Of a stretch of DNA of 64,000 nt, positions 1 through 64,000 are shown in pieces. Numbering within the stretch: position 1 is the first letter of the stretch; the number at the start of each line of letters is the position of its first letter. Made by a program: the position numbers and the translations under genes. The stretch spans positions 1 to 64,000 of the forward strand of contig NZ_JAKZFR010000006.1 in assembly GCF_022808935.1 (NCBI RefSeq). The letters run 5' to 3'. The DNA comes from Geothrix sp. SG200 (lineage in GTDB: Bacteria > Acidobacteriota > Holophagae > Holophagales > Holophagaceae). Under the pieces are notes generated by a model. That model made no database searches and was not told the origin of the DNA. It saw nothing but the letters and a program-made list of their open reading frames with translations.

Positions 1-468
1 CTCGCCAAGGTCAGCGGCCGCTTCACGAAGTTCGAAGGCACCATCCAGGTCGACACCGCCGACATCAGCAAGTCCAGCGTGGCCGTCACCATCGACGCCG
101 CCAGCCTGACCACGGACAACGAGGCCCGCGACAAGCACCTGAAGTCCCCGGACTTCTTCGACGTGGCGAAGTACCCCACCATCACCTTCAAGAGCACCTC
201 CGTGAAGGAAGTGGCCAAGGGCAAGCTGGAGATCACCGGCGACTTCACCCTGCACGGCGTGACCAAGCGCATCACCTTCCCCATCACCAACGCGGGGACC
301 CAGCCCGGCATGGCGCCCGGCAGCGTGGTGGCAGGCTTCATCGACGGCGCCCTCAGCCTCAACCGCAACGAGTACGGCATCAAGACCTTCCCCGGCGTCA
401 TCGGCGAGACCGTCGCCGTCAGCCTGAACGCCGAGGCCGGCAAGGTCGCCCAGATCGCCCAGAAGTAA
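1..468 (+). CDS. YceI family protein, 5' end outside the window
   Basis: The reading frame is open from the first base, so the true start and any signal peptide lie upstream; 155 residues are visible. The visible part begins LAKVSGRFTKFEGTI and contains the family-typical stretches KHLKSPDFFDV and YPTITFKSTSV followed by GDFTLHGVTKR. YceI proteins form a lipocalin-like barrel that binds isoprenoid-type lipids, usually in the periplasm. A GTG at position 79 is only an internal codon, because similarity continues upstream of it. The gene ends with TAA and is followed by a strong hairpin, so it probably closes its transcript. Family assignment is secure; the ligand is unknown. Confidence 0.9.
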   Translation, partial: LAKVSGRFTKFEGTIQVDTADISKSSVAVTIDAASLTTDNEARDKHLKSPDFFDVAKYPTITFKSTSVKEVAKGKLEITGDFTLHGVTKRITFPITNAGTQPGMAPGSVVAGFIDGALSLNRNEYGIKTFPGVIGETVAVSLNAEAGKVAQIAQK

Positions 469-496
469 GCCGATTCCGATCGCGCTGTCCCCATCC

Positions 497-529
497 GCCT
501 CCGGCCGTTCCCCTGGAGCGGCCGGAGGC
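497..529 (+). terminator. Hairpin terminator after the YceI gene
   Basis: Perfect 11-bp stem (GCCTCCGGCCG / CGGCCGGAGGC) with an 11-nt loop, 28 bases after the YceI stop. It is followed by a pyrimidine-rich stretch (ttctgcccttctttcc) rather than a clean T run. Confidence 0.7.
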
Positions 530-564
530 GGGCCGTTCTGCCCTTCTTTCCCGGAGGTTCCGCC

Positions 565-1260
565 ATGACTCCATCCCTCCCTTCCCCAGGTCCTCTGCAG
601 CAGGACGCCGCTTCAGGCCTGGCCTACCGCGTGATGCAGCCCCAACCCGACCGGCCCCGGGGCCTCGTCGTGCTCCTGCACGGGGTCGGGGGCCGGGAGA
701 CGGACCTTGCCGACCTCGCGGCCGGCCTGGCTCCGGACACCCTGGTGGTGCTGGTCCGCAGCCGCCTCCCGCTCGGGCCCGGCCAGTTCGGCTGGTTCCG
801 CGTGGCGTTCACCGCGGAGGGCCCGAAGATCGCCGCAGGCGAAGCCGAGGACAGCCGCCACGCGCTCATCCGGCTCGTCGACCACCTGCAGGCCGACTAC
901 GGGGTGGAGGCGCGCCGGACCGTCCTCGCCGGGTTCAGCCAGGGCGGCATCATGAGCGCCAGCGTGGCCCTCAGCGCCCCTGAGCGCGTGGGCGGGTTCG
1001 CCATCCTCTCGGGCCGCATCCTGCCAGAGCTCGAGCCCCGGATCGCCAGGCGGGAATGGCTGGCGCACCTGCGCGCCTTCATCGGCCACGGCGAGCGGGA
1101 CCACACCCTGCCCATGACCTGGGCCCGGCGGGCCGATCAGTGGCTGGAGGACCTGGGTGTACCCCACGTCACGCGCCTCTATCCGGCCGGACACACCATT
1201 AACCCCGAGATGCGGGCCGATGTCCTCGCCTGGATCGGCGGGCTGGCCGGAGCTGCTTGA
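565..1260 (+). CDS. Alpha/beta hydrolase, phospholipase/carboxylesterase family
   Basis: A 231-residue soluble protein without a signal peptide. It shows the serine-hydrolase fold in order: VVLLHGVGG (oxyanion loop), the nucleophile elbow GFSQGG near residue 130, an acidic residue in HGERDHTLP and the catalytic histidine in PAGHTI near the C-terminus. Length and motifs match the YpfH / carboxylesterase-2 group, which hydrolyses short acyl esters or lysophospholipids. ATG at 565 is preceded by GGAGG at an 8-base distance. The gene stands alone between a terminator and a convergent barrel-protein operon. The substrate cannot be told from sequence. Confidence 0.88.
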   Translation: MTPSLPSPGPLQQDAASGLAYRVMQPQPDRPRGLVVLLHGVGGRETDLADLAAGLAPDTLVVLVRSRLPLGPGQFGWFRVAFTAEGPKIAAGEAEDSRHALIRLVDHLQADYGVEARRTVLAGFSQGGIMSASVALSAPERVGGFAILSGRILPELEPRIARREWLAHLRAFIGHGERDHTLPMTWARRADQWLEDLGVPHVTRLYPAGHTINPEMRADVLAWIGGLAGAA

Positions 1261-1287
1261 CCTCGGTGCGTGCCGCTTCGAAGCGGC

Positions 1288-1827
1288 CTAGAACCGGGCC
1301 CCGAGCTGGATCTGGATGTCGAAGGCGCCGCTGTCGTCCTCAGAACTGACGCTGGTTTTGGTGGATAGCTCGGCGCCGGGGCTGAGGTAGAGACCCAGGT
1401 TGAAGTAGCCATGGCGGCCCAGGACCCGGGTATAGCCCCCTCCGATGAAGGGCGCTGTGGTGGCGGCCCGGCTCACCTCGCCGGTCATCAGGGATTCCTC
1501 CCGCTTGGACCAGCGGAACACCGCACCGCCGAGGTACCAGCTGCCCGGTGACTGGGGGCTGAAAAGGTAGTTCACGAGGGGGCCGCTGCGGGTCTCCGTC
1601 GTTTCCGTCAGCCTGCGGCCGGTGAAGGGATCATTGAAGTGGTCCCGCCACTGGACGTGCCGGAAGCCGACCTGCCAGGGGCTCGCGGCCGGCCGTAAGC
1701 TGATCTGAAAGTCCTGGCCCCGTTCGGCCAGCAGGAATACGCCCGCTCCTACCCTGAACTCCTGCGCCCGGAGGAAGGGCGGCCCCAGGAGCAGGATCAC
1801 CAGCCATATGAGGACGCGTCGGGGCAT
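1288..1827 (-). CDS. Secreted outer-membrane beta-barrel-like protein
   Basis: A 179-residue protein with a clear signal peptide (VILLLGPPFLRAQ) followed by alternating hydrophobic/polar strands rich in aromatic residues. It ends in phenylalanine (LGARF), the usual terminal residue for recognition by the outer-membrane assembly machinery. It is the second gene of a two-gene minus-strand operon, 12 bases after the next barrel protein. I do not recognise the family. An eight-stranded barrel would fit the length. Function unknown. Confidence 0.65.
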   Translation of the reverse strand: MPRRVLIWLVILLLGPPFLRAQEFRVGAGVFLLAERGQDFQISLRPAASPWQVGFRHVQWRDHFNDPFTGRRLTETTETRSGPLVNYLFSPQSPGSWYLGGAVFRWSKREESLMTGEVSRAATTAPFIGGGYTRVLGRHGYFNLGLYLSPGAELSTKTSVSSEDDSGAFDIQIQLGARF

Positions 1828-1839
1828 CGGCCCACCTGC

Positions 1840-2604
1840 TCAGAATCGCCGCCCGACGCCCAGCCATACGTTGGGACCGGTGGAGTCGGTGTCGGCGGTG
1901 ACCGTGGGCGGGGCCAGGGAGCCGCTGGCGGCGACGTCGTGCTTGAGGCGGGCCCAGGTGTAGCTCACGCCGGCCTCGGCGTACCAGGTGCGCTTCTCGG
2001 AGAAGTAGACGTCCACACCGACTCCGAAGGTGTACATGGGGAACCATCCGTCGTTGTTCACGTGGAGCAGGGTCTCGTCCAGGTAGGGGTTGCGCAGCGT
2101 CAGGCTGGTGCGGTCCTTCTCGTAGGCCACGCCCAGGCCGCCCTGGAGGAAGGGGATCCAGCGGCGCTCTGTGCCCAGGGGACGGAACTGGGCGAGGACG
2201 AGAAGGTCCGCGTAGACCGTGTACTTCTGCTCGAAGGCGAGGGTGGCGGGGCCGGCGGGTGAGTCCACGGTGGCCGCGCCATCGATCTTGCCCCGGGAAT
2301 AGTCCAGCTCGAGCCCAACCTTCCAGCGGGGATCCAGGTCCCGGAAGGCCTGCAGGCCCAGGTTGAGGTTGGCCACGTCGTCCCAGGTCTTGAACGACTG
2401 GCCCGTGGCCGCGTTGATGTCCTTGATCTGGCGGTTGGTCTCCGTCTGCTTGGGCCAGCTCTGCTGGAGGTAGACCGTCATGGTCCAGGGCGCCGCCTCC
2501 TGGGTGGCGGCTGGCGCTCCCGTCAGGAGGAGGGCCGCGCCAAGCAGGGTGGAGATGGGCAGGCCGGAAGCGGGCAGGCGGAGGCGTGCGAAGGGCGTCG
2601 TCAT
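1840..2604 (-). CDS. Outer-membrane beta-barrel protein
   Basis: A 254-residue protein with a signal peptide (LLGAALLLTGAPAATQ), then repeated amphipathic strands separated by charged turns and a final GVGRRF. Segments such as WKVGLELDYSRGK and WYAEAGVSYTWAR are typical of OmpW/OprF-like eight-stranded barrels, but no family can be named with certainty. First gene of the operon with the 179-residue barrel downstream. A promoter-like -35/-10 pair lies directly upstream, in the gap shared with the divergent acyltransferase-fold gene. Confidence 0.7.
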   Translation of the reverse strand: MTTPFARLRLPASGLPISTLLGAALLLTGAPAATQEAAPWTMTVYLQQSWPKQTETNRQIKDINAATGQSFKTWDDVANLNLGLQAFRDLDPRWKVGLELDYSRGKIDGAATVDSPAGPATLAFEQKYTVYADLLVLAQFRPLGTERRWIPFLQGGLGVAYEKDRTSLTLRNPYLDETLLHVNNDGWFPMYTFGVGVDVYFSEKRTWYAEAGVSYTWARLKHDVAASGSLAPPTVTADTDSTGPNVWLGVGRRF

Positions 2605-2628
2605 GGGCTCACCGGAAAAGGTGCCCCA

Positions 2629-2657
2629 TGGATAATCCCGGCTCGGACACGTGTCAA
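2629..2657 (-). promoter_or_regulatory. Predicted sigma70-type promoter of the barrel-protein operon
   Basis: Reading the minus strand: TTGACA (2657-2652), a 17-base spacer, then TATCCA (2634-2629), 25 bases before the ATG at 2604. The -35 matches consensus; the -10 matches at four of six positions. Predicted from sequence only. Confidence 0.45.
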
Positions 2658-2717
2658 TGTGAAAAGAGGATTCATGGGTCGTCTTGACAGGGCTGGCCCG
2701 GATGACAACCCTGGTCC

Positions 2718-3596
2718 ATGCCCCTCTTCTCCCGTCCCGATGGCGATCTGATCCGCGGCGAGGCTCCCGTGCGGCGCATCATGCCCTACCTCATGCGGGG
2801 CCGGAACGAGAGCTGCGTCTACCAGGAATCCGTATACCGCATCGCGGCCGCGCGCGTCTGGCTCAAGGCCTACAACCGCACCCACCATCCCCGCGCCACG
2901 CTCTTCCACCTGGTGGCGTACGCCACTGCGGTGGCGCTCGAGGCCCGCCCGCGCCTGAACCGGTTCGTCTCGGGCGGACGGATCTACCAGCGCCGCGGCG
3001 TGTCCATCTCCTTCGTGGCCAAGCGTGAGTTCACGGATGACGGAGCCGATGTCACGGTGAAGCTGGCGTGCCCCAAGGGCGAGAGCTTCCCGGACTTCTC
3101 CCGGCGCATCTCGACGCGGGTGGACGAGGCGCGGGAGAAGGACTGCGCCGTGGACAAGGAAGTGGCGCTGATCATGCGGCTTCCTGGCCCGCTGGTGCGC
3201 GGGCTGGTGGCCCTCGCGCGATGGCTGGACCGCTGGAACCTCTTTCCCGGGTTCATGATCCGGGACGACCCCATGTACGCGACGATCTTCCTCGCCAACC
3301 TGGGCTCCGTGGGCGTCTCCGACGTGTTCCACCATCTGTACGAATACGGCACCGTCTCCATCTTCGGGGCCGTGTCGGCCCCCCGCCGCGCGGTCTTCGC
3401 CGGCCGGGACGGCGCGACCTCCGAGGAGGCCCTGTCCGTGCGCTGGACCTTCGACGAGCGCATCGACGACGCCTTCTCCTGCGCCCGCTCCCTGGCCCTG
3501 GTGCAGAAGATCCTCGAGGATCCGGCCCGCTGGCTGGGCCCGCCGGAGGGAACACCCGTCTGGTCGGGCGTGGATCCGGGGGCGCCGATATCATGA
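2718..3596 (+). CDS. 2-oxoacid dehydrogenase acyltransferase-fold protein without the catalytic histidine
   Basis: A 292-residue protein resembling the catalytic domain of E2 acyltransferases (CAT fold), but with no lipoyl or subunit-binding domain. The segment FLANLGSVGVSDVFHHL corresponds to the core strand of the fold. The C-terminal motif that normally reads DHRVIDG is here DERIDDAF: the catalytic histidine is glutamate and the glycine is lost. Ordinary acyl transfer by the known mechanism is therefore doubtful. The stop overlaps the start of the PAP2 gene (ATGA), so the two are translationally coupled and may act on the same lipid or acyl substrate. That last step is inference. Confidence 0.7.
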   Translation: MPLFSRPDGDLIRGEAPVRRIMPYLMRGRNESCVYQESVYRIAAARVWLKAYNRTHHPRATLFHLVAYATAVALEARPRLNRFVSGGRIYQRRGVSISFVAKREFTDDGADVTVKLACPKGESFPDFSRRISTRVDEAREKDCAVDKEVALIMRLPGPLVRGLVALARWLDRWNLFPGFMIRDDPMYATIFLANLGSVGVSDVFHHLYEYGTVSIFGAVSAPRRAVFAGRDGATSEEALSVRWTFDERIDDAFSCARSLALVQKILEDPARWLGPPEGTPVWSGVDPGAPIS

Positions 3597-4450
3597 TCGC
3601 CGCCCTGCGGCCCTCCGAGCGGCTGACGACCCTGGTCCTGGCGGGCCTGCTGCTGCTCATCGTGTTGGCGCGGCCCGAAGGGGGCATCCCCCGTGGCGCC
3701 ACGTTCGCGGGGCTGCTCGTGGCCCTCCTGCTGGTGGGTCGGGTGACGGGGAAGGCGGGCGCGGTGCTGCGTGACTTCCTGCCGATCCTGGTGGTGCTCC
3801 TCGTGTTCCTGCTCCTCCAGCCGCTGGTGGTGGCGGTCAACGTCCACCGCTGGGACGTGGCGCTCGCCGCCGCCGACGCCCGCTGGTTCGGCCGCCTCGC
3901 CATGGCCTGGCACGGCGCCTTCGGCCGGCCCGCGGCCTTCACGGACCTGGTCTACCTCGCCTACGCCAGCTTCTACTTCCTGCCCATCACGGTGGCGGTC
4001 CAGGCCTGGCGGCGGCTGGGCCCGGAGGGCTTCGAGCGGGTCGCCTTCCGGATCTTGCTGGGCTTCTACCTGTCCTTCCTGGGCTACTTCCTCTGGCCCG
4101 CGGAAGGCCCGAGGGTGCCGGAGGCGCTCGCGGCCGCGAAGCTGGGCGGCGGCGCCGTCTCCCAGGCCGTCCGCGCCTTCCTTCACGGGGCCGAATCCAC
4201 CACGCTGGACGCCTTCCCCAGTGGCCATACGGCCCTCTCCGTGCTGCCGGCCCTGCTGGCCACGCGGCCCTTCCCGCGCTGGGCGCCGCTGCTCTGGGTC
4301 TGGGCCCTGGCCGTGGTCTTCGCCACGGTCTACATCGGCGTGCACTACGTGGTGGATGTGGCGGCGGGCCTCCTGCTCGCAGGCCTGACATTGACGCTCG
4401 CCGGACCACTTTCGGGGTGGCTGGCGAGGCCCTTCACCGCTCGAGGATGA
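3593..4450 (+). CDS. PAP2 superfamily membrane phosphatase
   Basis: 285 residues with about six membrane segments. The PAP2 signature is visible: EGPRVP (degenerate first motif), DAFPSGHTALS with the catalytic histidine, and YIGVHYVVDVAAG with the second histidine and aspartate. Such enzymes dephosphorylate lipid phosphates (phosphatidic acid, undecaprenyl pyrophosphate) or act as inositol-phosphorylceramide-synthase-like transferases. Start chosen at the ATG that overlaps the upstream stop (ATGA coupling); the longer open frame upstream is only the shadow of the previous gene. The 3' end overlaps the convergent dtd gene by 17 bases. Substrate unknown. Confidence 0.85.
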   Translation: MIAALRPSERLTTLVLAGLLLLIVLARPEGGIPRGATFAGLLVALLLVGRVTGKAGAVLRDFLPILVVLLVFLLLQPLVVAVNVHRWDVALAAADARWFGRLAMAWHGAFGRPAAFTDLVYLAYASFYFLPITVAVQAWRRLGPEGFERVAFRILLGFYLSFLGYFLWPAEGPRVPEALAAAKLGGGAVSQAVRAFLHGAESTTLDAFPSGHTALSVLPALLATRPFPRWAPLLWVWALAVVFATVYIGVHYVVDVAAGLLLAGLTLTLAGPLSGWLARPFTARG

Positions 4451-4868
4451 AGGTCACGGGCCCATCGTTCACCAGCTCCACTTCCATGTGCTCCTGGAAG
4501 AAGCCGGACTTCACGCGGGGGTGCTGGGCCTTGAGCTGGTCGAGGAACTTCCGGAAGAGCAACCGGGCGGTATCCGGGGCCATGGCCTGATCGAAGGAGG
4601 GCCGCCGGCCTCTGGCGATGCTGCCCGCCAGCGTGAACTGGCTGATGGCGAGGATCTCGCCGCCCACGTCGGCAAGGCCGAGGTTCATCTTCCCGGCATC
4701 ATCCTCGAAGACGCGCAGGGAGGCGATCTTGGCAGCCGCCCAGGCGCAGGTTTCCTCCGTGTCCCCGGTCTCGAGGCCCGCGAGTACCAGCAGGCCGGGC
4801 CCGATGGCGGCCTCCAGCTCTCCGCATCGGACCGAGGCCCGCTTCACGCGCTGGATGACGGCTTTCAT
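4434..4868 (-). CDS. dtd: D-aminoacyl-tRNA deacylase
   Basis: 144 residues, the normal length for Dtd. It opens with MKAVIQRVKRASV and contains the cross-subunit active-site motif SQFTLAG and the C-terminal NDGPVTFILE (the Gly-Pro motif that rejects L-amino acids). The enzyme hydrolyses D-amino acids, and glycine, from mischarged tRNAs as a homodimer in the cytoplasm. Start set at the ATG giving MKAV, because the nine extra residues upstream are not part of the family. Converges on, and overlaps, the PAP2 gene. Confidence 0.96.
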   Translation of the reverse strand: MKAVIQRVKRASVRCGELEAAIGPGLLVLAGLETGDTEETCAWAAAKIASLRVFEDDAGKMNLGLADVGGEILAISQFTLAGSIARGRRPSFDQAMAPDTARLLFRKFLDQLKAQHPRVKSGFFQEHMEVELVNDGPVTFILER

Positions 4869-5012
4869 GGCATGCCCCCCTCCGAACTGTGCCATGGCGG
4901 AGGGGCCGGGTCATCGGGTGGATCCGCAGCCGGCCGCATTCATGCTCAACCCTCAGGTCGGCTTCGGCGTAACCTGGGTTTCTCACCCATTCTTTCCAAG
5001 GAGCTCGAGCCC

Positions 5013-7730
5013 ATGAAACGTCATGTGTCCTTGTCCAGCCTCCTGTGGTCTGGCCTTGTCCTGGCTCTGGCGCTGCCCCTGGCCGCCCAGGGGGCCAAGG
5101 CCCCGGTTGCCGCGGCCAAAAAGAGCCAGTTGCCGCCCCTCATCGACCGGGACAAGTTCTTCGGCAATCCCGAGATCGCCGCGGCCCAGATCTCTCCCGA
5201 CGGGAAGTGGATCGCCTTCCTCAAGCCGTACAAGGAGACCCGCAACATCTGGGTCAAGAAGGTGGGGGAGCCCTACGCAAAGGGACACCTGATCACCGCG
5301 GATCCCAAGCGCCCCATTCCGGCCTTCTTCTGGAGCCGGGACGGCAAGCAGATCCTCTTCGTTCAGGACAAGGACGGCGACGAGAACTACAACGTCTATG
5401 CCGTGGACCCGGCGGCACCCGCCGCGGCCGGCAAGGAGGTCCCCGAGGCCCGCAACCTGACGGCGGCCAAGGGCGCCCGCGCCATGATCTACGCGGTGCC
5501 CAAAGCCGATCCCGACACGATCTACGTGGGCCTCAACGACCGCGACGCCGCCTGGCACGATGTCTACAAGGTGAAGATCTCCACGGGTGAGCGGACGCTG
5601 GTGCGAAAGAACACCGAGCGCATCGCCGGCTGGGTCTTCGACAAGCAGGCGAACCTGCGCCTGGCCCTGCGCACCACCGACAAGGGCGACACCGAGATCC
5701 TCCGCGTGGATCCCGAGGGCTTCAAGACGGTCTACGAGTGCTCGGTCTTCGAATCCGCGGCGCCGGTGAACTTCCACAAGGACGGCAAGCGGGTCTACCT
5801 GGAGACGAACAAGGGCGCCCGGAACCTCTCGGAGCTGGTGCTCTTCGATCCCGCCACCGGCAAGGAGGAGAAGCTCGAATCCGACCCCAAGGGCCGCGTG
5901 GACTTCGGGTCAGCCGTGTTCTCCGACCTGACGGACGAGCTGATCGCCACGACCTACGACGATGACCGCACCCGGATCTACTGGAAGGACAAGGCCTGGG
6001 AGGCGGACTACAAGCTGCTGCAGAAGAAGCTGCCCGGGCGGGAGATCAGCCTGGGCTCCATGACCACCGATGAGCAGCTGGTGATGGTGACGAGCACCAG
6101 CGACCGGGATCCCGGCACGCGCTACCTCTTCGACCGCCGCACCAAGAAGTTGAGCCTCGAATATGTCTCCCGCAAGGACCTGCCCCGGCAGGACCTCGTC
6201 GCCATGAGGCCCATCCGCTACACGTCCAGCGACGGCCTGGAGATCCCCGCCTACCTGAGCCTGCCCAAGGGCGTGCCTGCCAAGGGGCTGCCCCTGGTGG
6301 TGGTGCCCCACGGCGGCCCCTGGGCCCGGGACAGCTGGGGCTACAATAGCCTGGCCCAGTTCCTGGCCAACCGCGGCTACGCCGTGCTGCAGCCCAACTT
6401 CCGGGGCTCCACCGGGTACGGCAAGGCGTTCCTCAATGCCGGCAACAAGCAGTGGGGCGACCTCATGCAGGACGACCTCACCTGGGGGGTGAAGCACCTG
6501 GTGGCCCAGGGCATTGCCGATCCCAAGCGGGTGGGCATCCTGGGCGGGTCGTATGGCGGCTACGCCACCCTGGCCGGCGTGGCCTTCACGCCGGACCTCT
6601 ACGCCGCCGCCGTGTCCATCGTGGGCCCCTCCAACCTGCTGACCCTGCTGGAGACCATCCCGCCCTACTGGGAGGCCGGCCGCATCGTCTTCCACGAGCG
6701 CATGGGCAACCCCAACACTCCCGAGGGCAAGAAGCAGCTGGAGCGCCAGTCACCGCTGAACTCCGCGGCGAAGATCCACACCCCGCTCATGGTCATCCAG
6801 GGCGCCAATGATCCCCGCGTGAAGAAGGCCGAGAGCGACCAGATCGTCATCGCCTTGCGGGATCGCGGTTTCCCCGTGGAGTACCTGTGCGCGCCGGACG
6901 AAGGCCACGGCTTCGCCAGGCCCGTCAACAACCAGGCCATGTTCGCCGCTGCAGAGACCTTCCTGGCCAAGTACCTCAAGGGCCGCCATCAGGAAGGTGG
7001 CAAGCCCGATGTCATGAAGCGCCTGCCGGAGATCACCGTCGATCCCAAGACCGTGGTGCTGGCGAAGAAGGCCGACGCGGCGTCCGTGACCATTCCCAAG
7101 CCCGTCGCCAAGCCCACGGCCGGCACCTTCACCTATGCCGGCACCTTCGCCATGGGACCGCGTTCCATGGCCATCACCATGATCCGCACGGTGAAAGAGG
7201 AGGGTGGCTCCTGGGTGGTGACCGATGCCACCAAGCTGCCAGGCGGGGAGGCGGTGGACACCACCACCATGGCCAAGGACAGCCTGGTGCCCCTGAAGCG
7301 CCAGGTGAAGCAGGGCCCCGTGGCCATCGAGGTGTCCTACGAGGGCGCCAAGGCCACGGGCTCCATGGCCATGGGCGGCGCCGCCAAGCCCTTCACCATC
7401 GAGCTGGGCGGCGGAGCCTACGCCGAGGGCTCTGGCGCCGAGGACGCCCTGGCCTGCCTGCCCCTGGCGGAGGGCTACACCGTCACCTTCCGCAATGTGG
7501 ACCTCCAGCGCCAGAAGGTCCAGCTCAAGCAGGCCAAGGTGCTGGGCCAGGAGGACCTGAAGGTGCCCGCGGGCAGCTTCAAGGCCTGGAAGGTGGAGCT
7601 CACCTCCGCCGAAGGCGAGCCTGGCAACACCACCTTGTGGGTGGACACCGCCAGCCGGAAAGTCATCAAGACCACGGCCACGGGCCCCCAGATGGGCGGC
7701 GCCGTGATCACGGTGGAACTGCAGAACTGA
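5013..7730 (+). CDS. Secreted S9 (prolyl oligopeptidase-type) peptidase with C-terminal DUF3108-like extension
   Basis: 905 residues. A signal peptide (about 1-26, ending LAAQGA) is followed by an N-terminal beta-propeller rich in DGKWIAF and SRDGKQILF blades, then an alpha/beta-hydrolase domain. The triad is Ser513 in GGSYGGY, Asp600 in GANDPRV and His632 in DEGHGF. S9 peptidases usually end soon after the histidine. Here about 245 further residues follow, with PAGSFKAWKVEL and TTLWVDTASRKV strongly resembling DUF3108-type periplasmic domains. Start at ATG 5013, preceded by AAGGAG; the long upstream open frame is antisense to dtd. Likely a periplasmic or exported peptide-degrading enzyme. 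Confidence 0.92.
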   Translation: MKRHVSLSSLLWSGLVLALALPLAAQGAKAPVAAAKKSQLPPLIDRDKFFGNPEIAAAQISPDGKWIAFLKPYKETRNIWVKKVGEPYAKGHLITADPKRPIPAFFWSRDGKQILFVQDKDGDENYNVYAVDPAAPAAAGKEVPEARNLTAAKGARAMIYAVPKADPDTIYVGLNDRDAAWHDVYKVKISTGERTLVRKNTERIAGWVFDKQANLRLALRTTDKGDTEILRVDPEGFKTVYECSVFESAAPVNFHKDGKRVYLETNKGARNLSELVLFDPATGKEEKLESDPKGRVDFGSAVFSDLTDELIATTYDDDRTRIYWKDKAWEADYKLLQKKLPGREISLGSMTTDEQLVMVTSTSDRDPGTRYLFDRRTKKLSLEYVSRKDLPRQDLVAMRPIRYTSSDGLEIPAYLSLPKGVPAKGLPLVVVPHGGPWARDSWGYNSLAQFLANRGYAVLQPNFRGSTGYGKAFLNAGNKQWGDLMQDDLTWGVKHLVAQGIADPKRVGILGGSYGGYATLAGVAFTPDLYAAAVSIVGPSNLLTLLETIPPYWEAGRIVFHERMGNPNTPEGKKQLERQSPLNSAAKIHTPLMVIQGANDPRVKKAESDQIVIALRDRGFPVEYLCAPDEGHGFARPVNNQAMFAAAETFLAKYLKGRHQEGGKPDVMKRLPEITVDPKTVVLAKKADAASVTIPKPVAKPTAGTFTYAGTFAMGPRSMAITMIRTVKEEGGSWVVTDATKLPGGEAVDTTTMAKDSLVPLKRQVKQGPVAIEVSYEGAKATGSMAMGGAAKPFTIELGGGAYAEGSGAEDALACLPLAEGYTVTFRNVDLQRQKVQLKQAKVLGQEDLKVPAGSFKAWKVELTSAEGEPGNTTLWVDTASRKVIKTTATGPQMGGAVITVELQN

Positions 7731-7746
7731 AGGCCGGCAGGCGATG

Positions 7747-7776
7747 GAAAGGGCCGGGCCGCTGCCCGGCCCTTTC
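7747..7776. terminator. Bidirectional terminator between the S9 peptidase and murJ
   Basis: Perfect 13-bp stem GAAAGGGCCGGGC / GCCCGGCCCTTTC with a 4-nt loop; its right edge touches the murJ stop codon. It lies between two convergent genes and has short A/T flanks on both sides, so it can serve both. Confidence 0.8.
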
Positions 7777-9377
7777 TATCTCCGCACCTTCCGCAGGATC
7801 TTGCCGGACAGGTCGCGGGCCTCGGGGTGGCCGAGGGCCACGGCGGCCAGGCCGTAGGCGGCCGCACAGGCGCCGATGAGGGGCAGCAACCGCAGGGCCA
7901 GGCCTGCCCGGCGGAACGCATGAGGGGCGTCCATCCCCAAGAGGCCCGCCCCCGCCCAGGCCAGCAGGCCCATGAGGATCGAGGCGGCCAGGGCGTGGAA
8001 GGTGGCCTTCAGGAGGGGGCGCAGGTCCAGGCCCGGCAGGCGCGGGCGCAAGCGCAGCAGGACGCCCAGCAGGCCCGCGAGGCTCGCCAGTCCGTTGGCC
8101 AGGGCCAGGCCGCCGGTGCCCAGGGGGCGCAGCAGGGCGAGGCTCAGGGCCACATTCAGCAGCAGCGTGCCGCCCGCCAGGACCGCGGGCCCCCGGTAGT
8201 CCTTGAGGGCGTAGAGGGCCTGGTTGCCCAGCCGCTGGGCCGCCACGAAGACCAGCCCCACGGATTGGAACACCAGCGTCAGGGCCGTCCAGTCAGAAGC
8301 CGCCGGCGTGTAGGCACCGGTGCGGAAGAGCAGGGCGCAGATGGGCCGCGACAGCACCGCCAGGCCCACGGAAGCCGGCAACACCAGGAGGGCCGAGGCA
8401 GAGATGGACTGGGTGAGGCTCTGATTCAGGCCTGCCCAGTCCTGGGCCTCGGCCTGGCGGGAGAGGGTGGGCAGGCCCGCGGTGGCGAGGCTCATGGCGA
8501 AGAGGCCCAGCACCATCTCGCCCATCATGCCGCTGTTGTAGAGCACCATCTGGGCGCCGTTGGGCAGCAAGGAGGCCAGCATGGCGCTGATGAGGGCGTT
8601 GATGGGATAGATCCCGGCTGCCAGGAGGCCTGGCCCCATGCGGCGCAGGGTCTTGAGCACCCAGGGGTCCCGCAGGTGAAGGCCGAAGGAGAGGCCGAAG
8701 CCCTCCTTCCGGATGGCCGGCAGCAGCACCAGGAGCTGGAGCACGCCCCCGGCCAGCACAGCCAGGGCGCACACGACCGCCACCGTCTCGTAGGGAACTC
8801 GCGCCGAGCGCTCCAGCACGCGGAGCGCCGTCCAGCCGAAGCCGATGAAGGCCACGTTCCAGAAGATCGAGACGGCGGCCGCCAGGGCGAAGCGGTGCCG
8901 CAGGTTCAGCAGGCCCGCGAAGCCCGCCGTGAGGCTCACCAGGGCCAGGTAGGGGAACATGATGCGCCCCAGTTTCGTAGTGAGCTCGCCCTGCGCTTCG
9001 GGGCGCCCCATCATGAGCAGGCCTGCCAGGGGCCCCATGAGCAGCAGTACCAGGACCACGCCCAGCAGCAGGATGGCCAGCAGCGTGCCCAGGAAGCGCG
9101 CCGCCACGGCCCGCATGGCTGCCTCGCCCTCGGCGGTCTCCGCTTCCGCCAGGGTGGGCAGGAAGGCAGCGGTCATGGTGCCCTCGGCCGTGAAGCGGCG
9201 CAGGAGGTTGGGCAGGCGGAAGGCCACGGCATAGGCGTCCGCTGCCGCGCCCGCCCCCAGCACGTGGCTGAGGAAGAAGGTCTGGAGCAGCCCCGTGAGG
9301 CGACTCAGCAGCGTCATGAAGCCCACGACCCCCGCAGAGCGGAGCAGGCTGGGACGGGTGGGGGGCGGCTCGGTCAT
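7776..9377 (-). CDS. murJ: Lipid II flippase MurJ
   Basis: 533 residues with about 14 membrane segments; the MviN/MurJ family is recognisable from LLSRLTGLLQTFFLSHVLG near the N-terminus and RLPNLLRRFTAEGTMTAAFLP. MurJ carries the lipid-linked peptidoglycan precursor across the inner membrane. Start placed at the ATG giving MTEPPPTRPSL; the longer frame upstream runs through the intergenic repeat and the tRNA and cannot be coding. The stop overlaps the terminator shared with the S9 peptidase. Confidence 0.95.
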   Translation of the reverse strand: MTEPPPTRPSLLRSAGVVGFMTLLSRLTGLLQTFFLSHVLGAGAAADAYAVAFRLPNLLRRFTAEGTMTAAFLPTLAEAETAEGEAAMRAVAARFLGTLLAILLLGVVLVLLLMGPLAGLLMMGRPEAQGELTTKLGRIMFPYLALVSLTAGFAGLLNLRHRFALAAAVSIFWNVAFIGFGWTALRVLERSARVPYETVAVVCALAVLAGGVLQLLVLLPAIRKEGFGLSFGLHLRDPWVLKTLRRMGPGLLAAGIYPINALISAMLASLLPNGAQMVLYNSGMMGEMVLGLFAMSLATAGLPTLSRQAEAQDWAGLNQSLTQSISASALLVLPASVGLAVLSRPICALLFRTGAYTPAASDWTALTLVFQSVGLVFVAAQRLGNQALYALKDYRGPAVLAGGTLLLNVALSLALLRPLGTGGLALANGLASLAGLLGVLLRLRPRLPGLDLRPLLKATFHALAASILMGLLAWAGAGLLGMDAPHAFRRAGLALRLLPLIGACAAAYGLAAVALGHPEARDLSGKILRKVRR

Positions 9378-9387
9378 CGTGAGCGTC

Positions 9388-9418
9388 TTTCCTCTGCGCT
9401 CTCCGCGTTGTCTGCGGT
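9388..9418 (-). repeat. Copy of the GCAGAGAACGCGGAG intergenic repeat
   Basis: On the minus strand this reads ACCGCAGACAACGCGGAGAG followed by CGCAGAGGAAA. It matches the copy at 22609-22641 with one mismatch over about 30 bases. It sits just upstream of murJ, between the gene and tRNA-Thr. Two more copies bound the AT-rich islet at 22.6-23.5 kb. Confidence 0.75.
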
Positions 9419-9466
9419 GAAGGAACCGCCTGGGAAGCCGAACCGTGGAACTGGGTCCGGAAAGAC

Positions 9467-9542
9467 TGGAGCCGCTAGTCGGAATTGAACCAACGACCAT
9501 CCGCTTACAAGGCGGGCGCTCTACCAACTGAGCTATAGCGGC
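9467..9542 (-). tRNA. tRNA-Thr (anticodon TGT)
   Basis: 76 nt on the minus strand with an encoded CCA. Acceptor stem GCCGCTA/TAGCGGC, D stem GCTC/GAGC, anticodon loop CTTGTAA (anticodon TGT, reading ACA), T arm GTTGG-TTCAATT-CCGAC and discriminator U. The anticodon stem has an apparent C-A mismatch at its first pair (27-43); the other four pairs are canonical. A possible -10 hexamer TAGACT lies about 11 bases upstream. Confidence 0.96.
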
Positions 9543-9595
9543 ACGAGGTCCAGTCTATCGGGTTTTGCGGCTTTCCTGAACGGCGCCGAGGGAGG

Positions 9596-9640
9596 CTGGG
9601 GCCGAACTTGTTGTTATGGATCCGCGGACGGGGCCCCGCT
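9596..9640. repeat. Direct repeat, copy 1 of 2 (45 bp)
   Basis: CTGGGGCCGAACTTGTTGTT, then ATGGATCCGCGGACG and GGGCCCCGCT. It recurs 89 bases downstream with about five changes. It contains the palindrome TCCGCGGA. It lies in the non-coding gap between tRNA-Thr and the 3' end of accC. Confidence 0.8.
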
Positions 9641-9684
9641 TGTCAAGCGGCCTTCAGTCGCCTGCCTTGCGATCGGCCAGAAGA

Positions 9685-9729
9685 CTGGGGCCGACCTGGT
9701 TGTTATGGATCCGCGGACGGGCCCCCGCT
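9685..9729. repeat. Direct repeat, copy 2 of 2 (45 bp)
   Basis: Second copy of the repeat at 9596-9640, again with TGTTATGGATCCGCGGACGG as its core. No coding capacity is seen; it lies 35 bases after the accC stop (minus-strand sense), so it could form part of the accC 3' untranslated region. Confidence 0.8.
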
Positions 9730-9763
9730 CGGAACGCTGCACGGCAGCGTCCCTCGCGACCCG

Positions 9764-11194
9764 TTAGCGCGGATCCCCGACCGGGTTCCGCTTCAGGTCT
9801 TCCATGAACGTCTCCATCCACTTGGTGGAGAAGGCGCCGGAGATGAAGTCGGGGTGGTCCATGATTCGGCGGTGCAGGGGGGCGGTGGTCTTGATGCCCT
9901 CGATGACCAGGGTGTCCAGGGCGCGGCGCATGCGGGCGATGGCCTCGGTGCGGTCGGCGCCGTAGGCGATGAGCTTGGCCACCATGGAGTCGTAGTGGGG
10001 CGGGATGACTGCGTCCTGGTGCATGGCGGTGTCCACGCGGATGCCGGGGCCGCCGGGGAAGTGCAGGGCGCTGATGCGGCCGGGGCAGGGCGTGAACTTG
10101 AAGGGGTCTTCCGCGTTGATGCGGCACTCGATGGCGTGCCCCTTCTGGATCACGTCCTCCTGGCGGAAGCTGAGCTTCTGGCCGGCGGCGACGCGGAGCT
10201 GTTCCTTCACGATGTCGATGCTTGTCACCAGCTCGGTGACGGGATGCTCCACCTGCACGCGGGTGTTCATCTCCATGAAGAAGAAGTCGCCGCGCTTGTC
10301 GAGGAGGAACTCGATGGTGCCGGCATTGTAGTAGCCCACGGCCCGGGCCGCCTTCACGGCGGTGTCGCAAATGCGCTGGCGCAGTTCCGGCGTCAGCGCC
10401 GCGCTGGGGCTCTCCTCGATGAGCTTCTGGTGGCGGCGCTGGATGGAGCACTCGCGCTCGCCCAGGTGCACCACGTTGCCGAAGAGGTCGCCCATGATCT
10501 GGACTTCGATGTGGCGCGGCTCCAGGAGGTACTTCTCCATGTAGACAGCATCGTCGCCGAAGGCGCTCTTGGCCTCGCTGCGGGCGGTGTTGTAGAGGTC
10601 CGGCAGCTCTTCGGGGGAGTTGACGATGCGCATGCCGCGCCCGCCGCCGCCGGCGCTGGCCTTCACGATGACGGGGTAGCCGATCTGCTCGGCCACCACC
10701 AGGGCCTCCTCCACCGTCTCGATGATGCCGTCGCTGCCGGGCATGAGGGGAACCCCCGCCTCCAGCATGGTGGCCTTGGCCTGGGCCTTGTTGCCCATCT
10801 TCCGGATGATCTCGGCGTTGGGTCCGATGAACGTGATCCCGCAGGCCTGGCAGACTTCCACAAAGTGGGCGTTCTCGCTGAGGAACCCGTAGCCGGGGTG
10901 GATGGCCTCGGCGCCGGTGACCTCTGCGGCGGCGATGACCTGGGGGATGTTCAGGTAGGACTTGGAGGAGGGCGGGGGGCCGATGCACACCTCCTCGTCG
11001 GCAAACCGCACGTGGAGCGCGTTGCGATCGGCCTCGGAGTAGACGGCCACGGTCTGGATGCCCATCTCCTTGCAGGCCAGGATCACGCGGAGCGCGATCT
11101 CGCCGCGGTTGGCGATGAGGATCTTCCTGAACGGCGGCTCGTCCGGCGCGGTGGGTGCGGGCTGCGAGCCCTTGCGCTTGATGGCGGAGGCCAT
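9764..11194 (-). CDS. accC: Acetyl-CoA carboxylase, biotin carboxylase subunit
   Basis: 476 residues. Biotin carboxylase N-domain ([16 protein letters not shown]), ATP-grasp glycine-rich loop [11 protein letters not shown], and the active-site region [14 protein letters not shown] followed by the C-terminal domain. It uses ATP and bicarbonate to carboxylate biotin on AccB, the first half-reaction of fatty acid synthesis. About 20 extra N-terminal residues (basic and proline-rich) precede the conserved start. ATG 11194 lies two bases after the accB stop, showing an accB-accC operon. The large open frame on the opposite strand is a codon-bias shadow. Confidence 0.97.
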
Positions 11195-11196
11195 GG

Positions 11197-11790
11197 CTAA
11201 CCGATCCGGACCGCGAAGAGGCGCTCGCCGTATTCGACGGGGGTGCCGTTCTCCACCAGCACCTTCACGACCTCGCCGGAGACGTCGCACTCGATCTCGT
11301 TCATGAGCTTCATGGCTTCGACGATGCAGAGTGTCTGGCCGGGCTTCACGAAATCGCCGGGGGAGACGTAGGGCGCGGCGGTGGGGTTCGAGGCGCGATA
11401 GAAGGTGCCGACGATGGGGCTGGTGACGTAGTGGATGCCGGGCTCATCCGCGGGGACGGCCGGCTGGGCCGCGGGGACCGCCGCGGCGGGGGAGGGCTGG
11501 GCCGCGGGGACGGCGACCACCATCTGAGGGGCGGCCATGGGGGTGGCCTGGACGACAGGAGCCGGGCCGTCCTTCCGGATGCGGAAGCGCATGTCGCCGG
11601 CTTCGAACTCGAATTCCTGGAAGGGCTCGCGACCCACCAGGGCGATGAGCGCCTTGATCTCCTCCAGGCCCAGGGAGGCGCCGGGGGCGGTCCGGGGGGC
11701 CGCTGCCTTGGGCGTGGCCTTGGAGGGGGCGGCCTTGGGGGCCAGGGCGGGCTTCTTGGCTACAGCGGATTTCTTGCGTGAGGTGCTCAT
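11197..11790 (-). CDS. accB: Biotin carboxyl carrier protein of acetyl-CoA carboxylase
   Basis: 197 residues: a lysine/alanine-rich N-terminus, a helical segment ([12 protein letters not shown]), an Ala/Pro linker of about 35 residues and the C-terminal biotinyl domain with VEAMKLMNE, whose lysine is biotinylated. It carries carboxybiotin from AccC to the carboxyltransferase; the carboxyltransferase genes are not in this window. ATG at 11790 is chosen because GGAG stands five bases before it; a TTG immediately upstream is also in frame. First gene of the accB-accC operon. Confidence 0.96.
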
Positions 11791-11829
11791 CAATGCTCCA
11801 ACGGTCGGATCAGGCTGGGGAAGGGAACG

Positions 11830-11858
11830 AGCATAGCAAACCAGCCGGACAGGGTCAG
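11830..11858 (-). promoter_or_regulatory. Predicted promoter of accB-accC
   Basis: Minus strand: CTGACC (11858-11853), 17-base spacer, TATGCT (11835-11830), about 40 bases before the accB ATG. Reasonable but not consensus match; it would place the promoter just after the nusB stop. Confidence 0.35.
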
Positions 11859-11859
11859 G

Positions 11860-12327
11860 TCACGATTCTTCCGGCGGATCGGCGGCCACGGCTTTCTTGC
11901 GCAGCCGGGGGCCGGTTTCTTCGGGGCGGAACTCTTTGCGCGCGGCATCCAGGATGCCGTTGAGGAATTGCGTGCCTTCCTGGTCGCTGAATTCCTTCAC
12001 GATCTCCAGTGCCTCGTTGATGACGATGGGGAAGGGCACTTCCTTGACGTACATCAGCTCGAAGAGCCCCAGGCGCAACAGGTTGCGGTCCACGGCCGCC
12101 ATGCGGTGGATCTTCCAGTGCTCGGCGTATTTGGCCAGCACGTCATCGATCTCCTCCATGTGGCCGTACACGCCGTCCACCAGGCGCCGGGCGTAGTAGA
12201 AGGCATCCCGGTTCAGGTCCTGGATGGCGTAGAACCCGGCGAACACCTGGTCCGGCTGGTAGCCGGTGAGGTCCATGGCGTACAACATCTGAAGGGCGTA
12301 CTCGCGCCCCCGGCGGCGAACTCCCAT
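11860..12327 (-). CDS. nusB: Transcription antitermination factor NusB
   Basis: 155 residues of the all-helical NusB fold, beginning MGVRRRGREYALQMLYAMDL, with the conserved AAVDRNLLRLGLFEL and PIVINEALEIVKEFS segments. NusB binds boxA RNA together with NusE (S10) to support rRNA antitermination. The C-terminal 20 residues are a charged tail beyond the usual end. Its ATG directly abuts the ribH stop; ribH-nusB is a very common bacterial pair. Confidence 0.96.
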   Translation of the reverse strand: MGVRRRGREYALQMLYAMDLTGYQPDQVFAGFYAIQDLNRDAFYYARRLVDGVYGHMEEIDDVLAKYAEHWKIHRMAAVDRNLLRLGLFELMYVKEVPFPIVINEALEIVKEFSDQEGTQFLNGILDAARKEFRPEETGPRLRKKAVAADPPEES

Positions 12328-12816
12328 CTACTTGCGTCCCTTCGTTCCGGCCTTGAGGGCGTGCGCGAGGTCGGCCATCTCGAGGACGCTCTGGGCGGCC
12401 TCCCAGCCCTTGTTGCCCATCTTGGCGCCGGCCCGGTCGATGGCCTGCTCCACGCTGTCGGTGGTCAGCACGCCGAAGGACAGCGGCAGGCCGGTGTCCA
12501 GGGCCACCTGGGCGGCGCCCTTGGTGACCTCGGCGGCGATCATGTCGAAATGGGGCGTGCCTCCGCGGATCACCGAGCCCAGGACGATGACGCCGGCGTA
12601 GCGGCCGCTCTGGGCCGCCAGCTTGGCCGCCTGGGGCAGCTCGAAGCTCCCGGGGACGCGGATGAGGTCCATCTGGTCTTCATGGCCGCCGTGGCGAAGG
12701 ATGCAGTCCTTCGCGCCCTCGATGAGGCGGTCGACGATGAAGTCGTTCCAGCGCGAGGCCACCAGGGCGAAGCGGTCGCCGTCGTGGACGCGGATGTGGC
12801 CCTCAAAGATCCCCAT
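12328..12816 (-). CDS. ribH: 6,7-dimethyl-8-ribityllumazine synthase
   Basis: 162 residues; lumazine synthase motifs include [12 protein letters not shown] at the N-terminus, [18 protein letters not shown] with the catalytic histidine, and [11 protein letters not shown]. It condenses a ribityl-aminopyrimidine with dihydroxybutanone phosphate, the penultimate step of riboflavin synthesis, as a capsid-like oligomer. Start at ATG 12816 after a GGGGGG stretch. No FMN riboswitch is seen upstream. Operon with nusB. Confidence 0.97.
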
Positions 12817-12848
12817 GGGAACCCCCCGAAAGGTGGTTGAAGGGGAAG

Positions 12849-12876
12849 AGTCTAACACGGTGCGAGAGCGGGCCAA
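12849..12876 (-). promoter_or_regulatory. Predicted promoter of ribH-nusB
   Basis: Minus strand: TTGGCC (12876-12871), 16-base spacer, TAGACT (12854-12849), 32 bases before the ribH ATG. The same -10 hexamer TAGACT occurs upstream of both tRNA genes in this window. Confidence 0.4.
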
Positions 12877-12930
12877 GTAGAGATTCCGCAGGTCTCTCCC
12901 GCTGCCGTCCTCTCCTCGGAGGGTCTCTTC

Positions 12931-13869
12931 TTATGGATTGAACGGTGACGCCTCCATGAAATCCCAGGCCGCGGCGCCATTCATGGGTGGCGTGAGGATC
13001 CAGGCATTTACGCGGATGAGAAGGGATCGCCCCGTTGCCGCGGCCGAATCCACCTCGGCGCGCCCAGCGCTCGGTGCATCCCACACCACCTCGCCGGTGC
13101 CGGTGAGGTGCAGAAGGTCGCCGCAGTCGAAATCGGGAACCACCAGCCCTAGCCGCGCGTCCACGGCCAGGTTTCCGAATGACTGGAACAGTCCGTTGCC
13201 GGGGTAGTCCGGCAATCGCAGGGTGCGCTCGTCGAGGACTTCCACGAAGCCCGGCTGCCCACCCCGGTGGGAGGTGTCTACCCCGCGATCCGGATGCATC
13301 GTGGCCAGGAAAAGAGTGTCGGCGCCGGTGATGCGGGCTTGTTCCGAGGTTCCGAGGACAAGGCCTGATCGCGATTCCGAAACCGCCTGTATGGCGCCCT
13401 GGGCAGCGGCGGGGGCCCGCCTCTGGATGTATTTGGGGCAATTGGGGAAGGCTTCCTCGACGGTCAGGCGAACCTGATGAGGATCCGACACCGCGACGCG
13501 CCCATTCACCCGAAGTCGCCGCCACGTGACGAGCTCGATGAACAGCGCGCCCAGGGGCTGGCCCACGGAGATCCCCGTCAACAACGGGTTCGCGGGATGA
13601 ACGGGCGCATGCGTCAGATCGAACCCCACCTCAGCTCCGTCCACTGAAACTTCAGCCAAGCCTTCACGACCCATCAGGATCGAGCACCACAGGCGGCCCT
13701 GGCCGTCGGTCCCACCGAGGACGGCCCAGGGCTGACGCGCAACAAAGGGAATGGCCTGAGGCATGACGCGGGGTTGAATCATGCGTCCGTTGAGCACGGC
13801 GGTGTGGCGTTCGCCGGCCCGGGCCTGGACCTTGAGCTCACCTTCATGGAAAGGGCCTGGATGAGTCAT
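12931..13869 (-). CDS. Pyridoxamine 5'-phosphate oxidase-like FMN-binding protein
   Basis: 312 residues made of two related halves of a split-barrel flavin fold. The second half has the typical PPOX signature around HPDRGVDTSHRGGQPGF, where the arginine/serine/histidine cluster contacts flavin phosphate. The family often reduces or detoxifies small molecules using a flavin; it is not the vitamin B6 enzyme itself. Start at ATG 13869 after an exceptionally strong GGAGGAGGAG site. It lies downstream of dsrE on the same strand, 70 bases away, so cotranscription is possible. Substrate unknown. Confidence 0.85.
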   Translation of the reverse strand: MTHPGPFHEGELKVQARAGERHTAVLNGRMIQPRVMPQAIPFVARQPWAVLGGTDGQGRLWCSILMGREGLAEVSVDGAEVGFDLTHAPVHPANPLLTGISVGQPLGALFIELVTWRRLRVNGRVAVSDPHQVRLTVEEAFPNCPKYIQRRAPAAAQGAIQAVSESRSGLVLGTSEQARITGADTLFLATMHPDRGVDTSHRGGQPGFVEVLDERTLRLPDYPGNGLFQSFGNLAVDARLGLVVPDFDCGDLLHLTGTGEVVWDAPSAGRAEVDSAAATGRSLLIRVNAWILTPPMNGAAAWDFMEASPFNP

Positions 13870-13939
13870 GGCTCCTCCTCCTGGGCCCGGCGCCCCGGAA
13901 GGCGTCGGGCCGGTGAATCCTCCGCGGGGTTCGCGTGCC

Positions 13940-14317
13940 TTAGAAGGTCACGAGCCGATAGCCCTTGACGAGGTAGTCACCCAGGCTGATGACCCCGCCC
14001 ACGCCAGGAATCTGCAGATCGCGACCGAGGGGCAGACCTGTGGCCTGGGCCTCCTCCGTGGTGCCGAACACATCGGCGCAACCTCCGCAGATGCCCGCCA
14101 CCTTGTCCTGCACCGCCCGGAAGAGGGGGCCGGCGGGATGGTCGGTCTTGGTCACCTCGGCGGCCCAGCGGGTACCGGCGCCCTGGAAGATGAGGGCGAC
14201 CTCCTCACCGCGCGACTTGAGGTCGTAGGTCAGGAAAAGGGCGTTGAAGAGGCGGCCCAAGGCCTCCTCGGATCCAACCTTGGGATCCGAGAAGAGGACG
14301 ATGGCGGTCTTGGTCAT
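13940..14317 (-). CDS. DsrE family protein
   Basis: 125 residues with the DsrE-like fold: MTKTAIVLFSDPKVGSEEAL opens the Rossmann-type sheet and GICGGCADVFG carries two cysteines in the position often used for sulfur or redox chemistry in this family. Proteins of this kind handle sulfane sulfur or act as small redox partners. It is transcribed away from a TetR-type regulator, and its promoter carries one of two mirror-image operators, so it is probably the regulated target. The specific role is unknown. Confidence 0.85.
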   Translation of the reverse strand: MTKTAIVLFSDPKVGSEEALGRLFNALFLTYDLKSRGEEVALIFQGAGTRWAAEVTKTDHPAGPLFRAVQDKVAGICGGCADVFGTTEEAQATGLPLGRDLQIPGVGGVISLGDYLVKGYRLVTF

Positions 14318-14335
14318 GAGAGACTCCCGGATTAG

Positions 14336-14349
14336 ACCGAACGATCGGT
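14336..14349. promoter_or_regulatory. TetR operator 1, at the dsrE promoter
   Basis: ACCGAACGATCGGT, an imperfect palindrome with 5-bp arms ACCGA/TCGGT. Its reverse complement is exactly the sequence of operator 2 at 14396-14409. It lies at the expected transcription start of dsrE, where a bound repressor would block initiation. Confidence 0.75.
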
Positions 14350-14356
14350 AAAGTCA

Positions 14357-14385
14357 AAGATATGGCCCCCTGAAGTCCGGGTCAA
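14357..14385 (-). promoter_or_regulatory. Predicted promoter of dsrE
   Basis: Minus strand: TTGACC (14385-14380), 17-base spacer, TATCTT (14362-14357). Operator 1 begins 7 bases downstream of the -10, overlapping the start point. Confidence 0.6.
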
Positions 14386-14395
14386 TATGTTTTAG

Positions 14396-14409
14396 ACCGA
14401 TCGTTCGGT
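14396..14409. promoter_or_regulatory. TetR operator 2, upstream of the tetR gene
   Basis: ACCGATCGTTCGGT, the exact reverse complement of operator 1, centred 60 bp from it (almost six helical turns, same face). It ends 13 bases before the regulator's ATG, which fits autorepression. Confidence 0.75.
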
Positions 14410-14422
14410 GTATTTTTTCTCT

Positions 14423-14983
14423 ATGAGCGGCGAGCGATCCACCCGTGAAGGCATTCTTCTGAACCTCCTGGAGGAATTCCGGGAGTGCGGGTTCGACGGG
14501 GTCTCGCTTGCCCGCATTTCCGAGGTGACCGGTCTGGGGCGGGCCAGTCTCTACCACCACTTCCCGGGTGGGAAGGGCGAGATGGCCGAGGCAGTGATGG
14601 CGTTGGCGGCCGACTGGCTGGAAGACCACGTGTTTGTGTCGCTGGACGGACCCGGCGAGCCCGAGGCCCGCCTCGCGGAGGTACTGGCCGCCTTCAACGC
14701 CTTCTACGGCGAAGGCACGAAGTCCTGCCTCCTGGATGTCATGGCCCTGAGGAACCAGCCCGGAGCCCGAGCTTCGGTGAAGCGGATCTTCCAGCGTCTT
14801 GTCCACGGATTCGAGCGCCTGGCATTGGATGCGGGGCACCCTCCAGAGGCCGCCCGGCAGCGGGCCGAGGCGGCCATCGTCGCCATCCAGGGCAGCCTGA
14901 TCGTGGCCAGGGGGCTGGAGGCGCCCGACGTATTCCTCCGGGTGATCGAATCGCTGCGCCGGGACTACCTGCGGATTGTCTGA
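14423..14983 (+). CDS. TetR family transcriptional regulator
   Basis: 186 residues. The N-terminal helix-turn-helix is clear: GFDGVSLARISEVTGLGRAS followed by LYHHFPGGKGEM, the recognition-helix style of the LmrA/YxaF and NemR group. The C-terminal ligand-binding domain contains one cysteine (KSCLLD), of interest because NemR-type members sense electrophiles by cysteine. ATG 14423 is preferred over the in-frame GTG at 14408, because the GTG lies inside operator 2. It probably represses itself and the divergent dsrE gene. Ligand unknown. Confidence 0.9.
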   Translation: MSGERSTREGILLNLLEEFRECGFDGVSLARISEVTGLGRASLYHHFPGGKGEMAEAVMALAADWLEDHVFVSLDGPGEPEARLAEVLAAFNAFYGEGTKSCLLDVMALRNQPGARASVKRIFQRLVHGFERLALDAGHPPEAARQRAEAAIVAIQGSLIVARGLEAPDVFLRVIESLRRDYLRIV

Positions 14984-15029
14984 ATGCCCAGGTCGGCCGG
15001 GGATCCGGTTCAGCCCCAAGCTGCCAATA

Positions 15030-15057
15030 AGAACGCCGACCTGTTGGCCGGCGTTCT
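15030..15057. terminator. Bidirectional terminator between tetR and acnB
   Basis: Stem AGAACGCCG / CGGCGTTCT (9 bp, extended by CC/GG beyond one mismatch) with a TGTT loop. The tetR and acnB genes converge here. Confidence 0.75.
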
Positions 15058-15075
15058 GATCGGGCGAAGCTGAAA

Positions 15076-17652
15076 TCAGACCGTGACGGTGTCGGCGATC
15101 TCCCGGAAGTCCGCGATCTGGTCGAAGTTCATGTAGCGGTAGATGTCCTTCGCCTTGGCGTCCACGACGCCGATCTGGGCCCTGTACTCCTCCACCGTGG
15201 GGATCTTCCCGAGGAGGGCGCAGATGGCGGCCAGCTCAGCGGATCCCAGGTAGACGCGGGTGTCGAGGCCCAGGCGGTTGGGGAAGTTGCGGGTGGAGGT
15301 GGACATGGCCGTGCTGCCCTTGCGGACCTGCGCCTGGTTGCCCATGCAGAGCGAGCAGCCGGGCATCTCCATGCGGGCGCCCGTGCGGCCGAGGATGCCG
15401 TAGTAGCCCTCCTGGGTGAGGATGTAGGCGTCCATCTTGGTGGGCGGGGCGATCCAGAGCCGGGTGGAGAGGTCGGTCTTGCCGTCGAGCAGCTTCCCGG
15501 CGGCGCGGAAGTGGCCGATGTTGGTCATGCAGGAGCCGATGAACACCTCGTCGATGGTGTCGCCGGCCACGGTGGACAGCAGCTTCACGTCGTCCGGATC
15601 GTTCGGGCAGGCCACGATGGGCTCCTTCACGTCCGCGAGGTCGATCTCGATGACGGCGGCGTATTCCGCGTCCGCATCGGGGGCCAGCAGCTCGGGTTTG
15701 GCGATCCAGGCCTGCATGGCCTTGATGCGGTTCTCCAGCGTCTCGCGGTGCTCGTAGCCGTTGGCGATCATCCACTTCATGAGCGTGATGTTCGAGGTCA
15801 TGTACTCGATGATCGGTTCCTTATCCAGGCGCACGGTGCAGCCGGCGGCGGAGCGCTCGGCGGAGGCGTCCGTCAGCTCGAAGGCCTGCTCCACCTTCAG
15901 CTTGGGCAGGCCCTCGATCTCGAGGATGCGGCCGCTGAAGATGTTCTTCTTGCCCTTCTTCTCCACCGTCAGGAGGCCCTGCTGGATGGCGTAGTAGGGG
16001 ATGGCGTTCACCAGGTCGCGCAAGGTGACGCCGGGCTGCAGCTCACCCTTGAAGCGCACCAGCACGGATTCGGGCATGTCGAGCGGCATGACGCCCGTGG
16101 CGGCGGCGAAGGCCACCAGGCCCGAGCCCGCGGGAAAGGAGATGCCGATGGGGAAGCGGGTGTGGGAGTCGCCGCCGGTGCCCACGGTGTCGGGCAGGAG
16201 CAGGCGGTTCAGCCAGCTGTGGATGACGCCGTCGCCGGGCTTCAGGGAGACGCCGCCGCGGTTCGTGATGAAGGGCGGCAGCTCGCGGTGGGTCTTCACG
16301 TCCACGGGCTTGGGGTAGGGCGCGGTGTGGCAGAAGGACTGCATCACCATGTCGGCGGAGAACTGGAGGCAGGCCAGGTCCTTCAGCTCGTCGCGGGTCA
16401 TGGGGCCCGTGGTGTCCTGGGAGCCCACGGTGGTCATCTTCGGTTCGCAGTAGGTGCCGGGGCGGATGCCCTTCACGCCGCAGGCGCGTCCCACCATCTT
16501 CTGGGCGAGGCTGAAGCCCTTGCCGGTGTCCTTGGGCGTGACGGGCATGCGGAAGGCGGTGGAGGCTGGCAGGCCCAGGGCCGCGCGGGCCTTGGTGGTG
16601 AGGCCGCGGCCCACGATGAGGGGGATGCGGCCGCCGGCGCGGACCTCGTCGAAGATCACGTCGGACTTCACCTTGAACTCGGCGATGACCTGCCCGTTCT
16701 TCAGGGCCTTGCCCTCATAGGGGCGCAGCTCGATGACATCGCCCATCTCCATGCCGTTCACGTCCAGCTCGATGGGCAGGGCGCCGGCGTCCTCCATGGT
16801 GTTGTAGAAGATGGGGGCGATCTTGGTGCCGAGACACACGCCGCCGAAGCGCTTGTTGGGCACGAAGGGGATGTCCTCGCCCGTGAACCACAGCACGGAG
16901 TTGGTGGCGGACTTGCGGGAGGAACCGGTGCCCACCACATCGCCCACGTAGGCCACCAGGTTCCCCTTGGCCTTGAGGCCCTCGAGCTGCTTGAGCGGAC
17001 CCACCTTGCCCGGGTCGTCGGGATTGATGCCGGGCCGGGCGTTCTTCAGCATGGCCAGGGCGTGGAGCGGGATGTCGGGGCGGCTCCACGCGTCGGGCGC
17101 GGGGGAGAGGTCGTCGGTGTTGGTCTCGCCGGTCACCTTGAACACGGTGAGCGTGAGGCTCTGGGGCACCTCGGGGCGGCTGGTGAACCACTCGGCCTCG
17201 GCCCAGGACTTCAGCACGGCCTGGGCATTCTGGTTGCCCTTGTCGGCCTTGGCCTTCACGTCTTCGAAGGCGTCGAAGACCAGCAGGGTCTTCTTGAGGC
17301 CCTCGGCGGCGATCGCGCCCACGGCAGCGTCGTCCAGCAGGTCGATGAGGGGCTTGACGTTGAAGCCGCCCAGCATGGTGCCCAGCAGCTCCGTGGCCTT
17401 CTCGCGCGAGACCAGAGCCACCTTCTCCTTGCCACTGGCGACCGCGGCCAGGAAGGCCGCCTTCACGCGGGCGGCGTCGTCCACGCCGGCGGGCACGCGG
17501 TGGGTCAGCAGGTCGAGGAGGAAGGCCTCTTCGCCCTTGGGGGGATTGGCCAGCAGGCGGGTGAGCTCGTCGGTCTGAGCCTCGGTGAGCGGCAGGGGCG
17601 GAATCCCGAGGGCGGCACGCTCGGCAACGTGTTGGCGATAGGCTTGCAGCAC
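15076..17652 (-). CDS. acnB: Bifunctional aconitate hydratase 2 / 2-methylisocitrate dehydratase
   Basis: 858 residues, the full AcnB length and domain order: an N-terminal HEAT-like domain (residues 1 to about 160), the swivel domain next (containing [14 protein letters not shown]), then the catalytic domains. The [4Fe-4S] ligands are visible in [10 protein letters not shown] and [10 protein letters not shown]. It isomerises citrate to isocitrate in the TCA cycle. A GTG start at 17652 is chosen because it gives the family start ([17 protein letters not shown]) and is preceded by GGGGGAG; the 50 residues of open frame upstream are not AcnB-like. No other TCA-cycle gene is adjacent. Confidence 0.97.
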
Positions 17653-17817
17653 GGTCAACTCCCCCTGGAAACGCCGCTTGGCGCGAACGATATGGCTTTG
17701 GCGGGGCACCATCCCCCGCAGAGGGCAGGCATAGACTCCCGCCAGGTCCATTCTACATGGGCCGCTCTGGGGAGCGCCCACCGGCGCCGTTGTGGAGGCC
17801 AACTTCGGGGCTAATTC

Positions 17818-19524
17818 CTAGTAGCCGGCTGCCTGGCCGTCCTTCCGCGACTCGCTGGCGCCGAAGTAGACCTTCTGCCTGGGATCCCAGCGGATGGCCT
17901 GGTAGCCGCCGTAGCCACCGAACATCCAGCCCACGCCATGGCCGCGGTTCATCAGCTCGCGGACCGTCTCATAGGGAAACCCACTTTCCAGTTGGATGGT
18001 ACCCGGCAGCTTCCCCTTCTCACCCGTAGGCTCCGGCGAGCCGTCGTGGCTCATGCGGGGGGCGTCTCCAGCCTCCTGGGCGTTCATGCCGAAGTCGATG
18101 AGGTCCATCACGATCTGCGCGTGGCCGATGGGCTGGAACTCGCCGCCCATGACGCCGAAGCTCAGGAAGGGCTCGCCGTTCTTCGTGATGAAGCCCGGGA
18201 TGATGGTGTGGAACGGTCGCTTGCCAGGGGCGTAGGTGTTGGCGTTGCCTTCTTCGAGATTGAACAGCTCGCCGCGGTCCTGGAGGCAGAAGCCCAGGTC
18301 GCCCGGTGTCATGCCGCTGCCCATGCCGCGGTAGTTGCTCTGGATGAGGCTCACCATGTTGCCCTCGCCGTCGGCGGTGGTGAGGTAGACCGTGTCGCCT
18401 TCCTTCAGGGGCGGGTGGCCCGCCTCCAGGCGGCGCGAGGCCCGCTCACCGATGAGGGCCCGGCGCTGGGCGGCGTAGTCCTTCGACAGCAGCCAGGAGA
18501 GCGGCACCTTCATGAAGGCCGCGTCGGCGTAGAACTTGGCCCGGTCCTCGAAGGCCAGCTTCTTGGCCTCCGTGAACAGGTGCACGTGCTGCGGGCTGCC
18601 GAAGGGGATCTTCGAGAAGTCGTAGCCCTCGAGGATGTTCAACATCTGGAGGGCGGCGATGCCCTGGCCGTTGGGGGGCAGCTCCCACACGTCGTAGCCG
18701 CGGTAGTTCACGCTGACGGGTTCCACCCAGTCCGAGTGGTGGGCGGCCAGGTCTTCAAAGCTGAGGAAGCCTCCGTTGGCCTTCATGTAGGCGTCGATCT
18801 TCCGGGCGATCTCGCCCTTGTAGAAGGCGTCGCGGCCGTCCCTGGCGAGGACCTCCAGCGTCTTCGCCAGGCGCGGGTTGCGGAAGACCTCGCCGCTCAC
18901 GGGGCCGCGCTTGCCGTCCACGGTGAAGGTCTCGAGAAAGCCCGGGTACTTGCCCAGCACGGGCACGCTGCGGCCCCAGTAGTAGGCGATGAGTTCGGAA
19001 ACCGGGAAGCCCTCCTTGGCGTAGCGGATGGCGGGCGCCAGCACCTGGGCCATGGGGAGCTTCCCGAACTTCCGGTGCAGCTCGAACCAGCCGTCCACGC
19101 AGCCGGGCACGCTCACGGGCAGCGGTCCCTGGGGTGGGATGTGCTTCAGGCCCAGCTTCTTGAAGTGATCGAGGGTGAGGGATTTCGGCGAACGGCCGCT
19201 GCCGTTGAGGCCATGCAGCTTTTTCGTCTTCGCGTCCCACACGATGGCGTAGAGGTCACCGCCCATGCCGCTGCCCGTGGGCTCCATGAGACCCAGGGCG
19301 GCATCCGCCGCGATGGCCGCATCCACCGCGGAGCCGCCCTGCTTGAGGATATCGAGGGCGATCTGGGTCACCAGGGCCTGGCTGGTGCAGGCCATGCCGT
19401 GCTGGGCCGCCACCTCGGAGCGCGTGGCGAAGGCCCGGCCCGTGACGCGGTCGCCGGCCAGCAGGGAGAAGGCGGCCAGGGGAAGAGCGAGGCATGCCGC
19501 GGGGAGGCGCGTCGAGAGGCGCAT
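17818..19524 (-). CDS. ggt: Gamma-glutamyltransferase (gamma-glutamyl hydrolase)
   Basis: 568 residues with a signal peptide (LALPLAAFSLLAG). The N-terminal large-subunit region has QGGSAVDAAIAADAALGLMEP; the self-cleavage and catalytic threonine lies in DTVYLTTADGEGNMVSL, and the small subunit has GSGMTPGDLGF. Exported enzymes of this family break the gamma-glutamyl bond of glutathione and related peptides in the periplasm after autoprocessing into two chains. Monocistronic by spacing. Family secure; hydrolase versus transferase activity cannot be told. Confidence 0.93.
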   Translation of the reverse strand: MRLSTRLPAACLALPLAAFSLLAGDRVTGRAFATRSEVAAQHGMACTSQALVTQIALDILKQGGSAVDAAIAADAALGLMEPTGSGMGGDLYAIVWDAKTKKLHGLNGSGRSPKSLTLDHFKKLGLKHIPPQGPLPVSVPGCVDGWFELHRKFGKLPMAQVLAPAIRYAKEGFPVSELIAYYWGRSVPVLGKYPGFLETFTVDGKRGPVSGEVFRNPRLAKTLEVLARDGRDAFYKGEIARKIDAYMKANGGFLSFEDLAAHHSDWVEPVSVNYRGYDVWELPPNGQGIAALQMLNILEGYDFSKIPFGSPQHVHLFTEAKKLAFEDRAKFYADAAFMKVPLSWLLSKDYAAQRRALIGERASRRLEAGHPPLKEGDTVYLTTADGEGNMVSLIQSNYRGMGSGMTPGDLGFCLQDRGELFNLEEGNANTYAPGKRPFHTIIPGFITKNGEPFLSFGVMGGEFQPIGHAQIVMDLIDFGMNAQEAGDAPRMSHDGSPEPTGEKGKLPGTIQLESGFPYETVRELMNRGHGVGWMFGGYGGYQAIRWDPRQKVYFGASESRKDGQAAGY

Positions 19525-19623
19525 AGGGAACTCCGGGAGAGGACCTCATTGAAGCCCTGGTTGCCTCGCAAGTCGAGGCTTCATTTCGAGGTCCGCTGCG
19601 CCATGCTGGTGTCGAGGTGTCCC

Positions 19624-20109
19624 ATGACGTTCGATGCTGCCACCCGGGAAGCTCATCTTCTGCGTTACCGCACGGGCCCCGCCCTGCTCCGTCGGGCCTG
19701 GGAGGAGGTGCCCGTGGAGGCCCGCACCTGGCGACCCGCCGAGGGGAAGTGGAGCGCCCACGAGGTGGTGGTCCACTGCGCCGACTCCGAGACCTATGCC
19801 GCCATCCGGATCCGGCTCCTGCTGGCGGATCCCGAGCCCCTCATCGTGGGCTACGACGAGAACGCGTGGGCGCAGCGCTTCGACTACCATGCCTCGGACC
19901 CGGAGCTGGCGCTCCAGCTGATCGAGGCGGCGAGGGCGCACACGGTTTCCACGCTCGAGCGGCTGCCGGAATCGGCCTGGGGCCGCCTGGGTCGCCACAC
20001 GCAGAGCGGCCCTTACGGATCCGATGACTGGCTCCGGAACTACGCCGCCCACCTGGAGGTCCACGCCGCCCAGATCCGGCGGAATGCGGCAGCCTGGAAG
20101 ACGCGCTGA
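19624..20109 (+). CDS. DinB superfamily protein
   Basis: 161 residues of a four-helix bundle. Histidines in VVHCADSE and in AAHLEVHAAQ form the expected metal-binding triad. DinB/YfiT-type proteins include thiol S-transferases (bacillithiol, mycothiol) and many members of unknown function. The start at ATG 19624 follows the end of similarity; the very long open frame upstream is antisense to ggt. It is divergent from ggt and 72 bases ahead of the tautomerase gene. Confidence 0.82.
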   Translation: MTFDAATREAHLLRYRTGPALLRRAWEEVPVEARTWRPAEGKWSAHEVVVHCADSETYAAIRIRLLLADPEPLIVGYDENAWAQRFDYHASDPELALQLIEAARAHTVSTLERLPESAWGRLGRHTQSGPYGSDDWLRNYAAHLEVHAAQIRRNAAAWKTR

Positions 20110-20181
20110 ACCCCCACCAGCGAATGTCGCAACACCCTCGTCGGCCATGGCTAGAATGAGCGACTCCCCGAAGGAGATCCC

Positions 20182-20562
20182 ATGCCTCTCGTGCGCATAT
20201 CTCATCGTTCCGGCGTGAGCGACGCCTATCGGCAGACCCTGTCGGACGGCGTCCAGGAAGCGCTCGCCGCGACAGTGAACGTCCCGGCGGACGATCGCTT
20301 CCACATCCTCACGGAGCACGTCTCGGGCCTGATCTTCGATCCCCATTACCTGGGCATCGAACGGTCGCCGGAATGGGTGGCCATCCAGATCACGCTCCGG
20401 AAGGGACGCACCGTGGAGATGAAGCAGGCGCTGTACCGCCGGATCGTGGAAAACCTGGCGAAGGATCCCGGTCTCCGACCCGAGGACGTGATGATCTGCC
20501 TGGTGGAGAACGAGCTGGCCGACTGGTCCTTCGGGAAGGGTGAAGCCCAGTATGTCCGCTGA
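20182..20562 (+). CDS. Tautomerase family protein
   Basis: 126 residues, beginning MPLVRISHRSG so that Pro becomes the N-terminal catalytic base after Met removal, as in 4-oxalocrotonate tautomerase and MIF-like enzymes. The length corresponds to the longer single-chain beta-alpha-beta duplicated form. AAGGAG lies six bases before the ATG. The 3' end overlaps the start of the arylamine N-acetyltransferase gene, suggesting a two-gene operon for handling aromatic or unsaturated acids. That link is inference. Confidence 0.87.
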   Translation: MPLVRISHRSGVSDAYRQTLSDGVQEALAATVNVPADDRFHILTEHVSGLIFDPHYLGIERSPEWVAIQITLRKGRTVEMKQALYRRIVENLAKDPGLRPEDVMICLVENELADWSFGKGEAQYVR

Positions 20563-21349
20563 CCTCGACCTGGACGCCTACCTGCGGCGCATCGGCTTCG
20601 CGGGCGAGCCGCGGCCCGACCTGGCCACGCTGCGGGCTCTGCATCTGGCCCACGCCTCCACCATCCCCTTCGAGAACCTGGACATCCAGATGGGGCTGCC
20701 CATCCGCCTGGACCTTGCCTCCCTCCAGGCCAAGCTGGTGCGCCGCCGCCGCGGCGGCTACTGCTTCGAGCAGAACGGCCTCTTCCTGGCGGTACTCCGT
20801 CGCGTGGGCTTCGAGGTCATCCCCTGCGAGGCGAGGGTGCGTCGCGGCGCGACCGCGCTGCTCCCCCGCACCCACATGCTGCTGCTGGTGCTGCTGGAGG
20901 GCGGACGCTGGCTCTGTGACGTGGGCTTCGGCGGGGAGGGGCTGTTGCAACCCCTGCCATTGGACGGCCAGCCCCATGTCCAGTTCCTGCACCGCTACCG
21001 CGTGGCCGAGGAGACGGATGGAGAGCCGCTGAACGTGCTCCAGTGCCTCCAGGACGGCACCTGGGTGGACTTCTACGCGTTCCGGGCCGAGGAGCGGTTC
21101 CCGGTGGACTACGAGATGGCCAACCATTACACAAGCACCCATCCCGAGTCCCGCTTCGTGGCCACCCTCACGGCGCAGCTTCCGGGCCCCGAGGTGCGCC
21201 GCATCCTCCGCAACCGCGCCTATGCCGAGATCCGCGGCGACGCCATCGAGGGTCGCGAGCTTACGCCGGAAGAGGTCATCCCCGTCCTGAGGGAGGTCTT
21301 CGGGCTGGACGTTCCCGAAGGGGCGAGCTTCCGGGCCTTCGGAGGCTAG
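20552..21349 (+). CDS. nat: Arylamine N-acetyltransferase
   Basis: 265 residues. The Cys-His-Asp triad is intact: RRGGYCFEQNGLF, RTHMLLLV and CDVGFGGEG. The motif IPFENLDIQ near residue 40 is diagnostic of the family. It transfers acetyl or longer acyl groups from CoA to aromatic amines or hydrazines by a ping-pong mechanism. ATG 20552 is preferred; an in-frame GTG at 20540 would add four residues. Overlaps the tautomerase stop by 11 bases and the convergent hemerythrin gene by 4. Confidence 0.94.
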   Translation: MSADLDLDAYLRRIGFAGEPRPDLATLRALHLAHASTIPFENLDIQMGLPIRLDLASLQAKLVRRRRGGYCFEQNGLFLAVLRRVGFEVIPCEARVRRGATALLPRTHMLLLVLLEGGRWLCDVGFGGEGLLQPLPLDGQPHVQFLHRYRVAEETDGEPLNVLQCLQDGTWVDFYAFRAEERFPVDYEMANHYTSTHPESRFVATLTAQLPGPEVRRILRNRAYAEIRGDAIEGRELTPEEVIPVLREVFGLDVPEGASFRAFGG

Positions 21350-22047
21350 TCTCCGTAGCGCGTGGGAAGGGCCGCCAGTTCCCGGGACACTTCGCCGGCC
21401 AGATGCCTCCTCTGGGCCTCGGGGAGCTGGTCGGCCACCGGGTAGATCCGCTCCTCCTCCAGGGAGTTGTGCGCTGCCAGGCGACGTTGGACGGCCTCGA
21501 CACCGGACCGGATCGCGGCCCAGTCCAGCTCGGCCCCCTTCAGGGCGTTCACGGCCGCCGCCAGGGTGGCCATGAAGAAGTCGTGGTCCTCGCGCAGGGT
21601 CTGGAGGGCCTCCGCCAGGTCCGGGCGGGCCTCGGCCACGGCAGGGAAGAGGGCCCTGTGCTCTGCGCGGATGTGCACGGCCAGGCGCATCCAGATCCGA
21701 TCCAGGGCCCGGTGCGCCTCCGGCTGGAGACCGCGATCCATGGCCATCCTGGCTTCTCCGAAGAGCGCATCGATCTCGGCATGGTCCGCCGCCAGGTGGC
21801 CGGCGATGGGATCCGGGCTCTCCCTCCCGGCGCTCTCCCGGGCGGCGATGACATGCTCGGCCTTCCCAGATTCGAAGATCTTCTGCAGCTCGAGGAAGGT
21901 GGCGCCCAGGGCAGAGCCCTGCGCCCGCCGCCGTCGCCAGTAGATCCAGCCGCGGGCCTCCATCCAGAGCCCCAGCCGGTCCAGCAGGCCCAAGGCCACC
22001 ACGACGAGGGCGAGAGCCAGGAGGGGGTCGGGCGGCGAGATGGACAC
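21346..22047 (-). CDS. Membrane-anchored hemerythrin (HHE) domain protein
   Basis: 233 residues. An N-terminal membrane segment (LLALALVVVALGLLDRLGL) is followed by a basic stretch and a short conserved region (ATFLELQKIFESGKAEHVIAA) also seen in DUF6191-type proteins, then a hemerythrin four-helix domain. Iron-ligand candidates are HLAADHAEID, HIRAEHRALFP, REDHDFF and HNSLEEERIYP. Such domains bind a di-iron centre for O2, NO or iron sensing. Membrane tethering with a cytoplasmic HHE domain is the likely topology. Confidence 0.82.
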   Translation of the reverse strand: MSISPPDPLLALALVVVALGLLDRLGLWMEARGWIYWRRRRAQGSALGATFLELQKIFESGKAEHVIAARESAGRESPDPIAGHLAADHAEIDALFGEARMAMDRGLQPEAHRALDRIWMRLAVHIRAEHRALFPAVAEARPDLAEALQTLREDHDFFMATLAAAVNALKGAELDWAAIRSGVEAVQRRLAAHNSLEEERIYPVADQLPEAQRRHLAGEVSRELAALPTRYGD

Positions 22048-22098
22048 GGAGTCTCCTGCCGGAGCGTGGGATCATGGTGCCATGACCAAGGTTGCGCC

Positions 22099-22581
22099 AT
22101 GAGCGCCAAGGCGCCATCCACCAACGCCACGCGGCTGCTCCGGCAGGCGGGCGTGGCCTACACCGAGCACCTCTACCGCTACGAGGACCACGGCGGGACG
22201 GCCGTGAGCGCCCGGGAGCTGGGCGTGGATGAGCACGCGGTCATCAAGACGCTGGTGATGGAGGATGAGAAGGGCGTGCCGCTCGTCATCCTCATGCACG
22301 GCGATCGCGAGGTGAGCACGAAAGAACTGGCCCGCCAGGTCGGCGCGAAGACCGTGCAGCCCTGCAAGCCCGAGGTGGCCAACCGCCACAGCGGCTACCT
22401 GGTGGGCGGCACCAGCCCCCTCGGCACCAGGAAGGCCATGCCCATCCACGCCGAGGCCAGCATCTTCGTGCTGCCGAAGATCTATCTCAACGGCGGCAGC
22501 CGCGGCTTCCTTGTGGGGCTGGATCCGAAGGATCTGGAGCGGGTGTTGAAGATCGTCCGGGTGAACGTGGCGATTCCGTAG
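22099..22581 (+). CDS. ybaK: Cys-tRNA(Pro)/Cys-tRNA(Cys) deacylase, YbaK type
   Basis: 160 residues of the YbaK/EbsC editing-domain fold. The conserved lysine is in DEHAVIKTLVMEDE, and the C-terminal half has HSGYLVGGTSPLGTRKAMP and IYLNGGSRGFLVG, both typical of YbaK proper. It removes cysteine mischarged on tRNA(Pro) in trans. The start is the first ATG matching the family; it lies 52 bases from the divergent hemerythrin gene. Confidence 0.94.
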   Translation: MSAKAPSTNATRLLRQAGVAYTEHLYRYEDHGGTAVSARELGVDEHAVIKTLVMEDEKGVPLVILMHGDREVSTKELARQVGAKTVQPCKPEVANRHSGYLVGGTSPLGTRKAMPIHAEASIFVLPKIYLNGGSRGFLVGLDPKDLERVLKIVRVNVAIP

Positions 22582-22608
22582 GCGCCGACACACTCCTTCA
22601 GACTGTTT

Positions 22609-22641
22609 AACCGCAGAGAACGCGGAGAGCGCAGAGGAATT
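22609..22641. repeat. Left 33-bp inverted repeat bounding the AT-rich islet
   Basis: AACCGCAGAGAACGCGGAGA followed by GCGCAGAGGAATT. The reverse complement of 23425-23457 matches it at 30 of 33 positions. A third, single copy lies at 9388-9418. Confidence 0.85.
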
Positions 22642-22718
22642 TTGTCAAAGACTGCCAGAGAAATCTCCGGCGCAAAGGGGGACTGAACTTTCGAAGATTT
22701 CATTGGTGGAACCGGCTC

Positions 22719-23018
22719 TCAATTACTGATGGGCGCCCGTAGCTTCTTTCCAGTTCTGTAAATGATCGTGATAATCACGATTGATCCGAAGAACACTGCT
22801 GTATCGAGCAATTCCCAGCCACCACCCGGAGATCCCACCTGACTGAATAGACCAGAACACCCGGGGGTCGCTCCGAGGATCCGTCCCAGACCATCTCTGT
22901 GCACCCCTGTCCTGGGATCTATATTTTCGACATAACCTACCAAGACAAGTGCCAGGGCCAAGCAGGCAGCGTAGAGAATCGCGATTCCTTGGAGGATCAA
23001 TCCAACACCTTTTCTCAT
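22719..23018 (-). CDS. Small membrane protein of unknown function
   Basis: 99 residues with two membrane segments (ILQGIAILYAACLALALVLVGY and TAVFFGSIVIITIIY, the first shown in part) separated by a polar loop with a single cysteine. No family recognised. Base composition is much more AT-rich than the rest of the window, with codons such as ATA and TTA that are otherwise rare. It follows the 110-residue lipoprotein-like gene by 4 bases, so the two form one operon. Likely acquired. Confidence 0.6.
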   Translation of the reverse strand: MRKGVGLILQGIAILYAACLALALVLVGYVENIDPRTGVHRDGLGRILGATPGCSGLFSQVGSPGGGWELLDTAVFFGSIVIITIIYRTGKKLRAPISN

Positions 23019-23022
23019 TGGC

Positions 23023-23355
23023 CTACTCCCTGTCGAATCCGTGACGAACGTCAGGGTTCTGATTGACGAAGGTGTTCAAACCACGTCCTTCTGAAGCAAG
23101 CGCCTTCATTTGATCAATTTTACTGGGGTGGATTCGCTTGGTTGAGTAGGTATAGACACGTTTGTTGCGGAAACGAATCTTGATGAATTCCTCTCCGATT
23201 TGGAATGCCTCGACACCGGATCGGTCGCTTCCCAGGTATGGCTGCCACTCGACATCTCTCGATGCACCCACCTCCTGCCTGCTCACGTTTGCCCAGTCGC
23301 ATCCACCAGAAATAAGGATGGCGCAGCCTATCGCAGCAACGACGATTTTGTTCAT
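23023..23355 (-). CDS. Putative lipoprotein with a KTSC-like domain
   Basis: 110 residues. A hydrophobic N-terminus ends in ILISGGCDW, a possible though not ideal lipobox. The C-terminal half (IKIRFRNKRVYTYSTKRI, then LASEGRGLNTFVNQN) resembles the small KTSC domain. AT-rich like its downstream neighbour. Both genes lie between two 33-bp inverted repeats. The function is unknown and the domain call is tentative. Confidence 0.55.
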   Translation of the reverse strand: MNKIVVAAIGCAILISGGCDWANVSRQEVGASRDVEWQPYLGSDRSGVEAFQIGEEFIKIRFRNKRVYTYSTKRIHPSKIDQMKALASEGRGLNTFVNQNPDVRHGFDRE

Positions 23356-23424
23356 GACGTATCCAAGATCATTGACGAAAAAGATACATCTTAGTTAGGT
23401 ACCGGTATCATTAATTTATCAACC

Positions 23425-23457
23425 AATTCCTCCGCGTTCTCTGCGTTCTCTGCGGTT
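23425..23457. repeat. Right 33-bp inverted repeat bounding the AT-rich islet
   Basis: AATTCCTCCGCGTTCTCTGC followed by GTTCTCTGCGGTT; reverse complement of the left copy with three mismatches. Ends 58 bases before the aldo/keto reductase gene. Confidence 0.85.
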
Positions 23458-23514
23458 GAGCCTTATCTTTATTCGGGCCCGCCTCACCCTCTCAGCGGAC
23501 CTTCGGAGGTTTCG

Positions 23515-24468
23515 ATGACGCACACCAGGCGCCCCCTCGGCCGGACCGGCCTCTCCATCTCCCCGCTGGTCTTTGGCGGCAATGTGTTCGGCTGGACCAT
23601 CGACAAGAAGACCTCGTTCGAGATCCTGGACCGCTTCGCGGGAGCGGGTTTCGAGGCCTTGGACACCGCCGACGTCTACTCGATCTGGAAGCCCGGGAAC
23701 CAGGGCGGCGAATCCGAGGCGATCATCGGGGAGTGGATGAAGGACCGCCGCTGCCGCGACCGGATCGTCCTCATCACCAAGGTGGGGATGGAGATGGGGC
23801 CGGATCGGAAGGGCCTGTCCGCGGCCTGGATCGAGCGCGCCGTGGAGGACTCCCTGCGCCGCCTCCAGACCGACCACATTGACGTCTACCTGTCCCACAA
23901 GTTCGATCCGGGCACGCCCCATGAGGAGACCCTTGCCGCCTACCAGAAGCTGATCGCCGCCGGGAAGGTGCGGGCCGTCGGGGCCTCCAACTACGACGCG
24001 GGCCAGTTGGGCGCGGCCCTCGGCGCCTCCGCCAAGGGCCTTCCCCGCTACGAGGTTCTGCAGCCGGAGTACAACCTGTACGACCGCCAGAGCTACGACG
24101 GCGCCCTCCGGGACCTCGCCATGGCCGAGGGGCTGGGCGTCATCACCTACTTCAGCCTGGCCAAGGGCTTCCTCAGCGGTAAGTACCGCAGCGAAGCGGA
24201 TCTCGGGAAGAGCCCGCGGGGGAAGGGGGTCAAGGGCTACCTGAACGAGCGGGGCTTCCGCATCCTGGGGGTGCTGGACACCGTGGCCGCGCGGCACGGG
24301 GCCAAGCCTGCGGAGGTGGCCCTGGCCTGGCTCATGGCGCGCCCCGGCGTCACGGCTCCCATCGCCAGCGCCACCAGCCTGGACCAGCTGGACAGCCTGA
24401 TCCGCGCGGCCTCGCTGACGCTGAGCGCCGAAGACATGGCCGCCCTGGAGACCGCCAGCCGGTACTGA
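23515..24468 (+). CDS. Aldo/keto reductase
   Basis: 317 residues of the (beta/alpha)8 AKR fold. Catalytic tetrad: Asp and Tyr in LDTADVYSIW, Lys in LITKVGMEMG, His in DVYLSHKFDPG. The start RRPLGRTGLSISPLVFGGN is typical of the AKR12/YajO-like oxidoreductases. NADPH is the likely cofactor, and aldehydes or ketones the substrates. The ATG follows TTCGGAGG. Single gene; convergent with the next. Confidence 0.93.
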   Translation: MTHTRRPLGRTGLSISPLVFGGNVFGWTIDKKTSFEILDRFAGAGFEALDTADVYSIWKPGNQGGESEAIIGEWMKDRRCRDRIVLITKVGMEMGPDRKGLSAAWIERAVEDSLRRLQTDHIDVYLSHKFDPGTPHEETLAAYQKLIAAGKVRAVGASNYDAGQLGAALGASAKGLPRYEVLQPEYNLYDRQSYDGALRDLAMAEGLGVITYFSLAKGFLSGKYRSEADLGKSPRGKGVKGYLNERGFRILGVLDTVAARHGAKPAEVALAWLMARPGVTAPIASATSLDQLDSLIRAASLTLSAEDMAALETASRY

Positions 24469-24488
24469 GTTGCACCGGAGGCCGGCGC

Positions 24489-25142
24489 TCAGGCTTTGGC
24501 ATCCCGCTCATAGGCGTGCCGGAGCCAGGGCAGGACCCCATCGAGATCCGCCTCCGTGGTGATCTCCAGCTTGTGCGTGATCCGGTCCTTCTTCCGGAAC
24601 CCGCCGGTGTCCTTGAGCCGCCCGGAGGGGTCCTTGACGGTGGCGGGATCGCCCAGCGCCAGGCCCAGGTCCAGGCGCGAGGCGAAGGGCTTCACCTGGG
24701 CGAAGACGTGATGGCGGTAGAGGGGGACGATGGTCTCGCAGGGGCAGACCTTCACGTCGGAGCCGAGCCCCCGGGCCCGGAGGACGATGGCCTCGAAGAG
24801 CGGGCGCAGGGCGGCCTTCTTCCCCGCGTATTGGGCCTCCACGTAGCGGGGCGCCGCGGCCAGATAGCCCTCCGGCGTGTCGTCGAAGGCGTGGCTGGTG
24901 GCTTGGCCGGGCGCAGCGCAGGCCCTCTGGGCCACCAGGCCGGCCTGGTTGCCGCCGAGGCCCTGGGCCTTCAGCCAGGCTGAGCAGCCCTTGAGGTCGG
25001 CTGGGGCTTCTTTCCGGGCCAGGGCCACCCAGGCTGCCAGGTCGCGGCCCGAGTTCCGCTCGAGGTTGGCGAGGATGGCCTGGATGTAGGCCACGCTGGG
25101 GTGTAGGTCATAGGGGCAGGGGACTTGGGATTGAGCGGCCAT
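24489..25142 (-). CDS. DUF4287 / DUF5655 two-domain protein
   Basis: 217 residues. The N-terminal part (LERNSGRDLAAWVALARKE to GGNQAGLVAQRA) matches the DUF4287 pattern. The C-terminal part (PLFEAIVLRARGLGSDVKVC, then VPLYRHHVFAQVKP and DLGLALG) matches DUF5655, a domain related to predicted transport or DNA-binding modules. No signal peptide or membrane segment. Function unknown; the family is widespread in soil bacteria. Confidence 0.75.
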   Translation of the reverse strand: MAAQSQVPCPYDLHPSVAYIQAILANLERNSGRDLAAWVALARKEAPADLKGCSAWLKAQGLGGNQAGLVAQRACAAPGQATSHAFDDTPEGYLAAAPRYVEAQYAGKKAALRPLFEAIVLRARGLGSDVKVCPCETIVPLYRHHVFAQVKPFASRLDLGLALGDPATVKDPSGRLKDTGGFRKKDRITHKLEITTEADLDGVLPWLRHAYERDAKA

Positions 25143-25263
25143 GGAGGCTCCTGCGCAGAAGTCTAGCTGTGATCCCTGTCATGGGTTCCAGGTTCCACGA
25201 CCGTGCTACCTTCCCTCCCAACCTTCCAACCCAATCCACCTCACCCCGTTCTCGGAGCCTTCC

Positions 25264-27195
25264 ATGAGCGACGTGGAAATCAGCATCACCCAGCAGAAGA
25301 CCATCCAGGCGCTGCAGAAGGGGGAGGCCCCCATTCCGATGCGGGGCTGGCTGGCCAAGCAGGCGGCCATCAACTACGAGGTGGAGCGGGCCCTGGCGGA
25401 GGCCGATCCCGGCGCCTTCTGGGCGGACAAGGCCCGGGGTCTGGACTGGGCCGAGCCCTGGAGCAAGGTCTTCGAGTTCAATGCGCCCAACCACGCCTGG
25501 TTCCTGGGCGGGAAGCTCAACGCCACCGTCAACTGCATCGACCGCCACGTGCACAGCGACCGGCGCAACAAGGCCGCCCTGCTGTGGGTGGGCGAGGACG
25601 GCGACGAGCGCTCCTACACCTACAACCGCCTCTACCGCGAGATGAACCGCTTCGCCAACACGCTCAAGCGCCTCGGCGTGAAGAAGGGCGATCGCGTGAT
25701 CCTCTACATGCCCCTCACGCCGGAAGGCATCATCTCCATGCTGGCCTGCGCCCGCATCGGCGCCATCCACAGCGTGGTCTACGCGGGCATGGGTGCCTTG
25801 GCCCTGCGCACCCGCATCGAGGATGCCGGAGCCAAGGTCGTCGTGTGCTCCGACTTCACCTACCGCCGGGGCAAGGCCATCGCCCTCAAGCCCATCGTGG
25901 ACGAGGCGGTGCGTGACCTGAGTTCCGTGGATCACGTCATCGTCCATCGCCGTGGCTCGCGGCCGGGCGACGCGCCGGTCACCTTCGCCAGCGAGCGCGA
26001 GAAGGATTTCTACGACATCCAGCAGGGCCGCGACATCCACTGCGAGCCGGAGATGGTGGACGCCGAGCATCCGCTGTTCATCCTCTACACCAGCGGAACG
26101 ACGGGAAAGCCGAAGGGCGTGGTGCATGCGACCGGGGGCTACCTGGTGGGGGTGAACTACCTGAGCAAGGCCTTCTACCAGATCCAGGAGCGGGACATCT
26201 ACTGGAGCACCTCCGACATCGGCTGGATCGTGGGCCACAGCTTCATCGTCTACGGCCCCCTCAGCATCGGCGCGACCGTGCTGTGCCGCGAGGGCGCGCC
26301 GGATTACCCCAGTCCGGAAGTCACCTGGGAGCTCTGCGAGCGCTTCGGGGTGAACGTGATGTTCACGGCCCCCACGGCCGTGCGCATGTGGATGAGCCAC
26401 GGGGCCGAGGCCCCCGGGAAGTTCGACCTGAGCAAGCTGCGCCTCCTGGCCTGCGCCGGCGAGCCCCTGAATCCCGAGGCCCACCGCTGGGCCCAGCAGC
26501 ATCTCGTCGGGCAGGGCAATGGCCAGGTGGTGGACAACTGGTGGCAGACGGAGATCGCCGGGCCCGTCATCGGCACCCTGCCCACCTTCGAAGTCAGGCC
26601 GGGGAAGGCGGGCAAGCCCATGCCCGGGGCGCAGCTGGCCGTGGTGAACCGGGACGGGAGCCCCGTGCCCGACGGCCAGGGCGGGCTGCTGGTGATCAAG
26701 TTCCCGCTGCCCTACATGCTGCGCACCGTATGGAACGACCCCAAGCGCTATGAGGACTACTGGCGGGACATCCCCGGCTGCTACAGCGCCGGCGATGTGG
26801 CCGTGCGGGATGCCGACGGCTACATCGCCGTGCTGGGCCGCTCCGACGATGTGCTCAATGTGGCGGGCCACCGCATCGGCACTGCCGACATCGAGGGCTC
26901 GCTCATCCGGCATCCCGCCGTGGCGGAAAGCGCCGTGGTGGGCATCCCGGACGCCATCAAGGGCGAGAGCATCAAGGCCTACGTGGTGGTCAAGGCTGGT
27001 GTCGAGGCGGGCCCCGGGCTCATCGCCAGTCTCAAGGACCATGTCCGCGAGGACCTGGGCGGCATCGCCACCCCCTCGGACATCGAGATCCGCGCCAGCC
27101 TGCCCAAGACGCGCTCGGGCAAGATCGTCCGCCGCGCCCTGAAGGCCTGGGCCCTGGGGCAGGATCCGGGGGATCTGAGCACCTTGGCGGATTGA
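25264..27195 (+). CDS. Acetyl/propionyl-CoA synthetase-like AMP-forming ligase
   Basis: 643 residues, typical Acs length. The ATP loop is YTSGTTGKPKGVVH, the carboxylate-pocket motif is VDNWWQTEIAG, and the C-terminal catalytic lysine is in KTRSGKIVRRALK (the residue often silenced by acetylation). It activates a short carboxylic acid to acyl-AMP and then acyl-CoA. Canonical acetate enzymes read WWQTETGG; here TGG is replaced by IAG, so the preferred acid may differ. ATG 25264 gives MSDVEISITQQKTI. The gene ends at the edge of a tandem-repeat array. Confidence 0.9.
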   Translation: MSDVEISITQQKTIQALQKGEAPIPMRGWLAKQAAINYEVERALAEADPGAFWADKARGLDWAEPWSKVFEFNAPNHAWFLGGKLNATVNCIDRHVHSDRRNKAALLWVGEDGDERSYTYNRLYREMNRFANTLKRLGVKKGDRVILYMPLTPEGIISMLACARIGAIHSVVYAGMGALALRTRIEDAGAKVVVCSDFTYRRGKAIALKPIVDEAVRDLSSVDHVIVHRRGSRPGDAPVTFASEREKDFYDIQQGRDIHCEPEMVDAEHPLFILYTSGTTGKPKGVVHATGGYLVGVNYLSKAFYQIQERDIYWSTSDIGWIVGHSFIVYGPLSIGATVLCREGAPDYPSPEVTWELCERFGVNVMFTAPTAVRMWMSHGAEAPGKFDLSKLRLLACAGEPLNPEAHRWAQQHLVGQGNGQVVDNWWQTEIAGPVIGTLPTFEVRPGKAGKPMPGAQLAVVNRDGSPVPDGQGGLLVIKFPLPYMLRTVWNDPKRYEDYWRDIPGCYSAGDVAVRDADGYIAVLGRSDDVLNVAGHRIGTADIEGSLIRHPAVAESAVVGIPDAIKGESIKAYVVVKAGVEAGPGLIASLKDHVREDLGGIATPSDIEIRASLPKTRSGKIVRRALKAWALGQDPGDLSTLAD

Positions 27196-27198
27196 TGC

Positions 27199-27566
27199 TG
27201 TCCGGGGGTTCCGCGCTGCGCGCACACCCCCGGGCCCCCGCGCTCGGCCCGGCGGAGCCGTGCCGAGCTTCTGCTCTCCGGGGGTTTCTCGCTCCGCTTC
27301 GCTGCGCGCACACCCCCGGACCCCCGCGCTCGGCCCGGCGGAGCCGTGCCTCGCTTCTGCTCTCCGGGGGATCCCCCGCGGCGCGAGCGGCACGAGGATC
27401 TAAGGTGCCGCTCCGCTTCGCTTCGCGAACACCCCGGGTCCCCGCGTTCGGCTCGGCGGAGCCGCGCCTCGCTTCTGCTCTCCGGGGGTTTCTCGCTCCG
27501 CTTCGCTGCGCGAACACCCCCGGACCCCCGCGCTCGGCCCGGCGAAGCCGCGCCGAGCTTCTGCTT
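27199..27566. repeat. GC-rich tandem array of about 86-bp units, each with an internal hairpin
   Basis: Non-coding stretch between the convergent acyl-CoA synthetase and barrel-protein genes. Units begin GCTTCTGCTCTCCGGGGG at 27267, 27353 and 27471; the next start at 27557 is truncated, and a partial unit opens the array at 27199. Units 2 and 4 are both 86 bp and nearly identical; unit 3 is 118 bp because of a diverged insert. Each unit has arms TCCGGGGG and CCCCCGGA able to form a hairpin. Open frames here have no protein-like character. There are no spacers, so it is not CRISPR. Confidence 0.85.
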
Positions 27567-27595
27567 CCACCTGACGGCACCACGCTCCTTGGGAG

Positions 27596-28399
27596 CTAGA
27601 AGATTCGCACGAGGTTGAACCCCAAGGCCCAGCGGCCGGGGGGCCGGGGGCCTCCGGCGTAGTCGCCGCTCAGCACCTGGTGGGCGGTGGTGCCCTGGAC
27701 GTTGGTGGCCATGAGCGTGAAGCGGTGGCCCTTGGTCTGGAACCGGTAGCCCACGGCGTAGCCGGGCTCGTAGGTGGCGCGGTCCAGGCGGGAGGGGCGG
27801 GGGTAGTACTCGGCCAGGACCGACTGGCTCTCGGCGAAGCGCCACCGGAGGCCCGCCCCGGCGGTGAAGAGCGCCTGGTCCCGGGTGGTGGTGCGGGACA
27901 GCCAGGTGGGCACGAGGCTGAGGGAGAAGGATCCCACCAGGAACTCAGCGGGGAGCTGCACGGCCGCGCCGGTGAGGCCCACGGTCCCGAAGGCGTAGGT
28001 GGTGCGCTGGATGGTCTCGTCGAAGCGCTCCACCCGCACCGCCAGGCGGACATGAGGGTGATTGAGGATCCGCTCCTGGAGGGCCAGGGTGACGGTCTTG
28101 CCATCCGCCGTGCGGTAGATCTGGGCGTTGAGTCCGGGCACCGCGGCAATGCCGAGATCGAAGCCCAGGCCCGGAAAGTTGCCGCCATCCAGGCCATAGA
28201 AATCCTTCGAGTTCCCTCGGGCGGATTCAGTGAAGCGGTGCGTGAAGCGGATGGCAGGCTGCCAGCCCTCCAGGTGGTCCGCCGTGGGCAGGTTGAGGCC
28301 CAGGGGGAGATCGGAGGGTGGCTCCGGTTCCTGGGCGCTAAGGGGGGCGGCCACGAGCACGAGCGGAAGGAGGGCGGTGAGGGAAGGCCGGAGGGGCAT
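27596..28399 (-). CDS. DUF5777-like outer-membrane beta-barrel protein
   Basis: 267 residues. A signal peptide (LLPLVLVAAPLSAQ) is followed by LPTADHLEGWQPAIRFTHRF, aromatic-rich strands, and the end NLVRIF with terminal phenylalanine. The pattern resembles DUF5777 barrels, which often lie next to secreted heme or Rieske-type proteins. Here it is directly downstream of the Rieske gene (13-base gap), so the two are probably cotranscribed. Role unknown. Confidence 0.7.
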   Translation of the reverse strand: MPLRPSLTALLPLVLVAAPLSAQEPEPPSDLPLGLNLPTADHLEGWQPAIRFTHRFTESARGNSKDFYGLDGGNFPGLGFDLGIAAVPGLNAQIYRTADGKTVTLALQERILNHPHVRLAVRVERFDETIQRTTYAFGTVGLTGAAVQLPAEFLVGSFSLSLVPTWLSRTTTRDQALFTAGAGLRWRFAESQSVLAEYYPRPSRLDRATYEPGYAVGYRFQTKGHRFTLMATNVQGTTAHQVLSGDYAGGPRPPGRWALGFNLVRIF

Positions 28400-28412
28400 G
28401 GTCCCGTCTCGC

Positions 28413-28979
28413 TCAGGTCAGCCGCGTGGCGGCGGAGACGGGCTTGGACGGATCGATCACCAGGACCCCGCCCGGCGTGGCTTCGCTGACTTCGTAGTGC
28501 TGGAGGGTGGACCCGACCGGGGCCGGACCCTGGGTCACTGTGCCGTTGAGGTCGTACTGGCTGCCGTGGCAGGGGCAGTTGAAGCCGGTCTGGGTGGGGC
28601 CGAGGCGCCCGCCCTGATGCAGGCAGCTCGCGTTGAAGGCGTAGATGCCGGCGCTGTCCCGGACTAGGTAGTAGCCCTGGGCGGCGCCGAGCATCAGGGG
28701 GCAGCTGCCGGAGGCGGTGGTGGTGTAGTCCTTCACCGTTCCGGACGGCTGGGCCAGCATGCTGGCCTTCGTCTCCGAAGTGGTCACCGTGCTGGGAGGA
28801 GGAGGCGGGGGAGGCGGCGGAGGCGCCGAAGCTGACCCTCCGCCGCCGCCCCCGCAGGAGACGACTGCGGCCGCGGCGGCCACGGCCAGGGCGCAGGCGC
28901 AGAATTCCCGGCGGTCGAGGCCGCTGGACGGGGCGGAGGCGGGGGCGGCGGCGGGGATGGATGGTTCGGGGCGGGGCAT
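28413..28979 (-). CDS. Exported Rieske [2Fe-2S] protein
   Basis: 188 residues. A twin-arginine-like leader (LDRREFCACALAVAAAA) ends at VVSCGG, which could also serve as a lipobox. A low-complexity Gly and Pro tract (ten prolines in a row) precedes the Rieske domain. Cluster-binding boxes are CLHQGG and CPCHGSQYD. In respiratory Rieske proteins box I is CTHLGC; here the disulfide cysteine is glycine, although its partner in box II remains. First gene before the DUF5777-like barrel; divergent from a DUF2231 membrane protein, a frequent neighbour of such proteins. Confidence 0.88.
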   Translation of the reverse strand: MPRPEPSIPAAAPASAPSSGLDRREFCACALAVAAAAAVVSCGGGGGGSASAPPPPPPPPPPSTVTTSETKASMLAQPSGTVKDYTTTASGSCPLMLGAAQGYYLVRDSAGIYAFNASCLHQGGRLGPTQTGFNCPCHGSQYDLNGTVTQGPAPVGSTLQHYEVSEATPGGVLVIDPSKPVSAATRLT

Positions 28980-29156
28980 GGGGCCTCCTCAGGAAGGGCC
29001 GCGGCCGTGGCCACGGGACCTGCAGGCGAGGATGCGGCGAGGCCCGCCGCGGTCCCAGATCCGGATGGCAGAAACCGGCCCCTCCGGTCTGGCGTCCGCC
29101 CTGGCCCTGGGCGCATCCTGATCGGGACATCCTGCCGATCCTGCCCCGGAGTTCCC

Positions 29157-29630
29157 GTGCCGCCCTTCAACCACCTCCATCCCGCCATCGTCCACTTCCC
29201 CATCGCGCTGCTGATGACGGCGCCGCTCCTCTTCCTCATTGGCGCGCTCTGGCCCGCCCAGCGCCGGGGCATCCACGCCATGGCGCTGCTCCTGCTGCTG
29301 CTCGGGCTCGCGGGAGCGCTGCTGGCCCTGGCCACGGGGGACGCCGCGGAGAACTTGGCGCACCGGACGCCGGCGCTGCGGGCCGCCCTGGACCAGCATG
29401 AGGAGGCGGCCGAGTGGACCGTGGCCATCTTCAGCATCCTGGCGGGAACCTGGGTCCTCCACCTGGGAGCCTCCCGGTTCCTCCATCGCGACTTGTCGCC
29501 TCGCCTGGCCCGGCTCCTGTTCATCCTCTGGCTGCTGGTCAGCGCCATGGGCGTGGGGGCAGTGCTCCGCACGGGCCACCTGGGCGGCCACATGGTTCAT
29601 GATCTGCACACCCACGGGGGCGAGCCCTGA
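29157..29630 (+). CDS. DUF2231 family membrane protein
   Basis: 157 residues, four predicted membrane segments. The start HLHPAIVHFPIALLM with its histidine pair and LATGDAAENLA are characteristic of DUF2231 (predicted heme-binding or electron-transfer membrane proteins). GTG at 29157 is chosen because CGGAG lies six bases upstream and family similarity begins there; the open frame before it is not protein-like. Its divergent neighbour is a Rieske protein, so the pair may form a small membrane redox module (inference). Confidence 0.82.
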   Translation: MPPFNHLHPAIVHFPIALLMTAPLLFLIGALWPAQRRGIHAMALLLLLLGLAGALLALATGDAAENLAHRTPALRAALDQHEEAAEWTVAIFSILAGTWVLHLGASRFLHRDLSPRLARLLFILWLLVSAMGVGAVLRTGHLGGHMVHDLHTHGGEP

Positions 29631-29660
29631 GCGGCGGGTGACTCCGGTTAGGCTGGTGGG

Positions 29661-30875
29661 ATGAAGCCCCGCCAGTACGCCGTCCTCCTGCTCCTCGGCT
29701 TCGCGTCGGGACTCCCGCTGTTCCTCACGGGCTCGACGCTGAAGGCCTGGATGACGGACGAGAAGCTGAGCCTGGCCACCATCGGCCTCTTCAGCTTCGT
29801 GACGCTGCCGTACAGCCTGAAGGTGTTCTGGGCGCCCTTCCTGGACCGCTTCTCCCTGCCGGGCCTGGGCCGGCGGCGGGGCTGGATGCTGGTCATGCAG
29901 GCGGGCATGGCCCTCGCGCTCGCCCGGCTGGCCCTCACCCAGCCGCACCTGGACCTGCTCCGCGTGGTGGTCCTGGCCCTGGCCGTGGCCGTCACCAGCG
30001 CCACCTTCGACATCGCCGTGGATGCCTGGCGCGCCGAGGCCCTGGACCAGAAGCACCTGGGCCTGGGCAACAGCATCCACATCGCCGCCTACCGGGTGGC
30101 CATGCTGGTGAGCGGCGGCCTGGCGCTCATCCTGGCGGACAAGCTGGGCTGGCGCGCCACCTACCTGGCCATGGCCGGGCTCACGGTCCTGGGCATGATC
30201 GGCACCTGGATGGCCGAGAACACCGACGCCGTGGCCCGGGCCCCGCGCACGCTGCGGGAGGCCATCTCCGGGCCCCTCAAGGACCTGCTCCAGCGCCGGG
30301 GCATCGCCTACCTGCTGGCCTTCGCCGTGTTCTACAAGCTGGGCGACTGGCTGGCGGAGTCCATGACCATCCCCTTCCTGCTGCGGGGCATGGGCTTCAC
30401 GAAGACCGAGATCGGCTTCGTGCAGAAGACCACGGCCATGGTGGCCATCATCCTCGGCGGCCTGCTGGGCGGCTGGATGCTCACGCGCATGAGCCTTCGG
30501 AAGGCGCTCTGGATCTGCGGCTTCGTGCAGGCCGGCAGCATCCTGGGCTTCTGGACCATCTCCCTGCTGGGCCGCCACCTGCCCCTGCTGGTGGCGGCGA
30601 ACACCCTGGAGAACCTGGCCTACGGCATGGGCGGCAGCGCCTTCGCCGCCCTGCTCATGGGCGCCTGCAACCGCAGCTACACCGGCACCCAGTACGCGCT
30701 CTTCAGCGCCCTCATGGCCCTGCCTCGCACGCTCTTCGCGGGCCTGACGGGCTTCATGGCGGACTGGTACGGCTGGAAGCTCTACTTCCCCGTCTGCGCG
30801 GCGGCGGCCATCCCGGGCCTGCTCCTGCTGCTGCTCTGGGACCGCTGGGGCCTGCAAGAGACGGACGGGGCCTGA
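29661..30875 (+). CDS. ampG: AmpG-type muropeptide permease (MFS)
   Basis: 404 residues, 12 membrane segments. The opening LLLGFASGLPLFLTGSTLKAW and LPYSLKVFWAPFLDRF are hallmark AmpG sequences, as is ATFDIAVDAWRAEAL. AmpG imports anhydro-muropeptides released from peptidoglycan for recycling. This is 31 bases after the DUF2231 gene, possibly in one transcript. AmpG is also the permease feeding AmpR/beta-lactam sensing in other bacteria, but no AmpR-like gene is here. Confidence 0.92.
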   Translation: MKPRQYAVLLLLGFASGLPLFLTGSTLKAWMTDEKLSLATIGLFSFVTLPYSLKVFWAPFLDRFSLPGLGRRRGWMLVMQAGMALALARLALTQPHLDLLRVVVLALAVAVTSATFDIAVDAWRAEALDQKHLGLGNSIHIAAYRVAMLVSGGLALILADKLGWRATYLAMAGLTVLGMIGTWMAENTDAVARAPRTLREAISGPLKDLLQRRGIAYLLAFAVFYKLGDWLAESMTIPFLLRGMGFTKTEIGFVQKTTAMVAIILGGLLGGWMLTRMSLRKALWICGFVQAGSILGFWTISLLGRHLPLLVAANTLENLAYGMGGSAFAALLMGACNRSYTGTQYALFSALMALPRTLFAGLTGFMADWYGWKLYFPVCAAAAIPGLLLLLLWDRWGLQETDGA

Positions 30876-31340
30876 TCACTTCACCACGGGCCGGTTGGCT
30901 CCGCGCCAGGCGCGCATCCCGCCCTTGAGGACGTAGACCCAGTCGAAGCCCCGGGCGGTGAGGCGCTTGAGGGCGCGATGAGACAGCGCGTCCGTCTCGT
31001 CCACGAGGACGAGGGCCCGCTTGGCCTGAGGGTCCGGGGACCCGAAGCGCCGGGTGAGCTCCGTGAAAGGCACATGCAGGCAGCCCCGGATGTGGCCCTG
31101 CCGGAAGGCCGCCTCGTCCCGCAGGTCCACGAGCAGGACGCCGGGGCCCTGGAGCAGTTCCTCGACCTGGAGGGGATCGAGCACGGGCCGTCCGCGGCCC
31201 CGGCGCCAGGAGCGGAGGCGCGGCAGGGCCACCCCGAATAGCAGGAGGAGGCAGAGGGCCGCGAAGACCAGGCCCGGCAGGAAGGGGTACGTCTCCATCC
31301 AGCCTCTCAGCGTTGTCAGGGCCTGGGCGAGCGGGGACAT
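30876..31340 (-). CDS. Membrane-anchored rhodanese-like protein lacking the catalytic cysteine
   Basis: 154 residues: one membrane segment (LPGLVFAALCLLLLFGVALP) and a single rhodanese domain (VLLVDLRDEAAFRQGHIRGC, then HVPFTEL). The active-site loop, normally C-x4-R/S at the end of strand D, reads VDETDALSHRA, with no cysteine. It therefore cannot be a thiosulfate sulfurtransferase by the known mechanism and is more likely a binding or scaffold domain. Immediately convergent with ampG (no gap). Confidence 0.8.
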   Translation of the reverse strand: MSPLAQALTTLRGWMETYPFLPGLVFAALCLLLLFGVALPRLRSWRRGRGRPVLDPLQVEELLQGPGVLLVDLRDEAAFRQGHIRGCLHVPFTELTRRFGSPDPQAKRALVLVDETDALSHRALKRLTARGFDWVYVLKGGMRAWRGANRPVVK

Positions 31341-31373
31341 GGCACCTCCCGGTACGGGGATGATGCCCCGGCC

Positions 31374-32354
31374 TCAGACCTCCGGCAAGCCCAGAGCGGC
31401 CGCGAGGGCGCGGAAGGCCTCGGGGATCGGCGCCACGGCATCGATGCGGGCCCCGGTCAGGGGGTGGTCCACGGACAGCTTCCAGGCGTGGAGGGCCGGA
31501 TGGGGCAGCAGCAGGGCCCCGCCGTCCACATCCTTCCAGCGACCCGGCCCGCCGTAGAGCGGATCGCCCATGAGCGGGGCCCGCAGGTGGGCGAGGTGGA
31601 CCCGGATCTGGTGCGTCCGGCCCGTGAGCAGCTCGCACTCCACCAAGGCCACGCTGGTGGTGCGGGCCAGCACGCGGATGCGGGTCTGCGCGGGACGCCC
31701 GCCCTCGGCCACCACCATGCGCAGGCGGTCCTGCTTGTGGCGGGCGATGGGCTCGTCGATGAGGAGGCTGCCCAGCTGGGGCAGGCGGGGCGAGTGGCGC
31801 ACCAGGGCCAGGTAGCGCTTCTCCACGGTCCGGGCCTTGAACTGGGCCTGGATGGCCCTTTGGGCCTCGGCGGTCTTGGCCAGGCAGAGGCAGCCGGTGG
31901 TGTAGCGGTCGAGGCGGTGCACGAGGCCCGGCCAGCCGGAGGCCAATTCTTCGGCGTCTTCTGATTCTTCGTCGCCGGGTTCGAGGACCACCGGGGCCTT
32001 GAGGCGGTGCAGCAGGGCGTTCACGATGGTGCCGCCCGCATGGCCCGGCCCGGGATGCACCACCATGCCCGCGGGCTTGTCGACGATCCACAGCTGGCCG
32101 TCTTCGAACAGCGTGGGCAGGTCGATGGCCTCGGCCTCCAGGTGCGCGGCCGGGGCGGCGATGATGGGCAGCTCCGTCTCCACCAGGTCCCCGGGACGCA
32201 GCTTCACGCCGCCCTTGGACACCGGCTGTCCGTTCACCTTCACCTCGCCCGTGCGCACGTGGGCGTCCCAGCGCGCCCGGGGGACTTCGGGGAAGCGGTC
32301 CGCCAGGAAGCGGTCCAGGCGGGGGGCGCCATCCTCGGCGCGGAGGCTGATCAT
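31374..32354 (-). CDS. RluA/RluD family pseudouridine synthase
   Basis: 326 residues. An N-terminal S4 RNA-binding domain (RLDRFLADRFPEVPRARW, HVRTGEVKVNGQPVSKGG) precedes the catalytic domain with HRLDRYTTGCLCLAKT, whose aspartate is the nucleophile, and LLTGRTHQIRVHLAH. It modifies uridines in 23S rRNA or tRNA; RluD (1911/1915/1917) is the closest guess by domain order. The region DEESEDAEELASG is an acidic insert before the catalytic motif. The ATG overlaps the lgt stop (ATGA), so it is coupled to lgt. Confidence 0.93.
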   Translation of the reverse strand: MISLRAEDGAPRLDRFLADRFPEVPRARWDAHVRTGEVKVNGQPVSKGGVKLRPGDLVETELPIIAAPAAHLEAEAIDLPTLFEDGQLWIVDKPAGMVVHPGPGHAGGTIVNALLHRLKAPVVLEPGDEESEDAEELASGWPGLVHRLDRYTTGCLCLAKTAEAQRAIQAQFKARTVEKRYLALVRHSPRLPQLGSLLIDEPIARHKQDRLRMVVAEGGRPAQTRIRVLARTTSVALVECELLTGRTHQIRVHLAHLRAPLMGDPLYGGPGRWKDVDGGALLLPHPALHAWKLSVDHPLTGARIDAVAPIPEAFRALAAALGLPEV

Positions 32355-33166
32355 CGGGTCGCTTCCTTCCGGCGGCTCCAGAAGAGCCAGAGGCCCGCGC
32401 CCAGCATCATGAAGGCCACGCCCGTGAGGCGGCCGGTGCTGAGCCAGGCCCAGCCCAGCCAGCCCGTGCCACGGTCCCCGTCGCCGCGCCAGGTCTCGGT
32501 GACGATGCGGCCCAGGCCCTCCACCAGGAAGTAGAGGGCGAAGATCTGGCCCTGGAACTGGCGTTTCCCGCGGGCCAGCAGGAGGACGGCCATCACCGTG
32601 AGGTTGGCGAAGCTGTTGTAGAGCTGCACGGGGTGGAGGGGGATGTCGAGCGGGGTGCCGCTGAAGGCGTGCGCGATGGGGTCGGTGAAGGTGGCAGCCC
32701 AGGGCACGTGGGTTTCCGTGCCATAGCAGCAGCCGGCGGAGAAGCAGCCCAGCCGGCCGATGGCCTGGCCCAGGGCCACGCCGGGCACCAGGGCGTCGCC
32801 GGTGAGGCGCAGGGGCAGGCCCTGGCCCTTGCGGAGCTTCCAGAAGAAGGTGGCCGTGGCGGCGATGATGCCGCCGTGGATGGCCCCGCCGGCCCGCAGC
32901 GTGGACATCGTGAAGATCTCGCGGAAGGTCATGGCGCCTTCCTGGCCGGCGGGCGTGAAGAGGCCCACGATGATCATCAGCAGCTTGGAGCCCAGGATGG
33001 CGGCGATGAGGACGGCGATGGCCATGTCCGTGATGGCGGCGGGGTTCAGACCATCCAGCTTCGCCTGCCGCTTGGCCAGGGCTGTGCCCGCGAAGAAGGC
33101 GATGGCCAGCAGCAGCCCGTAGGTGCCCAGGGGGAAGGAACCGATCTCGAAAAGAACTGGATGCAT
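32351..33166 (-). CDS. lgt: Prolipoprotein diacylglyceryl transferase
   Basis: 271 residues with seven membrane segments. Lgt hallmarks: GGAIHGGII with the essential histidine, the signature GRLGCFSAGCCYGTET and HPVQLYNS. The cysteine-rich signature (GCFSAGCCYG instead of GNFINGE) is a known variant in several phyla. It transfers diacylglycerol to the lipobox cysteine at the inner membrane. Start at the ATG giving MHPVLFEIGSFPL; the frame upstream contains a heptamer repeat array and is not coding. Confidence 0.94.
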   Translation of the reverse strand: MHPVLFEIGSFPLGTYGLLLAIAFFAGTALAKRQAKLDGLNPAAITDMAIAVLIAAILGSKLLMIIVGLFTPAGQEGAMTFREIFTMSTLRAGGAIHGGIIAATATFFWKLRKGQGLPLRLTGDALVPGVALGQAIGRLGCFSAGCCYGTETHVPWAATFTDPIAHAFSGTPLDIPLHPVQLYNSFANLTVMAVLLLARGKRQFQGQIFALYFLVEGLGRIVTETWRGDGDRGTGWLGWAWLSTGRLTGVAFMMLGAGLWLFWSRRKEATR

Positions 33167-33192
33167 GCGGGATCCCGACGGGAGACTGGAAA

Positions 33193-33238
33193 CTGAAGGC
33201 TGAAGGCTGAAGACTGAAGACTGAAGACTGAAGACTGA
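33193..33238. repeat. Heptanucleotide tandem repeat (CTGAAGR)
   Basis: Two copies of CTGAAGG then four of CTGAAGA and a partial CTGA, in the gap between the divergent lgt and lpxD genes. Related 7-base arrays lie at 34756-34783, 34816-34843 and 36075-36102. Confidence 0.85.
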
Positions 33239-33251
33239 CGAGGAGGGTGCC

Positions 33252-34241
33252 ATGCCGATCATCACAGCCCGCGAGCTGGCGGAACGTCTGGGCGGCAACC
33301 TTGAGCATTGTCCCCCGGATCGGCCCATTTCCGAAGTGAAGCCCCTGGAAGAGGCGGGAGCGGGTTCGGTATCCTTCCTGGCCAATCCCAAATATGCCGC
33401 GAAGGCCCGGGAAAGTGCCGCGGGCCTGATCTTTGTGGACGCGACGGCAGATATGGGCGAGCACCCCGTCCTCCGGGTGAAGCATCCCTACTGGGCCTTC
33501 GCCCAGGCCATCGGCTGGCTGCACCCCGAGCCGGCTCCCGAGTGGAGCGACCGCCCCGTCCATCCCACGGCGGTGATCGGGGAGGGCTGCCGCATCGCCC
33601 CTGGCGCCACCGTGGGCGCCCGGACGGTGCTCGGGGCAGGCTGCGTGCTGCATCCGGGCGTGCATGTTGGCGACGACTGCGTACTGGACAGGGGCTGCGA
33701 GCTGTTCTCCGGCGCCGTGCTCTACCGCCGCACCCGCCTGGGCAACCGGGTGGCCATCCACGCCAACTCCGTGGTGGGCAGCGACGGCTACGGCTATGTG
33801 CTGGTGGAGGGCCGCCACGCCAAGATCCCCCAGGTGGGCTGGGTGGAGGTGGGCGACGACGTGGAGATCGGCGCCTGCGTGTGCATCGACCGCGGCGTGC
33901 TGGGCCCCACGCGCATCGGCCAGGGCACCAAGATCGACAACCAGGTGCAGGTGGGCCACAACGTGCAAGTGGGGAACCACTGCCTGCTGGTGAGCCAGAC
34001 GGGCATCAGCGGCTCCACGAAGCTGGGCGACTACGTGACCCTGGCCGGCAAGGTGGGCGTGGTGGGCCACATCGAGATCGGCAGCCGCAGCGTGGTGGGG
34101 GGCAACAGCGTGGTGGCCAAGAGCCTGCCCGAGGGCAGCTTCGTCACGGGATTCCCCGCCCGGCCCCACAAGGAGTGGACCGAGGCCCAGGCCGCCCTGA
34201 ACCGCCTGCCGCGGCTCATGAAGCAGCTGCGGAAGGGCTGA
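33252..34241 (+). CDS. lpxD: UDP-3-O-acylglucosamine N-acyltransferase
   Basis: 329 residues. An N-terminal uridine-binding domain (EVKPLEEAGAGSVSFLANPK) precedes a left-handed beta-helix of hexapeptide repeats, with the catalytic histidine in QVQVGHNVQVGN and a C-terminal helix. It adds the amide-linked acyl chain in lipid A synthesis, so this organism makes lipopolysaccharide. The ATG follows GAGGAGGG. Single gene; the other lipid A genes are elsewhere. Confidence 0.96.
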   Translation: MPIITARELAERLGGNLEHCPPDRPISEVKPLEEAGAGSVSFLANPKYAAKARESAAGLIFVDATADMGEHPVLRVKHPYWAFAQAIGWLHPEPAPEWSDRPVHPTAVIGEGCRIAPGATVGARTVLGAGCVLHPGVHVGDDCVLDRGCELFSGAVLYRRTRLGNRVAIHANSVVGSDGYGYVLVEGRHAKIPQVGWVEVGDDVEIGACVCIDRGVLGPTRIGQGTKIDNQVQVGHNVQVGNHCLLVSQTGISGSTKLGDYVTLAGKVGVVGHIEIGSRSVVGGNSVVAKSLPEGSFVTGFPARPHKEWTEAQAALNRLPRLMKQLRKG

Positions 34242-34374
34242 TCAACACAACGCCTGTTCATCGGCGAACCTCGGCCCGACAAGCAGGGACACGGAAGGCG
34301 CGGAAACGCCCGGTGCATGTTCTCTGCCTCCGCTTATGGACGCTTTTCCAGTCGAGTGCGGGCGTAGCGAGGGA

Positions 34375-34743
34375 TCAGTCCTCGAGGATGACCACGGCCA
34401 CGGCCAGGTCCCCGTCGTGGCTCACGCTGCCGTGGAGCTTGCGGATGCCGCGGGCGGCCAGCAGGTCGGCCAGGGCCCCCACGGCCCACATCCGCCCGTT
34501 CACGTAGCGCAGCTCCTTCCAGGACCAGCCGTCCAGGCCCGTGCCCAGGGCCTTGCCGAAGGCCTCCCGCAGGGCCCAGCGTCCCGCCAGCCGCTCGGGC
34601 AGCCGCTCCCGGTTGCCCCCCAGCAGGTAGTCTGCCTCCTCCGGGTGGAGGATCCGCCGCGCGCCCTTCTCGGCCCCGAAGCGCACGATGAGGTGCCGCC
34701 AGCGGCTGGGCGGGCAGAGGTCGGTTCCGAGGCCGAGGATCAT
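34375..34743 (-). CDS. acpS: Holo-[acyl-carrier-protein] synthase
   Basis: 122 residues. MILGLGTDLC (Mg-binding aspartate) and GRWALREAFGKALGTG (Glu and Lys of the phosphopantetheinyl transferase motif) identify AcpS. It transfers 4'-phosphopantetheine from CoA to acyl carrier protein. The C-terminal HGSVSHDGDLAVAVV is family-typical. Heptamer repeats flank its upstream side. Confidence 0.94.
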   Translation of the reverse strand: MILGLGTDLCPPSRWRHLIVRFGAEKGARRILHPEEADYLLGGNRERLPERLAGRWALREAFGKALGTGLDGWSWKELRYVNGRMWAVGALADLLAARGIRKLHGSVSHDGDLAVAVVILED

Positions 34744-34755
34744 GCGAGCTCCTGG

Positions 34756-34783
34756 CTGTCAGCGGTCAGCTGTCGGCAGTCAG
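34756..34783. repeat. Degenerate heptanucleotide repeat (CNGTCRG)
   Basis: CTGTCAG, CGGTCAG, CTGTCGG and CAGTCAG in register, between acpS and the GNAT gene. Confidence 0.7.
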
Positions 34784-34815
34784 TCAGGAAGGGCCAGCCA
34801 TGGCGCGCGAGCTGA

Positions 34816-34843
34816 CTGAGGCCTGAAGACTGAGGACTGAGGA
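34816..34843. repeat. Heptanucleotide repeat (CTGARGR)
   Basis: CTGAGGC, CTGAAGA, CTGAGGA and CTGAGGA in register, ending four bases before the stop codon of the GNAT gene (minus strand). Same unit type as the array at 33193. Confidence 0.8.
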
Positions 34844-34846
34844 CTG

Positions 34847-35332
34847 TCACGCCAGCTCCCGCGCGTACCAGCGGTCGCAGCCGCCGTGGCCCGTGCGGCC
34901 CATGGGCGCGCAGAGGGGCTGGAAGCCCACCTTCCCGTAGAGCTTCATGGCCTGGTCCATGCCTGTGAGGGTCTCCAGGTAGCAGGTGCGGTAGCCCAGG
35001 TCCTTCGCCACCTGGAGGCAGTGCCGCAGCAGCGCCTCGCCCATGCCCTTTCCCCGGGCTTCGGGCAGGAAGTACATCTTGCGCAGCTCGCACACGCCGG
35101 ACTCGCCGCCCTCCAGGGCCGCCACGCCCGCGCCGCCCACCACCTTCCCGGCCTCGTCCACCACCACGAAGTAGGCCGCGCCAGGTACGCCGTAGGCCCG
35201 GCTCATGAAGTCCACCTCGGGATCATGGAGGGCGAAGCCCGGCCCGTCGGCGCCGAACTCGGGCATCACCGCGCGGATGAGGGCCGCCATGGCGGCGTCG
35301 TCCCGGGGCTCGATGGGTCGGAAGGTCAGCAT
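34847..35332 (-). CDS. GNAT family N-acetyltransferase
   Basis: 161 residues with the GNAT acetyl-CoA motif A (ELRKMYFLPEARGKGMGEAL, ending LLRHC) and a C-terminal YGKVGFQPLC. Start at the ATG giving MLTFRPIEPRDDAAM; the 16-residue extension upstream is unlikely. Substrate unknown; the family acetylates amines of proteins, antibiotics or small molecules. Confidence 0.87.
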   Translation of the reverse strand: MLTFRPIEPRDDAAMAALIRAVMPEFGADGPGFALHDPEVDFMSRAYGVPGAAYFVVVDEAGKVVGGAGVAALEGGESGVCELRKMYFLPEARGKGMGEALLRHCLQVAKDLGYRTCYLETLTGMDQAMKLYGKVGFQPLCAPMGRTGHGGCDRWYARELA

Positions 35333-35400
35333 GGGTCCAAGGTTACCAAACCGGTCCCGTACCGATCGGATCCAGTCCACCCTGGAGGGTGGAGGTGCGC

Positions 35401-36069
35401 ATGTCCCTGACTTCCTTCCGCGACCGGCTCCGCGCCGGCGAGCGCCTGCTGGGCACCCTGGTGCAGATTCCGAGGCCGGAGGTGGCCACGGCCCTGGCGC
35501 GCCAGGGTTTCGACTGGCTCTTCCTGGACGGGGAGCACGGCGGCTTCGGCCTGCCGGAAGCCTCCCGCACCCTGGCGGCCCTGAAGGGCGCGGTGCCCTG
35601 CCTCTTGCGGGTGCCGCGCCTGGATCCGGATCTCCTGGCCGAAGCCGCAGGCTGCGGCGTGGCGGGCCTCATCGTGCCTCACGTGGATGCCGCGGCCCAG
35701 GCTGAGGCCGTGGTGCAGGCCGTGAAGGGCCGGTGCCTGGTGGTGGTGCAGGCCGAATCCAAGGAGGCCCTGACCGACATCGCGGCCATCGCCCGCGTGG
35801 CCGGCGTGGACGCGGTCTTCGTGGGCCCCTACGACCTGAGCGCCAGCCTGTGCCTGTCCGAGCAGTTCGACCACCCAGAAGTGCGCTCCGCCATCGGGGC
35901 CATCGCCCGGACCTGCCGCGAGGCCCACATGCCCCTGGGCATCTTCCGCATGACCGCCGCCGAGATTCGCCCCCACGAAGCCGACGGCTTCACCCTCCTG
36001 GCCACCGGCACCGACGGCGCCCTGCTGGAGGCCGGGGCCCGGGCGATGTTGGAGGGGCTGGACCGCTGA
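35401..36069 (+). CDS. HpcH/HpaI family aldolase
   Basis: 222 residues of the TIM-barrel class II pyruvate aldolase family. Metal and substrate residues are visible in FDWLFLDGEHGG, GLIVPHVDAA, VQAESKEAL and AVFVGPYDLSAS. Such enzymes cleave 2-keto-4-hydroxy acids to pyruvate and an aldehyde. ATG 35401 has GGAGG upstream; another in-frame GTG at 35389 is less likely. The family is a little shorter here than HpaI (about 260 residues). Confidence 0.88.
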   Translation: MSLTSFRDRLRAGERLLGTLVQIPRPEVATALARQGFDWLFLDGEHGGFGLPEASRTLAALKGAVPCLLRVPRLDPDLLAEAAGCGVAGLIVPHVDAAAQAEAVVQAVKGRCLVVVQAESKEALTDIAAIARVAGVDAVFVGPYDLSASLCLSEQFDHPEVRSAIGAIARTCREAHMPLGIFRMTAAEIRPHEADGFTLLATGTDGALLEAGARAMLEGLDR

Positions 36070-36074
36070 AGGAA

Positions 36075-36102
36075 GTCTGGACTCCGGACTCCAGACTGAA
36101 TC
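36075..36102. repeat. Degenerate heptanucleotide repeat (CTCCRGA)
   Basis: GTCTGGA, CTCCGGA, CTCCAGA, CTGAATC in register, filling the gap between the convergent aldolase and hrpB stops. Confidence 0.6.
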
Positions 36103-36104
36103 CC

Positions 36105-38570
36105 TCACTCCGGCCAGTGGTGCTTGGGGTAGCGCCGCGAGAGGGCGGGGCGCAGCTCCTGGTAGGCGCGCTGCCAGAAGCCGGCGAGGTCCGTGGTGAC
36201 CTGCACGGCCCGCATATTGGGGGCCAGCAGGTGCAGCACCAGGGGCACCGCGCCGCCGGCCACGGCGGGCGTCTTCTTGAGGCCCCAGAAGTCCTGGAGG
36301 CGCGAGGCGATCCAGGGCGGGTCGTCCTCGTAGTGGACCTTGGTGGGCCGCCCCTTGGGCAGCTGTATGGCGTCCGGGGCCCAGGTGTCCAGCAGGCGCA
36401 GGGTTTCTGGGGGGAAGGCCTGGCGCAGGGCCGCGGGCCAGTCCACGTCCTGCACCTCGCGCAGCGTCGTCCGCCCGACGCAGGCTCCCGCCAGCAGCGG
36501 GCCCAGCAGGTCCTCGGGCAGATCCAGGTCCGGCCGGTGCTTCCGCAGGAAGGAGAGGCGCGCCAGATAGCGCGCAGGCACCTCGTCCAGAGGCCGTTCC
36601 CTCAGGGCCTGCGCCAGCAGGCCCGCTACCTGCGGGTCTGCTGGCGCAGGCCCCCGGCTCGCATCGATCACCAGTCCGTCGAAGCGGATCTCGGAACGAC
36701 GCTCCACCCGTCCGGCGAAGGTGTTGAACTGAAGCTCGTCCACGGCCTCCAGGCGCTCGGGGAATGCGTCCAGCAGCCAGTCGGCCTCGCAGCGGGAGGC
36801 CAGGCGGATGAGGGTCTGGGTGCCCGTGCCCTGCTTCGCGGCCTCCGCCTCCAGCGCCAGGACGAGGCCGGGCCGGCGCACGCGGCTGGCGGGGTCGAGC
36901 TTCGCACCGCCGCCGCCCGCGAAGGCGCAGGTGCCGTTGGCCGAGAGCTGCCCCACGCGGTCGGGGTAGGCGGCGAGGAGGGCCCGGAGCAGGCGCGCCT
37001 CGGCATCCGCAGGTTCCGGCACGGCAGGCAGCAGGCGCGAGAGGGACTGCACGGCCCGCTTGGCGCGGTGCACGGCGGAGGCGTCCAGCCCAGCGGCCCG
37101 GCAGGCGCCCGCGCCGAAGCCCGCGGCCTCGGCCTCCTCGAACTGGTCCAGGCGCAGCAGCAGGTCCGAGTCGGCGCCGTGGCCCGTCTTCACGGGACCG
37201 CGATCCAGGCCCTGGCGGGCCGACAGGCTGCCGGTCTCCAGTAGGGCCGCGGCGCGGAGGGCCAGCTGCGGGATGCCCAGGTCCTCGCCGGCCACGGCCA
37301 GGCGGGCCAGGCGCGGGTGCAGGGGCAGGTCCGCCATGCGCCGGCCCACGGGCGTGAGGGCGCCGTCCGCCAGGGCGCCCAGGCGCGCGAGCAGGCCCTC
37401 GGCGGCGGTCACGGCGGCCTCGGGAGGCGCCTCGAACCAGTGGAGCTCAGAAAGCCGTGTGATGCCCATGCCATGCAGGGCCAGCAGCGGCTCGGCGAGG
37501 TCCGCCCGCTGCAGCTCCGGCGTGTCGAAGGCGGGGCGGGCCCCGAAGTCGGCCTCCGTGAAGAGGCGCAGGCAGCGGCCCGGGCCCGTGCGGCCCGCGC
37601 GGCCCGTGCGCTGGGTGCAGCGCGCCTGGCTGATGCGCACGGTGCGCAGGCCTGAGAGGCCGGACCAGGGCGAGTGGGACGCCTCGCGGCCCAGGCCCGT
37701 GTCCACCACGGCGCCGATGCCGTCCAGGGTGACGGAGCTCTCCGCCACGTTGGTGCTGAGGATGACCTTGGGGGTTCCGGTGGCCTCCAGGGCGAAAGCC
37801 TGGGCCTCGGGCGACAGCTCGCCGTGGAGGGGCCGGAGGCTCGGGCCCCGCCGCGCGGCCAGGGCCTCGCAGCCCCTCAGGCAGGCGCGGATCTCCGCGG
37901 CGCCGGGCAGGAAGACCAGCGTGTGCCCCTTCCACCCGTCGCCGTAGAGGCGGTCCAGGGCGTCGGCCACCTGCAGCTCCACGGGCCGGTCGTCCGGGCG
38001 GGGCAGGAAGGCCGTGTCCACGGGAAAGGCCCGGCCCGCGCTCTGCAGCACGGGCGCGTCGAGGTAGGCCGCCACGGGGCCGGGATCCAGGGTGGCGGAC
38101 ATGACCAGGAGCTTCAGGTCCGGTCGCGCGGCGCGCTGGAGCCGGCGCAGGAGCGTGAGGGCCAGGTCCGTGTGCAGGTGGCGCTCGTGGAACTCGTCCA
38201 GCACCACGGCGGCGATGCCCTTCAGCTGCGGATCTCCGTGCAGGCGCCGCAGCAGCAGGCCCTCGGTGACGAAGCGCAGGCGCGTGGCCTTCGAGACCTT
38301 CTGCTCGAAGCGCACGGCGTAGCCCGCCCGCTCGCCCAGGGCCTCGCCCAGCTCGTCGGCCACGCGGGTGGCGGCGAGCCGCGCCGCCAGGCGCCGGGGC
38401 TCCAGGATCCAGCACTCGCCGCCCCCGAGAAGCCCCGCCTCCAGCAGGGCCGGCGGCACCCGCGTGGTCTTGCCCGCGCCGGGATCGGCCTGGAGCACCA
38501 GGTTCGGGGCGTCCCGCAGGCTGGCCACGATCCGGGGCAGCAGGGGGTCGATGGGAAGGGGCGTTCGCAT
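36105..38570 (-). CDS. hrpB: ATP-dependent helicase HrpB
   Basis: 821 residues, DEAH/RHA-type. Walker A is ADPGAGKTTRVP, the DEAH-box variant is LDEFHERH, followed by MSATLDPG, and motif VI is QRTGRAGRTGPGRC. The C-terminal HrpB-specific region ends SRRYPKHHWPE, the exact style of the family end. RNA-dependent helicase of unclear biological role. ATG 38570 shares a base with the upstream gene's TGA (TGATG), so translation is coupled to the membrane protein before it. Confidence 0.95.
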   Translation of the reverse strand: MRTPLPIDPLLPRIVASLRDAPNLVLQADPGAGKTTRVPPALLEAGLLGGGECWILEPRRLAARLAATRVADELGEALGERAGYAVRFEQKVSKATRLRFVTEGLLLRRLHGDPQLKGIAAVVLDEFHERHLHTDLALTLLRRLQRAARPDLKLLVMSATLDPGPVAAYLDAPVLQSAGRAFPVDTAFLPRPDDRPVELQVADALDRLYGDGWKGHTLVFLPGAAEIRACLRGCEALAARRGPSLRPLHGELSPEAQAFALEATGTPKVILSTNVAESSVTLDGIGAVVDTGLGREASHSPWSGLSGLRTVRISQARCTQRTGRAGRTGPGRCLRLFTEADFGARPAFDTPELQRADLAEPLLALHGMGITRLSELHWFEAPPEAAVTAAEGLLARLGALADGALTPVGRRMADLPLHPRLARLAVAGEDLGIPQLALRAAALLETGSLSARQGLDRGPVKTGHGADSDLLLRLDQFEEAEAAGFGAGACRAAGLDASAVHRAKRAVQSLSRLLPAVPEPADAEARLLRALLAAYPDRVGQLSANGTCAFAGGGGAKLDPASRVRRPGLVLALEAEAAKQGTGTQTLIRLASRCEADWLLDAFPERLEAVDELQFNTFAGRVERRSEIRFDGLVIDASRGPAPADPQVAGLLAQALRERPLDEVPARYLARLSFLRKHRPDLDLPEDLLGPLLAGACVGRTTLREVQDVDWPAALRQAFPPETLRLLDTWAPDAIQLPKGRPTKVHYEDDPPWIASRLQDFWGLKKTPAVAGGAVPLVLHLLAPNMRAVQVTTDLAGFWQRAYQELRPALSRRYPKHHWPE

Positions 38571-39556
38571 CAGCACCCCAGCGCCGCGCGGAAGGCGGCC
38601 GGGTCGTCCACGGAGACCAGCAGCCGCTGGGTGGGCCGGCCGGCGCCCAGCATCCCGTCCACCCGGACGGGGGCCGCCAGGGCCAGCTCCAGCAGGGGCG
38701 CCCCCTTGGCGACGAGCCTCGACACGCCCTTGAGGTGGGCGTGGCGGGCCCAGTCGTCGTCGAAGTCCGGCAGGGGCGCGGCGGACCGCACCGAGGCCGC
38801 CGGGAAGGCCACGGACTTCACCAGGCCCTGGTGGAGGCGCACCTCACCGTCCTGGACCTGGTGGGGACGGGCCTTGATCGAGGCGTAGAGGCCCACCAGC
38901 CAGAGCACGGCGTAGACCGTGGAGCCGTGCAGCGTCCAGCGGGCCCAGGCCGGCATTCCCGAGAAGAGGGCCTTCATCAGCAGGACGTCGCCGGGGATGA
39001 GGAGGGGCAGGGCCGGGAGGAAGCTGCGGAGGGCGGATTCCCGATGGTGGCTGAAGCCTTCTGGGGCAGGATCGCGGAAGCCGCCGAGGAGGAAGCGCAG
39101 GGCGCCGCCGAGCATCACCAGCTCAAGGGCCATGAGCCGGGCGGCGCGCGGAGGCACGAGGGCCTCGAAGGCGGCGGCGATCCGGTCCTCGGGCCACGCG
39201 CCGGGCCCGAACCGGGCCGTGCGCCAGGCCCGGAGGGCCAGGACCAGCAGCAGGGCCTCCAGCGCCAGGGCGATGCCCAGCCGGACCTTCGCGGCCGGGG
39301 CCGAAAGGCCGGGCAGGGCGAGTCCGAGGCCCTCGGCCAGCAGCAGGCCCGGCAGCAGAAGGCGCGTGCCCGGGAGGCGTCCCCGGCGCCAGTCCAGGGC
39401 CATCGCCGAGAGGCGGAACGCCAGCAGTACGAGCAGGGCACCCCCGATCCAGGGCAGGGCCGGGGCGTGGGGGGCGCGGAGGCGCAGGCCGGCCCCGGCG
39501 AGGCCGAGGCCGGCAAAGAGGCCCCACAGGAGGGCGGCGGGTCGGGGACGTCGCAT
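38570..39556 (-). CDS. Conserved membrane protein of unknown function
   Basis: 328 residues. The N-terminal half has about five hydrophobic segments rich in Leu/Ala/Gly; then FSHHRESALRSFLPALPLL, a pattern (F-x-H/Y-H-x-x-S) seen in a family of uncharacterised membrane proteins, and a soluble C-terminal domain that starts near QDGEVRLHQGL. No catalytic motif seen. Stop/start overlap with hrpB makes a two-gene operon. Confidence 0.6.
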   Translation of the reverse strand: MRRPRPAALLWGLFAGLGLAGAGLRLRAPHAPALPWIGGALLVLLAFRLSAMALDWRRGRLPGTRLLLPGLLLAEGLGLALPGLSAPAAKVRLGIALALEALLLVLALRAWRTARFGPGAWPEDRIAAAFEALVPPRAARLMALELVMLGGALRFLLGGFRDPAPEGFSHHRESALRSFLPALPLLIPGDVLLMKALFSGMPAWARWTLHGSTVYAVLWLVGLYASIKARPHQVQDGEVRLHQGLVKSVAFPAASVRSAAPLPDFDDDWARHAHLKGVSRLVAKGAPLLELALAAPVRVDGMLGAGRPTQRLLVSVDDPAAFRAALGC

Positions 39557-39660
39557 CTTTCCAGCCTACCAACCTGCGGGACCGCCTCTGGCGATCCCGA
39601 TGCGGCGCCGCGCGGCAGCGCCGGCCTCCCTCGCGTAGAATGGAGCCTCAAGGAGACCTC

Positions 39661-40629
39661 ATGGCGGGCATGGAGACGGCGGGCGTGGGCGGCAAGGCGG
39701 GCGTGACGATGGACAGCCTGCGGGACGCTTACGGGGACACCCTGGTGGAGCTGGGCAACGAGGGCGCCAACATCGTCGTCTTCGACGCGGATCTGGCGGG
39801 CTCCACCCGCACCAGCAAGTTCGCCAAGGCCTTCCCGGAGCGCTTCTTCAACATGGGCGCCGCCGAGCAGGGCATGGTGGCCGCCGCCGCCGGGGCCAGC
39901 ACCACGGGCGTGGTGCCCTTCGTGAGCACCTTCGCCATGTTCGCCACGGGCCGCGCCTACGAGTTCGTGCGCCAGGCCTGTGGCGTGGGCCACCAGAACG
40001 TGAAGATCGTGGCCACCCATGCGGGCCTCACCGTGGGCGAGGACGGCGGCACCCACCAGTGCCTGGAGGATCTGGCCCTCATGCGCATGATCCCCGGCAT
40101 GACGGTGATCTCGCCCGCGGACGCTTTCGAGACCAAGCAGGCCATCCGCGCCGCCTATGCCCACCAGGGCCCCGTCTACGTCCGCCTCACCCGCGACAAG
40201 TTCCCCCGTATCCATGCCGAGGACTACCGCTTCCAGATCGGCAAGGCTGTGATGATGCGCCCTGGTACGGACGTGTTGCTGGTGGGCTGCGGCCTGGGGA
40301 CGTCCATCTGTCTCGAGGCTGCGGAGCGGCTGGTTTCCGAAGGCATCGAGGCCACGGTGCTGCACTGCCCCACCATCAAGCCCTTCGACCGGGAGACGCT
40401 GCTGAAGCTGGCCAAGGCCCACCGGGCCGTCGTCACCTGCGAGGAGCACCAGGCCCACGGCGGCCTGGGCGGTGTGGTGGCGGAGATCCTCTCCGAGGCT
40501 CACCCCATGCCCCTGCGCCGCGTGGGCGTGCAGGACCAGTTCGGCCAGAGCGGCAAGCCCGAGAAGCTGCTGGAGGCCTACGGCGTCACGCCCGCGGCCG
40601 TGATGGCCGCCGCCAAGGCCGCCCTCTGA
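39661..40629 (+). CDS. Transketolase C-terminal subunit-like protein
   Basis: 322 residues corresponding to the pyrimidine-binding and C-terminal domains of transketolase (FNMGAAEQGMVAAAAG with the catalytic glutamate, GLTVGEDGGTHQ, YVRLTRDKFP). Split transketolases have an N-terminal partner holding the thiamine-diphosphate phosphate site, normally directly upstream; here the upstream gene is unrelated and on the other strand. ATG 39661 follows AAGGAG at six bases. The stop overlaps the PH-domain gene (TGATG), which leads into a kinase gene: an apparent three-gene operon. Confidence 0.9.
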   Translation: MAGMETAGVGGKAGVTMDSLRDAYGDTLVELGNEGANIVVFDADLAGSTRTSKFAKAFPERFFNMGAAEQGMVAAAAGASTTGVVPFVSTFAMFATGRAYEFVRQACGVGHQNVKIVATHAGLTVGEDGGTHQCLEDLALMRMIPGMTVISPADAFETKQAIRAAYAHQGPVYVRLTRDKFPRIHAEDYRFQIGKAVMMRPGTDVLLVGCGLGTSICLEAAERLVSEGIEATVLHCPTIKPFDRETLLKLAKAHRAVVTCEEHQAHGGLGGVVAEILSEAHPMPLRRVGVQDQFGQSGKPEKLLEAYGVTPAAVMAAAKAAL

Positions 40630-40931
40630 TGGCCACCGAGACCTTCCAGGCCAGCCGCTGGACGAAGGGCAACCACCTCTTCGCCACGGTCATCGAGGTG
40701 ACCGAGGCGGCCGTGATCCGACGGAAGCGGTCGTGGTTCACGGTGAACGAGATCAGCATCCACCTCTCCAAGGTGGCCAGCGTGCGCATCGAGACCGGCC
40801 TGCTCTGGTCGGACATCGTCATCGAGAGCACCGGCGGCAGCGACCCCCTTACCAGCCACGGCCACACCAAGGCCGACGCCCGCCGCATCAAGGAGCTCAT
40901 CGAGGCCGCGCAGAGCCGGGGCATGCGCTAA
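40629..40931 (+). CDS. Small PH-domain-like protein
   Basis: 100 residues, soluble. The pattern TVIEVTEAAVIRRKRSWFTV followed by NEISIHLSKVASVRIETGLLW resembles bacterial PH domains (bPH), ending in a helix (KADARRIKELIEAA). Such modules bind membranes or proteins. Translationally coupled to the transketolase half upstream and 11 bases before the Ser/Thr kinase. Function unknown. Confidence 0.65.
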   Translation: MATETFQASRWTKGNHLFATVIEVTEAAVIRRKRSWFTVNEISIHLSKVASVRIETGLLWSDIVIESTGGSDPLTSHGHTKADARRIKELIEAAQSRGMR

Positions 40932-40942
40932 GAGGGGAGGCC

Positions 40943-43747
40943 ATGCCGCCAGCGACGCCAGCGCCTCCCGATCCGGAGTCCCGGCGCCCTTCCGGGGCCG
41001 GCGTCCTGCCCGCGGGGTCCAGGATCGGCCGCTTCCAGGTGCAGGCTCTCCTGGGGCGGGGAGGCATGGGGGCCGTGTATCTGGCCTGGGACCCCGTGCT
41101 GGAGCGGAGGGTCGCCCTCAAGGCGATCCACCTGGGCGAGGACGGGAAGGCCATGGCCAAGGCCAGGTTCCGCCGGGAGGCCAAGGCGCTGGCCCAGCTC
41201 AACCACCGGAACGTGTGCCAGGTGCACGACTGGGTGGAGGCGGACGGGAGCGCCTACATCGCCATGGAGTTCATCGAGGGGAAGACCCTGGCCGAGCTGG
41301 CGAAGGGGCTGGACCTCCGGCGCAAGCTCCAGGTCCTGCGCGCCATTGCCTTCGCCCTGGAGGCGGCCCACGCCAAGGGGATCATCCACCGGGACCTGAA
41401 ACCCAGCAACGTGATGGTGGATGCCGATGGCCAGGTCAAGGTCCTGGATTTCGGCCTGGCCAGGCTCGTGGATGCAACCTCGGCCGAGGGGGAGGATCCG
41501 ACCGGGAACATCCTCAATCTCGCGGGCCTGTCTCACCCGCAGGAGAGCGGACCGACGCTGGCGGCTGTCCCGGCCCCGGACCGGGAGGAACGGACGAGCG
41601 TGGGCTCCGCGCCTCCCTCTCCGTCGCCTTCTGACTGGGGCGAGATGACGGAAGCCGGCGTGTTCATGGGCAGCCCCACCTATGCGTCTCCAGAGCAGAT
41701 GCGCGGGAGGCGCGCCGGTCCGGCGAGCGACGTGTTCTCCCTGGGTGTGGTCGCCTGGGAGCTTCTGCTGGGGGACCACCCGTTTCCCGGCGAGGGCCGG
41801 GAGAGGATGGTGGCCACCATCCAGGGCGACCTCCGGCCGCTGCGGGGTCGGGGGCTGCCCCGATGGCTCGGGGCCCTGCTGCGGACCATGCTCCTGCGGG
41901 AAGCGGCCAAGCGGCCGACGAGCCGCCAGGTGGCCGATGCCATCAGCCGCCACCTGGCGGGAAACCCGGCCGTAAGGTGGGCCGCAGGCCTCGCCATCGG
42001 CCTCGCCATGGTGGCGGGGGGCGCCTACTACCTGTTCGGACGCAGCATCATCGGGGACCTCGGCAGGGGACGTCCGCCGCGGATGGCGGTCATGCCGATC
42101 CGCAACGCCACGGGGGATCCGGCCTTCGAGGCCCAGGTGGGCGTGGGCATGACGGAGCTCCTGTCGACGGCCCTGCGGGGCTCGCCGCACCTGGACGTGG
42201 TGGAACCCGAATCCGTGGCCCGGGTGTTGTCGACCCTCCGGATCTCCGCTGCAGAAGCCCTGGATCCGGCCAGCCAGCCCCGGATCGCCAACGCCCTGGG
42301 CGCCCAGCTGTTCCTCCGGGGAACCCTGGGCCGGGACCCCGCCGGGCAGGTGAATGTGCTGACCTACGAGCTGGTGGACGGATCGGGACGCGTCCGCTTC
42401 TCGGGGGCGGCTCGGGCCCCCCGCCAGGATTCGTTCGCGCCCTACGAACTGGTGGATCCCGCCGCCAACGACCTGCTTCGGAAGGTGGACCCACTTCGGG
42501 CAGGCACGGTCCAGAACACGCCGGTGCCGCCGCAAGCCTTTGCGGCCTATGCCCAGGGAAAGGCTTTGTTCCTGAAGGGGGACTTCAAGGGAAGCGAACC
42601 CTATCTCCAGGACGCCGCCATGAAGGCTCCGGCCTTCTCCAGCGCCGTGTCGGCCTATGCCGCCTGCCTCCGTCGCCTCGGCCGGGATCAGGCGCCCGCG
42701 GTCGCCAACTGGGCGCTCATGTCCGCGAAGGCCACGGGGGACCGGTGGGCCGAGGGGCGGACCCTGGGCCTGAAGGCGTACCTGGCCAAGGATCTCGGGC
42801 AGCTCGATGAATCGGAGAAGCTCCGGGAAGCCACCCTGGCTCTGGCCCAGGCCATCGGCGACCGGGATGGGGAGATCATCGCCTACAACCACCTGGGGCT
42901 GATCGCGGCCGAGCGGGGGAAGTCCAAGGCGGCCCGGGAATTCTACGAGCGTTCCCTCCAGCTCAGCCAGCAGACCGGGGACAAGGTCTACCAGTCCCTG
43001 GCCCAGAACAACCTGGCCAACCTGGCGCTGAAGCGGGGCGATCTCGGGACCGCCGAAGCCCTCTACCAGAGCAACCTGAACCTTCAGCAGGGGCTGAGGA
43101 ACCGATGGGGCGAGGCCCTGGCCCAGAACAACCTGGGGGTGGTCGCGCTCATGGCCCGGGACCTGCCGGCGGCCGAGGTGCGGCTGACCGCGGCCTTGGC
43201 GACCCGCGAGTCCGTGGGTGACCGGGTGGGCCGCATCACCTGCCTGCGGAACCTCGGCATCCTGGCCCAGATGAAGGGGGACCTGCCCGGTTCCGCGGTC
43301 TTCCACCGCCGCGCGCTCGACCTTGCGGAGGCCTCGGGGCTGCGGACCATCGAGGCCGAGTGCCGGTTCTACACGGCCGAGCTGGAGCGCCTCCAGCAGC
43401 GCTTCGGCCCGGCCCTGGCGGGCTACCGGCAGGTCCTCGAGCTCTTGCCGGAAGGGGTGACTCCGGATGTCCGGGCGAACGCCCAGGCTGCGGCCGCGGA
43501 ATGTCTGGTCCGCAGGCCCAGGCCCGACCTGAAGGAAGCCGGGAAGTGGCTCCTCGCCATTCCGGCCGGGTCTGCGGACTCGCCCTACGTCCACCGGGCC
43601 AAGGCCTGGCTGGCGGCCCGGTCGGGCCAGCGCGACGCCGCCCTGGCCGAGCTGGTGCGGGCGATCGAGGATCCCAACCGCCAGGCTCCGGAGATCCGGG
43701 CCGAACTCGAAGCCGCACGGGCCGCCTTTCTGGCGGAGCCCCGCTAG
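40943..43747 (+). CDS. Transmembrane Ser/Thr protein kinase with FlgO/TolB-like and TPR domains
   Basis: 934 residues. Hanks-type kinase domain 30-335: GRGGMGAVY, Lys60 in VALKAI, HRDLKPSN at 149-156, DFG at 169-171, SPTYASPEQMRG. The loop between DFG and the APE-equivalent is about 77 residues, some 45-50 longer than usual, rich in Ser, Pro and acidic residues. One membrane segment at about 345-366. Outside it, a domain beginning MAVMPIRNATGDPAFEAQVG resembles the nucleotide-binding-like modules common in such kinases, then about eight TPR-like repeats (e.g. AQNNLANLALKRGDL, AQNNLGVVALMARDL). Probably an extracytoplasmic-sensing kinase. Confidence 0.92.
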   Translation: MPPATPAPPDPESRRPSGAGVLPAGSRIGRFQVQALLGRGGMGAVYLAWDPVLERRVALKAIHLGEDGKAMAKARFRREAKALAQLNHRNVCQVHDWVEADGSAYIAMEFIEGKTLAELAKGLDLRRKLQVLRAIAFALEAAHAKGIIHRDLKPSNVMVDADGQVKVLDFGLARLVDATSAEGEDPTGNILNLAGLSHPQESGPTLAAVPAPDREERTSVGSAPPSPSPSDWGEMTEAGVFMGSPTYASPEQMRGRRAGPASDVFSLGVVAWELLLGDHPFPGEGRERMVATIQGDLRPLRGRGLPRWLGALLRTMLLREAAKRPTSRQVADAISRHLAGNPAVRWAAGLAIGLAMVAGGAYYLFGRSIIGDLGRGRPPRMAVMPIRNATGDPAFEAQVGVGMTELLSTALRGSPHLDVVEPESVARVLSTLRISAAEALDPASQPRIANALGAQLFLRGTLGRDPAGQVNVLTYELVDGSGRVRFSGAARAPRQDSFAPYELVDPAANDLLRKVDPLRAGTVQNTPVPPQAFAAYAQGKALFLKGDFKGSEPYLQDAAMKAPAFSSAVSAYAACLRRLGRDQAPAVANWALMSAKATGDRWAEGRTLGLKAYLAKDLGQLDESEKLREATLALAQAIGDRDGEIIAYNHLGLIAAERGKSKAAREFYERSLQLSQQTGDKVYQSLAQNNLANLALKRGDLGTAEALYQSNLNLQQGLRNRWGEALAQNNLGVVALMARDLPAAEVRLTAALATRESVGDRVGRITCLRNLGILAQMKGDLPGSAVFHRRALDLAEASGLRTIEAECRFYTAELERLQQRFGPALAGYRQVLELLPEGVTPDVRANAQAAAAECLVRRPRPDLKEAGKWLLAIPAGSADSPYVHRAKAWLAARSGQRDAALAELVRAIEDPNRQAPEIRAELEAARAAFLAEPR

Positions 43748-44046
43748 CGTGATTCAGTCCGGGCGGTGCCTGCGAGCTTCGCCGCCACGGCCTTGAGGTC
43801 CTCCTCCGGCGAGAGGTGATGCCGTACTTCCTGATCGCCCTGGCTGAGGGCGACGCAGATCCGCCCGAAGGGACAGTTCTGCAGGCAGGATTCCCGGACG
43901 ATCTGAAGCCCCTGAAGCCGCTTGCGGCTGAGGAGCAGCTGGGTGAGGCAGGCCAGAGCCTCGGTCATGGCCTTGCCGCGCCGGGGGCTGCGGAGGGCCT
44001 GGCGTTCGCAATCGGCACAGATGGTGAGGATGGGCGGCATAGACAT
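43744..44046 (-). CDS. DUF1636-like metal-binding protein
   Basis: 100 residues. Two cysteine pairs, TICADCERQ near the start and RESCLQNCPFGRICVAL in the middle, fit the thioredoxin-like ferredoxin arrangement of DUF1636 proteins, which are predicted to bind a [2Fe-2S] cluster or metal. Convergent with, and overlapping by four bases, the kinase gene. ATG 44046 lacks a clear ribosome site; an in-frame ATG two codons later is equally possible. The upstream 44 bases are AT-rich and may hold its promoter. Confidence 0.7.
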   Translation of the reverse strand: MSMPPILTICADCERQALRSPRRGKAMTEALACLTQLLLSRKRLQGLQIVRESCLQNCPFGRICVALSQGDQEVRHHLSPEEDLKAVAAKLAGTARTESR

Positions 44047-44090
44047 AAAAATCTATCACAATGCCGGTTTGCACCACCTCGGATGGAGGA

Positions 44091-44879
44091 TCAGGCGAAT
44101 CGGGGCGTCCGTTTCTCGAAGAAGGCGGCCAGGCCCTCCTTGGCGTCGGGGTGCCGCATGGCGGCCTTCATCTGGGCGCCTTCGGCCTGGAGGCGGACCT
44201 GCAGGGTCTCGGCATCCAGGCCCTGGTTGCGGAGCAGGGTGGCCTTGATGCGGGCGAAGGTCTCGGCGGGCCCCGCCGCCAGGCGCTGGGCGAGGGCTTC
44301 CACGGCGGCCTCCAGCTGGTCCGCGGGGACGATCCGGTTCACGAGGCCCAGGGCCTGGGCTCGGGCGGCGTCCAGGGTGTCGCCGGTCATCATCAGCTCC
44401 GCGGCCACGGCGGGGTTCACAAGGCGCGAGAGCATGACGCTGCCGCCCCAGTCCGGGTGGAGGCCGATCTTCACGAAGGCCATGCCGAAGGACGCCTCGG
44501 GCGTGGCGAGGCGCAGGTCCGCGCAGAGGGCCAGGCTCATGCCCGCGCCCGCCGCCGGGCCCTGGACCACGGCCACCACGGGCTTCGGCAGCGTGGCCAG
44601 GCTGTGGGCCACGGCAGCGCCCAGGTCCAGCAGGGACTCCAGCTCCGCCCAGCGTCCCTCCGCCAGGGCCGCGGAGATCCAGCCGAGGTCGCCGCCGGCG
44701 CAGAAGGCCCGCCCCGCGCCCCGCAGAAAGAGCGCCTTCACGCCCGGCTCCGCAGCCTTCGCCAGCGCCTCCTCGAAGCCCTCCTTCATCTCCGGTACCA
44801 GCGCGTTCAGCTTGTCCGGCCGATCCAGCGTCAGCGTGGCGACGCGGTCGCGGATCTCGAAGCGGATGGGAGAGGGCAT
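44091..44879 (-). CDS. Enoyl-CoA hydratase/isomerase family protein
   Basis: 262 residues of the crotonase fold. LFLRGAGRAFCAGGDLGWI forms part of the oxyanion hole and active site; VQGPAAGAGMSLALCADLRL supplies the second oxyanion glycine. The usual Glu pair of hydratases is not clearly present (Leu/Gly at the first position), so isomerase or another crotonase activity is possible. Probably beta-oxidation or amino-acid degradation. Single gene. Confidence 0.9.
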   Translation of the reverse strand: MPSPIRFEIRDRVATLTLDRPDKLNALVPEMKEGFEEALAKAAEPGVKALFLRGAGRAFCAGGDLGWISAALAEGRWAELESLLDLGAAVAHSLATLPKPVVAVVQGPAAGAGMSLALCADLRLATPEASFGMAFVKIGLHPDWGGSVMLSRLVNPAVAAELMMTGDTLDAARAQALGLVNRIVPADQLEAAVEALAQRLAAGPAETFARIKATLLRNQGLDAETLQVRLQAEGAQMKAAMRHPDAKEGLAAFFEKRTPRFA

Positions 44880-44897
44880 GGGAACTCCAGGGGGTTA

Positions 44898-44958
44898 GCC
44901 ACGGATGAACACAGATGAACGCGGATAGAGAAAACTACCATCTGTGTTTATCTGTGGC
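44898..44958. repeat. CACGGATGAACACAGATG-type intergenic hairpin repeat
   Basis: Arms GCCACGGATGAACACAGATG (44898-44917) and CATCTGTGTTTATCTGTGGC (44939-44958) pair at 18 of 20 positions with a 21-base loop. This sequence type recurs between genes in many unrelated genomes. Its right arm supplies the last two codons and the stop of the adjacent amidotransferase gene. Confidence 0.8.
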
Positions 44959-45688
44959 CGATCGCTTTGGCGAACGCCGCGAAGAGGTCACGGGCGGCGT
45001 CGCCGGCAGGGCCCTTCAGGCCGACGAGGTTCTCGGGGTGCCACTGGACGCCGAAGACCCAGCGGGTGGGATCGGTGGTCTCCACGGCTTCCACCAGCGG
45101 GCCGGTGGCCGCATGGACCGTGTCCAGGTGCCAGCCCACGGCCGCCAGGAGGGGTGCCACGCGCTTCACGGCCTGGTGGTGGCGGCTGTTCACGAGGAAG
45201 ACGTCCTCGCCCAGCAGGGCCCGCAGGCGCGAGCCCGGGGCGAGTTGCACGCGGTGGCGCATGTCCGGCTGGTCCGGCGTGCCGTGCTGGTGGCGGGAGG
45301 GCTCGCAGCCGTAGTGGTCCGGGATGTCCTGGACCAGGCTGCCGCCCAGGGCCACGTTGAGGACCTGCTCGCCGCGGCAGATGCCGAGGATGGGCAGGCG
45401 GCGCTCCCAGGCGGCGCGCACCAGGGGGATCTCGAAGCCATCGCGGCCCGCGTCCACGTCGGCCTTGGGATGGACGGCCTCGGCCTCGTCCCAGTGCCGG
45501 GGGTGGATGTCGTCGCCGCCCGTCAGCAGGAGGCCGGCGATCCCGGTCAGATCCGGCAGGGGATCGCCGGGGGCCACCAGCAGGATGGGCCCCGCCCAGC
45601 CCGCGGCCTTCAGGGCCGGAAGGTAATGCTTCTCGGCGCCGGACTTGTTTTTACAGCTCACCAGAAGATTTGAGTTGCCGCTTGACAT
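44948..45688 (-). CDS. Class I glutamine amidotransferase, PuuD-like gamma-glutamyl hydrolase
   Basis: 246 residues. The nucleophile is in LGICRGEQVLN, with His and Glu in VFGVQWHPENL; LTGGDDIHP is typical of the PuuD (gamma-glutamyl-GABA hydrolase) group. It hydrolyses gamma-glutamyl amides. Its last residues (GHR and stop) are encoded inside an intergenic repeat arm, so the C-terminus was shaped by a repeat insertion. The start lies 98 bases from the divergent ssb gene. Confidence 0.9.
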   Translation of the reverse strand: MSSGNSNLLVSCKNKSGAEKHYLPALKAAGWAGPILLVAPGDPLPDLTGIAGLLLTGGDDIHPRHWDEAEAVHPKADVDAGRDGFEIPLVRAAWERRLPILGICRGEQVLNVALGGSLVQDIPDHYGCEPSRHQHGTPDQPDMRHRVQLAPGSRLRALLGEDVFLVNSRHHQAVKRVAPLLAAVGWHLDTVHAATGPLVEAVETTDPTRWVFGVQWHPENLVGLKGPAGDAARDLFAAFAKAIGHR

Positions 45689-45786
45689 GCCTGGGCCCCG
45701 GGGGAATCGTGATTACCCTACCACCCCCTCAGATGGTCTGAGTCGACGGTGAGGCGGAGAGCTCCGCCGATACAAAGGAGGACATC

Positions 45787-46242
45787 ATGTCCGGTTCATT
45801 GAACAAGGTTCTGCTCATCGGCAACCTCGGGCGCGACCCCGAGCTGAAGTCCACGCCCTCGGGCCAGTCTGTCGCGCGGTTCTCCGTGGCCACCACCGAG
45901 ACCTGGAAGAACCAGGCCGGCGAGAAGCAGAGCAAGACCGAGTGGCACAACATCGTGGTGTGGGGCAAGCAGGCCGAGATCGCCGAGAAGTACCTGCGCA
46001 AGGGCAAGCAGGTGATGATCGAGGGACGCATCCAGTACCGCGAGTACACCGACCAGGCCGGCGTGAAGAAGACCGCCTGCGACATCCGCTGCGACAACTT
46101 CGTCATGCTGGGCCGCATGGAGGACGGCGGCGGCAGCCGGGAAGGTGGCTACGGCCGCGGCGGCAGCCAGGACTTTGAAGAGCACGGCGCGCCCAGCCCG
46201 GCCGCCGGCGGCAGCTTCCCCGACGACGACATCCCCTTCTGA
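45787..46242 (+). CDS. ssb: Single-stranded DNA-binding protein
   Basis: 151 residues: OB fold (SLNKVLLIGNLGRDPELKST, WHNIVVWGKQAEIAEKYLRK, EGRIQYREYTD), a glycine-rich linker and the acidic C-terminal tail DDDIPF that recruits DNA-repair and replication proteins. A very strong ribosome site AAAGGAGG precedes the ATG, as expected for an abundant protein. Followed by a strong hairpin terminator. Confidence 0.98.
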   Translation: MSGSLNKVLLIGNLGRDPELKSTPSGQSVARFSVATTETWKNQAGEKQSKTEWHNIVVWGKQAEIAEKYLRKGKQVMIEGRIQYREYTDQAGVKKTACDIRCDNFVMLGRMEDGGGSREGGYGRGGSQDFEEHGAPSPAAGGSFPDDDIPF

Positions 46243-46275
46243 ACATTTAGGGTTCCGCCGGCCTGTTCGGCACGG

Positions 46276-46308
46276 CTGCAAAACGGCGCCATTGGCGCCG
46301 TTTTGCAG
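46276..46308. terminator. Bidirectional terminator between ssb and the first M56 gene
   Basis: Perfect 15-bp stem CTGCAAAACGGCGCC / GGCGCCGTTTTGCAG with a 3-nt loop (ATT). The A-rich and T-rich arms allow it to work in both directions; ssb and the M56 protease gene converge here. Confidence 0.85.
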
Positions 46309-46345
46309 GTCAGGAAGAATTTTCCGGCACTGAAGCCAGGTGGTC

Positions 46346-48058
46346 TTATCTCGGCATGACGTTGTTCCAGGTCCCCTGAATATGGGTGTGCCAATGGACC
46401 ACACGATCCTTGTCCACGAGGATGGATCGAAGCCGAGGACGCCCGATGGGCGCCATGACTTGGGTCGGCTTGGCGAGGAAGGTGATTTCCCAGCCGATGA
46501 TGGTGTCGGCGTCCTTTCCGCGCGGCCAGCGGTTCGTGAGGGCGGAATACCAGCGGACCTTCCCGAGCACCTTCACATCCTGGATCTGTGTGTTCGGACC
46601 CCACAGGGACCGCTCGGCCATGATTTTGACGAAGGCCAGAGCCTCTTCCGGCGTGGGTTCGGGTCCGCAGTCCAGATCGGGACCGAACGCTGAAGCAGGT
46701 CGCCTCCGGGCCACCTGCCACGCTGGCCACGGCGCCTCGTCGTTTGGGTCTGGCTGCACAGCTTCCGGTTTTTGCGGGGTTTGGGTTTCCTCCGGCGGAG
46801 GCGATGGTTTCGGCGTTCCGGAGACCTGCGCCGGGTACTCCGCCACGACCATTCGTGACGCCTGGATCGGACCCGGGGGAAGCGCTGCGATGGGCCCGGG
46901 GGCGCTTGGGAATTCAAAGACCTGCGGAGGTCGGTCAGGGAGGGCCTGGATGCGTCGGGCAATGACAGGCATCTGGGGAGCCTCGGCAGCGGATTCCAGA
47001 AGGGGCGCCGGGAATCCGGCGGCCGGTAACCGTGTCTGGGGCTTTCCAGCCGGGGCGGGCAAGCTCGCCACTAGGGCCAGGACCGCGGCGAACCCCAGGC
47101 CAGGCATCGTGAAGCGCACCTTGGGCGGGTCGGACAAAAGCAGGCGGCGCAGGCGTTCCATGAGGTCGCCTCCTTTGGCCTGGAGGGCCGGAGATGGAGT
47201 CCACCCGCGGTATTCATCGAGGAGGCTCAGGGTTTCGGCATAGAAGACGGCGTCTCCGCAGGCCTGGACGGCCGCGTCGTCGCAGCAGTGTTCCCGTTCG
47301 GTCCGGATCCGGCGGGAGATCCACCACACGGCGGGGTGGAAGAAGAGGAGGATCTCGATCGCGCACTGGAGGCCGTTGACGAGCCCATCCAGGCGGCGGA
47401 TGTGGGCGAGCTCGTGGGCCAGGACGGCCTCGGCGGCGAGGGGATCCAGGTTCGCAAAGAACCCGAGGGGAAGCAGGACGACCGGCCGGAGCAGCCCCAG
47501 GCACATGGGCGTCGCGACCCGGGCCGATTCCAGGAAGCGCACGGCCCTGAGCAGCCCCGTGCGCCGCACCAGGTCTTCGAGCCAGCCCGGTTCGGCCATG
47601 GGTCTGGCTGCAGCTCGCAGTCGCCGCAGCCAGAGCCAGCCACCCGCAGTCCGAAGGCTGAGGAGCAGGACGCCCAGGGCCCAGGCCGCCGCCACCCAGG
47701 GGAGGTACGGCTGCAGGTAGGTCTGCCAAGGTCGAGCGAGGGACTGGGCGGGCGCGACATCCGGAGCGGAGGCCGAACCGACCGTGGGCACAGGCGCATA
47801 TGGGGCGGGAAGAGGGCCGGAGGCAGGGGTGGTGACGGGCGCTGAAGGAGAAGCCAGCAGGGTGAAAGTGGTCGCGGCGCTTCCCAGACACGCCAGCAGG
47901 AAGGCGCAGCCCAGCAGATAGCGGACCTGGGGGCTCCGACGCCGCGTCCAAGTGAAGGCGGCCCAGGCCAACAGGCCCAGCAGGGCGCCCTGCCAGAGGA
48001 AGTGGACCAGGGTCCAGGCCAGGCGCTGGGCGAAGGGGGTCCCGAAGAGGGGGATCAT
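46346..48058 (-). CDS. M56 (BlaR1-type) membrane metalloprotease sensor A
   Basis: 570 residues. About five membrane segments (around 12-37, 46-68, 117-135, 225-247, 322-342). The zinc site HELAH is at 215-219 in a cytoplasmic loop, with EREHCCDDAAV (residues 255-264) after it: the M56 signature. The C-terminal extracytoplasmic part has a Pro-rich linker, then a domain of about 110 residues (GPEPTPEEALAFVKIMAE to IQGTWNNVMPR) shared with sensor B. There is no penicillin-binding SxxK/transpeptidase domain, so beta-lactams are not the evident signal. Start overlaps the repressor stop (ATGA). Confidence 0.88.
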   Translation of the reverse strand: MIPLFGTPFAQRLAWTLVHFLWQGALLGLLAWAAFTWTRRRSPQVRYLLGCAFLLACLGSAATTFTLLASPSAPVTTPASGPLPAPYAPVPTVGSASAPDVAPAQSLARPWQTYLQPYLPWVAAAWALGVLLLSLRTAGGWLWLRRLRAAARPMAEPGWLEDLVRRTGLLRAVRFLESARVATPMCLGLLRPVVLLPLGFFANLDPLAAEAVLAHELAHIRRLDGLVNGLQCAIEILLFFHPAVWWISRRIRTEREHCCDDAAVQACGDAVFYAETLSLLDEYRGWTPSPALQAKGGDLMERLRRLLLSDPPKVRFTMPGLGFAAVLALVASLPAPAGKPQTRLPAAGFPAPLLESAAEAPQMPVIARRIQALPDRPPQVFEFPSAPGPIAALPPGPIQASRMVVAEYPAQVSGTPKPSPPPEETQTPQKPEAVQPDPNDEAPWPAWQVARRRPASAFGPDLDCGPEPTPEEALAFVKIMAERSLWGPNTQIQDVKVLGKVRWYSALTNRWPRGKDADTIIGWEITFLAKPTQVMAPIGRPRLRSILVDKDRVVHWHTHIQGTWNNVMPR

Positions 48059-48441
48059 GGCCGCTTCTGCCTGGCCTGGGCCAGCAACCGAGCCAGTTCC
48101 TCGCGTTCCTTGACGCCCAGCCTCCGGCTCGAAAGCGTCGTGGCCATCAGGTCCAGGGCGCTGCCGCCGAAGGCGCGCTCCAGCAGGTCGTCCACCAGGT
48201 GCTTGAGGGTGTGCTCCCGGGCCTGGGCAGGCCGGTAGACGTGGGAACGCTCGGAGTCGTCCCGGAGCAGCAGCCCCTTGTCCGTCATCGTCTGCATCAT
48301 CTTCAGCACGGCCGTGTAGGTCAGGTCCCGGTCGGCGCCGAGGACCTCGTGGACCTGCCGGACCGTGGCCGGGCCGAGGTCCCACAAAGTCCGGAGAATG
48401 GAGAGTTCCACGTCGGTGGGGCGATTCATGGGGTGGCGCAT
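48055..48441 (-). CDS. BlaI/MecI family transcriptional repressor A
   Basis: 128 residues. Winged helix: TDVELSILRTLWDLGPATVR, then TYTAVLKMMQTMTDKGLLLR; C-terminal helical dimerisation and cleavage region (LVDDLLERAFGGSALDL). In the known system the M56 protease inactivates BlaI after signal detection. Close paralogue of repressor B (about 85% identical by eye) and more distant from repressor C. First gene of a coupled repressor-protease pair; its promoter carries an operator-like dyad. Confidence 0.92.
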   Translation of the reverse strand: MRHPMNRPTDVELSILRTLWDLGPATVRQVHEVLGADRDLTYTAVLKMMQTMTDKGLLLRDDSERSHVYRPAQAREHTLKHLVDDLLERAFGGSALDLMATTLSSRRLGVKEREELARLLAQARQKRP

Positions 48442-48467
48442 GGGGTATCCCGAGAATTACAGCAAAA

Positions 48468-48495
48468 AATATACGATAAAAAGTGTATATGTCAA
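48468..48495 (-). promoter_or_regulatory. Promoter and BlaI-type operator of module A
   Basis: Minus strand: TTGACA (48495-48490), 16-base spacer ATATACACTTTTTATCG-type, TATATT (48473-48468). The spacer and -10 contain the dyad ATATAC...GTATAT (48469-48490). The core TACGATAAAAAGTGTAT is repeated almost exactly at module B, which marks it as the shared repressor site. Confidence 0.75.
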
Positions 48496-48552
48496 CATCC
48501 TCGATCCTTTATTTCTGGGTGGTGCCTACACCAAGGTTTCAGAAGTCCGCGA

Positions 48553-48574
48553 GACGGCGCCTTCGGGCTCCGTC
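48553..48574 (-). terminator. Possible terminator after M56 sensor B
   Basis: Minus strand GACGGAGCC-CGAA-GGCGCCGTC, a 9-bp stem with one mismatch, 27 bases after the sensor B stop. No T run follows. Confidence 0.4.
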
Positions 48575-48600
48575 CCTTTGATGGTTCTTGCGTCCAGGGG

Positions 48601-50790
48601 TCAAGGACGGTGGGGCGGGGGGAGCGGTGGAACGGGCGGGGCTTTTGGTTCCGAGTATCGCGGCCGGCTGATGTCAGGCATGGTTTCGTTGGGCCGGGTC
48701 CAGGGATACTGCAGGCGCCAGTGGATCACCCGATTCTGGTCCATCAGCAGGGTGAAGGCCTGGCGGGTGGTACGCGCCGCGTTCTGGGGATCCCGGGATA
48801 GGGTCTCGAAGTCGATCAGCCAACCCTCGATGTCCGGGCCGATGGCCTGGATCGCACGATCCTTTTCTTCCGACCTGGGCCAGTGGTTCGTGAAGGCGCG
48901 ATTCCACCGCCCCTTGCCTCGAACCTTCAGCTCCACGATGATCGCGGTGGCGCCCCAGGTGGTCTTGTCCACGACGGTCCGGACGAGGGGGCGGACCTCC
49001 TCCAGGGTGGGCTGGGGGCCGCTGTCCAGGGTCACGGGAGTGCCCGCCCTTTCCCCCGAAGCCGGGGCGTCAGGTCGGGGTTCCTGCGAAGGTGCGGCCG
49101 GGGCCAGGGGCTCGATGGTCAACAGGATCTGGATCTTTCCGTCGCTGGGGTACCCAGTTCTCGTCCATACGACGAAGTAGACGGTCGTGGGCGTGTCGCT
49201 CGTGTTGAGGAAGGCGGCTTCCGGGGTTCCGAGGCCATGGCGGCTGCCCTCGAACGGGGCGCCCCACTTGTTGAGGGCCCGGACCTCGAAATAGGCCAGG
49301 CTGGACTCGCTCTGGAGGGTGGCCCTGGCCAGGGACTGGCCGGGCACCTGCACCGCATAGCCCTTCTTCGGCCAGGTGAGCAGCTCGTCCCGGATGAGGA
49401 CGGGGCACGGGGGGGCCTGGAGGGTCCGGACGGCCGTCCCCGGCAGGATGGACAGGCTCTTCGCATCGACCACCGGGATGGCGATGGGCGCGGGATGGGC
49501 TTTCGTGGGAGCAGGATAAAACGTCTCTTTGGCGGGCGGCTGGGCCGGGCCGGGCTGCGTCTCGGAACCTGCCGGAGACGGAGGAGGTGTCATCACCGGC
49601 TCCTGGGCGACCGGGAGGGTGCCGGCAGGCCCTGCGGCGCGGGGAAGCGGCATGGACTCGAAGGGTGGAATGACCCGAGGATTCGAGGCAAAGGGATCGT
49701 GGGGGATGTCGGCCGCGACCGGCAGTGTCACGGTCCGATGGGACACGGCTTTCTCGATCCGGGTCAGGGCGGCTTCCAGTCGCTCCGCCTGGGCGGGGAG
49801 TGATGAGACCAGGGCCAGGGCGGCGACGAGGAGCAGGCTGGGCGTGGCGAAGCGCAGCTGGGGCGGGTCGGCGAGGAGCAGGCGGCGCAGGCGTTCCATG
49901 AGATTGCCTCCACTGGCGCGGAGTGCCAGGGACGGGGGCCGGTCGCGGAATTCATCGAGGCGGCTCAGGGTTTCGGCGTAGAAGACGGCGTCACCGCAGG
50001 CCAATACGGCGGCATCGTCACAGCAGTGTTCCCGTTCGGTCCGGATCCGGCGGGAGATCCACCACACGGCGGGGTGGAAGAAGAAGAGCACCTCGATCAC
50101 GCACTGGAGGCCGTTGACGAGGCCATCCAGGCGCTTGATGTGGGCGAGCTCGTGGGCCAGGACCGCCTCGGCGGCCAGGGGATCGAGGTTGGCGAAGAAG
50201 CCCAGGGGCAGGAGGATGACCGGGCGCAGGAGGCCCATGCACATGGGGGTTGCCACCCGGGCGGACTCGACGAAGCGCACCGCGCGGCGGAGGGCGGCGC
50301 TGCGGACCAGGCGCCCGAGCCAAGGCGGCTCGACGATGGACGTAGCCGCGGCCTTCAGGCGGCGCAGCCAGAGCCATCCACCCACCGTGCGAAGGCTGAA
50401 GGCCAGGACACCCGCGACCCATGCGGCCAGGATCCAGGGCAGGTACGGCTGCAGACGGGCCTGCCAGGGGAGGGTGGTCGTCAAGGGTGCGGCTGCGGAC
50501 GCCACGAGCGGTGTGGAGGGGGCCTCTGGAGAGCCCGGAAGCAGGGCGAAGCTCAGGCCCTGACCCGGAACATGAGGAACCGGCGAGAGCAGCATGAAGG
50601 TGGTGATCGCGCTCCCCAGGCAGGCCAGGAGGAAGGCGCAACCCGCCAGATGGCGAAGCTGGGGGGCCCGTCGCTTGAAGAGCGAGAACGCCACCCAGGC
50701 CGCCAGGCCCAGCAGGGCGCCCTGCCACAGGAAGTGGAGCAGGGTCCAGGCGAGGCGCTGGGCCGCGGGCGATTCGAGCAGGGGGATCAC
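48601..50790 (-). CDS. M56 (BlaR1-type) membrane metalloprotease sensor B
   Basis: 729 residues. The N-terminal 340 are closely similar to sensor A: same opening, HELAH at 213-217, EREHCCDDAAV, same membrane segments. It then has a longer extracytoplasmic part: a linker, a middle domain (ILPGTAVRTLQAPPCPVLIR to YFVVWTRTGYPSDGKIQILL) absent from A, and the C-terminal domain shared with A (GPQPTLEEVRPLVRTVVDKT to MDQNRVIHWRLQYPW). GTG start overlapping the repressor stop (GTGA). No penicillin-binding domain. Signal unknown. Confidence 0.87.
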   Translation of the reverse strand: MIPLLESPAAQRLAWTLLHFLWQGALLGLAAWVAFSLFKRRAPQLRHLAGCAFLLACLGSAITTFMLLSPVPHVPGQGLSFALLPGSPEAPSTPLVASAAAPLTTTLPWQARLQPYLPWILAAWVAGVLAFSLRTVGGWLWLRRLKAAATSIVEPPWLGRLVRSAALRRAVRFVESARVATPMCMGLLRPVILLPLGFFANLDPLAAEAVLAHELAHIKRLDGLVNGLQCVIEVLFFFHPAVWWISRRIRTEREHCCDDAAVLACGDAVFYAETLSRLDEFRDRPPSLALRASGGNLMERLRRLLLADPPQLRFATPSLLLVAALALVSSLPAQAERLEAALTRIEKAVSHRTVTLPVAADIPHDPFASNPRVIPPFESMPLPRAAGPAGTLPVAQEPVMTPPPSPAGSETQPGPAQPPAKETFYPAPTKAHPAPIAIPVVDAKSLSILPGTAVRTLQAPPCPVLIRDELLTWPKKGYAVQVPGQSLARATLQSESSLAYFEVRALNKWGAPFEGSRHGLGTPEAAFLNTSDTPTTVYFVVWTRTGYPSDGKIQILLTIEPLAPAAPSQEPRPDAPASGERAGTPVTLDSGPQPTLEEVRPLVRTVVDKTTWGATAIIVELKVRGKGRWNRAFTNHWPRSEEKDRAIQAIGPDIEGWLIDFETLSRDPQNAARTTRQAFTLLMDQNRVIHWRLQYPWTRPNETMPDISRPRYSEPKAPPVPPLPPPHRP

Positions 50791-51173
50791 GGACGCTTCT
50801 CCTTGGCCTTGGCCAGCAGCTGGGCGATCTCCTCGCGCTCGTCGGAGTCCAGCTTCCGGCTGGAGAGGGTGGTGGCCATCAGGTCCAGGGCCCTGCCGCC
50901 GAAGGCGCGCTCCAGCAGGTCGTCCACCAGGTGCCTCAGGGTGTGCTCCCGGGCCTGGGCGGGACGGTAGATATGGGAGCGCCCCGATTCATCGCGAAGC
51001 AGCAGCCCCTTGTCCACCATGGTCTGCATCATCTTCAGCACAGCCGTGTAAGCCAGATCCCTGTCCGCGCCGAGCACTTCGTGGACCTGGCGCACCGTGG
51101 CCGGGCCGAGGTCCCACAAAGTCCGGAGGACAGAGAGTTCCACATCGGTAGGGCGGTTCAGGGGGTGTCGCAT
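50787..51173 (-). CDS. BlaI/MecI family transcriptional repressor B
   Basis: 128 residues, winged helix TDVELSVLRTLWDLGPATVR and TAVLKMMQTMVDKGLLLRDE, followed by the helical C-terminus (AFGGRALDLMATTLSSRKLD). Paralogue of repressor A with the same pairing to an M56 gene and nearly the same promoter. Both genes of the module appear duplicated as a unit. Whether repressors A and B recognise each other's operator is open, but the near-identity of recognition helices and sites predicts cross-binding. Confidence 0.92.
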   Translation of the reverse strand: MRHPLNRPTDVELSVLRTLWDLGPATVRQVHEVLGADRDLAYTAVLKMMQTMVDKGLLLRDESGRSHIYRPAQAREHTLRHLVDDLLERAFGGRALDLMATTLSSRKLDSDEREEIAQLLAKAKEKRP

Positions 51174-51198
51174 GGAGTGTCCTGGGATTACACCGGAA

Positions 51199-51226
51199 AA
51201 CCTACGATAAAAAGTGTATGTGTCAA
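51199..51226 (-). promoter_or_regulatory. Promoter and BlaI-type operator of module B
   Basis: Minus strand: TTGACA (51226-51221), 16-base spacer, TAGGTT (51204-51199). The segment TACGATAAAAAGTGTATGTG (51203-51222) matches module A at 18-19 positions, although the surrounding sequence has diverged, pointing to selection on the site. Confidence 0.75.
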
Positions 51227-51268
51227 CCCCGGCTCCGGATTTTCTTTCCGGCGCCGGGGCTGACCTGA

Positions 51269-51300
51269 CTCCAAACGGCGGTCGCAGGCGCTGTTTGGAG
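51269..51300. other. Terminator-like hairpin between divergent modules B and C
   Basis: Arms CTCCAAAC / GTTTGGAG (8 bp) extended by GCG/CGC, with outer arms CCTGAC (51264-51269) and GTCAGG (51311-51316). It lies upstream of both flanking genes, so it terminates neither. A near-relative (CTCCAAACGGGGCCC stem) terminates the end of module C. Confidence 0.6.
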
Positions 51301-51340
51301 CACGGGTGAAGTCAGGGGAACAGATCTACGGAAACATCCG

Positions 51341-51369
51341 TTGACAATCTACGGACGATGCCGTAGATT
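51341..51369 (+). promoter_or_regulatory. Promoter and operator of module C
   Basis: TTGACA (51341-51346), 17-base spacer, TAGATT (51364-51369). A perfect dyad AATCTACGG-ACGATG-CCGTAGATT (51346-51369) fills the spacer and -10; an extra half-site ATCTACGG lies at 51324-51331. The motif differs from modules A/B, as does the repressor. Confidence 0.8.
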
Positions 51370-51390
51370 CTGGGACATCCCGGAGCCCCC

Positions 51391-51780
51391 ATGTCTGAGC
51401 TTCCCCGTCCTTCGGATTTCGAACTGGCCATCCTACGTGTGCTCTGGCGCCTTGGAGCAGGCACGGTCCGGCAGGTCCACGAAGGGCTGAAGCCCGAGCG
51501 CCAGCTTGGGTACACCACAGTGCTGAAAACCATGCAGATCATGGCGGAAAAGGGGCTGTTGCTCCGGGACGAGCAGGCTAAGAGCCATGTGTACCGCCCA
51601 GCCGAGGAAGCGCAGGAGACCCGCCAGGGCATGGTCCGAGACCTGGTGGATAAAGCCTTTGAGGGATCGGCCCTGCAGCTCCTGGTCCATGCCCTCCATG
51701 CCAAGCGGCCTAGCACCAAGGAACTGGACGAGATCCAGGCCCTCATCGAGCAGGCACGCTCGGAACGGGGGCGGAAATGA
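51391..51780 (+). CDS. BlaI/MecI family transcriptional repressor C
   Basis: 129 residues. Winged helix SDFELAILRVLWRLGAGTVR and YTTVLKTMQIMAEKGLLLRD, helical C-terminus with AFEGSALQLLVHAL. It is clearly more distant from A and B than they are from each other, matching its different operator. The stop overlaps the start of sensor C (ATGA). Divergent from module B; 217 bases of regulatory DNA separate them. Confidence 0.92.
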   Translation: MSELPRPSDFELAILRVLWRLGAGTVRQVHEGLKPERQLGYTTVLKTMQIMAEKGLLLRDEQAKSHVYRPAEEAQETRQGMVRDLVDKAFEGSALQLLVHALHAKRPSTKELDEIQALIEQARSERGRK

Positions 51781-54074
51781 CCTGGATGGCTTCCCCGCTC
51801 ATGGCTCGTTTGGGGTGGACCCTGATCCATTTCATCTGGGAGGGTGCGCTTCTGGCGGGCCTGTTGGCCATAGCGTTCTGGCTCACCACCGGAAGGTCGC
51901 CGCGACTGAGGTACGGGCTCGCATGCCTGGCGCTGACGATGATGGCCGCCTCTCCAGTGGCGACTTGGCAGTGGCTTGGCCATGTGGCGCCCCGTGCGGG
52001 GGCGCCACCGATCCGGGCCCTGGCCGAGGGCTCTGGAGCCCACCAGCCCACCGGTCAAATCTCCGCGGTTCCGGAAGTGCCACCGCGTCCAGGGAACCCC
52101 GTGGCCTGGTTGCCCATCTGCGTCGCCATCTGGATGGCAGGGGTTGCTCTCTTGAGCCTGCGGCTGGCAGGCCGCTGGGCTTGGCTGCAGTGGCTTCGCC
52201 ATCGGCCGGAGACTGTGGCAGTCGAGGACGATATCCAGCTCCGGCTCCTGCGGCTGTGTCAGCGCATGCGCCTGGCCAGCAACATCCGGATGCTCCTCTG
52301 CAATCGAGTGTCGGGACCCACGGTGATGGGCTGGCTTCGGCCCGTGATCCTCGTCCCGCCCGCTGCTTTGCTTGGGATGCCACCGGACCAGATGGAGCTG
52401 GTGCTGGCCCACGAACTGGCCCACATCCTGCGCCATGATTTCGCCATCAACCTCATTCAGTCTTGCATCGAAGTGCTGCTCTTCTACCACCCGGCCGTGT
52501 GGTGGGTCTCCGCGAAGATCCGTCAGGAACGGGAGCTGTGCTGCGACGATCTGGCGGTGCGAACGACGGGGGACGCCCTGGACTATGCCGCCGCGCTCAC
52601 CCGGCTGGAGGCCCTTTGCCGCCCACCGGATCCCCCACGACACGTCGCCCAGGCTCTGGCCGTGGGCGCCATCGGAGGTTCGTTCATGCACCGCATTCGT
52701 CGACTTGTTTCACCCATGGCCCCGATCCCCCTGGCTCCACGCGCGGGAGTGGTCGTGGCGCTACTGATCGGTTTTTCCTTCATGCTTCATGCCGCCCGGC
52801 CCCAGGAGGCGGTGTCCACCTCTGGAAACGAACTCGTCCTCCGACGGTTCAATGACTCCAGTTCCGACGGCGTGGCCAAGGCCGGTCAGGTCGCCTTCGA
52901 CGGGGTCCGAGTGCCAGCAGAATTCGGTCTACAGGCGCTTGACCGACTTTCATCCATTCCAGCCAGCGGACCGGTCACAGAGCTTCGATTGCCCATCCCC
53001 ACAGAACCCAAGCCGGAAATCGGGCCTTATTCTTACAACTTTCCGGCGGTGGACCCTTCCGAACTACGCCTGATTCTTGAAAACCATGCCCAAGAGAAAC
53101 GGCTGACTCTCCAATCCTGCCCGTTGCATGGGGTGATCATCCGCCGCCTGAATGCTGCAACACCCAAGTTCAGTCCGCTCCCGGGCAAATCCAGGTTGTC
53201 TGTTGTCGCGAAGGAGGCTGGTCTAGATCTCGTGGATGCCGCACTCAGGGAATTAGCCGATTTGAAGCCCGCGCCGTTCCTTTTCCAGAGGGTCGAGAAA
53301 TCAGGTCGGGCACCTTCAATGGGTGATCGGGCGCTCACCATCGAACTCAGTGATGTGAACCCGGACGAGCTCCGCATGGTCCTGGATGCCGAGCGTACGA
53401 AACCGGCACCGTCCGCGGGGACAGGCCAAGTGGCCGGGACCGAGCTTTCTCCCCATTTCGTCAGCGGGCAGAGGCCGCCGGAAGGCACGATGTGGCTCCG
53501 CCGCTATGACCGCGATTCGGCGGATGACCTCCGTCGCGCAGGAACGATCTACGTCCACGTGAACACGGTCCCGTTCGGAAGCTTGATGCAGGCCTTGAAA
53601 CAGCTCGACCAGGCGCCGGCGGACCCATCCAAGGGCTATGTGGACCTGGATCTGAAGGCCGATCCTAAGGCCAAGGATCCACATGGCCTTTGGACCTACC
53701 TGTTTCTGGGCGTGGACCCCGTAAGGGTCGAGCGTGTGGTTCTGGCCCGGGCCACCTTCCGTTCCCTCAATCCTGAGGACAAGAAACCCGGCACCATCGT
53801 CATGCAGCGGATGGCCAGGTTCACCGCCCAGCTCGGCGTGATCCCAGAAGGGCTGAACGTGCAGGTGTGGGCTGGGAATGTCCCGGCGCCGGCAGTGCTG
53901 CAGGCCCTCCAACAGCTGTTGGCAAGGCAGCCGGAGGCCGGGATCCCGCAGGAAGTCCGGGTGCAGGTGCCTCCGGACGAGCCTGGGGCCCGGATCACCT
54001 TGGACCTCAAGGACAAGAACCCCTCCGCGCTCTGGGACGAGTTGAACAAGGTCATCAGGACAGAGAAGCCCTGA
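51777..54074 (+). CDS. M56 (BlaR1-type) membrane metalloprotease sensor C with a repetitive extracytoplasmic domain
   Basis: 765 residues. M56 core at 1-350: membrane segments near 12-37, 46-65, 110-130 and 223-245, HELAH at 212-216, then ERELCCDDLAV. The remaining 410 or so residues are extracytoplasmic and unlike sensors A/B. They contain four spaced segments of one pattern: VDPSELRLILE, VNPDELRMVLD, VDPVRVERVVL and KNPSALWDELN, each after a strand such as LTIELSD or ITLDLKD. This resembles the short secretin/TonB N-terminal (STN) fold, an inference. No penicillin-binding domain. Coupled to repressor C. Confidence 0.85.
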   Translation: MTWMASPLMARLGWTLIHFIWEGALLAGLLAIAFWLTTGRSPRLRYGLACLALTMMAASPVATWQWLGHVAPRAGAPPIRALAEGSGAHQPTGQISAVPEVPPRPGNPVAWLPICVAIWMAGVALLSLRLAGRWAWLQWLRHRPETVAVEDDIQLRLLRLCQRMRLASNIRMLLCNRVSGPTVMGWLRPVILVPPAALLGMPPDQMELVLAHELAHILRHDFAINLIQSCIEVLLFYHPAVWWVSAKIRQERELCCDDLAVRTTGDALDYAAALTRLEALCRPPDPPRHVAQALAVGAIGGSFMHRIRRLVSPMAPIPLAPRAGVVVALLIGFSFMLHAARPQEAVSTSGNELVLRRFNDSSSDGVAKAGQVAFDGVRVPAEFGLQALDRLSSIPASGPVTELRLPIPTEPKPEIGPYSYNFPAVDPSELRLILENHAQEKRLTLQSCPLHGVIIRRLNAATPKFSPLPGKSRLSVVAKEAGLDLVDAALRELADLKPAPFLFQRVEKSGRAPSMGDRALTIELSDVNPDELRMVLDAERTKPAPSAGTGQVAGTELSPHFVSGQRPPEGTMWLRRYDRDSADDLRRAGTIYVHVNTVPFGSLMQALKQLDQAPADPSKGYVDLDLKADPKAKDPHGLWTYLFLGVDPVRVERVVLARATFRSLNPEDKKPGTIVMQRMARFTAQLGVIPEGLNVQVWAGNVPAPAVLQALQQLLARQPEAGIPQEVRVQVPPDEPGARITLDLKDKNPSALWDELNKVIRTEKP

Positions 54075-54094
54075 GCGGCGGCGAAGCCGCCTAT

Positions 54095-54127
54095 CTCCAA
54101 ACGGGGCCCGCAGGGCCTCGTTTGGAG
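54095..54127 (+). terminator. Terminator of module C
   Basis: 15-bp stem CTCCAAACGGGGCCC / GGGCCTCGTTTGGAG with one G-T pair and a 3-nt loop (GCA), 20 bases after the sensor C stop. A small hairpin (GCGGC-GGCGA-AGCCGC) precedes it. Confidence 0.75.
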
Positions 54128-54183
54128 CTGGGCTCTCGGAGAATCAAGGATCCTCCCGTACAATGGTCGGTTCGGGAGTCCGC

Positions 54184-55809
54184 ATGCTCGCAGTCCAGAA
54201 CGTCACCATGCGCTACGGCGCGAAGATCCTCTTCGAGGACGTCACCACCACCTTCAACCCGGGCCGGCGCTACGGCCTGACGGGGCCGAACGGGGCGGGG
54301 AAGTCCACGTTCATGAAGATCCTGGCCGGCGAGCTGGAGCAGCAGACGGGCACCGTGCAGCGGCCCCGCAAGATGGGCATCCTCCGCCAGGACCAGTTCG
54401 CCTTCGACGCGTTCCGCGTCATCGACACGGTGATCATGGGCAACGCGGGGCTCTGGAAGGCGCTGCAGGAGCGGGACGCCATCTACGAGAAGGCCGAGAT
54501 GACGGACGAGGACGGCATGCGTGTGGCCGAGCTCGAGGGCATCGTGGCCGACGAGGACGGCTATACCGCCGAGGCCGATGCCGCGGTGCTGCTGGATGGC
54601 CTGGGCATCCCCGAGGCGCTCCACGAGCGGAAGATGGGCGAGCTGCAGGGCGGCCAGAAGGTGCGCGTGCTGCTGTCCCAGGCCCTGTTCGGCAACCCCG
54701 AGGCCCTGCTCCTGGACGAGCCCACCAACCACCTGGACCTGGACTCCATCCACTGGCTGGAGGAATTCCTGGACCGCTACAAGGGCACGGTGGTGGTGAT
54801 CTCCCACGACCGCCACTTCCTCAACAACGTCTGCACCCACATCGCCGATATCGACTACCAGACGATCATCCAGTACTCCGGCGGCTACGACGACATGGTC
54901 ATGGCCAAGATGCAGATCCGCTCGCGCATCGAATCCGAGAACGCCCAGCGCGAGAAGAAGATCGCCCAGCTCAATGAGTTCATCCAGCGCTTCGCGGCGG
55001 GCACCCGCAGCAGCCAGGTGAACAGCCGCCGCAAGGAGGTGGAGCGCCTCCAGCCCAGCGACCTGGCGCGCAGCAACATCCAGCGGCCCTTCATCAAGTT
55101 CAACCTAGGCAAGCCGGGCGGCCGCTACGCGCTGGAGTTCGAGGGCGTGAAGAAGGGCTACGACACAGCCAAGGACGGGACGGGCGGGCGCCACGAGGTC
55201 ATCAAGGGCTTCACCGCCATGGTCCAGCGCGGCGAGAAGGTCGCCATCATGGGCCGCAACGGCATCGGCAAGACCACGCTCCTGAACGCGCTGCTGGCCA
55301 ATGCGCCCCAGGTGACCGAAGGCGGCCTGAAGCTGGACGCGGGCGAGGTGAAGTGGGGCCACGAGGCCAACGTGGGCTACTTCTCGCAGGACTTCGCCGA
55401 GAGCATCCCCAAGGGCTACGACCTGGTGACCTGGCTGCACCAGTTCGACCCGGACGCCACCAAGGAGCAGATCCGCGGCGTCATGGGCCAGATGCTCTTC
55501 CGCGGCGAAGAGGGCAACAAGATGACGGACGTACTGAGCGGCGGCGAGTCCTGCCGCCTGCTGTTCTGCAAGCTCATGCTGCAGAAGCCCAACATCCTGG
55601 TGCTGGACGAGCCCACCAACCACCTGGACCTGGAGGCGGTCATCGCGCTGAACGACGCGCTCCAGCGTTACGAGGGCACCATCCTCTTCGTGACCCACGA
55701 CGAGGACATCATCGACGAAGTGGCCACCCGCATCTGGCACCTCACGGACGACGGCATCGAGGACTTCCAGGGGACCTACGCCGAGTACATGGCGCCCACA
55801 GGAAGGTGA
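54184..55809 (+). CDS. ybiT: ABC-F family ATPase, YbiT type
   Basis: 541 residues, two ABC domains and no membrane segment. Walker A motifs GPNGAGKSTF and GRNGIGKTTL; signatures LQGGQKVRV and LSGGESCRLL; Walker B LLLDEPTNHLD twice. The ILRQDQFAFDAFRVIDTVIM stretch is specific to YbiT among ABC-F proteins. Cytoplasmic ribosome-associated factor that rescues or tunes translation; not clearly an antibiotic-protection member. ATG 54184 has GGGAG six bases upstream; the ATG at 54163 is less likely. Confidence 0.94.
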   Translation: MLAVQNVTMRYGAKILFEDVTTTFNPGRRYGLTGPNGAGKSTFMKILAGELEQQTGTVQRPRKMGILRQDQFAFDAFRVIDTVIMGNAGLWKALQERDAIYEKAEMTDEDGMRVAELEGIVADEDGYTAEADAAVLLDGLGIPEALHERKMGELQGGQKVRVLLSQALFGNPEALLLDEPTNHLDLDSIHWLEEFLDRYKGTVVVISHDRHFLNNVCTHIADIDYQTIIQYSGGYDDMVMAKMQIRSRIESENAQREKKIAQLNEFIQRFAAGTRSSQVNSRRKEVERLQPSDLARSNIQRPFIKFNLGKPGGRYALEFEGVKKGYDTAKDGTGGRHEVIKGFTAMVQRGEKVAIMGRNGIGKTTLLNALLANAPQVTEGGLKLDAGEVKWGHEANVGYFSQDFAESIPKGYDLVTWLHQFDPDATKEQIRGVMGQMLFRGEEGNKMTDVLSGGESCRLLFCKLMLQKPNILVLDEPTNHLDLEAVIALNDALQRYEGTILFVTHDEDIIDEVATRIWHLTDDGIEDFQGTYAEYMAPTGR

Positions 55810-55825
55810 GCCGTCCCCCCCGGGC

Positions 55826-56704
55826 TCACTCGGGCACGTGGATCCGTTCCTTGATGTGCTTGAGGTTCGCCACGATGGTGAAGGTCATGATGATGAGGAG
55901 CGACCAGGAGCTCCACTTGCCCACATGCACCCGGGACCAGGCGCCGAGCTGGTTGGGGTATCTCCAGATGCCCAGGAAGGTGCTGACGTTCTCGGCCAGC
56001 CAGATGAAGAAGCCGATGAGCACGAAGGCCAGCAGCAGGGGCATCCTCCGCTCCCGGTCCAGGGGACGGAAGATCACGGTGGCCCGAGCATAGAGGCCCA
56101 GCGCGCAGGCGGCCAGGTACCAGCGGACATCGCCGATGAAGTGGTGGGTGAAGAAGTTGGCGTAGACCAGGGTGGCCAGGACCCAGGCCATCCAGTACGG
56201 CGGGTGGTGGACCACCCGGACGTGGAGGAGGCGCCAGGCCTGGATGAGGTAGCTGCCGATGGCCGCGTACATGAACCCCGAGAAGAGGGGCACGCCAAGG
56301 ACCTTGGTGTAGGCGGCGTCCGGATAGGACCAGGACCGTATGCCCTGGGAGGTCTTGAAGGCTTCCAGCGCGAATCCGATCGCGTGGAACAGGGTGATGG
56401 CCTTGAGCTCGTCCAGGGTCTCGAGCCGGGACCAGACCATCCATCCCTGGATGCCGAGGGCCACGAGGAGCAGGAGGTCGTAGCGGGGCAGACCCATCAG
56501 GCCGCCTCTCGGCATGGAGAACACGGCACCGAAGAAGAGCCCGGCGAAGAGGCAGGCCCGGGCCTCCTTGAGCCCGAAGGACCAGAACTCCGCCAGGAAT
56601 CGTCTGGGACCCTCCAGGTCAGGCCGATCGGCGGGATGGATCAGGCGCTCGTCCAGCTCTTTCAGATCGGGGAAGCGCAGGCGGGGAAAGTACGAGGAGG
56701 GCAT
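55826..56704 (-). CDS. DUF817 family membrane protein
   Basis: 292 residues, about eight membrane segments. GIRSWSYPDAAYTKVLGVPL and FSGFMYAAIGSYLIQAWRLL are the DUF817 hallmark; FFTHHFIGDVRWYL adds a conserved histidine pair. Function unknown. The ATG at 56704 begins MPSSYFPRLRFPDL; an ATG at 56780 preceded by a GGGGGA site would add 25 residues and cannot be ruled out. Divergent from the histidine kinase, convergent with the ABC-F gene. Confidence 0.82.
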   Translation of the reverse strand: MPSSYFPRLRFPDLKELDERLIHPADRPDLEGPRRFLAEFWSFGLKEARACLFAGLFFGAVFSMPRGGLMGLPRYDLLLLVALGIQGWMVWSRLETLDELKAITLFHAIGFALEAFKTSQGIRSWSYPDAAYTKVLGVPLFSGFMYAAIGSYLIQAWRLLHVRVVHHPPYWMAWVLATLVYANFFTHHFIGDVRWYLAACALGLYARATVIFRPLDRERRMPLLLAFVLIGFFIWLAENVSTFLGIWRYPNQLGAWSRVHVGKWSSWSLLIIMTFTIVANLKHIKERIHVPE

Positions 56705-56876
56705 GAGGATCGGGCTCGGCTGATGGACCTTGAACCATATCAGTTTCCCTGTCGGTCCCAGGAGGCCGGGAGGGGAACGCATGGGGCGATCCCCCTTCCG
56801 GGATGGCTTGGCCTCGTGCTTTAGGTCTATCTTGCCTGGTAGCTGTAGAAGCCTATATTGAGACCCATTCCATTCA

Positions 56877-58507
<1,631 letters not shown>

Positions 58508-58517
<10 letters not shown>

Positions 58518-59254
58518 GCGCCCTCTCGGGCCAGGAGGAGACGCAGCGCCTCCTCGGCGACCTTCATCCCCACGATGGCGGGCATGTACGAGATGGTGCC
58601 CACGGGTCGGCGCTGGCGACCGGGGCCGCGATGGGGCTCGATGTCGACGGGGTTGGCGGGGCGCTTGTTGTCGGCGGGTTCCAGCGAGTAGACGCAGCGG
58701 ATGCCCTGGGTGATGCCCACCTTGCGGAGCTCCTTGCGCACCCGCGCCGCCAGCGGGCAGAGGCGCGTGTGGCTGAGGTCGCCCACGCGGACCTGGCTGC
58801 TGTCCGTGCGCCCGCCGGCGCCCATGGCCGAGATGATGGGCAGGCCCTGCTCGTGCGCGGTGCGCATGAGGGCCACCTTGCAGGACATGGAGTCGATGGC
58901 GTCGATCATCACGTCGGGCCTTGGCGTGAGCAGCTCCGGCAGCGTGTCCGTGTGGATGAAGGTGATGCGGGCTTCCACGTCGCAGTCGGGATTGATGTCC
59001 CGCACCCGGGCGGCGGCCACCTCGGCCTTGGGCTGGCCGATCGTGGAGCGCAGGGCGAAGAGCTGGCGGTTGAGGTTGCTGGGGCCGACCACGTCGTGGT
59101 CCACCAGGCGCAGGTGCCCCACGCCCGCGCGGGCCAGGGCCTCCACGGCGAAGGAGCCCACGCCACCCAGGCCGAAGACCGTCACGCGTGCCGCGCGCAG
59201 CCGATCCAGGGCCGCTTCTCCGAGCAGCAGTTCACTCCGGGAATACCACCTCAT
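58508..59254 (-). CDS. tcdA: tRNA threonylcarbamoyladenosine dehydratase (ThiF/E1-like)
   Basis: 248 residues of the E1-like adenylating fold: FGLGGVGSFAVEALARAGVG (nucleotide-binding), DHDVVGPSNLNRQLFALRS, MIDAIDSMSCKVAL and SAMGAGGRTDSSQV. TcdA/CsdL cyclises t6A37 of ANN-decoding tRNAs. Its ATG overlaps the stop of the TatD-like gene (ATGA). The 3' end overlaps the convergent histidine kinase by 10 bases. Confidence 0.93.
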
Positions 59255-59964
59255 GCCATGAGCTCCTTGAAACACTGGCCCCCATTCTCCCAGGCCAGGA
59301 GCTCGAGATCCGTCACGCTGATCCCGCGGATCGCCGCGGCGGCCTCCATCACCCGCTCCAGCTCCACGCTGCCGTCCGTCTCCAGGAGCAGGCGGGAGGG
59401 TGAAGCCGACCGCAGAGCCTCCCGCACGCCTGCCTGTTCGGGCTTCAGGAGGGCGCCGGAAAACGACAGGAAGACGCCCATGGCCTGGAGCGCCCGGGCG
59501 GTCTCCGGGCTTCCGGAGAAGGCATGGACCAGGGCGCCGGCCGGTGGCACCCCTTCCTCCCGGAGCACCTCCAGCAGCGTCCCCCAGGCCTTGACCACGT
59601 GGATCGCCACGGGCCGGCGCAGGACACGGGCCAGCCGCAACTGGAGGCGCAGGGCCGATTCCTGTCCGATCCGGTCGGCTTCCTTGCGCGCGAAGTCGAG
59701 CCCGCACTCCCCCACGCCGGCGGGATGGGAACGGAGCAGGGACTCCAGCCGCGCCTCCCACCCTTGCGCCGCATCCCTCACGAACCAGGGATGCAGGCCC
59801 AGCATCGGGAGAACCTCTGACTGGGAGGCCGCGTGGGCCAGCACCGCGGGCCAATCCGCCTCGCAGGTTCCGCAGACCACGCGTCGGTGGTCCCGGCCGT
59901 GCGCCACAGGCTCCGGCGCACCGACCTTCGGCAGGTGGCTGTGGGCATCGAAGAGAGGGGGCAT
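59251..59964 (-). CDS. TatD family metal-dependent hydrolase
   Basis: 237 residues of the amidohydrolase TIM barrel. Metal ligands: the HSH pair in FDAHSHLP, GECGLDFA glutamate, HVVKAWG and VHAFSGS histidines and the ETDG aspartate. TatD proteins are DNases or D-aminoacyl-tRNA/peptide-related hydrolases. Start at the ATG giving MPPLFDAHSHL. Operon with tcdA. Confidence 0.88.
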   Translation of the reverse strand: MPPLFDAHSHLPKVGAPEPVAHGRDHRRVVCGTCEADWPAVLAHAASQSEVLPMLGLHPWFVRDAAQGWEARLESLLRSHPAGVGECGLDFARKEADRIGQESALRLQLRLARVLRRPVAIHVVKAWGTLLEVLREEGVPPAGALVHAFSGSPETARALQAMGVFLSFSGALLKPEQAGVREALRSASPSRLLLETDGSVELERVMEAAAAIRGISVTDLELLAWENGGQCFKELMA

Positions 59965-60186
59965 GACGTTCGCTCGGCGGATGGATCGGGCGATCCGGGT
60001 TCCTTCCCCCATGATAAGCCGGATCGAGGAGCGTGGATGGAATGATGTCGCTGCATCGGTGCAGCCGGATTGAAGATGGATTGTCAAAAACATGGCATAA
60101 ATTGCTCTGCCCCCGGGGCGGCTTTGGTCCGGGCACCTGTGCCGGGGGAGCTCCCGCCGCGTCCAGGTCTCTGGAACCCGCGGAGG

Positions 60187-61515
60187 CTACTTGGGCTTGA
60201 ACGCCTCATTGGTGATCAGCGTCCCCAGCTCCTCTTTGATGACGGCAGGTATCTTCGGATCCCGCTTCCAGGCCTCCACGAAGTCCGCCACGAGCCCATG
60301 GTTCCGCACGAAGGAGCCGAGGGACCAGCCGCCCGCCCCATAGGCCAGCCCATGAAGGAGACCCGGCGTGATGCCCTCGATCTTCTTTCCGGATCTGCGC
60401 AGGTCCAGGACCGCCTTGCCTTCCTCCCGCCAGGCCAGGGTGTCCGCGATGGCGCGGACGGGCTTCTGGTCCCCCGTGGCGAGGAAGATGCTCCACAGCA
60501 TGTCCATGCGGGTGGTGATCTGGTACGGGTCGTCCAGGTTGACGCTGAAATCGTACGGGTCCGGGAGGCTCACCGCCTGGGTCCGCACATGCTGGAAGGC
60601 CTGGTGGTCCTCCACGGGGAGGGTCGTGAGGCAGGAAGACAAGTCGTAGCCGGCCTCACTCAGCAGGAGAAGGGCATAGATGCGCGTGACGCGGTCCTCG
60701 CGGGAGAGCCGCCGCATCAGGTCCTGCGCGGCCAGCGGGGAGGACTTCAGGACCTGGACGTAGAACGTGATCACGTTGGGCCGCGGGCCGGATTTGTCAT
60801 CCTTGGACAGCCTCAACGCGTGCAGGAGGCGGAAGGGTTCTGGAGCCTGGTAGTACGTCATCGTCCACGCGCCGGCCTCCTCCTGGTCCCGGAAGGCCCC
60901 CTCCTTGACCGCCCGGTCGGAGGACCAGATCTCCAGATGGGCGGCTTTGAGCTGCGTGACCTTCCCCCCCGGGGTGGTCACGGTGCCTTGGATGATCGCG
61001 TCACCGTCCCTGGCCTCGGCGGGAACCGGCCAGTCAAGGTCGAAGAGCGCGAGGCTCACCATGGACAAGGCATCTTCCAGGCCCTTCGTTTCGAGCTTGG
61101 CCTGCTCCATCACGTACTTGGCGAAGTCGGCCCCTTCGGCTTTGATGCCCCGGATCTGCGACGGATGGAGGCCGTTGAAGGTCGTCGCGGAACCCCCGAA
61201 CGTCACGGTGAAGGCATAGGTCCCCTCCTTCAGCAGCACGTCGCGGTCCGAACCCCGGGCCCCGATGGCCAGGGTCAGGTGCTGCCCCGGGTAGGCCCGG
61301 GCGCGCGGTTTCGGCGCGTTCACCGTAGGCAGCAGTCCCGTCCAGTGATCGGCAGTCTCCGCCCCAAGGATCCAGGGTGTCGTGATGAGCTCCGTCGGAA
61401 CCGGCTTGTTCTGGACCGGCTTGCCGGGGATTGCCCGGGTCGCCTGCGCGGCGAGCCCTACCGGGCATCCGAACAGCAGGATCAAGGCGAGGAAAGGGAT
61501 CTTGGCGCGCGGCAC
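60187..61515 (-). CDS. Secreted protein of unknown function
   Basis: 442 residues with a signal peptide (FLALILLFGCPVGLAAQ); FGC could be a weak lipobox. The middle has a beta-rich section (GTYAFTVTFGGSATTFNGLH); the second half is mainly helical (LMRRLSREDRVTRIYALLLL). No family recognised and no catalytic motif seen. Start is GTG with AGGA upstream. The 222-base gap after its stop holds no gene; I see nothing in it except the upstream region of the TatD gene. Confidence 0.65.
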   Translation of the reverse strand: MPRAKIPFLALILLFGCPVGLAAQATRAIPGKPVQNKPVPTELITTPWILGAETADHWTGLLPTVNAPKPRARAYPGQHLTLAIGARGSDRDVLLKEGTYAFTVTFGGSATTFNGLHPSQIRGIKAEGADFAKYVMEQAKLETKGLEDALSMVSLALFDLDWPVPAEARDGDAIIQGTVTTPGGKVTQLKAAHLEIWSSDRAVKEGAFRDQEEAGAWTMTYYQAPEPFRLLHALRLSKDDKSGPRPNVITFYVQVLKSSPLAAQDLMRRLSREDRVTRIYALLLLSEAGYDLSSCLTTLPVEDHQAFQHVRTQAVSLPDPYDFSVNLDDPYQITTRMDMLWSIFLATGDQKPVRAIADTLAWREEGKAVLDLRRSGKKIEGITPGLLHGLAYGAGGWSLGSFVRNHGLVADFVEAWKRDPKIPAVIKEELGTLITNEAFKPK

Positions 61516-61677
61516 GGGAGGTCCTGTGAGTCGGGGGTATGGGATGAGCCTACCCCGAATCCCTCCATGCCTCCGTCTGCGTCGGGAGACCCGGGTGCCG
61601 CCATGGCGTCAGCCCGGGGAGTGGGGCGCCACAACATGGGCACAACTGCTAGACTGGGAGCCTCGCAAACCCGCGTG

Positions 61678-61754
61678 GGTCCCGTAGCTCAGCTGGATAG
61701 AGCAGCTCCCTCCTAAGGAGCAGGTCGTGCGTTCGAATCGCATCGGGGCCACCA
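61678..61754 (+). tRNA. tRNA-Arg (anticodon CCT)
   Basis: 77 nt with encoded CCA. Acceptor GGTCCCG/CGGGGCC (one G-U pair), D stem GCTC/GAGC, anticodon stem GCTCC/GGAGC with loop CTCCTAA (anticodon CCT, reading AGG), T arm GTGCG-TTCGAAT-CGCAT. A possible -10 hexamer TAGACT lies at 61650-61655. Rare-codon tRNAs of this kind are common integration targets for mobile elements, but no integrase or repeat of the 3' end is seen here. Confidence 0.97.
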
Positions 61755-61789
61755 TTCTTGCCAGGGCCCGCCCAGGGCATTCCGAAAGT

Positions 61790-61818
61790 GAGCAGAAGCA
61801 CCTGTGGAGCTTCTGCTC
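61790..61818. terminator. Hairpin between tRNA-Arg and the convergent secreted-protein gene
   Basis: Perfect 10-bp stem GAGCAGAAGC / GCTTCTGCTC with a 9-nt loop. The right arm equals the start of each unit of the tandem array at 27.2-27.6 kb. No U tract on either side, so termination is plausible, not proven. Confidence 0.55.
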
Positions 61819-61851
61819 GAATGTCAGGACGGCGGCGGAAGCCCTGCCCGA

Positions 61852-62943
61852 TCACCGGATGGGGGCGTAGGCCAGCCCTCCGCCGGGGGCCAGGAAGACG
61901 GCCTCGTGATCGAGGAGGCCCACCAGCCGGTGTCCCTCGGGCAGCTCGGTCGGGATCCACTCCAGGGCGCCGTTGAGCAGGTCGAAGCGGGCGAGCACGA
62001 GGCCCTTGGATTCGGGGGCGCCGCAGGACTTGATCTGGCTGGGCGTGAAGACGCTGAAGATCACGTCCTTGCCCGCCCAGGACAGCATGGGGCCGCGGCC
62101 CACAGAGCCCAGCAAGGCGCGGCCGGGCAGGGCCTCGTGGCAGGTGAAGAAGGTCTGGCCGGGCTCCTTGGGGCCCCGGGCGGGATCGAGGACCGTGAAG
62201 GCCAGGCTGGCGCCCTCCGCGAGGTACACCGTCCCGTCCGTTCCCAGAGCCATGCGGTTGAGCGGGACCAGCAGCGGCTGGGCCGCGGCATCCCTCACCT
62301 GGGATCGGTCGCCGTAGGACCAGAGCACCGCGCCGGTCCTCAGGTCGCGCTTCTCGAGGTAGGGCTTCAGGGTCCGGTAGAGGACGAGGATGCCCTCGCG
62401 GCCCACGGCCATGTCCTCGATGGCGGCGGGAACCGCCAAGGCGTTCTCGATCTGGCCGTCCTTGTTGAGGATGACCAGGCGGCCGTCGCAGGCCATCCAG
62501 GTCCGGCTGTAGGAGTCGATGACCCAGCGCTCGGGCACGGCCTCGCAGGCGGTCTCCGGGGCCGGTTGCGGGGCCGGCTTCGTGGACGCGGCGTGGGGCC
62601 GCTGGCGCTGCGGAATTCCGTAGAGGAGGGCGCCGGCCGCGTCATAGTCGGTGGCGGCGCGGCCGCTCTCGACCGGCGCCGGTTTCGGCGCCGCGGCGAC
62701 TTTCCTGACTTCGGGAAGGGTGACCTGGAGCGTGGACAGGAGGCCGTTCCCCTTCATCCAGGAACGCAGGGAGCGGGTGGGCGGGTCGAAGAAGACCAGC
62801 GAGCCGTCGACTTCCTGGAAGGCCCATCCTCCCGTCGCGCGGGCGGGATCCCAGCCCTGGGCCGAAGCCCGGGCCTGGGCGTCCAGGGGAACGGGGCCGC
62901 AGAGGGCCAGCGTGGCAAAGAGTGTCAGAAGGCGGAGTCTCAT
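61852..62943 (-). CDS. Secreted beta-propeller-like protein of unknown function
   Basis: 363 residues. A signal peptide (LTLFATLALCGPVPLDAQ), a Pro/Ala-rich segment at about 85-130, then repeated four-strand blades (RLVILNKDGQIENALAVP, EGILVLYRTLKPYLEKRDL, GTDGTVYLAEGASLAFTVL) like those of YVTN/NHL or PQQ-type propellers. The WD-like or PQQ residues are not clear enough to name a family. A good promoter precedes it. Its stop faces the tRNA-Arg terminator hairpin. Confidence 0.65.
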   Translation of the reverse strand: MRLRLLTLFATLALCGPVPLDAQARASAQGWDPARATGGWAFQEVDGSLVFFDPPTRSLRSWMKGNGLLSTLQVTLPEVRKVAAAPKPAPVESGRAATDYDAAGALLYGIPQRQRPHAASTKPAPQPAPETACEAVPERWVIDSYSRTWMACDGRLVILNKDGQIENALAVPAAIEDMAVGREGILVLYRTLKPYLEKRDLRTGAVLWSYGDRSQVRDAAAQPLLVPLNRMALGTDGTVYLAEGASLAFTVLDPARGPKEPGQTFFTCHEALPGRALLGSVGRGPMLSWAGKDVIFSVFTPSQIKSCGAPESKGLVLARFDLLNGALEWIPTELPEGHRLVGLLDHEAVFLAPGGGLAYAPIR

Positions 62944-62961
62944 AAATTACCTGCCTATATT

Positions 62962-62990
62962 TTATTATGCCCATTCGCGACTTCAGTCAA
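62962..62990 (-). promoter_or_regulatory. Predicted promoter of the propeller-like protein gene
   Basis: Minus strand: TTGACT (62990-62985), 17-base spacer, TAATAA (62967-62962), with an AT-rich flank; 19 bases before the ATG at 62943. One of the best sigma70 matches in the window. Confidence 0.65.
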
Positions 62991-63112
62991 ACCCATCTCC
63001 CTGTGACGGAGCGCACGATTTATTCCAAAGACCTTCAGATCTGTTGAGAGACCCAGACAGGCCCCGGTATCCCGCACTTCTTGCGATGATGGAGGTTTCC
63101 CGAGGGGCTGAC

Positions 63113-63544
63113 GTGACGCGATCCCGGCTGAAGGATGAAGTCTTCATGAACATGGCACTGGAACTGAGCCGCCTGGGAACCTGCTGCCGCCTGCAGGTGG
63201 GCGCGGTCCTGCTGCGGGGCGATGGCGGCATCGCGGCGGCGGGCTTCAACGGGGCGCTGCCCGGCATGCCGCATTGCACGCCGGACACCTGCAAGCCAGG
63301 CCAGCGATGCCTGCATACCAGCCACGCGGAGGAGAACGCCCTGGGGTTCTGCGACGGCCCCGTGGCCACGGCCTACGTCACCCACGAGCCCTGTCTCACC
63401 TGCTGCCGCGCCCTGGTGCGTCGCGGCGTGCGCCGGGTGGTGTTCCGCCATCCCTACGCGAGCATCGCCGAGCAGGAACGCGTCGAGCGCCAGCACATCC
63501 TCGAACACTTCGGCGTGAAGTGGGAACAGCACGGCCAGCCTTGA
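63113..63544 (+). CDS. dCMP deaminase-type cytidine/deoxycytidylate deaminase
   Basis: 143 residues. The zinc-dependent deaminase motif is HTSHAEENAL (His ligand, catalytic Glu) and HEPCLTCCRAL (two Cys ligands). The extra Cys/His residues before it (MPHCTPDTCKPGQRCLHTSH) match the dCMP deaminase/ComEB group, where they bind a second zinc. GTG 63113 follows GAGGGG at a five-base spacing; the ATG at 63089-63091 is possible but lacks such a site. Converts dCMP to dUMP; ComEB-like competence use is also possible. Confidence 0.88.
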   Translation: MTRSRLKDEVFMNMALELSRLGTCCRLQVGAVLLRGDGGIAAAGFNGALPGMPHCTPDTCKPGQRCLHTSHAEENALGFCDGPVATAYVTHEPCLTCCRALVRRGVRRVVFRHPYASIAEQERVERQHILEHFGVKWEQHGQP

Positions 63545-63600
63545 ACTCCAGGGCAGGCGGCGCATACTGCTGAGCGCCCCTTCCTTCAGGAGACAAGCTG

Positions 63601-64000
63601 GTGACCGGAACCCCCATCCGCCTGCGGGTGAATGGCCGCGACGTCGCGACGCAGCCGGGGACCACGCTGCTGGAGGCCTGTCGGCAACACGGCATTGAGA
63701 TCCCCACCCTCTGTTCGGACCCGCGGCTGAAGCCAGCCTCCAGCTGCCGGCTGTGCGAGGTCGAGGTGGAAGGCCGCGACCGCCCGCCCTGCGCCTGCGC
63801 CACCCTGGCCGAGGAAGGCATGGTGGTGGAGACCCACACGCCCGCCCTGGAGGATTTCCGCCGGGCCATGCTGGCGCGCCTGGCCGGGCGCATCCCCGTG
63901 GAGGACCCGGCGCGCCTGGCGGGGAAGCCCTTCCGGAAGCTGCTGGACGCCTATGGCGTGGCGCCATCGGGCGCGCGCAGGCCCGGGGCGAGGCATCCGG
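63601..64000 (+). CDS. Molybdopterin oxidoreductase / formate dehydrogenase alpha-like, N-terminal part
   Basis: Only the first 133 codons are in the window; the gene continues past the end. GTG start with AGGAG eight bases upstream. Residues 1 to about 80 are a ferredoxin-like [2Fe-2S] domain (TLLEACRQHGIEIPTLCSDP, then CRLCEVEVEG and PPCACATL), as at the N-terminus of NAD-linked formate dehydrogenases and NuoG. The following region, which usually has a His/Cys3 [4Fe-4S] motif, has no cysteine at all (LEDFRRAMLARLAGRIPVED). The catalytic part lies outside, so the final identity is open. Confidence 0.75.
   Translation, partial: MTGTPIRLRVNGRDVATQPGTTLLEACRQHGIEIPTLCSDPRLKPASSCRLCEVEVEGRDRPPCACATLAEEGMVVETHTPALEDFRRAMLARLAGRIPVEDPARLAGKPFRKLLDAYGVAPSGARRPGARHP

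Follow-up and report, generated by a model that had tools for sequence, protein, structure and literature searches.

An AT-rich two-gene islet in Geothrix sp. SG200, framed by hairpin-repeat arms of a kind that also flanks GxxExxY nuclease genes

An AT-rich segment holding two small genes in Geothrix sp. SG200 lies between inverted copies of a repeat that occurs elsewhere as bare hairpins, or as arms on either side of genes for the GxxExxY nuclease family. The explanation that we favor, and to which we give an even chance of being right, is that a hairpin resident at the site took up foreign DNA between its arms, and that this hairpin belongs to a family of palindromic elements associated with GxxExxY genes.

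Results

The islet (Table 1) was analyzed within the window, that is, the whole stretch of 64,000 nucleotides under study. Its arms are 33 nt long, 91% complementary, and spaced 783 nt apart. Their ungapped inverted-repeat score of 24 was not reached when the window was shuffled 40 times under a Markov-1 model (top score 18), ruling out a chance origin of the pair. It is the sole pair of its kind within the 64 kb; a longer inverted similarity of 112 bp (50053-50164 and 52400-52511) probably represents two related genes in opposite orientation. The cargo has a G+C content of 0.501, versus 0.687 for the whole window, and only 17 of 4493 tiles of 783 bp, taken from the window and from 400 kb of sampled host sequence (median 0.686), were as low; inside the window, tiles with a G+C of 0.53 or less occur only at the islet. 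Thus, the preliminary description of an AT-rich, two-gene islet bounded by inverted repeats is borne out by both repeat score and composition. No target-site duplication was seen around the arms or around the cargo, and family searches of both cargo ORFs revealed no transposase in cis.

Table 1. Positions in the window of the islet, its genes and neighbors, and the solitary arm copy.
Feature	Position	Strand	Remarks
Solitary arm copy	9389..9421	-	Partner not found; 45 bp from tRNA-Thr gene (9467-9542)
Left flanking gene	22099..22581	+	Presumably ybaK/prolyl-tRNA-deacylase-like; stop 27 nt ahead of left arm
Left arm	22609..22641	+	Three ~9-nt units: AACCGCAGA GAACGCGGA GAGCGCAGAGGAATT
Cargo between arms	22642..23424	no strand	783 bp; G+C 0.501; missing from 40 relatives
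Membrane-protein-like ORF	22719..23018	-	99 aa; two hydrophobic stretches (by eye); relatives not found
Lipoprotein-like ORF	23023..23355	-	110 aa; lipobox-like start ISGGC (by eye); small C-terminal domain
Right arm	23425..23457	-	Inverted copy of left arm, 30/33
Right flanking gene	23515..24468	+	Presumably aldo/keto-reductase-like; beyond right arm

Scanning the 3.36 Mb genome with the arm pattern gave 30 matches, versus one for the reversed pattern that served as control. Twenty of these matches make up ten inverted pairs with a total span of 65-140 bp, at spots that look intergenic, while eight were without a partner at the threshold used; by eye, three unpaired copies show a decayed partner. 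The third, solitary copy reported earlier is present and unpaired, but the repeat is far from limited to three copies, given the approximately 30 arm matches genome-wide. Four bare hairpins, three from this genome and one from the relative G044, all folded better than their shuffles (z -3.5 to -10). The islet stands apart from such hairpins in having 783 bp in place of the loop. Arms inside one element of this genome are no more alike (24.4/29) than arms of different elements (24.6/29), and for this reason the close match of the islet arms was rejected as, by itself, proof of a single origin.

Exact matches to the arm pattern came from Acidobacteriota, Cyanobacteria, Verrucomicrobia, Phycisphaerae, Beta- and Deltaproteobacteria, and an Anaerolinea. 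The same-genus genome G004 had approximately 98 matches, several of which were nested or clustered (loci L123-L127), versus 18-30 in the five other genomes counted. At another locus (L121, G045:C5:234354-234648) a hairpin of another kind lies within the loop of a CGCAGAG hairpin, so that these elements nest in loops. Three viral contigs (L367, L375, L345) each bear many unit-built inverted repeats between phage genes.

The cargo is filled by two ORFs on the minus strand, one of 110 aa and the other of 99 aa. The membrane ORF begins 4 bp past the end of the lipoprotein ORF, and hence the two probably form one operon and would be expressed together. The cargo had no match in any of 40 relatives, 24 of them from the same genus, ruling out an islet that is conserved among relatives. 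The earlier view of the cargo as foreign-looking is therefore supported, being specific to this genome, and the situation that would have spoken against it, genes and repeats kept together in distant relatives at normal composition, did not occur.

The C-terminal domain of the lipoprotein-like ORF had approximately 30-40% identity to short proteins of 10 other genomes (396 genomes of the phylum were searched, this one included), and was found at this level of identity in plasmid-borne proteins (eight records) and jumbo-phage proteins (60 records, some annotated as structural) as well; it matched phrog_17428 (E 1.2e-10). Its conserved residues speak for the 110-aa ORF being a real gene. Pfam, NCBIfam, and PADLOC had no family for either ORF, and neither had relatives in the viral collections searched with both. 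For the 99-aa membrane ORF there were no convincing relatives: a plasmid search returned none, and the sole match in the phylum was to a segment of a larger membrane protein, which we took to reflect composition. As a separate matter, the lipoprotein-domain family was considered as a usual traveler between arms and rejected, since none of the 10 loci with domain relatives have unit-built arms around them.

A lead to the arm family came from relatives, in which two long-spaced pairs of islet-type arms each enclose a GxxExxY gene, while a third pair encloses a truncated piece of one. The enclosed protein was identified as TIGR04256 (124 bits) and as PF13366 PDDEXK_3 (E 3e-35). We looked at 49 GxxExxY loci of the genus, three of which were too near a contig end, and counted a gene as framed if inverted arms scoring at least 18 were located within 350 bp. 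Framing was found at 38 of the 46 evaluated loci versus 0 of 18 control loci, with median scores of 22.5 and 9, respectively. A phylum search added 24 further loci, of which 21 were evaluable; 15 of these reached a score of 18 and 19 reached a looser cut of 14, and the G+C content of the nuclease gene was below that of its flanks in all 21. GxxExxY genes were present in 138 of the 396 Acidobacteriota genomes searched.

The arms around GxxExxY genes are built of tandem units of 7-12 nt, a build that the islet arms share. Arm sequences vary among loci (CACGGAGACACGGAG, CACCGATGAACACCGATG, CAGGATTAACAGGATT, and others), yet match inside each locus. The islet arm type itself was located around a GxxExxY gene in five relatives (G017, G009, G004, G007, G055) and in a deltaproteobacterium (L311). 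No GxxExxY gene with the islet arm type was found in the host genome, whose five GxxExxY genes bear other arms, and between the islet arms there is none, neither cargo ORF matching NCBIfam or Pfam. The lack of a family match makes the islet an element of this family with other cargo, rather than a nuclease cassette.

For 44 loci with both protein and arms available, we compared arm similarity with nuclease protein identity, setting aside the 35 pairs whose flanks are homologous. At the remaining pairs, which have unrelated flanks, the two were correlated (r 0.418), a value reached in 0 of 2000 permutations. Arms were shared by all four locus pairs at 75% protein identity or above, and by only two of 561 pairs below 45%. 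Only 14 of 44 loci shared an arm with their nearest non-orthologous protein neighbor, so that arm and nuclease are only loosely linked outside close relatives. The nuclease core is intact, with D in 44/44 rows, E in 43/44, and K in 44/44, residues that we take to be catalytic. Values of dN/dS in six locus pairs (0.05-0.12) indicate that GxxExxY genes are under selection.

Several details of arm placement were noted along the way. At L158 and L123, there is little room between the arms beyond that taken up by the GxxExxY gene; by eye, one inner arm edge provides GGAG at the expected position of the ribosome-binding site, and the stop codon is located at the other. At L180 and L187, both GxxExxY loci, a CATGGGGGGCGCCAGGG palindrome is nested in both arms. 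Free-standing four-helix-bundle genes (TIGR02436; L161-L178) were framed by inverted repeats of 7-nt units at eight of 13 evaluated loci, out of 18.

The islet site could be compared in 11 relatives that keep both flanking genes recognisably together, with G007 represented on two contig ends. Three (G041, G044, G055) have a bare hairpin whose units are related in sequence but not the same, and which begins approximately 30 nt past the ybaK-like stop, as the islet does. In G017, G002, and G043 there are short sequences that, by eye, resemble a leftover right-arm end, and in G045, G014, G006, and G024 nothing is present. In G007, an arm adjoins each flanking gene on two separate contigs, and different sequence follows on the inner side until the contigs break off; by eye this insert appears to have an IS110 transposase-like end there, for which Pfam and plasmid searches gave no confirmation. 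Several relatives have lost sequence at the site. On the tree of the two flanking genes the states were scattered: the three states needed six changes, a fit that shuffled labels equal. Hence repeated insertion at a favored site and a single old hairpin with subsequent losses account for the pattern equally well. Insertion by recombination between repeats, as proposed earlier, predicted one repeat left behind in relatives and was not borne out: in these the site is clean or holds either decayed remnants of arms or an entire bare hairpin.

A second site provided further insight into the range of states. There, arms of the islet type frame a GxxExxY gene in G017, G007, G055, G004, and G009, while the host genome and G044, G002, G053, and G015 have an empty gap of 16 bp. 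A bare hairpin of another arm type occupies it in G016 and G023, short hairpins were discerned by eye in G047, G019, and G057, and ordinary genes without arms are present in G045, G014, G046, G051, G018, and G001. Across species, then, a single site may be found empty, with a hairpin, or with a gene enclosed by arms as a cassette. The islet has the last of these forms, with other cargo.

Finally, we surveyed 800 kb of the host genome and two relatives, together with 116 loci bearing arms, drawn from collections of genomes and of viruses. The search for other repeat pairs with unrelated cargo, suggested in the preliminary description, came up without a clear AT-rich, non-nuclease coding case in these 800 kb and 116 loci. 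The one further clear case of small cargo was again a GxxExxY gene, in the deltaproteobacterial locus L311, and three ORFs between arms (L257, TIR-like; L359; L362) were ambiguous because arms are frequent there. Coding cargo other than the nuclease is thus rare, which makes the islet unusual.

Discussion

Under the explanation that we favor, the two islet repeats would be the arms of one palindromic element whose other family members are bare or frame a GxxExxY gene. The hairpin would have resided between the two flanking genes before the cargo arrived, although this order of events is our reconstruction. It may then have been opened, whether through attack on its arms by a cognate GxxExxY nuclease, a role suggested by the association of the two, or by an ordinary break in the palindrome, and would have been repaired with foreign AT-rich DNA holding the two-gene operon. 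Because relatives have hairpins or arm remains at this very spot, and the cargo is known nowhere else, capture is most likely, in preference to arrival as a unit. A point against it is the shortness of what is left of the arm in G017, G002, and G043.

Arrival as a unit would mean that arms and cargo came as one, with an arm-recognizing GxxExxY nuclease moving them in trans, making the islet a passenger version of the arm-nuclease-arm arrangement. We regard this as unlikely, albeit with several observations in its favor. Compact nuclease cassettes framed by the same arms occupy one site in some species and are missing from it in others, the nuclease gene, like the islet cargo, is lower in G+C than its flanks throughout the 21 phylum loci, and arm similarity follows nuclease similarity despite unrelated flanks, as expected if arms and gene travel or evolve together. 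To this extent the earlier reading of the repeats as cassette ends holds for the arm family. It does not extend to mobilization of the islet cargo: no second copy was found at another site in the host genome or in the 40 relatives, the surveys above gave no other clear cargo of the kind, and the cognate nuclease was not found in the host genome.

It is improbable, in our estimation, that two separate hairpin elements, each cut down to one arm, flank a foreign insertion by chance. Arms are interchangeable in sequence and unpaired arm matches do occur in the genome, but only approximately 0.006 inverted pairs within 850 bp would be expected by chance (a simple estimate from ten unpaired arms in 3.36 Mb). 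Least probable of all is an old native gene pair amid ordinary hairpins that was lost from relatives, for although sequence loss is seen at the site in several of them, the cargo is missing from all 24 same-genus genomes searched, requiring many losses, and its composition is strongly off.

Taken together, the observations suggest that common hairpin repeats can serve as the ends of tiny genetic cassettes. A broader proposition, which we put forward tentatively and with more doubt than confidence, is that GxxExxY proteins may be the mobilizing or maintaining nucleases of widespread palindromic elements, each nuclease lineage having its own arm type, as a PD-(D/E)XK counterpart of RAYT/REPIN; bare hairpins would then be non-autonomous copies, and the islet would be a passenger version with which two foreign genes came in. 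Were arms and GxxExxY linked, a function could be assigned both to a nuclease family that is so far unnamed and to a 'junk' repeat that is very common, and the islet would show that such elements are able to hold foreign genes, providing small-scale gene gain without a classical transposon. In the openly accessible literature, we found no link between GxxExxY and palindromic repeats, the mentions of GxxExxY not being about repeats, and nothing was found for PDDEXK_3.

Among known systems, insertion sequences and miniature inverted-repeat elements (MITEs) share with the islet and its relatives a site that is occupied in some close relatives and empty in others. Bare hairpins are like MITEs in being small, non-coding, bounded by terminal inverted repeats, and scattered between genes, but are unlike MITEs in that neither a parent transposase with these ends nor a target duplication was found, and in that the ends differ from locus to locus while matching within each locus (PMC10969869). 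The GxxExxY loci (TIGR04256 / PF13366 PDDEXK_3) of five relatives and one deltaproteobacterium have the same arm type as the islet, which differs from them in being without a GxxExxY gene. Inverted repeats also frame a small gene in the intervening sequences of 23S rRNA, as they do in the islet and at the free-standing four-helix-bundle loci noted above, but the islet lies outside rRNA and has other cargo. Such intervening sequences with an S23 / four-helix-bundle ORF have been described (PMC4990558).

The closest described system is REPIN/RAYT. REPINs are short extragenic palindromes that form inverted pairs (hairpins) in many copies (PMC3116915, PMC2817692), and RAYTs are single-copy genes of a DNA-processing enzyme family that stand beside copies of the same repeat, with several arm classes each having their own enzyme (PMC3116915). 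The elements described here share these traits, their arm repeats likewise occurring mostly in inverted pairs (20/30 matches in the host genome). The differences are that the enzyme associated with the arms here is GxxExxY (PD-(D/E)XK-like), whereas RAYT is a Y1 HUH transposase; that the arms here consist of repeated 7-12-nt units; that the GxxExxY gene is located between arms, whereas RAYT is beside a repeat cluster; and that the islet is without any enzyme gene. No Y1 HUH transposase was found at the islet, its cargo ORFs being without a family match and the flanking genes being other enzymes by eye. For REPINs, it has been suggested that those taking up DNA useful to the host would gain an advantage (PMC3116915).

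Follow-up and report, generated by a model that had tools for sequence, protein, structure and literature searches.

Three adjacent gene pairs in the soil bacterium Geothrix sp. SG200, each encoding a BlaI repressor and an M56 membrane metalloprotease, are likely BlaR1-type regulated proteolysis modules that sense something other than beta-lactams and mainly control themselves. The pairs occupy positions 46346-54074 of a 64,000-nucleotide stretch of the genome (the window), with A and B on the minus strand and C on the plus strand. The usual annotation for a BlaI-M56 pair is "BlaR1", a penicillin sensor; this label misleads resistance surveys and fails here for a whole bacterial family. New here are the common operator design, the modularity of the outer (extracytoplasmic) halves, and the non-conserved triple at the slot between ssb and an ABC-F gene.

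Gene pairs and chromosomal slot

BlaI-A (48055..48441, minus strand, 128 aa), BlaI-B (50787..51173, minus strand, 128 aa) and BlaI-C (51391..51780, plus strand, 129 aa) score 90.7, 100.1 and 85.5 bits against the winged-helix repressor domain BlaI/Penicillinase_R (PF03965), all above the Pfam cut-off of 22.6 bits. M56-A (46346..48058, minus strand, 570 aa), M56-B (48601..50790, minus strand, 729 aa, GTG start) and M56-C (51777..54074, plus strand, 765 aa) score 97.2, 103.6 and 102.7 bits against the M56 domain (PF05569, cut-off 31 bits). BlaR1 was the sole match of M56-B in a PDB search, and residues 114-264 of M56-C match BlaR1 (8exs/8exp). Each BlaI/M56 junction is a 4-nt overlap, ATGA in A and C and GTGA in B, and by sequence each BlaI gene is translationally coupled to its own M56 gene. 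Coordinates, Pfam scores and junctions agree with the initial annotation, which described three pairs with stop/start overlaps. Its count holds at the locus; the genome as a whole encodes six BlaI and six M56 genes, every one paired. Assignment of the repressors to CopY/TcrY, which belong to the same BlaI/MecI fold family, was rejected: BlaI-A, -B and -C reach 42-53 bits against a 122-bit cut-off, contain no cysteine at all and hence no C-terminal Cys-X-Cys, and accompany no copper operon.

A and B are paralogues, 58% identical in M56 and 86% in BlaI. BlaI-C is 50% identical to BlaI-B, and C belongs to a separate lineage, which some relatives carry at this slot without A or B. The "local expansion" proposed earlier thus describes A and B but not C.

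The slot is bordered on the left by ssb (45787..46242, plus strand; TIGR00621, 159 bits) and on the right by a YbiT-like ABC-F ATPase gene (54163..55809, plus strand; NF011646, 648 bits against a cut-off of 762). Among relatives it is mostly empty, with B-type alone or C-type alone in nine. A, B and C occur together only in this genome, and the triple arrangement, whose conservation the initial annotation proposed to check, is not conserved.

Hairpin copies flank C on either side. One, between B and C (51269..51300), is a copy of the slot's second hairpin; the other, after C (54095..54127), is the copy that empty slots hold. These copies, and the patchy presence of modules at one slot when mapped on the ABC-F tree, would suit cassettes of a selfish or addiction-like kind, maintained by insertion at the slot and with no signalling role. 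This explanation is scarcely credible, however: no integrase or transposase gene was seen in the module span, B lineages are broadly kept together on the M56 tree, and several lineages have conserved both the catalytic residues and the operators, which points to a selected function.

Some ABC-F proteins are ribosome-protection resistance factors. The ABC-F gene follows C on the same strand after 88 bp and is divergent from BlaI-B in B-type genomes, an arrangement that would fit control by the modules of this or another unrecognised gene, remote or adjacent, as an antibiotic-response regulon. Such a regulon is unlikely. ssb adjoins the ABC-F gene in about 30 genomes without a module, and this synteny makes the gene an improbable target; the gene matches the housekeeping-like YbiT family best, with far lower scores for resistance ABC-F models; and the A/B operator core has no further genomic copy. 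The earlier statement that no beta-lactamase target adjoins the locus is upheld, and the ABC-F neighbor persists in module-free genomes.

Protease site and penicillin sensor search

M56-A, -B and -C contain the M56 domain, HELAH and ERE(H/L)CCDD, and the gluzincin site (HEXXH and ExxxD) is intact. Equivalents of Staphylococcus aureus BlaR1 H201, H205, D210, E242 and D246, the reference catalytic residues (PMC9834060), are all retained in the alignment. The zinc-site H, E, H, D, E and D are present in 53/53 aligned M56 proteins. That alignment was partly chosen by a motif filter, so loci picked by HMM alone were checked separately and retained the site in 27/27 scorable cases, confirming the zinc motifs initially reported and extending them to homologues.

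Hydropathy places the final membrane helix directly before the outer half, with peaks compatible with four transmembrane helices, a number that the structural models are too poor to judge. By analogy with BlaR1, the active site would be cytoplasmic and the C-terminal half would lie beyond the inner membrane. AlphaFold2 was run on shallow alignments (4 and 3 sequences), and both resulting models are of low quality (mean pLDDT of 40 and 44), so this topology and the domain folds below are weakly supported.

Pfam searches of M56-A, -B and -C gave no match at E<=1 to the transpeptidase family (PF00905) or to any beta-lactamase family, consistent with the initial report that no penicillin-binding sensor is present. 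The domain is also missing from the genome's three other pairs. SxxK, SxN and KTG never occur together in any outer half. Scores against the NCBIfam BlaR1 model are 74.6, 82.5 and 70.2 bits for A, B and C and do not reach the cut-off of 400. The listed fold matches of the B model include no penicillin-binding or beta-lactamase fold, a mere absence on a poor model. The sensor halves had been described as replaced, which implies the loss of a penicillin-binding domain. Since 0/53 M56 proteins sampled from the family carry one, the domain was probably never present.

The Mycobacterium tuberculosis BlaR1 homologue is an M56 protease without a penicillin-binding domain that is found alongside BlaI and belongs to a beta-lactam system (PMC9834060). 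A, B and C could on this precedent be true beta-lactam sensors in which a partner protein or a diverged domain binds the drug, a mechanism proposed for that homologue. We regard this as very unlikely, because neither A, B and C nor the 53 family members match a transpeptidase or beta-lactamase, the three active-site motifs never coincide, and no beta-lactamase target adjoins the locus. Unlike the M. tuberculosis protein, which has no equivalent sensor domain, the Geothrix proteins carry domains of their own in outer halves of about 230-430 aa.

Like staphylococcal BlaR1/BlaI and MecR1/MecI, A, B and C couple a repressor to an M56 gluzincin membrane protease whose catalytic residues are the same, and they have a C-terminal extracytoplasmic half (here predicted) and a dyad at their own promoters. 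The initial annotation's view that they follow the same signalling logic stands. They differ in having no penicillin-binding sensor and no beta-lactamase or PBP2a target, and in an operator of the form TAC-N10-GTA rather than TACA-N2-TGTA.

Modular outer halves

Alignments indicate that the outer halves are modular, with domains that vary in presence or copy number on a constant protease half. M56-A ends in an orphan domain of ~100-110 aa (residues 468-567; 46358..46657, minus strand) that aligns to its counterpart in M56-B (~110 aa, residues 594-702; 48685..49011, minus strand) with a profile E of 5e-39. This terminal domain has no relative in Pfam or PDB. In relatives it also exists as lipobox-bearing stand-alone proteins (putative lipoproteins), in genomes without a full M56, which favors an outer location for this part of M56-A and -B.

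M56-B has an additional beta-sandwich domain at about residues 448-563 (49102..49449, minus strand), delimited by alignment and by Foldseek/VIA on a weak model. It is missing from A, doubled in relatives G009, G010 and G020, and has no Pfam match. On the low-confidence model (local pLDDT about 50-70), it matched PPC (Foldseek E 1.3e-3, VIA Z 9.0) and PliG (Z 9.4), and it may be PPC/PliG-like.

The outer half of M56-C is an internal duplication of a ~200-aa unit. Unit 1 (about residues 352-548; 52830..53420, plus strand) is absent from shorter orthologues in the alignment, and unit 2 (residues 571-765; 53487..54071, plus strand) is its duplicate (E 3e-14). Homology of the units to STN was not established (hhalign probability 13%; Secretin_N E 0.17 in one member). 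G053, a C-type relative from another genus, has STN matches at E 1.7e-6, scoring 28.2 against a cut-off of 28.4. The C model was set aside as fold evidence, as its best matches were helix bundles (Z 6.7) and none was usable.

Outer domains in paralogues and relatives include TonB-C, lytic transglycosylase and STN. Within this genome, the sixth M56 protein has an SLT transglycosylase domain whose motif looks intact, and another has a TonB-C domain. A literature search that covered few subscription journals found no account of M56 proteins whose outer domain is TonB-C, STN or SLT, which is weak evidence of novelty.

Operators and proposed circuit

The promoters of A, B and C each have an embedded BlaI-type dyad, all of one design, TTGACA-N1-4-TAC-N10-GTA. 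A genome-wide pattern search found exactly 5 matches in 3.36 Mb, every one at a BlaI-M56 promoter, and 0 with a reversed control. Predicted promoter/operator A (48466..48495, minus strand) has TTGACA at 48490-48495, the dyad TACACTTTTTATCGTA at 48472-48487 and a -10 TATATT. Promoter/operator B (51203..51226, minus strand) has TTGACA and the identical core TACACTTTTTATCGTA at 51203-51218. C has paired operators (51325..51369, plus strand), TCTACGGAAACATCCGTTGA at 51325-51344 and the perfect dyad TCTACGGACGATGCCGTAGA at 51348-51367, which overlap TTGACA (51341-51346) and TAGATT. The C dyad is confined to C, and its 2-mismatch matches are rarer than in the control. Because the A/B core is identical at both promoters and found nowhere else, A and B are probably parts of a single circuit. 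The initial annotation gave each module its own promoter dyad; the dyads are real, but A and B share one, giving two operator classes rather than three.

Since all five design matches lie at BlaI-M56 promoters, autoregulation is the only regulon that the operator searches point to, which narrows the earlier choice between a regulon elsewhere and self-control to the latter. The self-only regulon rests on searches by pattern rather than weight matrix, and a repressor may also act at weaker sites or half-sites in other parts of the genome. A self-only target is unusual for a signalling system, and the real output may have been missed. Across 47 genomes of the genus, 41 sites were found, 34 of them immediately upstream of an M56 gene. 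Four further operator-like matches, from other species (TACAGACCTGTCTGTA), form a distinct palindrome that is not the module operator; the single one inspected precedes a dehydrogenase-like gene instead of one for M56.

We propose that each pair is a signalling module of one protein plus a repressor. BlaI dimers would bind the dyad or dyads, block RNA polymerase and hold the operon low. A cue at the outer half would switch on the M56 protease, BlaI would be cut and the promoter would open. With operators found at no promoters but those of the modules, the first effect would be a rise in BlaI and M56 protein. A and B would repress and induce each other through their common operator, with C insulated by a different one. 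The orphan domain, the PPC-like beta domain and the duplicated unit would serve as interchangeable cassettes, as would TonB-C, lytic transglycosylase or STN in paralogues and relatives, and the cues are on this basis probably not beta-lactams but states of the envelope or cell wall. We also tentatively advance, short of favoring it, a stronger form: closed-loop proteolytic sensors with self as the only target, the protease as both receiver and output, cassettes that are swapped, duplicated or lost, and modules that come and go at one slot.

M56 could instead be the effector, its outer half binding or remodeling the envelope and BlaI plus protease forming a dose-control loop that steadies its level. 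Confinement of operators to their own promoters fits this reading, and the SLT and TonB-C domains elsewhere in the genome resemble working parts more than ligand pockets. It is nevertheless doubtful, because BlaI with an M56 protease is a known inducible architecture, a plain autorepressor needs no dedicated protease, and the outer halves of A, B and C have no enzyme signature.

The operator rule renders autoregulation and A/B cross-talk in the proposed signalling modules directly testable. The locus is also a natural comparison set, with one protease chassis, differing outer domains, two operator classes and relatives with and without modules. It suits the question of how an outside event reaches the inner protease, described as outstanding in the BlaR1 structure paper.

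A self-only regulon has a precedent in Clostridium thermocellum, where the regulon of BlaI_1845 consists of its own BlaR1 operon alone, controlled via paired sites (PMC8457756). BlaI_1845 and BlaI_0696 resemble the Geothrix repressors in a small or self-only regulon that includes the BlaR1 gene and in ordered paired operators; unlike in Geothrix, the operators are GACTAT/GTCTAT and the operon contains extra genes (PMC8457756). The authors interpreted that system as a beta-lactam response (PMC8457756).

Gene organization of modules A, B and C

Window positions 46346–54074 are filled by three side-by-side modules, A, B and C, each pairing a BlaI repressor gene with an M56 membrane protease gene, in the interval (the slot) between ssb and an ABC-F gene. 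A and B lie in tandem and read leftward, C reads rightward, and the intergenic region from which B and C diverge is 217 bp long. The genes of each pair are coupled, with a 4-nt overlap of the BlaI stop and M56 start. This arrangement, the overlaps and a zinc site had been described in the initial annotation, and all three were confirmed; the A, B and C proteases keep H201, H205, D210, E242 and D246, the catalytic set of BlaR1 (PMC9834060). Penicillinase_R is the sole Pfam match of the three repressors, and the proteases match only M56 and, weakly, M48. The only PDB sequence match for B and C is Staphylococcus aureus BlaR1, and it covers just the protease region. The 3.36-Mb genome of Geothrix sp. 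SG200 (Acidobacteriota), in which the window forms bases 1–64000 of contig C7, encodes six BlaI and six M56 genes, every one paired; modules D, E and F lie outside the slot.

Operators

TAC-N10-GTA is present at all six BlaI promoters of this genome. In five, the dyad starts a few bases from TTGACA, between the −35 and −10 boxes, and in the module F operon its position is shifted. The pattern TTGACA-N1–4-TAC-N10-GTA has five matches genome-wide, each at a BlaI-M56 promoter, and none in the reversed control. Its spacing differs from that of the TACA-N2-TGTA operator described for CopY, BlaI and MecI (PMC7253601). A and B have an identical core, TACACTTTTTATCGTA, which a genome-wide search found only at their own promoters, also when mismatches were tolerated. 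C carries TCTACGGACGATGCCGTAGA with a one-mismatch copy 23 bp upstream; further two-mismatch matches are rarer than in the control (5 versus 20 per strand). Tandem pairs of dyads occur at C, D and E and resemble the four-protomer sites that experiments revealed for BlaI proteins of C. thermocellum; the regulon of one of these proteins is limited to its own operon (PMC8457756).

The 47 Geothrix-level genomes together have 41 operator sites, 34 of which are followed by an M56 gene within 700 nt; two others are at contig ends with E- and C-type sequences. Four have another palindrome in common, TACAGACCTGTCTGTA after TTGACA (L128:1500–1620 and three other genomes); it precedes a saccharopine-dehydrogenase-like gene in genome G008 and seems to be an operator for an unrelated repressor. 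Core sequence tracks module type, with TACACTTT...TCGTA in B-type, TACGG... in C-type and TACGAAT...TTCGTA in E-type modules. The E-type operator TACGAATCGGTTCGTA is conserved across the genus. BlaI at the dyad would repress its module promoter, and a cue would trigger activation of the M56 protein, its C-terminal half sitting outside, followed by BlaI cleavage. A and B may regulate each other, with C insulated from both.

Outer halves of the M56 proteins

The absence of a penicillin-binding sensor, also claimed initially, holds more widely: a transpeptidase or beta-lactamase domain was found in 0 of 53 M56 proteins sampled from the bacterial family. Outer domains (C-terminal to the protease region) among these were TonB_C (four), SLT (one) and STN (one). 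Outer halves are modular. Alignment identified a ~110-aa C-terminal domain common to A and B, for which no relative was found in Pfam or PDB. In a profile search of 77 genomes, every B-type protein had this domain, and three genomes, each without an M56 match over the family cut-off, encoded it as a separate, stand-alone protein (L276:1399–1884, L277:1390–1818 and a third match in L275). In the two complete stand-alone genes read (G048 and G040), a lipobox-type signal peptide precedes the domain, which argues independently that it works outside the cytoplasm. B has an extra beta domain of ~115 aa that is absent from A; B and G. paludis have one copy, and G009, G010 and G020 have two. A low-confidence model of the B domain resembles PliG (Z 9.4) and PPC/collagen-binding domains (Z 9.0).

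The outer half of C is an internal duplication (E 3e-14) of a ~200-aa unit. Unit 1 is also found in G028 and G034; in G006, G015 and G017 there is just one unit. In G034 (L110:7219–9015), a TAG stop breaks the C-type M56 frame after unit 1, leaving the zinc protease half intact; this module may be decaying. A C-type M56 relative from another genus (G053, L114:7868–9460) has two STN-like stretches in place of the C units, an apparent sensor exchange on this protease lineage.

Module D (contig C4) has a proline-rich, coiled-coil-like outer half. A large PIG-L/LmbE-type deacetylase-like protein (L013:8337–10931) is encoded divergently from its BlaI gene, 131 bp away, and is a possible second target of the D operator. 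Module E (contig C1; L014:7611–9310) encodes BlaI and a short M56 protein whose C-terminal end is a TonB_C domain (E 1.7e-17). Immediately before the module, L014:6328–7527 is an acidobacterial VWFA family-like gene (46.5 versus a cut-off of 81.25). The M56 protein of module F (contig C7, ~200.2–202.0 kb; L015:8247–10001) also contains a lytic transglycosylase (SLT) domain (E 3.6e-23), in which the motif ES..F...A.S..GA.G..Q seems to be intact. This protease-transglycosylase fusion under putative BlaI control merits separate study. The main alternative to cue-triggered proteolysis, considered rather unlikely, is that the actual function lies in the outer half, with BlaI simply setting its dose.

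History of the slot and known systems

ssb adjoins the ABC-F gene in ~39 genomes, ~30 of them without a module between. A single B-type module faces ssb in five (G009, G010, G012, G020 and G035), and a single C-type module faces ABC-F in four (G006, G015, G017 and G034; ssb is off contig in G015). Conservation of the triple arrangement, raised in the initial annotation, was not borne out: among the ~39 slots compared, A, B and C occur together only in the window genome. Side-by-side modules are not unique, since neighbouring M56 genes lie ~2–4 kb apart in other genera (G060, G066 and G070). Genomes with occupied slots are scattered among empty-slot genomes on the ABC-F tree, which argues for repeated module gain and loss; the fixed orientations would be explained just as well by an ancestor with a divergent B/C pair and differential loss thereafter. 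Two copies of the slot's second hairpin are present, one between B and C and one 3′ of C, and may offer a simple recombination route to removing C. A falls inside the B clade and outside the B proteins of the window genome (G000), G012, G020, G009 and G010 (87/82 support), and its operator is that of the G000/G012 lineage. Either A is an old paralogue, or it arose by duplication and has evolved fast.

An M56 protease without a penicillin-binding domain is already known in M. tuberculosis (PMC9834060), as are self-limited BlaI regulons (PMC8457756). Within the literature searched, the combination of four features is new: modular outer halves with changing copy number, an outer domain also found as a free lipoprotein, a seemingly strict, genus-wide self-only operator rule, and a slot with swapping modules.

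Among named species, G. rubra and G. paludis have the ABC-F proteins nearest to that of the window genome. To the left of the slot, a few genes away, 40733–43747 encodes a large protein that, judged by eye from its translation, resembles serine/threonine kinases and has a TPR-like tail.
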